Source: a virus. Taken from it: a stretch of 26,297 nt of DNA. Where the stretch lies: the IMG/VR virus record IMGVR_UViG_3300043449_001120, positions 1-26,297 of that record. One strand, 5' to 3'. Positions within the stretch are counted from its first letter, which is position 1. The number at the start of each line of letters is the position of its first letter. Shown piece by piece: positions 1-26,297 of the stretch. The translations under genes and the position numbers were made by a program. The notes beneath the pieces were generated by a model that worked only from the letters and a program-made list of their open reading frames with translations, was not told the origin of the DNA and searched no databases.

Positions 1-1
1 T

Positions 2-97
2 ATTAACTTAACAGAAGAACAATTAGCAGAATCTATTGGTTTATATAGAATATATGATTGCGGTAGTAAGGTTTTTAAATGGAAAAAAGCTTGCTAA
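2..97 (+). CDS. C-terminal end of an unrecognised gene (partial)
   Basis: An open frame enters from the left edge and codes for 31 residues, ending IYDCGSKVFKWKKAC before a TAA at 95-97. It runs in the same direction as the exonuclease and thyX genes that follow, so it probably belongs to the same replication or early block. The fragment is mildly basic and carries two cysteines, one of them the last residue. It is too short for a family to be recognised. Codon use is AT-rich like the neighbours, which supports real coding, but the evidence is only one short open frame at a window edge. Confidence 0.55.
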   Translation: MNLTEEQLAESIGLYRIYDCGSKVFKWKKAC

Positions 98-119
98 AAA
101 GTAAATAATAATATAAAAT
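91..119 (+). promoter_or_regulatory. Possible sigma70-like promoter before the exonuclease gene
   Basis: TTGCTA at 91-96 and TAAAAT at 114-119 are separated by exactly 17 bases. The -35 overlaps the stop codon of the upstream partial gene, and the predicted start would lie about 20 bases before the exonuclease ATG at 146. The sequence is so AT-rich that a -10-like hexamer is expected by chance, so this is weak. Confidence 0.25.
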
Positions 120-145
120 AATTAAATAAGAAAGATAATAAGAAA

Positions 146-1021
146 ATGAATACTACAAAATCTTGGAATGATTTAGAATCTATAGAAAATTCAATTTACA
201 TACCTAGTAAAACTAACTCCAATAAAAAGTCACTTTTAATTTTAGATAGTAATAATTTATCTTTTCGATGGCTTAGGTCAAAAAATCATAATAATTTTCA
301 AAATAAATTCATAGAAACAATAAACAGTTTAGCTAAAAGTTATAATGCTATTAATGTAATTGCTTGCTTTGATTTTGGAAAAAGTTATTATAGAATGGAA
401 TTACTTGAAAGTTATAAAGGTAATAGAACTTTACCAGAAACAGAAGAAGAAATAAAACATTATGAAGAATTTTTTGCTTGTTTAAACTCTATTCCAGATT
501 TACTTCCCTATACTTATTTAAAGTTTAGAGGAGTAGAAGCAGATGATTTAATTGCTTATCTAACAGAAAATATTTCAAAAGACTATGAACATACTTGGAT
601 TGTCACTAGTGACAGAGATATGTATCAACTAGTTTCTGAAAATATTAGCATATTTAATATATTTAGTAAAAAAGAAATTACATTAGATAGCTTATATAAT
701 ACCTATGAATTAACTCCTGATGAATATTTATTTTCTAGAATAATAGAAGGGGATAAAGGAGATAATGTTATTGGAGTAGAAGGAATAGGGCCAAAAAGAG
801 CTCAAAAATTAGCTGTAGAATATAAAAATATATATAATTTAATTAACGCTTTACCTATTAAAGGTAAAGCAAAATATATACATAATTTAAATAATAGTAA
901 AGACTTGTTATTGTTAAATGAAAAATTAATCAATTTAAAAAAGTATAATAGAATTGCTATTCAATCATCTAAAGAAGGCAAAGAAGTATGGGATAATCTA
1001 TGCGAAATAATGCAATATTAA
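146..1021 (+). CDS. 5'-3' exonuclease / flap endonuclease (T5 D15- and T7 gp6-like)
   Basis: Predicted structure-specific 5' nuclease that removes RNA primers and 5' flaps during phage DNA replication, or degrades DNA from 5' ends. The 291 residues carry the FEN signatures in order: LLILDSNNL with the first metal-binding Asp (residue 34), a basic helical-arch motif YKGNR (90-94), EADD (131-134), SDRD (155-158) and GDKGDN (202-207). A helix-hairpin-helix-like DNA-binding segment VEGIGPKRAQKLA (211-223) follows. All expected acidic metal ligands are present, so it should be active. About 28 residues precede the first core strand, a slightly long N-terminus, and the ribosome binding site before the ATG is weak (AAGAAAG). 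The 3' end overlaps the small membrane-protein gene starting at 1000. Family assignment is firm; the exact replication role is inferred. Confidence 0.93.
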   Translation: MNTTKSWNDLESIENSIYIPSKTNSNKKSLLILDSNNLSFRWLRSKNHNNFQNKFIETINSLAKSYNAINVIACFDFGKSYYRMELLESYKGNRTLPETEEEIKHYEEFFACLNSIPDLLPYTYLKFRGVEADDLIAYLTENISKDYEHTWIVTSDRDMYQLVSENISIFNIFSKKEITLDSLYNTYELTPDEYLFSRIIEGDKGDNVIGVEGIGPKRAQKLAVEYKNIYNLINALPIKGKAKYIHNLNNSKDLLLLNEKLINLKKYNRIAIQSSKEGKEVWDNLCEIMQY

Positions 1022-1161
1022 TTTTATTATGTATATTAGTAAGTGGAATAGGATATTTAGACTACAATTACTATAATTCTTTTTATCATACACTAATTAT
1101 AATAACTATTTTGACTATATTTATTAATAAAACGCTGGTTAAATTTATAAAGGATATATAA
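1000..1161 (+). CDS. 53-residue two-helix membrane protein, unknown function
   Basis: A short frame that fills the gap between the exonuclease and thyX almost perfectly. Its ATG (1000-1002) lies inside the end of the exonuclease gene (stop 1019-1021), and its TAA (1159-1161) overlaps the thyX ATG (1161-1163) as TAATG, a classic translational-coupling arrangement. The product has two hydrophobic segments, about residues 4-20 (AILILLCILVSGIGYL) and 29-47 (rich in I, L and T). They are joined by a Tyr/Asn-rich turn, and the protein ends with a basic tail KTLVKFIKDI. This predicts a small hairpin inner-membrane protein. Its size and topology would also fit a holin/antiholin-like protein or a small membrane anchor, but nothing shows this. 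No family was recognised. Confidence 0.7.
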   Translation: MRNNAILILLCILVSGIGYLDYNYYNSFYHTLIIITILTIFINKTLVKFIKDI

Positions 1162-1841
1162 TGACTGTTAATTTAATTTCTTATTCTACTCCATCTGACT
1201 ATATGAAAGAACAGTGGAAAACACTTGTTCAAACAGAGGGAAATTTACAAGATTTAATTGCATATTGTGCAAGAGTATCTAACCCCAGTAATCAATTAAA
1301 TACTGAAACGTCTGAAAAACTTATTAAATATTTAATTAAACATAAGCATTGGTCACCATTAGAAATGGTTAGTGCATGTTTAGAAATAGAAACTACACGT
1401 GACATAGCTAGACAGATATTACGTCATAGGTCCTTTTCATTTCAGGAATTTTCTACTAGATATGCTGATCCAACCAAAGATTTAGGATTCACTTATCGTG
1501 AGGCTAGACTTCAAGACAAAAAAAATCGCCAAAATAGTATAGAAAATGACGATATAGGATTAGAAGAGATTTGGAATGAATATCAAACTGATGTTATTGA
1601 ACAAGCAAAAACTGCGTATACTTGGGCAATAAATAATGGTATAGCAAAGGAACAAGCAAGAATTGTTCTTCCAGAAGGATTAATAAAATCAAAAATGTAT
1701 ATGAGCGGTACTTTACGTTCTTGGATTCATTATATACAACTTAGATCAGGCATTGAAACACAAAAAGAGCATCGCGTAATATCTCAAGAATGTGCTGTAG
1801 AAATAGCTAAAATATTTCCTTTAATTACTGAACTTTTATAA
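1161..1841 (+). CDS. thyX: Flavin-dependent thymidylate synthase ThyX
   Basis: Makes dTMP from dUMP using FAD/NADPH, with methylenetetrahydrofolate as carbon donor, and so feeds phage DNA synthesis. The 226-residue protein, a usual length, has the ThyX signature RHR-x7-S at residues 88-98 (RHRSFSFQEFS) followed by TRY. It also has an upstream HKHWSPLEM motif (61-69) that matches the conserved H-x-S-x-x-E region. The C-terminal nucleotide-binding block begins QARIVLPEGL (165-174) and continues through RSWIHYIQLR (186-195) and EHRVISQE. No key residue appears to be missing. The ATG overlaps the stop of the 53-residue membrane-protein gene (TAATG), so its translation is probably coupled. The gene ends just before the convergent terminator at 1861. 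Confidence 0.96.
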   Translation: MTVNLISYSTPSDYMKEQWKTLVQTEGNLQDLIAYCARVSNPSNQLNTETSEKLIKYLIKHKHWSPLEMVSACLEIETTRDIARQILRHRSFSFQEFSTRYADPTKDLGFTYREARLQDKKNRQNSIENDDIGLEEIWNEYQTDVIEQAKTAYTWAINNGIAKEQARIVLPEGLIKSKMYMSGTLRSWIHYIQLRSGIETQKEHRVISQECAVEIAKIFPLITELL

Positions 1842-1860
1842 TTTTATAAAAAATAGTACT

Positions 1861-1896
1861 AAAAAAGCGTATAGTATTTCTACTATACGCTTTTTT
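1861..1896. terminator. Bidirectional intrinsic terminator between convergent units
   Basis: The stem core GCGTATAGTA (1867-1876) pairs with TACTATACGC (1881-1890) across a TTTC loop. It is flanked by A6 on the left and T8 on the right, so a U-tract follows the hairpin in both directions. It lies 19 bases after thyX and 25 bases before the end of the last minus-strand gene. Confidence 0.92.
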
Positions 1897-1921
1897 TTGT
1901 TGTTCCAGTATATCCTATAAA

Positions 1922-2158
1922 TTACGTTGTTTCTTTCGTTATTTTATTTCCGTAATTTAATTGACGTTTACTATAAGTATCTAAATCTAACCCTGCTCCA
2001 TTATAAGCAGCTTTAGCTTCTCTTGTTATAGTATCGCCTTCTCTATAATAGAGAATAGTTTTTTGTTTACGAACAGGGTCATATTCTTCGGGCATACCAT
2101 AACGGTTATCCCCTATCATTATAACTCTACGTTCCCCTTTACCAGCTGCTCCTGCCAT
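1922..2158 (-). CDS. Unrecognised 78-residue late protein
   Basis: No family was recognised. The product starts MAGAAGKGERRVIMIGDNRYGMP and is polar and charged, with no signal peptide or membrane segment; the middle (YDPVRKQKTILYYREGD) could be beta-rich. It is the last gene of the minus-strand late region, 24 bases downstream of the 87-residue gene, and is preceded by a purine-rich AAGAGAGA ribosome binding site. It ends just before the bidirectional terminator. The Gly/Ala/Lys-rich start resembles small virion-associated proteins, but that is only a compositional impression. Confidence that it is a gene comes from its position, ribosome binding site and uninterrupted frame. Confidence 0.7.
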   Translation of the reverse strand: MAGAAGKGERRVIMIGDNRYGMPEEYDPVRKQKTILYYREGDTITREAKAAYNGAGLDLDTYSKRQLNYGNKITKETT

Positions 2159-2182
2159 TTTATAATCTCTCTTTATTTTTTA

Positions 2183-2446
2183 TTAAAATTTACCTTTTCC
2201 ATCTCCACTCATTGATTTACCTATTGGACCTAATGACATTTTTTGTGGTCCTTTAGTTAAACCATGGGCATCTGTGTCTGCTGTAGCATTATCATCATAG
2301 TATCCACGTGCATCTTTTAAAGTCTTATTAGAATTAACAGGTCCAGAAACTCCTGGGCCTTTATCAGTTCCACCGATTGGTGTAACTTTAGGTGTATTTG
2401 CTAAATCTTTTGCTACACCTGTAACAGTTTTGGTAATTTCAGACAT
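2183..2446 (-). CDS. Unrecognised 87-residue Gly/Lys-rich late protein
   Basis: No family was recognised. The protein is low-complexity and probably unfolded: it is rich in Gly, Lys, Thr, Asp and Pro, with stretches such as PIGGTDKGPGVSGPVNSNK and a C-terminal MSGDGKGKF, and it has no hydrophobic core or cysteine. The start is well supported by AAAGGAG followed by 8 bases to the ATG. A 98-base gap upstream contains a promoter candidate and a long AT inverted repeat, so it may be transcribed separately from the tail genes. The composition would suit a capsid-packaged or head-associated small protein, but that is inference only. Confidence 0.7.
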   Translation of the reverse strand: MSEITKTVTGVAKDLANTPKVTPIGGTDKGPGVSGPVNSNKTLKDARGYYDDNATADTDAHGLTKGPQKMSLGPIGKSMSGDGKGKF

Positions 2447-2487
2447 AATTTTAACTCCTTTATTAATTAATTTTTTATTACAAATAA

Positions 2488-2516
2488 ATTATAATATTAT
2501 ATTTATAAAATAGCAA
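2488..2516 (-). promoter_or_regulatory. Candidate sigma70-like promoter before the 87-residue gene
   Basis: Read on the minus strand, TTGCTA (2511-2516) is followed by a 17-base spacer and a perfect TATAAT (2488-2493). It lies in the 98-base gap upstream of the gene starting at 2446. The very AT-rich gap makes chance matches likely. Confidence 0.4.
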
Positions 2517-2532
2517 TTGTTATTTTATAAAT
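2501..2532. repeat. Perfect 12-base inverted repeat overlapping the -35
   Basis: ATTTATAAAATA (2501-2512) and TATTTTATAAAT (2521-2532) are exact reverse complements separated by GCAATTGT, which itself contains the palindrome CAATTG. The repeat covers the -35 and spacer of the promoter candidate, so it could be an operator. As RNA it is an AT-only hairpin with no clear U-tract, so it is a poor terminator. Confidence 0.55.
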
Positions 2533-2544
2533 TTACTCAATTAT

Positions 2545-3321
2545 TTATTTTTTCCAATTTACTAAATCTAAAGCAGGTACTTCTCTAATAATTCCATTGG
2601 CAAAAAATACATCATAAGTATTTTTATTAATTGACGTTAACGTAGCAACACCAAATCCTTTTTCTGGATGATTAATAGGTATAGTATATGCATAATAAGA
2701 ATAAGGAGTTTCATTAACAATAGAATCAGTTGCTTCTACTAAGTTAGGACAATCTCCAAATTTATAATAAGTATAAATATCATCTATACAATGACCTGCA
2801 CTTAAAATCTTATTTTCTATATAATAGTCTACTTCAGAATTCATCATATTAAGAATTTCAGAAGAATAAATCATTATTTTTTTTAAAGTAGCTTTAGACA
2901 TATTATCATTTTTAATAATATTTTTAGTAGGAGTTACTACAATTTTATTTGGTAATTCAGGATTAATTTTTTTATAAGGATGCATAATTTGATCAACATG
3001 CATAGATAAGTACATAAAAGAATCAATTATGTCCATATCTAATTCAGAAGATATTTTTCCAATACTATAAGTAATCATATGACAAAGCATCATTGCTTCA
3101 TCTATTTGATTTTTATCACTTTCCATACTACCTATTTCATATAATTGTTTTTCAATTCCAAACATAGCATCTTGCATTTTTACAGCTGAAAGAATTTCAT
3201 CTCTTGTTTCTTTGTCTAAATCTGGAATTAAATTTTTAAGCATAGAAAAAGAATTAATAGCATCAATACTTATATTAAAGTTTTTTGTTATATATCCTAG
3301 TATTTCTAATTGGTTTTCCAT
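2545..3321 (-). CDS. Unrecognised 258-residue late protein
   Basis: No family was recognised. The first two thirds look alpha-helical and are rich in Met, Ile, Asp and Glu. A linker around residues 128-140 contains KIVVTPTKNIIKNDN. The C-terminal 80 residues look more beta-like, ending FGVATLTSINKNTYDVFFANG and DLVNWKK. There is no signal peptide or clear membrane helix. The ATG is preceded by AGGAG at good spacing, and a promoter candidate (TTGAAT, 17 bases, TATAAT) sits directly upstream, so this gene may head a separate three-gene unit after the tail fibre. It could be virion-associated or a late regulatory or lysis-timing protein. No catalytic motif of an endolysin was seen. Confidence 0.8.
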   Translation of the reverse strand: MENQLEILGYITKNFNISIDAINSFSMLKNLIPDLDKETRDEILSAVKMQDAMFGIEKQLYEIGSMESDKNQIDEAMMLCHMITYSIGKISSELDMDIIDSFMYLSMHVDQIMHPYKKINPELPNKIVVTPTKNIIKNDNMSKATLKKIMIYSSEILNMMNSEVDYYIENKILSAGHCIDDIYTYYKFGDCPNLVEATDSIVNETPYSYYAYTIPINHPEKGFGVATLTSINKNTYDVFFANGIIREVPALDLVNWKK

Positions 3322-3342
3322 TATTTTCTCCTAATTTTTTAA

Positions 3343-3371
3343 ATTATACAACTAATTAAAGTAATATTCAA
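3343..3371 (-). promoter_or_regulatory. Candidate sigma70-like promoter for the last three late genes
   Basis: On the minus strand, TTGAAT (3366-3371) is followed by a 17-base spacer and a perfect TATAAT (3343-3348). It lies in the 75-base gap between the tail fibre gene and the 258-residue gene, about 22 bases before the latter's start. This is one of the two best promoter candidates in the window. Confidence 0.5.
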
Positions 3372-3396
3372 ATATTATTTTTTAAATTATAATAAT

Positions 3397-4629
3397 TTAC
3401 TCATATAAAATATTAACAGTTCCTGTACTAGAAACCCCGCTTCTAGAGGTACATCTTATAGCAGTTAAATCTCCTGATAAAGTAACTGACCCTGCAGTAT
3501 GTCCTACTAATGACCCTCCTCCATCTTCTCCACTATTACCCATAGCCACCCAAGTATTTCCTGTTAAACGTGTTATTATACACATACCGTTTAAAGCTGC
3601 TCCAGTTAATTGTCCATTAGTAAATAAATCAAATCCTGCAGTAAAACTTGCCGATTGTTGAGTACTTGCTCCATCTTGTATTCTAGAAGCTGCTCCTGAA
3701 TATCCTGAAGATACATAAGTAGGAGTACCTCCATATCCTAATCTAATAGTAGGAACTGTTGTAGATGAAGATACGTCCCAGGCCGAATACATGATTGTAA
3801 TTCGTTTAATATTCGCGGGTAATCCTGTAAAATCGGTATTTACTCCGCTCATACTCTGAGCTGTCCCTGAAATTAAGATAGAAGAATTAGCAATTGTTGC
3901 GAAAGTATTATTAGCGTAAGTACTTAATGAATTTACATTATTTTGAACAACATTGATATTGCTGTTTAATTGATTATAATTGCTTGTTATATTATCTTGA
4001 AGATGATTAATCTCACCGTATAATTCAATAAAGTTGCTTGCTACATTACTTTGAACAGTATTTACATTACTATTAATAGTAGTAAATACTGCATCATTTA
4101 TTTTAGTACTTGTTACGCTAGCATCTTTTAGCATTCCAGTAGTTATAGAATCTGGGGCGGGTAGCCCTATATCTACTATATCCTGATTAAATGTTCCAGT
4201 ATTTTGTATTTTAATGTACAATCTATTATTTGAAGAGCCGCCTGTATTTTGAGCTACTAGAAAAGCTTCCCCTATATCATAGGAAGATAAATTAGAAGTA
4301 GCAGAAGTTAAAGAATATTCTTGTCTCCAATTAATACCATATTTAGTATAACTTCCTCCAATAGGATTTATAGTTCTACCCGATGCTGTTGTTATAGCAG
4401 AGTCTGAAATATATAAACTACCAGTTGATGAATCTCTATATAAACTTCCATTAATCTCATTTTGTATTAATGGTTCTCCTTCAACTTGAAAATTTTCTGT
4501 ATCAGGTTTAGAAGAACTATAAAAATTTTGTAATAAAGACCTTATACTAATATTAAATTGTGTCCTAGAAATAGAAATAGAACTTCCTTGAGATGGTAAA
4601 TTAAATGTATTTGAATTTGATAGTGGCAT
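3397..4629 (-). CDS. Tail fibre / receptor-binding protein
   Basis: Probably a trimeric fibre attached to the tail tip, encoded directly after J as side-fibre genes often are. The N-terminal part (about 1-165) is a Ser/Thr/Asn-rich attachment region. Residues about 165-250 form a heptad-like stretch with repeated NSNVNTVQSNV and NSNINVVQNNV units, predicting a trimeric coiled coil. The last 145 residues form a beta-rich domain (FTGLPANIKRITIMYSAW, then Gly/Ser-rich strands ending VNILYE) of the kind seen at the tips of phage side fibres, where it forms a jelly-roll-like trimer that binds the host surface. The start is clear: AGGAG lies within the last codons of J, and the ATG follows the J stop by 2 bases. 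Specific receptor unknown. Confidence 0.8.
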   Translation of the reverse strand: MPLSNSNTFNLPSQGSSISISRTQFNISIRSLLQNFYSSSKPDTENFQVEGEPLIQNEINGSLYRDSSTGSLYISDSAITTASGRTINPIGGSYTKYGINWRQEYSLTSATSNLSSYDIGEAFLVAQNTGGSSNNRLYIKIQNTGTFNQDIVDIGLPAPDSITTGMLKDASVTSTKINDAVFTTINSNVNTVQSNVASNFIELYGEINHLQDNITSNYNQLNSNINVVQNNVNSLSTYANNTFATIANSSILISGTAQSMSGVNTDFTGLPANIKRITIMYSAWDVSSSTTVPTIRLGYGGTPTYVSSGYSGAASRIQDGASTQQSASFTAGFDLFTNGQLTGAALNGMCIITRLTGNTWVAMGNSGEDGGGSLVGHTAGSVTLSGDLTAIRCTSRSGVSSTGTVNILYE

Positions 4630-4631
4630 AG

Positions 4632-7600
4632 TTAAACTCCTATAATTGAAAAATCTACTTCTGGTAATGGTGCTATATCATGTGCAGATACCCCATTAGA
4701 AAAATAAACTGAAATATTAGCTCCTGTTTTAGTTCTATCTATTATTACTACTTGAGGTTGTGCTAATTGGTCCCCACTAGTAGTTACAATTGTTCCAGTA
4801 ATTTTAGGAATATTATAATAATTCATTAATGTGTAGTCTACAGGGGTAACTAATTGATCTACAGTAACTGTTGTAGAATAACTACGTTCTTCTAAAGTTA
4901 CTCTATATCTAAATTTATCTAAAACTAATTCATATTGTGATGGATCTAAATTATTAACAACATACCTAAATTGAAAATATCTAAGAGCTTTTGGGCCTGT
5001 AACATGTCGCACATACCCATCAGAATTAGCAGTTGTGGTAAATGCGGAAATGTTTACATTACCATTAGCATAATAAGGATTTGTACTAGTATATCTAATA
5101 TCAACATTAGAAGAAATAATACCAGAAGTACCGTAAAAAGTAGTAGCACCATTAAGGTCTATCCATTGACGTAAGTTAACTAACTTATAAGAAGAACCTG
5201 CAATTTGTAAATTAGAAAATCCATTTGACCCTATAGATTTTCCATTAGCAAACCAAGATTCTCCAAGTACTATTGCATTAGCATTAACAGTTCCCGCAAT
5301 TAATGAAAGAACGTTGGCATTAGCAGTATCTCCATCATAGTTGCCTATAGAAACAATAGCATATATATTACTATAGTAAATAGAATCTTGAATTCCACTT
5401 GATAGAGTAGAATTAAGATTAGAATAAACTACAGGTGCAGCGCTACTATTAGAAACTCCTAATATATTTCCTATGCCTAAACTGCCTGAAAAATCAATAT
5501 CTCTAAGAATACCAGAACTCCCAGATTCTGTAATTTGATTTTCTCCAATTTGATCCGCATAATCTATCCAATTAGTTTTAATTGATTGAAAAGCATTTAT
5601 ATCTACCTGTGTGCCCACTGTTAAAACTGATCCAATATCTCTAATCTGTGTTTGGTACATAGCATTAGCAGTAGCTTTAATATCTGAAGCTGCTATAGCT
5701 ACACTCCAACCAGTTGCAGTACCATTAGAATTATCTACTACATTTGAGTTAAAAAGACTATCAGGTAATGAATAAGCTAACCCACCTGTGTTAGAAACAT
5801 AAAAAGATGCATAAGCTATTTCGCTATTATTTCTATTTGACACGAATGCAAAAGGAGTAGCAGGATCATCTTCAGAATAGGCAGCAAAAGTATTAGTAAA
5901 ATTTTGTTGGGTAGAAGTAAATGTATAGGCTATTACTGTTGAGCTTAATATATCAGATGTATCTTTAGTACGAACTAAATAAGAATATTCTCCAAATTGG
6001 TCTATATCTACTAAAATTCTATTAGTTCTAGCATCCACAGTTATTAACGAAGTAGCTTTAGGCCATGTTTCTAATAAAGTACTTTGACTAGTAGTATCAA
6101 TAGTTCCTAAAATTTTCTTAACTTGTACTTCTAATAAGTCAATGTCATAATTATCACCAGAAGTTTCATTAACTTTATATTGCCAAACTAAAATTAAACT
6201 ATCGCCTGTTTGTCCCACTGCAAAATTTTGAACATTTTGTGGCGGAGCAGTTTTTCCTATTATATTTTGTTGTTTTACTAGTGTTGATCCACGTATAGAT
6301 TTATTTAATGGAGTAACCCTAACTATTATAGAATTTGGATTACCAGATAGCCCTTTTTCAATGCTATCTAGTTTAATATTAATTTTATTATTTTCGTCTG
6401 CTCCAATAGCTGATACTTTTAATGTATTAAAAGATGTTAAATCTCCTGTTGGACCAGATACTTTATAAGAAATTTCATAATCTGTTACTTCTTGAGCAGT
6501 TATATGGTCAAATTCTATTATTATTCTAGTGGCTACTCCTATAGAAGTATCTTTATATAGTTGTTCTGTAATTAACAAATTATCTACTGCTCTGATGGGT
6601 ATTTTTTCGACATAAATTGTTTTTGTAACATAAGGGCTACGTCTTCCATATTTATTTACTGTTCTACCTTTAACAGAGTGATATCCTTCATCAACTTTAG
6701 CTATAACTCTTTTAGATGCTCCATCTAAAGATAAAGGTTGAAATGTACTAAAAGGGGCATTTATAGCATAAATTTTATTATTGGTTAAATTTAAGTCTCC
6801 TACATAATTATTAGAAAAATAATCTAGAGTAATAGTATTAGCACTTACATTTACATTACCAATAGTACCAATAGGATTTGGAGTAATATTAATGGCATAA
6901 AAAGCTGAAATATTAGAACTTATATTATCGTCTAATGTAATTCTATATATGCCATTAGCAGTTAAGGCTACGTTATAGGAAGGAGCTAATACATCGTAAG
7001 TAGAATCTATAATAGTATAAGATTTTTCTGCATTAAAGTTAATTGTATCATTAACTTCTATAGCAGGAATAGTATAAGAATTTGCATAAACTCTTAAATC
7101 TAATGTGTTGATTGCTGTTGGTAATGTATTTAAATTTATAGATACTTGAGAATTAGCTAAATTATCTAATCCATTTTCTAAAGTAAAATCAGAATAGCCT
7201 ATTCCATTAATAGACACAGTACAAAAATTTTTATTTAACACTGAAATACCTAATGGTTGTTTAAATACATGCGATTCTATTATATTACTAGTACTAATAG
7301 TATTTGTTCTAATAGTTTCTAAATAGGAACCTGTAATATATAATTGATTATTAGAAAAATATCTTGGATCTATAATCTGAGATATACCAATATAAAAAGG
7401 AGGGTTAGGTAGTAAAGAAGATAAAGTAGATTCCCCAGAAGAATCATTTAAAATATTAATAATAGAGTTACCTAAATAAAACGCCTCTACATTAGCACTA
7501 TACCCTACTATAGAAGTAGACTTATCTAAATAACCTAATAATCCAGCAGCTGATCCATCAGTTCCTAAAGAAGTTTTTTGATTTAAAGGTATACTAATTT

Positions 7601-10600
7601 TATCAGCGCCTCTTAACCCATCAAAAATAAAAGTGTTATTAACATCTAATACATGAATAGAACTTCCAAAGTTAGTATCAATTAATCCAGGCAATCCTTT
7701 AACAGTAAGAGTAATATAACCATTTGACCTTAGTACTGGATCGATATCAGTGATATCGTAGTTTGTAACTAACAATTGTGAATAACCAACAGTAGTAGTA
7801 AAACCATTTTTACCAAATAATCCTACTGTATCACCTTCTGTTACCCCTTCCATAGAAGATAGTGTTAATGTTTTAATATCATTAAAATTTGTATTTTCTC
7901 CAGCTAAAATAGTAGTATGAGAAGTAGAAGGAGGTGCATGAAAAAATTCTGTAGATAATTCATTAGTATATCCTGTTCTATCTACATAGTAGCTAAGTTC
8001 AATATCTGTAAATACTGATCCATCCATATCTCTTTGAGGAATAGCAGTTAATTCAAAGTTAGGAGGTGGAGGAGGTAATAAAGGATTAAAATAATCATTA
8101 AATACTAATGGAGTATAATTTATTAATACGTCTGAATCTATATATACATTACTAATATATTCTCTAGCTTCTACGAAAACAGTTTCATCATCTTCTCTTT
8201 TCATATTAGTAATTTTAAATAATTTATCTGAGGTAGATGTATATACATCATTAGGATTATTTATGTTGCCTAAGCTCCAAATATCATATCGTTTAGGAAA
8301 ATGAGAAGTACCCCAAGAACCTGTAAATGTAGAAAAGTTTTTAGTAGAATGATTATATTTTTTTAATGCTTTAACTCTTACAATATCATAGCCATTAGTT
8401 ACATTAGCAGTAGTTGCTAATTGATACTCTGTATTACTTAATAAATATAAATCAACTAGTCCAGAATCACTACTAGAAATTCTTAATACTAACGGCTTAG
8501 TATTAGCAGTAAAAACAGAAGAGTTAATACCTGGCATACCGATATGTTCTAATGAAATCCACGTATTACTATTTACAGAATTTTCAAAAAGAATTCCTCC
8601 ATATCCCCAAGCTACAGAAGCTGCACGTTGAGAAACAGCAATAACAGATCCAGGCATTAACTCAGAAGCTTCTATACCAGTTTTAAAACCAATTTTTCTT
8701 CTGCAATATTTTGGATCAGCAATAATATATTGTGCTAGGCGTATTGCTTGGCTTTTTCTAGTAACACCCTCTAAGTCAATTTTAATTGTATTTTCAATGT
8801 TATTTCTATCTTCTAATGCTTTAGGGTCATCAATCCGTAAAACTTCTCTTCTATAATGTAATGTTGGATCAGAATAACTTATATCAACTCCAGTAATTAA
8901 TTCTTCTTCAGAAATACCAGAAATAGCAATTGTATCTTTAATAATATTAGATTCATTAAATATAGCAACAGGCATTTGTTCCGGCTTATCTTGATAAATA
9001 GAAATTTTACCACCAGCATAAAATAGCAACCCTCTAAAAGTTAATGTTAGTATATTAATAATATCCATAACTTGTTTTTGGTCACTTATTACTGTATCTA
9101 AAATAAATCGTCTTTCTTTAATACTTGTTCCTATGGATAATCCTACTAGTAACTCTGAAATAGCCGTTTTAGTTCCACGAGGTTTATATCTATAAGTACC
9201 ATCAGCATTAGATTCAACTCCAATAAATCTACCTGTATTAGGGTCACATGCATCATTATAAACAGATACTTCATAAAAAGTATATTTATCAATATTTTCT
9301 TCTGGAATACCCAATCCATAACTTTGATTAGTTAATAAATCATAAATAATCCAAGCAGGATTTTGAGTCCAAGAATATATAAATTGTCCATCCCATAAAC
9401 CATCATATATAATAGGGTTTTGAGTTGTTAATACAGTATTTCCTGTTTTTTGTTGCCTATATCCATAAGAAGTTCTTTGAGAATCAGAAACTTCTATTTC
9501 TCTCCAATCAATTTCTCCATTTGCTAATATAGGTTGATTATAGTTAGAAGGTACTTTAATAAGTAATCCTTTAACCATTTGACTTATTGCAGGCAAACTA
9601 CCTTTATGCTCAGAAAATGCTTTAAGAGCAAATCCACTAGTAGCTGTTCTAGTATAAGCAATAGGATGTTCTGTTATTTCTGTCCATCCATAAAAAGAAA
9701 CATTGTCTTGTATTTTAACAGAAGAACTATCTGAAGAAGTTTTTTCAACTGTGAATTTATACCCATTTGGTGAAATAGATGAAAGAGGTATAGCAGCATA
9801 TATATCAAAAGAATATGCTATATTTGTTTTACCTTGAATCGTTCTAGTTTGACTTGTTAGTACTGTTGTACCTAATCTATCATAGACAGTAACTTTTATG
9901 CTAACAGAATATCCGATAACATCTCCGTTGTCTTTTTGCTTTTGTAGCCCGTTTAATATAAAATAAAATTTTAATGCGGTAATTGAAGAAACAGAAGTAT
10001 CTTGCTTATCTAATGAACTTTTTGGAACTCCACTTACATTACCAGATTTCAGCTCAACAGCTGATTGTAGTTTTTGAGGGGTAAAAATATAGTCACCAAA
10101 TAGAGGTAATCTAGCTTGTAAAATACTTCCATTATTATTTAATGTGTAAAATTTAGAATTATCAGCCTGACCTGAAATTAGTAAATCATCAATATTTCCT
10201 TCATTAAATTCAATTTCTGATAATCCATTTGGGTTAATTCTATATACAGGGCCTTCACCTAATCCCATAGTTATAAATAAAATATCTGTAGAAAATAAGC
10301 TATTAGGGTCTTCTTTTCCTCCACCACTTTTTCCACCGCCACCGCCATTATGAACTCTAATACTATTAGCAATATAAGAATGAACATGTGAAACAATAAA
10401 ATTATACACAGGTCCTTGACGTAAAAATTCAATAGAAATAATTTTTGTTAAGTTACCATCTACATTAATTAGATTTTCTCCAACAGAAAAATCTTTTAAT
10501 TCTTTATATTTTCCTGTTTCTTGCAAAATCCAATGATTAGGTGTTACATCTAAATAACCTTGTTCATGCGTTACTCTGTATATATGGTCTAATGTATGAT

Positions 10601-10799
10601 AAAAAGTTTCTTTTACTTCTGAAATAACTAATTGGCCTATTTCATTATAAGCCCATACTTTATCTCCAACTTCAATATCCTTTATAATTTTATAACCAGA
10701 TTCACAATAAATTGAGGTATTAGGGGCAAAACATCCTCCTCCTCCTCCTCCACCCTCAATTAAAGGTACTGCTTTATCATCAATATGTATTACAGCCAT
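4632..10799 (-). CDS. gpJ-like tail tip / host specificity protein with N-terminal Hint domain
   Basis: Central tip protein that closes the tail and contacts the host. The 2055 residues exceed lambda gpJ (about 1130). In order: a short leader (1-15), poly-Gly (16-22), a Hint/intein-like domain (23-151), a second Gly-rich stretch (152-161) and then the J body. That body starts with a Gly/Lys-rich segment followed by EDPN and EGP motifs, as J proteins usually do. The conserved core includes VPSNYNQP, GLWDGQFIYSWTQNPAW (about 465-482) and YGLGIPEENIDKYTFYEVS. A proline linker LPPPPPNFEL (about 908) leads into beta-sandwich/FN3-like domains, including about 1510-1600, and a conserved-looking beta C-terminus. 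The start overlaps the gpI stop as TAATG. The Hint insertion is the odd part and is described separately. Confidence 0.92.
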   Translation of the reverse strand: MAVIHIDDKAVPLIEGGGGGGGCFAPNTSIYCESGYKIIKDIEVGDKVWAYNEIGQLVISEVKETFYHTLDHIYRVTHEQGYLDVTPNHWILQETGKYKELKDFSVGENLINVDGNLTKIISIEFLRQGPVYNFIVSHVHSYIANSIRVHNGGGGGKSGGGKEDPNSLFSTDILFITMGLGEGPVYRINPNGLSEIEFNEGNIDDLLISGQADNSKFYTLNNNGSILQARLPLFGDYIFTPQKLQSAVELKSGNVSGVPKSSLDKQDTSVSSITALKFYFILNGLQKQKDNGDVIGYSVSIKVTVYDRLGTTVLTSQTRTIQGKTNIAYSFDIYAAIPLSSISPNGYKFTVEKTSSDSSSVKIQDNVSFYGWTEITEHPIAYTRTATSGFALKAFSEHKGSLPAISQMVKGLLIKVPSNYNQPILANGEIDWREIEVSDSQRTSYGYRQQKTGNTVLTTQNPIIYDGLWDGQFIYSWTQNPAWIIYDLLTNQSYGLGIPEENIDKYTFYEVSVYNDACDPNTGRFIGVESNADGTYRYKPRGTKTAISELLVGLSIGTSIKERRFILDTVISDQKQVMDIINILTLTFRGLLFYAGGKISIYQDKPEQMPVAIFNESNIIKDTIAISGISEEELITGVDISYSDPTLHYRREVLRIDDPKALEDRNNIENTIKIDLEGVTRKSQAIRLAQYIIADPKYCRRKIGFKTGIEASELMPGSVIAVSQRAASVAWGYGGILFENSVNSNTWISLEHIGMPGINSSVFTANTKPLVLRISSSDSGLVDLYLLSNTEYQLATTANVTNGYDIVRVKALKKYNHSTKNFSTFTGSWGTSHFPKRYDIWSLGNINNPNDVYTSTSDKLFKITNMKREDDETVFVEAREYISNVYIDSDVLINYTPLVFNDYFNPLLPPPPPNFELTAIPQRDMDGSVFTDIELSYYVDRTGYTNELSTEFFHAPPSTSHTTILAGENTNFNDIKTLTLSSMEGVTEGDTVGLFGKNGFTTTVGYSQLLVTNYDITDIDPVLRSNGYITLTVKGLPGLIDTNFGSSIHVLDVNNTFIFDGLRGADKISIPLNQKTSLGTDGSAAGLLGYLDKSTSIVGYSANVEAFYLGNSIINILNDSSGESTLSSLLPNPPFYIGISQIIDPRYFSNNQLYITGSYLETIRTNTISTSNIIESHVFKQPLGISVLNKNFCTVSINGIGYSDFTLENGLDNLANSQVSINLNTLPTAINTLDLRVYANSYTIPAIEVNDTINFNAEKSYTIIDSTYDVLAPSYNVALTANGIYRITLDDNISSNISAFYAINITPNPIGTIGNVNVSANTITLDYFSNNYVGDLNLTNNKIYAINAPFSTFQPLSLDGASKRVIAKVDEGYHSVKGRTVNKYGRRSPYVTKTIYVEKIPIRAVDNLLITEQLYKDTSIGVATRIIIEFDHITAQEVTDYEISYKVSGPTGDLTSFNTLKVSAIGADENNKINIKLDSIEKGLSGNPNSIIVRVTPLNKSIRGSTLVKQQNIIGKTAPPQNVQNFAVGQTGDSLILVWQYKVNETSGDNYDIDLLEVQVKKILGTIDTTSQSTLLETWPKATSLITVDARTNRILVDIDQFGEYSYLVRTKDTSDILSSTVIAYTFTSTQQNFTNTFAAYSEDDPATPFAFVSNRNNSEIAYASFYVSNTGGLAYSLPDSLFNSNVVDNSNGTATGWSVAIAASDIKATANAMYQTQIRDIGSVLTVGTQVDINAFQSIKTNWIDYADQIGENQITESGSSGILRDIDFSGSLGIGNILGVSNSSAAPVVYSNLNSTLSSGIQDSIYYSNIYAIVSIGNYDGDTANANVLSLIAGTVNANAIVLGESWFANGKSIGSNGFSNLQIAGSSYKLVNLRQWIDLNGATTFYGTSGIISSNVDIRYTSTNPYYANGNVNISAFTTTANSDGYVRHVTGPKALRYFQFRYVVNNLDPSQYELVLDKFRYRVTLEERSYSTTVTVDQLVTPVDYTLMNYYNIPKITGTIVTTSGDQLAQPQVVIIDRTKTGANISVYFSNGVSAHDIAPLPEVDFSIIGV
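10347..10733 (-). other. Hint (mini-intein / BIL-like) domain within gpJ
   Basis: Residues 23-151 of the J protein (129 residues) have the layout of a splicing domain without a homing endonuclease. Cys23 opens an N1 block (CFAPNTSIY). VGDKVWAYN (44-52) is the N2-like block. A TPNH motif (86-89) supplies the TxxH of block N3/B. The C-terminal block GPVYNFIVSHVHSYIANS ends RVHN, with His150-Asn151. The residue after Asn151 is Gly152, not Cys/Ser/Thr, so ordinary splicing is not expected; cleavage or bacterial-intein-like (BIL) chemistry is more likely. Glycine runs flank it on both sides. Confidence 0.9.
10734..10754 (-). repeat. GGA trinucleotide repeat encoding poly-Gly before the Hint domain
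   Basis: On the coding strand the codons are GGT followed by six GGA, giving residues 16-22 of J immediately before Cys23. The matching Gly run after the Hint domain uses alternating GGC/GGT codons instead. The GGA run is Shine-Dalgarno-like and prone to length changes in multiples of three. Confidence 0.85.
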
Positions 10800-11509
10800 T
10801 AACCTGTTTTCTCGATTTCATTAGAAGTATTGTGAAATAAGTCAGTTACATAAATTGTATCGTTTTCCCCATGATTAATAGTTTCTACGTGTAAACTAAG
10901 AATCTGCCCAGCTACTCTAGGTCTTCCATATATTAACGGTACACTAGCATTTGTATCCGTTGTATTTTGTAAAGCTCCAAACATATCATTACTTCTTTGT
11001 TCTTTTGAATTTGAGTTAGATGCAGCGCCAGGTGGCTTCATTAAAACAGACATTAAGCCTGTTAACACTAGTCCAATACCCATTTGTAATAATCCACCAA
11101 CAGTAACTAATCCTCCTAAAGCAACAGAAGTATTTAATCCTGCTGCAGTAAACATTCCAACTCCTGCAGGAAGAAAGAAAAAAGCAGCAGCTATAAGTAC
11201 AATTCCTAATAAAATACCAAGAAAACCCTTACCACCAGACCCTTCTATAATAGGTATTAACCATAGTTCATTATGTTTTAATATATCAGAATGATAATCA
11301 GATTTGTTTATTATAGTTCTATCTTTAGTTACTAACGATAAATTTTCTCTTAAACTACCAGACATAATTGTTTTAATATATCTTCTAAGTTTTGGAAATA
11401 AAGCATTTAAAGCATCTTTAATAGAAGATAAATTAGATACATCAAAAGTATGAACAGGAACACCTGTCATACTTTGTAATGCTGGATGAAAATGTAAAGT
11501 TAATAACAC
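10799..11509 (-). CDS. gpI-like tail assembly protein
   Basis: Equivalent of lambda gpI, needed for tail-tip assembly together with J. The 236 residues are close to gpI's length. The N-terminal ~90 residues look like the ubiquitin-like beta-grasp domain (MLLTLHFHPAL, then DELW-type HNELWLIPII). Two hydrophobic Gly/Ala/Leu-rich segments follow, about 95-122 and 128-158, typical of the family. The C-terminal segment contains VPLIYGRPRVAGQILSLHVE (about 188-207), a conserved feature of these proteins. The gene overlaps the JAB peptidase stop and the J start by one base each (TAATG), so the three are probably translationally coupled. Confidence 0.9.
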   Translation of the reverse strand: MLLTLHFHPALQSMTGVPVHTFDVSNLSSIKDALNALFPKLRRYIKTIMSGSLRENLSLVTKDRTIINKSDYHSDILKHNELWLIPIIEGSGGKGFLGILLGIVLIAAAFFFLPAGVGMFTAAGLNTSVALGGLVTVGGLLQMGIGLVLTGLMSVLMKPPGAASNSNSKEQRSNDMFGALQNTTDTNASVPLIYGRPRVAGQILSLHVETINHGENDTIYVTDLFHNTSNEIEKTG

Positions 11510-11877
11510 TATGTTAAACTCTCTTTAGTAAAATTTTTGAATCTTAAATAGTTTAATTCATCTACCCAATATTGGTAAAAAGTATTATTTGGATTACCTA
11601 CTATAAATTTATATTGTTTAAACATAGTAGCTCCTTTATCTTCTTCACTAGGTAATACATCATGAAGATTAGTATGACTATGAAAAATACCCCAACAATT
11701 ATCTGAGTAGTCAAATAATGCTATAGGATCTAATACAAAACTTTCTTTAGGGTATGGACTAATATTTTTACATGGTATATACTTATAATCCATGGTTATA
11801 ATTCCACAACATTCTATTTCTGAATTTTGATTCATATGGTCTTTAAATTGAGAAATTAATTGGTCGTACCTATCCAT
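11509..11877 (-). CDS. JAB/MPN (JAMM) metallopeptidase of the tail tip
   Basis: Corresponds to the N-terminal JAB half of lambda gpK, here a separate 122-residue protein. It shows an upstream Glu in IECCGII (about 21), then FHSHTNLHDVLPSEED (about 65-80), giving the JAMM zinc ligands His-x-His and a downstream Asp with the neighbouring Ser. The spacing between HSH and S is eight residues rather than the usual seven, a small deviation that may only reflect a loop insertion. It probably acts, with the NlpC/P60 proteins, in tip maturation or in opening the host peptidoglycan. It overlaps the NlpC/P60 gene by 22 bases and touches gpI. In gpK the JAB domain comes first; here it follows the NlpC/P60 genes. 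Confidence 0.88.
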   Translation of the reverse strand: MDRYDQLISQFKDHMNQNSEIECCGIITMDYKYIPCKNISPYPKESFVLDPIALFDYSDNCWGIFHSHTNLHDVLPSEEDKGATMFKQYKFIVGNPNNTFYQYWVDELNYLRFKNFTKESLT

Positions 11878-12287
11878 TTAAAACATCCTGTTGTGTATTG
11901 TTTATAGTAATTTCCATATACTGATATATGAGATTTGTGGTTTGGCATTATATGAAGAATTTTGTTTTGTCCTATATATAAAGCTGCATGATTATTAACA
12001 TTAGAAGAACCTAACATCATAATAATCATATTATATTTTTCTATTTTTTGAACTTTTTGCCACCCATATTTTTCACAAGTAACAATGTCCATAAGTCTTT
12101 CATGTGTTTTAAAATACCAATTTTCATCAATAATATTGCACCAGTCTCTTGTAGTATAAGGAATATTAATATCTAGTTTATCTTTATAAATAAATTGAAT
12201 TAAATTAAAACAATCAATTCCTTTAGTAGGATCTATGCCTAAGTGTTTAAAAGGTAATCCTATGTATTTATCCCATTCCATCGCCAA
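11856..12287 (-). CDS. NlpC/P60 cysteine peptidase of the tail tip (second copy)
   Basis: Predicted papain-like peptidase that cuts peptidoglycan peptides, the counterpart of the C-terminal half of lambda gpK. The 143 residues carry KGIDCFNLIQFIY with the nucleophile Cys26, NNHAALYIG with the base His100, and LHIMPNH with a likely third residue at His112. It is shorter than a whole gpK because the JAB domain is encoded separately just downstream. It overlaps the preceding paralogue by 28 bases and the JAB gene by 22 bases, indicating tight coupling. Several extra cysteines (residues 50, 71 and near the C-terminus) are unusual but unexplained. Confidence 0.9.
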   Translation of the reverse strand: MAMEWDKYIGLPFKHLGIDPTKGIDCFNLIQFIYKDKLDINIPYTTRDWCNIIDENWYFKTHERLMDIVTCEKYGWQKVQKIEKYNMIIMMLGSSNVNNHAALYIGQNKILHIMPNHKSHISVYGNYYKQYTTGCFKWIGTTN

Positions 12288-12658
12288 ATACTCGCAATTT
12301 TATTTCTCCAATCACTATTTAACATATCTATTTTAGAATATCTATTCTCTTCTAAATGTATAAATTTATTATTTGATATATACATACCAAAATGTATAGG
12401 AAATAAATTATTTGACTTAAATATTATTACATCATATTCTTGAATAGATGTCAAATTAACTTTTGTAGCAACGGTTATAGCCCAGGATTCTAAAAAATCT
12501 ATTGAATATTTTCTCATCCAACTTCTATCAGCTACTTCCCATAAATTATCAAGTACGTTAGAATTAAGCTGTTCTTTATAAATGGAATTTATTAGGGTAA
12601 TACAATTATTAGTTTTATAGTCATGTTTTAAATTAAGATATTTTGTATATTTATTCAT
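12260..12658 (-). CDS. NlpC/P60-like cysteine peptidase of the tail tip (first copy)
   Basis: A diverged paralogue of the next gene. It shares the ordered pattern KYLNL near the N-terminus, TNNCITLINSIYKEQL with Cys19, EYDVIIF, then FPIHFGMYISNN with His89, and FIHLEEN with His101 or Glu103 as third residue. The catalytic Cys and His are kept, so it may be active, but the region between them differs from the second copy. The 132 residues contain little beyond the peptidase fold. The start has a poor ribosome binding site and lies 47 bases after the gpL stop. Two adjacent peptidases could be specialised for different cross-links, or one may be structural; the sequence does not decide this. Confidence 0.78.
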   Translation of the reverse strand: MNKYTKYLNLKHDYKTNNCITLINSIYKEQLNSNVLDNLWEVADRSWMRKYSIDFLESWAITVATKVNLTSIQEYDVIIFKSNNLFPIHFGMYISNNKFIHLEENRYSKIDMLNSDWRNKIASIWRWNGINT

Positions 12659-12705
12659 TTGTTGCTTTTAGATAAATTTTCTTTTGCTGTTATGATTTGA
12701 AAGGT

Positions 12706-14427
12706 TTAGGCCTGTGGTAGGCTTCTTCCAGTTCCTGGAAATCCTCCAAAATGCAAAGTATTATTTCTAATTGAACAAGCTTCCCATGATTTAGCACATT
12801 TATCGCCTTCTGCGCTTGGAGAAATTTGATTATTAGCATATATAGCATTAACATTAGAAAATAAAGTAGGGCTAGTTCCAGGAATGGCCAGACCTCCAGG
12901 TCCTGGATATTGACATTCGGCATGCTTATATAACCATTGACAAGTGTTTTTATAATATTTTCTTTTTGGCAGTGTTAATTTAAAATATTGTAACCAACTT
13001 GTTAATTCAAATTCAGCAGCACTTTCATTTAATGTAGATAATGCTGTTATTTTAAATACGTCTTTAATATATGCTTCAGAATCATATTCATCATTAACAA
13101 TATATAGTCCTTCTCCAACAGAGGCGTTTGTTAAAGGAGTAGATACTGTCATCAGCCGTTCTTCTGACATAGATGTTATAGTGGCTATGACAGAAGAATT
13201 ATTTGTTGTAACATTATCTCCAACTCTATACGGTGCTCCATTTTTAATAGAAATAACATTAGATGACATAAAATCTATTAATGAATACTCTGGCCAATAT
13301 TGTAAATGAGTAGCAAAAGTAGATTTTATTTCTACTACAGCACCTAATAAATCTCTAGTATCATATTTTAAAGATTCCCAAGTTTCTCCCATAAGTACTG
13401 CTCTACTATATCCCCAAGCACTGTTAGTAGTACCATAATAAGAATCTACCACATCTTGATCATAATGAACATTATTTATTACAGTAGCAGGGTCTAACCC
13501 ATTTACTAATTCACCATTTACATATCCAACAGCAGAATTAGAAGTAACATTTCCAACTAGAAAAGGATTTTCTATAAAAGAAGTAACTACATTATCGTAA
13601 TTAGAAACTTTTACTGTTACTCTATTAATACCTCCATCTGAGCCTGTTGATATATCATCTATAGCTATAGGATATGGTAAATAATTATCTCCTCTATAGG
13701 ATACATTATAATTTATGTCAGAAAAAGTATCTCCTACTACTTGAGCTAGCCTCCAAGGCATATTAACAGGCCAAGCATACCCCTCACCGCCACCACTAGG
13801 ATTTCCTGATTCTAATGGAGGATACCATTCTCCAGGATAATATATTGTTAAAAGTCTAATAATAGGTGGTTGAGTAAAGGCTCTTTTAGACCTAATAAAT
13901 GAACTATTGTAAATAGCTAGAATATTTGCAGAAGTTGATGTATAGCTATTACCTAAAGATAACGGAGATGAGTAAAAACTTTGACTATATACATTGCCAG
14001 ACTGTTTAACTACTGTAATATTAGAATTAGAGGAAGGAATACTAAAATTATTTGAAAACCATATTAAAGAGTTACTAGAAGATATATTATATCTATCAGA
14101 TGGTTGATAAATACCATCTACATAAACACCTATTTCTGAATTATAGGTAGGAGCAGCATTAACTAAATTATAAACAGAAGACCCATTAGATAAAAATACA
14201 TCTACTTGTAGAGAATTAGTTATAGAAAAATGATTACTAGCGGCTACTTCTCCAATTTGATATTCTTGTAAAGCATTTGATACTTTTACTTTTATATTAT
14301 TAGTTTGTATATCTACATTTGCTATGTAACCATATGTATTAGAACTTTGTCCAATAAAAGTATTACCATTTTTAAAAGCAGAAGCATTATCTACTGTTAT
14401 GATGTAATCATATAGGCGTGTGCTCAT
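12706..14427 (-). CDS. gpL-like minor tail protein with four-Cys (Fe-S type) C-terminus
   Basis: Tail-tip protein between gpM and the peptidases, in lambda order. The C-terminal domain (about 330-573) matches the gpL family: GAVVEIKSTFATHL, then CQWLYKHAECQYPG and GDKCAKSWEACSIRNN followed by HFGGFPG. The four cysteines C496, C505, C544 and C551 correspond to those that hold the iron-sulfur cluster in lambda gpL. At 573 residues it is more than twice lambda gpL (232). The N-terminal half is an extra beta-rich region with a strand-turn module VYVDGIYQPSDRYNISSS (101-118), also seen twice in the M-like protein. The ATG overlaps the M-like stop. Confidence 0.85.
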   Translation of the reverse strand: MSTRLYDYIITVDNASAFKNGNTFIGQSSNTYGYIANVDIQTNNIKVKVSNALQEYQIGEVAASNHFSITNSLQVDVFLSNGSSVYNLVNAAPTYNSEIGVYVDGIYQPSDRYNISSSNSLIWFSNNFSIPSSNSNITVVKQSGNVYSQSFYSSPLSLGNSYTSTSANILAIYNSSFIRSKRAFTQPPIIRLLTIYYPGEWYPPLESGNPSGGGEGYAWPVNMPWRLAQVVGDTFSDINYNVSYRGDNYLPYPIAIDDISTGSDGGINRVTVKVSNYDNVVTSFIENPFLVGNVTSNSAVGYVNGELVNGLDPATVINNVHYDQDVVDSYYGTTNSAWGYSRAVLMGETWESLKYDTRDLLGAVVEIKSTFATHLQYWPEYSLIDFMSSNVISIKNGAPYRVGDNVTTNNSSVIATITSMSEERLMTVSTPLTNASVGEGLYIVNDEYDSEAYIKDVFKITALSTLNESAAEFELTSWLQYFKLTLPKRKYYKNTCQWLYKHAECQYPGPGGLAIPGTSPTLFSNVNAIYANNQISPSAEGDKCAKSWEACSIRNNTLHFGGFPGTGRSLPQA

Positions 14428-15401
14428 TATGAAAAATCTTCTATAAGCTTAAGATTAACTGTATAGAAATTTTGACTTAATCCTGCACCAATAGAATGCA
14501 CATGATTAATTTCTAGTGGACCATTAAATCTAGTTCTAACAGTCCCAGAGCTATTAAGGTGTGCTAAATCAAATGTAAATGTTTCATACTCTCCACTCAT
14601 TAAATTATAAAAATTTTCTATAGCTTGTTTTTCTACCCCAGTAATATTGGTGTAGGTTAAATTATAATCTCTAATAGTACGTCTTGATAATAATCTACGT
14701 TTTTCATATCCATTCTGAGTTGAGAAAGAAGTTGTATTATACTTTCTACTAATTCCATATCCATTATCAGGTTTTCTATCTCGCATATCATTAAATCTAC
14801 CAAGTACCTCAACAGAGGGTATTAATGTTCTAATTTCTAATGTTACATTAGCGTAATCTGGATTTATAACAGCATTAGCTAAAGCTTCTGGTAAGTCAAT
14901 ACCATTTATAGATAAAACAGAACTCGGCCAGGTAAATGCAGAAAAATCTTGAACTACTCCAGAAATAGTTATTATTAAAGAATTAGCATCATTAATTTGA
15001 TCAAGTGCTGCTAGAGGTAAAGCAAATGAGGTAGCTACACCATTTAAAATATAATTATTTGAATTTATCGTAGTTATGTTAGTATTAGAAAAAGAAGATG
15101 AATAAATTGCAGGATATGTTCTAGTTGTTCTAAAACGAGCAGGTAAAGAAATAGTTTTAAGAACTAGCTCAGTTGCATTAGGAGCAATTAAAAAAGACAC
15201 TGAATTTCCACTATTAGAAATATAATAACTCGTTGTTTCTTGTACAACCCCATCTATAGTAGCTACTACTTCACCAACAAAAGATATTGGTAAAGTTAAA
15301 TTAAATATTGTAGTAGAAGCAGTATTATTATAAGTATCTATAGCTATAGTATTAAAAGCAATTATTGGAGAAATAGTTGCGTCATCAGGATAAATAGACA
15401 T
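14427..15401 (-). CDS. gpM-like distal tail protein with extra beta N-terminus
   Basis: The C-terminal ~110 residues (about 213-324) fit the gpM/distal tail family: YEKRRLLSRRTIRDY, then an FYNLMSGEYETFTF motif, RTRFNGPLE, and a final VNLKLIED strand. Such proteins form the ring that joins the tube to the tip complex. The N-terminal ~200 residues are an addition not present in lambda gpM (109 residues). They contain two short beta modules, VATIDGVVQETTSYYISNSG (46-65) and LIITISGVVQDF (142-153), resembling the DGV-x-Q-x(4)-Y modules of phage fibre-attachment domains. The gene starts 2 bases after the tape measure stop and overlaps the gpL-like start. Confidence 0.82.
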   Translation of the reverse strand: MSIYPDDATISPIIAFNTIAIDTYNNTASTTIFNLTLPISFVGEVVATIDGVVQETTSYYISNSGNSVSFLIAPNATELVLKTISLPARFRTTRTYPAIYSSSFSNTNITTINSNNYILNGVATSFALPLAALDQINDANSLIITISGVVQDFSAFTWPSSVLSINGIDLPEALANAVINPDYANVTLEIRTLIPSVEVLGRFNDMRDRKPDNGYGISRKYNTTSFSTQNGYEKRRLLSRRTIRDYNLTYTNITGVEKQAIENFYNLMSGEYETFTFDLAHLNSSGTVRTRFNGPLEINHVHSIGAGLSQNFYTVNLKLIEDFS

Positions 15402-15403
15402 TA

Positions 15404-18400
15404 TTATGTATTACCCCTAATAGATTTTCTAATTGGACCATTAGAATTTAAATCTTTTAATATAATTTTAATAATAGCAGTTTCTCCATCCATTTGAGTT
15501 TGTCCTTGGGTAGCTTGTTTTTCAGAGCCAGAATTTTCAATTTTAATATCAACTTTAGAAGGTCCACTGCCTCCAGCACCATGACCATTCATTCTTTCTA
15601 AGGCAGGTTTACCAATAGAATCTACGGCAGGTTTTCTTAATACAAACTCACCTGGTTGTAATAACGCAGGTACTCTGTCTCTAAGTACAGCACCTCCTCC
15701 TGCCATTCTACGCATAGTAGAAGCGCCTGTCCCAAATGAATTTACATATCCTCCACTAGCTGCTAAACTTATAATTCCAGTAGGATCTACACCAATACCT
15801 GCTGCTCCTATTGCCGTCCCTGCAGCACTTGGTCCTCCACCCCCAAACAAACCCAATAAACCCCCAAAAAATCCTCCACCACCACCAGCAGCACTACTAC
15901 CAGTTAAGGTCTGTAGTAAAAGAGTAAATCCTTTAGTCAAAAAACTAAAGAAACCTATAAGTCCTGTACCAAGACCACCTATAATAGTACCAAATATTCC
16001 GCCATTTTTACTTAAGTCAGCAAATATTCCAGTTAACCCAGTAGCTCCTTCTGTTAATCCGCTAAGAGATTGGGTAGCTGCTTCACCAGCAGCAGAAACA
16101 GGTGGCCCAATAGGCTCACTATATAATACTGTAGAGGTTGCAGGGACCGCAGCTGCAACACCTGGAGTAGGTATTGCTCCAGCTACTCCACCACCCATAG
16201 AAATAGAAGATCCAACAATCCAAACAGGAGTAGCCCCAAATAATTTCATTTGTGATATGCTTTCTGGAGTAATTCCTGCCCCTAATCCCGCTGCTCCTGC
16301 TTCTGTTGCTTTTTTGCCTAAATTCATAATATCCTGTGGAGCATTTTTTGATTCACCAAATATTGATCCAAGTAGTGAAGAAAATCCTTTTTTCAAAGGC
16401 TCAAAAATAAATTTTGTTAACATAGATTTACCGAATTCTTTTGCAATATCTAATAGCATAGCTCTAGCTAAATTTCTAACTCCTTCTGTAAATGACTTCA
16501 TAGTTAAAGTACCATTACTAAATGCAGTAATTAAATCTTCAAATGCTTTAGTTAAGGTATTTTTTAGTGCATCAGCAATATCATTAAATAATTTCAGTGT
16601 TTCTTCTCTTTGTAGTCTAATAGCTTGAAGACTTGCTGAGAAAGTTCTTTGAATCTCTTCCGTTGACATAGCATTAGCTGCTATTTTACTTCTAGCTTCC
16701 TCCATAGCAAGTTCTATACTCATTTTGCCCGTTGATACTTTTTGTGCAAGTGCCTCCAATTCTAGTGTAGCCCCTGCCCCAGCAGCATTACGTTTAGCTT
16801 CTAATAATAGCTTTTCTTCTGTAAATATTTTAGCATTATTTAATAGTCTTTGATTTAATAATGCTACTTCACTATCTAAAGCTTGAGTAGCTATAGCTTT
16901 TTGTAAGGTTGCTGCTTGAATTGCCAAAGTAGCAGCCCCATCAGAAAGATCTCTTATCGTTCTTAGGCTGTCAATATTTTGTGTTTGTAAACCGTTAAAT
17001 ACATCAGTAATACTTTTCTTAAACTTTTCAGGATCAAGTAAGTCAGCTTCCGCTATCTTTCCTGATGCTCTTAATTGTAATTTTAAATTTTGAGTATCTT
17101 GTTCTGTAATTTTTGCTCGTGCAGTTGTTAATAACGTATTATTTGCCATTTCTTTATTCATTGCTTCCATCTTTCTTTCTTGTAAAGTTATCTGAAAATT
17201 ACGTTCTTTTTGAGCTTGTTCATTTTTTATATTATTAATTTCTTCTTGTTTACTTATATTATCTTTTTCTTTCTTAATTTGTTCTAAACGATCATCTATT
17301 ACTTTTTTATCAAAATCTTTTTTTAGTGTTAGTATAGCTAGTTGTGTTTTATATTCTTCTTTAGCGGCTGCTCCTTTAAGAGCAACAATTTTCATATCAA
17401 TTTCTAAATTTTTAATTGTTTCTTGCGCGTCTCTAATTTTATTATTTTTTTCAGTTTCTATTGCTTCATTTTTTCTATTAATAGCTATCATTTGCAATTC
17501 AAATTCTTTTAAAGCTATTGATTCTTTAAGTTTTAATACTTGTTCTTGGCTAACTAATTCTGGAAATGCTTCTTGAACTTTTTGTTGACTTTGTAGACCT
17601 CCTAATTCAGAAGCTATTTTTCTTTGTTCATTTATCATATTAGTTTCAGCTTTAGCTTCTGTAATTCTGTCTTGCATTTGTAATTGCTCAAGAATAGCTG
17701 AATTTAAAGTTTTTTGCGCAGATAATATTTGACTAGCAGCTTGAATATTAAGTTGGGCTATTTGACTAGCTATTTCTTTCATTTTAATCTTATTATTTAG
17801 TTGTTCTTCATCAAATTTTATTTGTTGTTGCATACCGGCTATTTCAAAATTGTTAAGCAGTATAGCATTTTCTATTAGTGCAATTTGATCAGCAGCTGTT
17901 TCTTTAGCAATTTGTTGTTGTAGTTCTCGTTGCATAGTTCCAGCTTCTAGAACAAGTTTTGACGAAGAGGCTAACTGAGCTTGAATAAGTTGTTTTAATT
18001 GTTTTTCTTGTTCGGCAGTGGTTGAACTAGTTATTGTAAGATTTTCTTTTTTTACTCTAACTATTTCTGTTTCAACATCTAAAATACTCCTATTAATATC
18101 AGATGTTTCTGCTTCGTTAGCAGTTAGTAGTCTACTAAGAGCAAGTTTGTCTGCCAAAGTATCGCGTAGGTTATTTAAACTATTTAGTTGTTCGTTATTT
18201 CCTGCTAAAGCGTTAGTATGAGCTACTGCAGCACGATTAGCTTCATCTGAAGTAGCATTCATTATAAAAGCATGTAAATTTTGTGCGGCAACTAGTCTTT
18301 TTTCTTCTGGAGTAATACTAAAAGCAATATTACTATCTTGTCCAATTGTAATGTCCCCTTGAAATACCATTTTAGGTATTGCTTGAATATTGCTCTTAGT

Positions 18401-20851
18401 CATTTCCTGAATAGTTTTAGTTATTAATTCAGCTTGTTGTAACTGTGACACTTGTTGACTAATACCACTAATATGGTCTTTATAAGCTGTTGACATCTCT
18501 CTAAGACGTTTCATTCTATCTATATCAACCAATGTTATTTTCTCAGTATTTATTAAAGTATTAAGAATTTCCTTATCAAGTAATTGTGCAGCAGTTCTCA
18601 TAGCTCCTAAACTACGAGAAGCACCTTCGGCATTTAGTGCTCCTCTACCCATTTCTTCACTAAATACAGTGAAACTAGATTGTAATGCACCAGCAGTTGC
18701 TACAGCAGTTTCTCCAATTTTTACAAATTCACCATTAGTATTTGTAACAGACACAGTAATACCATTAAAAGATAAACCAAGTTCCTTAACACCATCTGAT
18801 AAAGGTTTAAGATTACCAGAAGTAATTAATTTTGCTAATTGACCAGATGCTATCCCTGTTATAGCCGACATTTGAGTTATAGCGTCAATAGCACGTGCGC
18901 CTCCTATCCTTACAAGGTCTATCTGTTGAGTGATAACACTCATTCCTATAGCAGCAAGTCTAGCTTCCTCGCCCCCTTTACCTAATTGTTCTCTATATTC
19001 TTCATATTTTTTAGTGAGATTAGCAATTTTTGCAGCTGTATCTTGCGCAGCGGTTGCTTCTAACAAATAGGAACTATCAACCACTGGTTTACCCTCGCCG
19101 GGCGTACGGCGACGTCGAAACATTTCAGTTGTACGTGGATCAATAGTATTATTTCCATCCACAGGTGTTCGTATAGCTTCTACCATTGTTCTTGCTTTTA
19201 ATATATTAGCTATTTCAGAAGATAATTTTCCGCTAAATTCTTTTAATTTTTCTTGAGATATTCCAAAAGTTGCACCATTAGTAATCATAGATGCTGTTAA
19301 ATCATCAATACCTTTTTTAAAATTTCGTATTTGTTCATTACCACTGAATAATTTTGTTCCAATTTCAGTAAGCCACCCAATAAAATCTTTTCCTATAATT
19401 GAGCCAGCTAATTGAATACCACCAATAGCTAATCCAAAATAGCCTAGTCCATTAACAATCTTACCTACTATATTTGCAGTACCAGTAAGTATAGAACCTG
19501 TTTTTGTCATAATTCCAGCTTGAATTACTTGACTACCACTAGCTCTTGAGGTAGCTGCATTAAGCTCAGTCATTGACCCTGTAAGGGCAGCAATTTGTGC
19601 TGTATAAGTTGCCTGTTTCTTTGGATCATCAGGAAAAACAGCCATAGCTTTTGTTCTAATATCTAATAATCTTTGATTAGCTTCAGTTGCTTTATTAACC
19701 GTTGTAATAGATAGAACTTCTCCATTATGTATATCATCTAGTGTCTTTTTAACTAATTTAAGATCTTCAGCACTAGATTTTCCGCCTAATCTAAAAGCTG
19801 GAATATTTTTACCATCAGCATCTTTTGAAAAAGCACCTAATGCTTTTTTAGCATCGTCTGCAATTTTTGCTGCTGCTTCTCCTGATACTTGTTTAATTGT
19901 TAAAAATTTAGTTTCAAACCCTTGGGCAAGTCCAGTTAAAGAAGTAGTCACAAAGTCACCTACAACTGTTCTAAGTTTAGCAAAAACAAGTGCTAATATA
20001 CCCCCAAATAAAAGTACTTGATTTCCAAAAGCACCAGAAAAAAAGTTTGCCATAGGAGTTAAAACTTTTGCTAAAAATCCAAACATAGATGTGGCTAAAT
20101 CTGAAATACTTGCCTCTAATTTGGCTATAGAAGTTGCTGTGGTATCGGCAAAGGTATTAATATTTTTAAATTTTAAAGCTCCTTCTGCAATAACAGCATT
20201 AGAAAATGCTTGTCGTCTTTCAAACTCTGTTAATTGAGTTACTGTTTTTCCAATACTTGCTGCATATTTTTCAGTAGCAGAATCAATTCTTACAAAAATT
20301 CCTAACTCATCAAGAAGTTCTGGTTCAAGTTTAGCAGTACCTTTAATAATTCTATTAATAGAATCTGTTACATCTCTACCTAAAGCTCTAGCAGCTTTAG
20401 CACCTGTGTCAAATAATCCAATCATAGAATCGCCTAAACCAGCAGATAAAGCTAAGTTAGCTGTTTCAGCAGAAGCAACTAAACTTAATTGTCCTGACGT
20501 AACGTTTTTTATACCCTCTAATATTATTTTAGAATTAGTACCTGCACTAGCTGCTAATGTATCTAATCCTGAAAGTGTTTGGGACGCAATTGCAGCTTTT
20601 GATAAGGCAGTAAATGCAGCAGTTAATGCGAATGTAGTAGCAGCGGCAGCGGCGTATACACCAACTAATCCCCCTAATCCTTGAGATTGAGTCGAAAAAG
20701 CGCGAGCACTATTAGTGCTCGCGTTTCCTAATCTAGTTTGATTTTTAGTTATTTGCTCACTAGAAGCTGCTACTTTATTTCCAGCAGCAACTACATTTTC
20801 TGAACCTTGTGTTATCCATAATGTTTTAATTATATTAATAAGTGTTGCCAT
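15404..20851 (-). CDS. Tail tape measure protein
   Basis: Sets tail length and is ejected ahead of DNA. At 1815 residues it would predict a tail of roughly 270 nm on the usual 1.5 angstroms per residue, if the whole chain is extended. An Ala/Gly/Leu hydrophobic stretch lies near 60-90, and others near 275-295 and 455-490. A long Gln/Glu/Lys-rich helical coiled-coil region occupies about 950-1250. A Gly-rich C-terminus has a hydrophobic patch and the motif PALLQPGEFVLRKPAV, common in tape measures. Its ATG overlaps the stop of the chaperone T part. Two GC-rich patches inside the gene (20701-20723 and 19092-19118) stand out and are listed separately. Confidence 0.93.
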   Translation of the reverse strand: MATLINIIKTLWITQGSENVVAAGNKVAASSEQITKNQTRLGNASTNSARAFSTQSQGLGGLVGVYAAAAATTFALTAAFTALSKAAIASQTLSGLDTLAASAGTNSKIILEGIKNVTSGQLSLVASAETANLALSAGLGDSMIGLFDTGAKAARALGRDVTDSINRIIKGTAKLEPELLDELGIFVRIDSATEKYAASIGKTVTQLTEFERRQAFSNAVIAEGALKFKNINTFADTTATSIAKLEASISDLATSMFGFLAKVLTPMANFFSGAFGNQVLLFGGILALVFAKLRTVVGDFVTTSLTGLAQGFETKFLTIKQVSGEAAAKIADDAKKALGAFSKDADGKNIPAFRLGGKSSAEDLKLVKKTLDDIHNGEVLSITTVNKATEANQRLLDIRTKAMAVFPDDPKKQATYTAQIAALTGSMTELNAATSRASGSQVIQAGIMTKTGSILTGTANIVGKIVNGLGYFGLAIGGIQLAGSIIGKDFIGWLTEIGTKLFSGNEQIRNFKKGIDDLTASMITNGATFGISQEKLKEFSGKLSSEIANILKARTMVEAIRTPVDGNNTIDPRTTEMFRRRRTPGEGKPVVDSSYLLEATAAQDTAAKIANLTKKYEEYREQLGKGGEEARLAAIGMSVITQQIDLVRIGGARAIDAITQMSAITGIASGQLAKLITSGNLKPLSDGVKELGLSFNGITVSVTNTNGEFVKIGETAVATAGALQSSFTVFSEEMGRGALNAEGASRSLGAMRTAAQLLDKEILNTLINTEKITLVDIDRMKRLREMSTAYKDHISGISQQVSQLQQAELITKTIQEMTKSNIQAIPKMVFQGDITIGQDSNIAFSITPEEKRLVAAQNLHAFIMNATSDEANRAAVAHTNALAGNNEQLNSLNNLRDTLADKLALSRLLTANEAETSDINRSILDVETEIVRVKKENLTITSSTTAEQEKQLKQLIQAQLASSSKLVLEAGTMQRELQQQIAKETAADQIALIENAILLNNFEIAGMQQQIKFDEEQLNNKIKMKEIASQIAQLNIQAASQILSAQKTLNSAILEQLQMQDRITEAKAETNMINEQRKIASELGGLQSQQKVQEAFPELVSQEQVLKLKESIALKEFELQMIAINRKNEAIETEKNNKIRDAQETIKNLEIDMKIVALKGAAAKEEYKTQLAILTLKKDFDKKVIDDRLEQIKKEKDNISKQEEINNIKNEQAQKERNFQITLQERKMEAMNKEMANNTLLTTARAKITEQDTQNLKLQLRASGKIAEADLLDPEKFKKSITDVFNGLQTQNIDSLRTIRDLSDGAATLAIQAATLQKAIATQALDSEVALLNQRLLNNAKIFTEEKLLLEAKRNAAGAGATLELEALAQKVSTGKMSIELAMEEARSKIAANAMSTEEIQRTFSASLQAIRLQREETLKLFNDIADALKNTLTKAFEDLITAFSNGTLTMKSFTEGVRNLARAMLLDIAKEFGKSMLTKFIFEPLKKGFSSLLGSIFGESKNAPQDIMNLGKKATEAGAAGLGAGITPESISQMKLFGATPVWIVGSSISMGGGVAGAIPTPGVAAAVPATSTVLYSEPIGPPVSAAGEAATQSLSGLTEGATGLTGIFADLSKNGGIFGTIIGGLGTGLIGFFSFLTKGFTLLLQTLTGSSAAGGGGGFFGGLLGLFGGGGPSAAGTAIGAAGIGVDPTGIISLAASGGYVNSFGTGASTMRRMAGGGAVLRDRVPALLQPGEFVLRKPAVDSIGKPALERMNGHGAGGSGPSKVDIKIENSGSEKQATQGQTQMDGETAIIKIILKDLNSNGPIRKSIRGNT
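19092..19118 (-). other. GC-rich Arg-rich patch inside the tape measure gene
   Basis: Twenty-one of 27 bases are G or C, in a gene that is otherwise strongly AT-rich. It encodes RRRRTPGEG (about residues 579-587) with codons such as CGA, CGT, CGC, CCC and GGC rather than the AGA type expected here. As RNA, UCGCCG and CGGCGA can pair across a six-base loop. Confidence 0.75.
20695..20723 (-). terminator. Terminator-like hairpin within the tape measure coding sequence
   Basis: In the minus-strand transcript CGCGAGCAC pairs with GUGCUCGCG across UAAUA, and the pairing is formally extendable to 11 bases per arm. It is followed at once by C and UUUUU (20699-20695). It lies about 130 bases after the tape measure ATG and encodes NASTNSARAF (residues 43-52). 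Whether it terminates or attenuates is not known. Confidence 0.5.
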
Positions 20852-21204
20852 TATCGGGTCCTTGATTCTTGATTTTTACGTTTTTGTTCATAGAATTTTT
20901 GTGCTTCTATAATACAAACTTGTAATAAATCAAAAGCCTCTTCACTATCTTCTATTTTATATATTCTCATAATATCACCAAGCCCTGCAAAATCTTTTCC
21001 TAACCAAATACCATTCATACCTTCTATTTTATCTGGTAAAATATTAAATAATCTTAAAGCTTGTTGACATTCATAACTCATATCTTGTACCTCAAGCGGA
21101 AGTTCTTCTAAATCTGGTTCCCAACCCATTTCTTCACACATTAGTAAATATTGGTCTTGGGACATTCCTCCAGATTCAAAATTATGCTTTAGGTACCTTT
21201 TAAG
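20851..21204 (-). CDS. Tail assembly chaperone T part, expressed as a -1 frameshift GT fusion
   Basis: Continues the G chaperone after a -1 ribosomal frameshift, as lambda gpGT does. After slippage at 21204-21210 the frame runs through 13 linker residues (LKRYLKHNFESGG) and then 104 residues starting at an in-frame ATG at 21165, giving a GT protein of about 260 residues. The T part is acidic, with alternating helices (MSQDQYLLMCEEMGWEPD near its start; ALRLFNILPDKI; KIEDSEEAFDLLQVCIIEA), matching the small acidic T-type chaperones that bind the tape measure. Separate initiation at 21165 is unlikely because GGAGGA abuts the ATG with no spacer. The stop overlaps the tape measure ATG. Confidence 0.85.
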   Translation of the reverse strand, partial: LKRYLKHNFESGGMSQDQYLLMCEEMGWEPDLEELPLEVQDMSYECQQALRLFNILPDKIEGMNGIWLGKDFAGLGDIMRIYKIEDSEEAFDLLQVCIIEAQKFYEQKRKNQESRTR

Positions 21205-21632
21205 TTTTTTACGTCAGTTTCTCTTTTACTAATAGAAAATTTTTCATAATCATTCATTGCGTCTGTAACAAATTGATCGAAAACTGTTGAATTTTTTAAT
21301 AAATCAAGAGCATCCTCTTCTGAATAAGGTACATCATCATCACCATTTAAAGAACTAATATCAACAGGAAGTAGCTTTGGAAGATTTTTAACCTTTAGTC
21401 CAGACCAACCTTTAATTGCCCTACGAGAATATTCTTCAAGAAATTTATCATTATCAATTTCTTCTTCTCTTTGTCTTGTTCTTTTGTTAAACTTATATGT
21501 TAGACTTGAATTACGAATTTTAGTTAATTCATCTCTTCCTAAATATACTAACTGAATAATGAAATTTTCAATATCTGGATATTCTACGTCTATTATGGTT
21601 TCTTTAGCCATTAAATTAGAAATTTTACTCAT
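21189..21632 (-). CDS. Tail assembly chaperone G
   Basis: The 147-residue upstream-frame chaperone, equivalent to lambda gpG (140 residues), coats the tape measure and recruits tube subunits during tail assembly. Recognisable stretches are RRAIKGWSGLKVKNLPKLLP and VDISSLNGDDDVPYSEEDALDLLKNS (about 71-115), common to this family in many phages, followed by FDQFVTDAMNDYEKF. The C-terminus (DVKNLKGT) contains the slippery site. Its ribosome binding region GAGGGG (21643-21648) lies 10 bases before the ATG, preceded by a long RNA hairpin whose loop is complementary to it, so its translation may be controlled. Most ribosomes should stop at 21189; a minority give GT. Confidence 0.88.
   Translation of the reverse strand: MSKISNLMAKETIIDVEYPDIENFIIQLVYLGRDELTKIRNSSLTYKFNKRTRQREEEIDNDKFLEEYSRRAIKGWSGLKVKNLPKLLPVDISSLNGDDDVPYSEEDALDLLKNSTVFDQFVTDAMNDYEKFSISKRETDVKNLKGT
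21204..21210 (-). other. -1 programmed ribosomal frameshift site A AAA AAC
   Basis: The G-frame codons GTA AAA AAC form a canonical X XXY YYZ heptamer. In the -1 frame a TGA lies just upstream (21214-21216) and the frame is then open through to the end of T. The G stop TAA (21189-21191) follows five codons later. The only window where both frames are open is about 22 bases and includes the heptamer. Confidence 0.85.
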
Positions 21633-21642
21633 TGTGTTTTTT

Positions 21643-21764
21643 CCCCTCTGTGGATATAAAATGAAGGATGCCCATTACTTTTTTAACGCATACCTAACTG
21701 AGGGGGTTAGTTGGTACTTGTTAGTAATGAGCATCCACCTGTAAAGACTTAAAGATTCCCCCTC
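21643..21764 (-). promoter_or_regulatory. Structured intergenic RNA with loop complementary to the chaperone ribosome binding site
   Basis: In the minus-strand RNA, GGAUGCUCAUUACU (21736-21723) pairs fully with AGUAAUGGGCAUCC (21679-21666), including one U-G pair that would be a mismatch on the other strand. Inside, UACC/GGUA and CUAAC/GUUAG (alternatives sharing one G) lead to a CCCCUCA loop (21705-21699). That loop is an exact complement of GAGGGG in the chaperone ribosome binding region (21648-21643), and the same region plus one C (CCCCCUC) matches GAGGGGG (21764-21758), 11 bases after the major tail protein stop. A pseudoknot or switch is suggested. It could instead act as a weak attenuator, since the basal stem is followed by UUCAUUUUAU. 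Confidence 0.6.
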
Positions 21765-21775
21765 TAAATCAAAAA

Positions 21776-23029
21776 CTACTTTTGAACTATAATAGTTATT
21801 TCATCTCCTGTTCCTTTATTAAGTTCTTGCGCTAAGAAATTAACAGTTACCCCAATCACATCATCGATAGCATGAGTAGGAATATCAAATTGAATTGCTG
21901 GCATACTTAGTGCAAAAAATGGTGCAGTTCCGCCACCAATTTTTAAATTGGCATTAGAAGTTGCAGAAGATGATGTTCTAGAGTCTTCAACAATTTGTTT
22001 TAAGAATTGGGCACTATCAGTACTTCCTGAACGAAGATATGCACTTAATGACCCAGAAATAGCTCTTGTTCCAGCAAATTGTCCAATAGGAGCATTAAGA
22101 GAAGCAAGTTCTTCTGGTGTTAGATAAGTAATATTATTAGTATAATCAACACTTAAAGCTGTTACAGGGAAAGTAAAGTTAACCCCTGCTCCTGCCGCAC
22201 TTGGTGCATGCCATACATCTATAGTAGATAGCCTATTTTTTATGAAACTAGCTGATGATATTGTTCCGCTTACATTATAACTATTCCATGGATGATAGGC
22301 AGAGGCTGCAGTAGTGGCGTAAACATTTGAATTACCGACAACATTTGTTCCATCATTTAAGGTTCCCCCAATTACTGTAATTACGTTATTGCGTGGTTGG
22401 TCTCTTAATTCTATTAAATTTGTTCCAAAACCTGTCCAAGTAGTAGTAGCTATACCATCAATAGCAGCATCAATGCTACCTTGATTAACTGTAGCATTTG
22501 ATACTTGATATACTACATTATCCATTTTTACATATAAATGATATTCACTAGCTGTAGCAAAATTAGGGCTATGAATAAATACATTAGACCCTGCAGCTCT
22601 AGTAGCTAATGAAAATTTACCATCATCTTGCCAAGTACTAGTAAGCTGAGACCCAGAAGCAAAACTAGTATTACTCATTAAAGCTTGCCACATGAACCAA
22701 TCAGCTACAGGCATAGTATTTCCTGAAGCATGTTTATTTGTAGCCCCCTGTGTTTTAGTTAGACCTGTTGGCTTTAAATAAGCTTGAAAATTCCAATCAA
22801 CAGGATTTAACGCTGTTCTAAATCTTTGTTGTGAACGATCAGGTGAAAGCCCACTTTCTAAAGAGGTTATATCTTGAGTAGCCGATGCTTGAGAAACAGC
22901 ATATCCCGCAAGTATTTCTACTTGCCATGTATTAGCAGGAGTCATTGCTGTAGCAGCAGCTCCAGAAGATATGTCTATTGTAGACATAAATACTTTTGAA
23001 TTTCTTTGTAGATTAAGTTGAGCAGCCAT
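21776..23029 (-). CDS. Major tail (tube) protein
   Basis: Forms the stacked rings of the tail tube; placed directly before the G/GT chaperones as in lambda-like phages. The N-terminal part has WQVEILAGYAVSQASATQDI (35-54) and the strand pattern LNPVDWNFQAYLKP (74-87). The C-terminus, with FFALSMPAIQFDIP and VTVNFLAQEL, resembles the closing strands of tube proteins. At 417 residues it is much longer than lambda gpV (246). The extra length seems to be a Ser/Ala/Asn/Thr-rich middle (about 150-300), possibly a surface-exposed insertion. A strong ribosome binding site (AAAGGAG) precedes the ATG, in keeping with high expression. It follows the tail terminator gene after 15 bases. Confidence 0.87.
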   Translation of the reverse strand: MAAQLNLQRNSKVFMSTIDISSGAAATAMTPANTWQVEILAGYAVSQASATQDITSLESGLSPDRSQQRFRTALNPVDWNFQAYLKPTGLTKTQGATNKHASGNTMPVADWFMWQALMSNTSFASGSQLTSTWQDDGKFSLATRAAGSNVFIHSPNFATASEYHLYVKMDNVVYQVSNATVNQGSIDAAIDGIATTTWTGFGTNLIELRDQPRNNVITVIGGTLNDGTNVVGNSNVYATTAASAYHPWNSYNVSGTISSASFIKNRLSTIDVWHAPSAAGAGVNFTFPVTALSVDYTNNITYLTPEELASLNAPIGQFAGTRAISGSLSAYLRSGSTDSAQFLKQIVEDSRTSSSATSNANLKIGGGTAPFFALSMPAIQFDIPTHAIDDVIGVTVNFLAQELNKGTGDEITIIVQK

Positions 23030-23044
23030 TTAATTTATACTCCT

Positions 23045-23497
23045 TTATATATTTAATTGATATCTTGCTAGAATAGATACTTCTAGTATTCCAAATGGAG
23101 CAACTAACCCTTCATCTGTAGAAATACTATCTATAGTTATATCCAGTACTCCTATATCAGATCTATCACCTAAATTATAAACAATATGTTCTATATCCTC
23201 TGCTAGATTTTCTGCTGCTGGTATAGGACTTTCTGCTTTTAAATAAGATCTAATTGCTAAGTCTAACTCTCCAATCGTTACTCCGAATGTATTATACACT
23301 CTATTTTCTGTCCCTGCTGTTATACAAATAGTGGGAAAGTCGTTAATTTCATCTAAAAATTTCATACGACGATATACGTTATTAAAAACATTATGGTTAT
23401 ATGTATAAGATGGGTCAAAAGTAGAAATAGCTCCGTTTATTTTTTTTAACTCTGTTACTAGTAATTCAGTTATTTCTTTTCTACGACTTAATGCCAT
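23045..23497 (-). CDS. Tail terminator / tail completion protein (gpU-like)
   Basis: Likely the protein that caps the tube and joins it to the neck, based on its place just before the major tail protein, its 150-residue size, and a helix-then-beta layout like the gpU/tail-terminator group: an N-terminal helix RRKEITELLVTELKKI, then FPTICITAGTE, GELDLAIRSYLKAE, a helix ENLAEDIEHIVYNL, and a final strand LEVSILARYQLNI. The ATG at 23497 is preferred over a TTG 10 codons upstream because AAAGGT lies 10 bases before it, and because a strong promoter candidate (23518-23546) would place the RNA start downstream of the TTG. Sequence similarity to lambda gpU itself is not visible by eye. Confidence 0.75.
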   Translation of the reverse strand: MALSRRKEITELLVTELKKINGAISTFDPSYTYNHNVFNNVYRRMKFLDEINDFPTICITAGTENRVYNTFGVTIGELDLAIRSYLKAESPIPAAENLAEDIEHIVYNLGDRSDIGVLDITIDSISTDEGLVAPFGILEVSILARYQLNI

Positions 23498-23517
23498 AAT
23501 ATTTTTTACCTTTTTAT

Positions 23518-23546
23518 AGTATATCAAAATGATTTTTATAACGCAA
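23518..23546 (-). promoter_or_regulatory. Candidate extended -10 sigma70-like promoter for the tail module
   Basis: TTGCGT (23541-23546), a 17-base spacer ending TGA, and TATACT (23518-23523) on the minus strand give a -35, an extended -10 TGn and a -10 at ideal spacing. It lies in the gap before the tail terminator and major tail protein genes. The leader would be short (about 13 bases), with the ribosome binding site at its 5' end. Confidence 0.5.
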
Positions 23547-23579
23547 ATGATAAATTCTTAAAACAAGTATAAGTAGGTA

Positions 23580-24884
23580 CTAAAATCCTCTAATAATTTT
23601 AAATTTAACCCCGTATTCTTGTTGAACTACTTCTCTAATTGATTTCTGTAATAAAAATCTAGGAGCTCTTCGTGTAGTTTCATGTGCTAAATAGTTAGGA
23701 GAATAATAATATCTGATTATTTGATTTCTAAAATCTTGAATAACATTTAATGATTCTACAAATTGTCCTGTTCTATATGTTAGTACTGTAGGACTTAATG
23801 GAGGTCCTCTAAGAGGGCCATGAGGCATTATTTGTTCAGTTTTTTTTCTTATTAAAACAGACATTTGAATATCTGATATGGTTTTAACTGTAGTAATTTT
23901 TCTTTTAACAGGTTTATCTGACGAAGTAAATCGAATGTTACCTTTAGATATAATTGCAGAACCTACTAAATAAGAAATACCATGTTCAAAACCATTTTCT
24001 TTTAGCCAATCAGCTAATTCTTTAGCAGTAACAGAATTAGGTAATGTAAAAATATCTGCTATTGCTTTTAATATAGTGATTCCTAATTCGCCATTTATTT
24101 CTCGTATTATAATTTTTTGGACATCGTTCAATGCTTTAGTTATAGTAGCTGCTGAAAAAGAAACTTGTAAACTTAAAGTATTGTTATCTAACTTATTTAC
24201 TTTTATTGTAATATATTTATTTTTTACAATGTCATTCCAAGTAAATTTTATTGTTCTATTTTCTAACACACCTCTAAATACTACAGGAATATCTATATTT
24301 TGAGCTTTTAACATTATATTATTTCTTAAATAAGTATTAGCTTTTCCAGAAGTACTAAGAATATTTTTAATTTCTTCAGATGATTTTGCAGAAACTAATT
24401 TATTAAATAAATATGTAGTTGGAGCTGTTACTATATTTTTTACAATATTACCTTTTTCATCTAATGAATACGCTTGTAAAAAAGATTGACTTCCAGAAGA
24501 TAGCAAAATTCCTTCGCCACCGGCTAATTTAACAGCTTTATTTCTAAATATTTGATCATTATTTTCTGTAGTACTTACTAATTTTTGCTCTCTAACTTCA
24601 ATTTTATCATCTATTTGTATATAATAGTCAGGTTGAAACCCTATTCCTGTTTTAGCAACAATTTGTGACCCTCCTAAAGCATCTACAAAAGCTTTTTCAA
24701 CTTGGGAGTTTAATTTTTTAGCTAAACTTGTTAATATAGGTTTATATTTAGAATTTAATCTAGAAGCTCCATATAATTGTTGAGAAGTTTTTAACGCTAA
24801 TATTAAAGCATTACCTCCAGGAGCTTTTATTCTAACACCGGGACTTGTTACTTCTGATGTAACAGTGCTTTTAATTGAATACAT
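23580..24884 (-). CDS. Probable neck / head-closure protein, family uncertain
   Basis: The only gene between the head-tail adaptor and the tail terminator, the place where phages of this type encode head-closure (stopper) or neck proteins. At 434 residues it is much longer than HK97- or lambda-type stoppers (about 110-130). The N-terminal half is mixed, with helical segments such as ILTSLAKKLNSQVEKAFVDAL (about 50-70). The C-terminal ~80 residues (VLTYRTGQFVESLNVI, then IRYYYSPNYLAHE and FLLQKSIREVVQQEYGVKF) look like a compact conserved domain and may be the part that docks to the tail. No catalytic motif or membrane segment was seen. The role rests on position, so it is an inference. The ATG overlaps the adaptor stop. 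Confidence 0.6.
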   Translation of the reverse strand: MYSIKSTVTSEVTSPGVRIKAPGGNALILALKTSQQLYGASRLNSKYKPILTSLAKKLNSQVEKAFVDALGGSQIVAKTGIGFQPDYYIQIDDKIEVREQKLVSTTENNDQIFRNKAVKLAGGEGILLSSGSQSFLQAYSLDEKGNIVKNIVTAPTTYLFNKLVSAKSSEEIKNILSTSGKANTYLRNNIMLKAQNIDIPVVFRGVLENRTIKFTWNDIVKNKYITIKVNKLDNNTLSLQVSFSAATITKALNDVQKIIIREINGELGITILKAIADIFTLPNSVTAKELADWLKENGFEHGISYLVGSAIISKGNIRFTSSDKPVKRKITTVKTISDIQMSVLIRKKTEQIMPHGPLRGPPLSPTVLTYRTGQFVESLNVIQDFRNQIIRYYYSPNYLAHETTRRAPRFLLQKSIREVVQQEYGVKFKIIRGF

Positions 24885-26170
24885 TAGATTATTCTATATA
24901 AATCTAAAATTCTACGAATATGAGGAGGAAAATTAGCACTAAGTTGTCTATCTTGTACATTTTCACCTTGTAAACTAAAACTCTGAGATTCTTGTCTATC
25001 TTTATGTAACATTTTAATATAATCCATAGTTGCCATTATTATATCATTTGGTACATCATTGGAATCATATCCTGCTTTGTAAAAAACTCTAACTCCTCTA
25101 GGGTAGTTTCTAAAAGTTGATGCACCTATTAAAGATAAGTCAAAATTACCAGCACCACTTCCAATATTTTTAGTTATTTCTCCAGTATCTTGGTAAAAAA
25201 GAAAATCTTCTGTAGTAGCATGGTCATCTTTAAAAGATGCTGTATTATTATCTCCATCAAAATGAATTAATAATACTGTATTATCATCTGTAGAATATTG
25301 ATATGAAGGAGCAGAAAAATTAGCTGTATGTTGTGCAACATGAGTAATTCTAGATTCATCAATAAAACCATTATAATATTGATAGTTAGAAGAAATATTT
25401 TGTCTACCAAATTCAATAGAAGCTTCTAAATCAGGCATTACATTAGCTACTGAACTTAAAGTTTTAATAATTGTTCCATCTCTAAATAAATTAAAAGTAG
25501 TACTTCTTCTACTAAGTTCTATGTGATGAAAAGAATTAGCCGTATATCCTGTAGTAGTAGCATGTGATACATTTATAGTTTCAATCCCTGCTGATATAGC
25601 TCGAAAAGTAATTCCATTGGTATTACTATACCCAAAACTCCAATAATTATTTGCATCTTCGACCTGTGAGATAAAAGTTGAATTAAAATTATATGAGTTG
25701 GCCCTAATTTGTAATTCAATAGTAAAATCTGAATTTCCAAAATACCAATCATCAGATGTTGGTACAGTTAAATAATTAGTTCCATCAAAAAATCCAGATG
25801 AATCTCCAAATTTTTTATACCTAGATTTCAATATGGCATTATTTATACTTTCTATAGAGTGATTAGGAGAACTTCTATTAACTGAAGAACCATCAGATTG
25901 TGGATTATTTAATTTTCTATAGGCATTTCCATCATATTCTACGATGCTATAGACATTCTGCAAAGGTAATTTATTTACAAAAATAGAAGCTTTTCCTCCA
26001 TCAAATACATCAGAATAAGAATTACTTAAAATTTCATGTCCAATATAGTTCTCAGTAGCAGAGCAAGCATAGTAAATAAGATTACTCAATCTAGCATCTT
26101 CGTTATTACTAGTAATATTTAAATAATTTTTAATATTATCTAGAGTAACATATGGATATTTACCATACAT
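24884..26170 (-). CDS. Head-tail adaptor (HK97 gp6-like) with inserted LamG-like domain
   Basis: Adaptor that attaches under the portal. The first ~85 residues match the connector family: VTLDNIKNYLNITSNNEDARL and LIYYACSATENYIG (helices), then KLPLQNVYSIVEYDG. The fold resumes at EDFLFYQDTGEI (321-332) and ends RGVRVFYKAGY (358-368), VPNDIIMATMDYIKML (373-388) and a C-terminal tail. Between them lie about 220 residues with LamG/concanavalin-like motifs: FGDSSGFFDGTNYLTV, SDFTIELQIRA, FHHIELSR, FIDESRITHVA (269-279) and TVLLIHFDGDN. Plain adaptors are about 100-200 residues. The start has AAGGAG at suitable spacing. It follows the capsid gene after a terminator, so its transcription depends on read-through or an unseen promoter. 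Confidence 0.85.
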   Translation of the reverse strand: MYGKYPYVTLDNIKNYLNITSNNEDARLSNLIYYACSATENYIGHEILSNSYSDVFDGGKASIFVNKLPLQNVYSIVEYDGNAYRKLNNPQSDGSSVNRSSPNHSIESINNAILKSRYKKFGDSSGFFDGTNYLTVPTSDDWYFGNSDFTIELQIRANSYNFNSTFISQVEDANNYWSFGYSNTNGITFRAISAGIETINVSHATTTGYTANSFHHIELSRRSTTFNLFRDGTIIKTLSSVANVMPDLEASIEFGRQNISSNYQYYNGFIDESRITHVAQHTANFSAPSYQYSTDDNTVLLIHFDGDNNTASFKDDHATTEDFLFYQDTGEITKNIGSGAGNFDLSLIGASTFRNYPRGVRVFYKAGYDSNDVPNDIIMATMDYIKMLHKDRQESQSFSLQGENVQDRQLSANFPPHIRRILDLYRII

Positions 26171-26201
26171 ATAAATATTTCTCCTTATTAATTTTTAAAG
26201 T

Positions 26202-26231
26202 AAAAAAGGGAGGTAGGTTAACCCACCTCCC
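26202..26231 (-). terminator. Intrinsic terminator after the probable capsid gene
   Basis: On the minus strand GGGAGGUGGG pairs with the complementary arm ending ACCUCCC (one G-U pair), around a UUAA loop, and six U (26207-26202) follow. The opposite strand would carry an A-C mismatch, so the minus strand is favoured. It would limit transcription from the capsid gene into the neck and tail genes. Confidence 0.88.
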
Positions 26232-26267
26232 TCTTCTAACTTATTGTTAGACAATACTTAATATTAA

Positions 26268-26297
26268 TTAAGCAAGAGTTCTAACAGTAGCAGCATA
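26268..26297 (-). CDS. C-terminal codons of the probable major capsid protein (partial)
   Basis: The last nine residues YAATVRTLA followed by TAA, read leftwards from the window edge. Capsid genes normally precede the head-tail adaptor, a strong terminator follows it as is common after highly expressed capsid genes, and the short hydrophobic/Thr C-terminus fits. The fragment is far too short for identification from sequence alone, so the assignment is positional. Confidence 0.55.
   Translation of the reverse strand, partial: YAATVRTLA

What the first reader, a model, noticed from the sequence alone, without database searches (positions are those of the whole stretch)
10347..10733. Splicing-like Hint domain embedded in the N-terminal poly-glycine of the tail tip protein J, with Gly at the +1 position
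Seen: Cys23 start, TxxH block (TPNH), C-terminal His150-Asn151, no endonuclease insert, Gly runs on both sides, +1 residue Gly. Known: inteins need Cys/Ser/Thr at +1 to splice; BIL/Hint domains without it tend to cleave or perform side reactions. Inferred: the domain may cut off the 22-residue leader, leaving a J that begins with a Gly/Lys-rich N-terminus like ordinary J proteins, or form a thioester that attaches J to another tip component or to the host surface. The layout suggests timed self-processing during tip assembly or infection.
Basis: partly seen in the sequence, partly recalled or inferred. Interest (0 to 1): 0.8.

Follow-up and report, generated by a model that had tools for sequence, protein, structure and literature searches.

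The report
Self-cutting domain in phage tail-tip linkers
A small self-processing (intein-like) domain sits inside the glycine-rich N-terminal linker of a phage tail-tip protein, and many uncultivated phages carry related domains in the same kind of linker, so part of the phage infection machinery is probably made from a protein that cuts out a piece of itself and rejoins (or releases) its ends.

Summary
Residues 23-151 of the 2055-aa tail-tip protein J are a complete mini-Hint domain (C1, TPNH, terminal HN, no endonuclease) between two Gly runs, with Gly at +1. It is not a one-off: 79 distinct full-length Hints of this family were tallied, almost all in uncultivated phage contigs: in J, in the neighbouring gpI-like protein and in a few other tail ORFs. 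They begin with Cys and end with His-Asn. The +1 residue is Gly or Lys (one Arg), never Cys/Ser/Thr, including in 21 cases sampled without bias at +1. The closest solved relatives are bacterial intein-like (BIL) domains. Hint-free J homologues have a continuous Gly/Lys run there, the leader before the Hint is under strong purifying selection, and Hint and J-core distances correlate. That fits excision with rejoining better than removal of a 22-residue leader, but sequence cannot prove it. A Lys at +5 to +7 occurs in all 21 unbiased cases. I file it as an A-type BIL-like domain with a new host protein and fixed position (new variant of a known kind): splicing by amine attack about 0.5, cleavage only 0.3, trans-ligation of tip proteins about 0.1.

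The parts
4632..10799 (-). tail-tip / central fibre protein J homologue, 2055 aa
   Evidence: PF13550 Phage-tail_3, PF24801 FNIII-A_GpJ; phrog_31 central tail fiber J E 7e-85
10752..10799 (-). N-extein leader MAVIHIDDKAVPLIEG (residues 1-16)
   Evidence: conserved in Hint-bearing and partly (VPxIxG) in Hint-free J; pooled dN/dS 0.09 in window clade
10734..10754 (-). N-side Gly run, residues 16-22, ending at the -1 residue Gly22
   Evidence: sequence; -1 is Gly in 69 of 79 distinct Hints
10347..10733 (-). BIL-like mini-Hint domain, residues 23-151 (129 aa), no endonuclease insert
   Evidence: C1, F2, T, H, V, H, N invariant in 36 representatives
10731..10733 (-). Cys23, predicted thioester-forming residue (position 1 of the domain)
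   Evidence: invariant in 71 distinct Hints
10533..10544 (-). block B TPNH (residues 86-89)
   Evidence: T and H invariant in A2, N nearly invariant
10347..10352 (-). terminal His150-Asn151, predicted Asn-cyclisation site
   Evidence: HN in 71 of 71 distinct Hints
10332..10346 (-). C-side Gly run, residues 152-156 (Gly152 is +1)
   Evidence: +1 is G or K in all Hints of the J N-terminal linker
10329..10331 (-). Lys157 (+6), conserved Lys downstream of the junction
   Evidence: first Lys after +1 at +5, +6 or +7 in 21 of 21 unbiased cases
10799..11509 (-). gpI-like tail assembly protein (predicted Ubl domain, Gly linker IPIIEGSGGKG, hydrophobic plug region), Hint-free here but carrying the Hint in other phages
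   Evidence: phrog_32 E 2e-28; SAMP1-like weak match E 1e-3; relatives with Hint in this linker
11509..11877 (-). JAB-domain tail protein (part of a lambda-K-like set)
   Evidence: PF14464 Prok-JAB E 3e-8

Best explanation
The insert is an A-type bacterial-intein-like (BIL) self-processing domain that J carries as a vertically inherited part of its gene. Shown by sequence: an intact Hint catalytic set, an invariant Cys1 and His-Asn end, no +1 nucleophile, a position inside the Gly/Lys linker just before the J core, and purifying selection. Inferred: Cys23 takes over the Gly22 acyl group (thioester), Asn151 cyclises and frees the C-terminal part of J, and an amine then attacks the thioester, so that the Hint leaves and the leader is rejoined to J. 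The acceptor is most likely the alpha-amine of Gly152 (Lys in other lineages), as proposed for type A BILs; the conserved Lys157 side chain is a possible alternative. The product would be a J with leader and an unbroken Gly/Lys run, like the Hint-free homologues, with some cleaved by-product. Why the phage keeps it (delay of tip assembly, protection of the linker, folding aid) is not known.
For: Hint fold and residues. +1 never C/S/T: G45/K33/R1 of 79, and G15/K5/R1 of 21 sampled without bias at +1; true inteins picked up by the same model in phage helicase and polymerase genes have +1 Cys or Ser. Hint-free J of the same clade read GSKGGKGGGG where Hint-bearing J read GAKGG^KGGGKGG. Leader dN/dS 0.09; Hint dN/dS 0.15-0.18, like the J core. 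Hint and J-core distances correlate, Mantel r 0.87 in the window's clade, 0 of 2000 permutations: co-descent. Type A BILs with HN and no +1 nucleophile can splice by attack of the freed amine on the thioester (PMC4031507).
Against: Characterised type A BILs mostly cleave, splicing being minor (PMC4031507; PMC7664689), and one review says they cannot ligate (PMC7765530). After in-silico removal of the Hint the linker is about 6 residues longer than in Hint-free J (29.5 versus 23.7), so the site is not a perfect empty allele. Leader conservation could also reflect a role in the precursor or as a free peptide. No protein-level data exist and no cultivated phage with this J architecture was found.
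Confidence: 0.5

Rival explanations
1. Cleavage only: the BIL acts as a built-in protease, cutting at Gly22 and/or Asn151, so that mature J begins with GGGGGK and the leader (with or without the Hint) is released or serves before cutting, for example in assembly.
For: Known BILs give mainly cleavage products (PMC7664689; PMC4031507). +1 Gly/Lys has no side-chain splicing nucleophile of the usual kind. Some Hint-free J have only a very short leader, such as MKIYEVSGYKGGKGG in L036, so a J without the leader could work.
Against: Leader kept in Hint-free J of the same clade and under dN/dS of about 0.09 in the window clade.
Confidence: 0.3
2. Ligation to another amine: the Gly22 thioester (or, in relatives, the Ubl-Gly thioester of gpI) is attacked by a Lys or N-terminal Gly of another tip protein or of J itself, giving an isopeptide or trans-spliced cross-link in the tail tip.
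For: A Lys at +5 to +7 in 21 of 21 unbiased cases, mostly absent in Hint-free J. Second-best PDB relative is Tetrahymena BIL2, reported to join a ubiquitin-like domain to Lys side chains (PMC8616854). In other phages the Hint follows the predicted Ubl domain of gpI, whose linker was predicted to be a JAB cutting site (PMC1779556).
Against: The Lys may just be linker chemistry. The gpI Hints were found with a pattern that required Lys at +5. The Ubl fold of gpI rests on a medium-confidence model and weak fold matches plus literature. The window's own gpI has no Hint.
Confidence: 0.12
3. Selfish relic: a former intein that lost its endonuclease and its +1 nucleophile and stays because a flexible Gly linker tolerates it, with no function for the phage.
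For: No endonuclease in any copy, 129-163 aa. Gly linkers are permissive. Presence needs several gains or losses on the J tree (6 changes, at least 3 forced).
Against: Catalytic residues invariant over very diverged copies and dN/dS of about 0.17. Long co-descent with J. An inactive relic should decay.
Confidence: 0.08

Closest known systems
A-type bacterial intein-like (BIL) domains, e.g. Clostridium thermocellum BIL4 (PDB 2LWY)
   Same: Hint fold, Cys1, block B TxxH-type motif, VYNF-type block F, C-terminal VHN, no endonuclease, no +1 Cys/Ser/Thr
   Different: Here in a conserved phage tail-tip protein at a fixed Gly-linker position and co-inherited with it; BILs are described from variable regions of non-conserved bacterial proteins (PMC7765530)
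Class 1 mini-inteins (e.g. gp41-1, Npu DnaB)
   Same: same fold and splice-junction residues Cys1 and HN; Hint-free alleles of the host protein exist
   Different: +1 nucleophile absent in every tail-tip copy; site is a flexible linker, not an active-site motif
BIL2 of the Tetrahymena polyubiquitin-like (BUBL1) locus (PDB 6TMM, 6Y75)
   Same: second-best profile match; in gpI-type relatives the BIL follows a predicted Ubl domain
   Different: window copy lies in J, not next to a Ubl domain; no conjugation shown
Lambda tail-tip proteins J and I
   Same: J core family and gene order NlpC, JAB, I, J
   Different: lambda proteins have no Hint domain (own knowledge); lambda I is in the virion as the plug (PMC10721106)
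PT-HINT domains of polymorphic toxins
   Same: Hint domain with HN end, Pfam PT-HINT match above cut-off
   Different: no toxin domain; N-terminal position; Gly-linker context

Membership tests
A-type BIL domain | Hint fold with intein blocks A, B, F, G | tested here: met
   Pfam, profile and fold matches; alignment A2
A-type BIL domain | C-terminal His-Asn | tested here: met
   71 of 71 distinct copies
A-type BIL domain | no nucleophile conserved at +1 | tested here: met
   G/K/R only, 79 copies; 21 sampled without bias at +1
A-type BIL domain | no homing endonuclease | tested here: met
   129-163 aa per copy
A-type BIL domain | resides in variable regions of non-conserved bacterial proteins | tested here: not met
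   sits in conserved phage tail-tip proteins at a fixed place; this is a habit of described members (PMC7765530) rather than a mechanistic criterion, so I call the domain A-type BIL-like
A-type BIL domain | autocatalytic cleavage with some splicing | not testable with these tools
   needs expressed protein
Class 1 intein | Cys/Ser/Thr at +1 | tested here: not met
Class 1 intein | uninterrupted homologues with the extein sequence joined at the insertion point | tested here: met
   Hint-free J with continuous Gly/Lys run; linker lengths differ by about 6 residues
Lambda-type J tail-tip protein | J core domains (Phage-tail_3, FNIII-A) and gene order after gpI | tested here: met
BUBL-type Ubl-BIL conjugation system | BIL directly after a ubiquitin-like domain | tested here: inconclusive
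   true of gpI in other phages if its N-domain is Ubl (phrog_32; medium model and weak fold matches); not in the window
BUBL-type Ubl-BIL conjugation system | isopeptide conjugation of the Ubl | not testable with these tools
   needs biochemistry

The most novel reading that the evidence does not exclude
Siphophage tail tips contain an ATP- and enzyme-free ligation system: BIL domains in the Gly linkers of J and of the Ubl-bearing gpI make Gly thioesters that are passed to a conserved downstream Lys or to the N-terminal Gly of tip proteins, giving branched or cross-linked tip components, a prokaryotic counterpart of Tetrahymena BUBL conjugation.
Probability: 0.1. Interest if true: 0.88.

Novelty: new variant of a known kind. 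Interest (0 to 1): 0.62.

Why it matters
BIL domains have had no clear biological role. Here related copies sit repeatedly, under purifying selection, in the same Gly linkers of conserved phage tail-tip proteins, which gives a concrete setting in which to test what a BIL is for. It also touches an old open point of lambda tail assembly, namely what the Gly linker and Ubl domain of gpI and the flexible start of J are for. Annotation that treats J as one chain may be wrong about its mature form in these phages.

Tried and rejected
Homologue searches with the wide Hint alignment A2 failed because no stretch is conserved enough; a CFPAGT pattern was too short. The genome-contig scan gave one real case (L181, Magnetococcales MAG) and three chance hits in other reading frames or proteins. 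Isolated phages: the Hint regions I opened lay in terminase, helicase, polymerase or other genes; no J or gpI with a Hint was seen, but not every listed record was opened. The +1 tally of the first pattern search is biased by the pattern (RRN codon), so an N-side pattern and the J-core search were used for an unbiased count. The mid-J Hints of L082, L090 and L169 were checked for a clean empty site; Hint-free relatives have a variable loop there, so there is no clean reading. I rejected a toxin reading: no toxin domain, no PADLOC match. No paper in the searched library was seen to describe this architecture, which is not proof of absence.

Full report
Observation. The window is a 26.3-kb virus record. 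On its minus strand lies a siphophage tail module: major tail protein and tape measure, minor tail proteins, two NlpC/P60 ORFs, a JAB ORF, a gpI-like ORF and the 2055-aa J homologue. J begins MAVIHIDDKAVPLIEGGGGGGG, then residues 23-151, CFAPNT ... TPNH ... VYNF ... IRVHN, then GGGGGKSGGGKEDPN. Pfam Hint and PT-HINT pass their cut-offs on the N-terminal piece, the best PDB sequence match is the BIL domain 2LWY, and the AlphaFold2 model is a confident Hint fold matched by inteins and BILs alike.

Relatives at the same place. A search with the J core, which does not depend on the Hint, gave 75 loci. Many carry a 129-131-aa Hint at exactly this position, others have none. A DNA pattern for VHN[G/K]GGGKG gave 98 stretches, nearly all of them Hint domains in phage tail genes. 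A third search from the N side (GGCFPAGT), unbiased at +1, added further J-type cases and a few unrelated Hint proteins. In all, 79 distinct full-length Hints were tallied. Cys1 and the terminal His-Asn are invariant in the 71; the T and H of block B are invariant in the 36 representatives of alignment A2.

Where they sit. Most are in the J N-terminal linker. A set of contigs has the Hint in the gpI-like protein, between its N-terminal domain and its hydrophobic region, in the Gly linker. Three of these also have a second Hint in the middle of J, in a loop that varies in Hint-free relatives. Two Gly-rich fibre-like ORFs and three tandem pairs were also seen. With the Hint removed, Gly makes up 67% of the 12 residues around the junction, against 11% at random positions of the same proteins; because two of the three searches used Gly-rich patterns, this figure is partly built in.

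The +1 residue. It is Gly (45), Lys (33) or Arg (1). In the 21 cases sampled without bias at +1 it is Gly 15, Lys 5, Arg 1. True inteins found by the same model in phage helicase and polymerase genes have Cys or Ser there. A further regularity was not expected: the first Lys after +1 is at +5, +6 or +7 in 21 of 21 unbiased cases; in Hint-free J of the same clade it is mostly missing. These cases are related to each other, so 21 is not a count of independent events.

History. On a tree of 56 J cores, Hint presence needs six changes, at least three forced by well-supported branches. Among Hint-bearing J, Hint and core distances correlate (Mantel r 0.63 for 37 rows, 0.87 for the 21 rows of the window's clade, no permutation of 2000 as high). 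dN/dS of the Hint (0.15-0.18) is like that of the core (0.14-0.20). The Hint has thus been inherited with J for a long time and kept intact.

Splicing or cutting. Hint-free J of the same clade read VPRIIGSKGGKGGGG... (L064), Hint-bearing ones IPYIVGAKGG^KGGGKGGG... (L139). The leader is therefore a native part of J, and in the window clade it has pooled dN/dS of 0.09 (16 codons, six sequences). This favours rejoining over disposal. Against it: linkers of Hint-bearing J are about six residues longer, and known type A BILs mostly cleave. Type A BIL splicing is explained by Asn cyclisation and attack of the freed amine on the N-terminal thioester (PMC4031507), a route open to Gly or Lys at +1. 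I put splicing at about 0.5, cleavage only at 0.3, ligation to another amine at about 0.1, and a functionless relic at about 0.1.

The gpI link. Iyer and colleagues described gpI (TAPI) as a ubiquitin-like domain joined by a Gly-rich linker to a second domain and predicted that the JAB peptidase cuts there (PMC1779556). Structures of lambda place the C-terminal part of gpI in the virion as a plug (PMC10721106; PMC11101478). Finding a BIL in that linker in other phages, together with the report that Tetrahymena BIL2 attaches a ubiquitin-like domain to Lys (PMC8616854), makes the conjugation reading worth testing. My own support for the Ubl fold of these gpI proteins is modest: phrog_32 match, a medium-confidence model (pLDDT 73) and fold matches that are nearly all ubiquitin-like but weak (E above 0.03).

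Limits. All Hint-bearing tail-tip loci but one come from viral contigs of IMG/VR; the exception is a bacterial MAG (L181). The isolate and literature searches are as wide as the named collections and no wider. No activity has been measured.

Noticed in passing
L082, L084, L090, L091, L106, L113, L152, L169: gpI-like tail assembly proteins with a Hint domain in the Gly linker after the predicted Ubl domain.
   Followed up: partly
L082, L090, L169 (mid-J, around residues 681-985 of the long ORF): Second Hint in the middle of the J-like ORF at a GDVYSCSY-type loop, not in a Gly run, with Lys at +7.
   Followed up: partly
L141, L154, L168: Two Hint domains in tandem in one Gly-rich N-terminus.
   Followed up: no
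L151, L156: Hint domain inside a Gly-rich, fibre-like ORF of about 430 aa.
   Followed up: no
L181: Tail-protein Hint with +1 Gly in a Magnetococcales MAG, the only bacterial-genome case found.
   Followed up: no
window 11856-12287 and 12260-12658: Two neighbouring NlpC/P60-like ORFs plus a separate JAB ORF in place of one lambda-K-like protein.
   Followed up: no
window 24884-26170: Head-tail adaptor-like ORF whose ends match adaptor families while residues of about 83-323 match baseplate and virion structural proteins, as if a domain were inserted.
   Followed up: no
L203 (Ruminococcus phage NatCom_3870): Three BIL-like Hint ORFs close together in one phage genome, with Ser or Ala at +1.
   Followed up: no
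L204, L205 (Alcaligenes phage Afa-NA1, Salmonella phage Sen-NF): Annotated tail protein with a Hint near its C-terminal end, +1 Met; the same sequence around the Hint in two phages recorded from different hosts.
   Followed up: no
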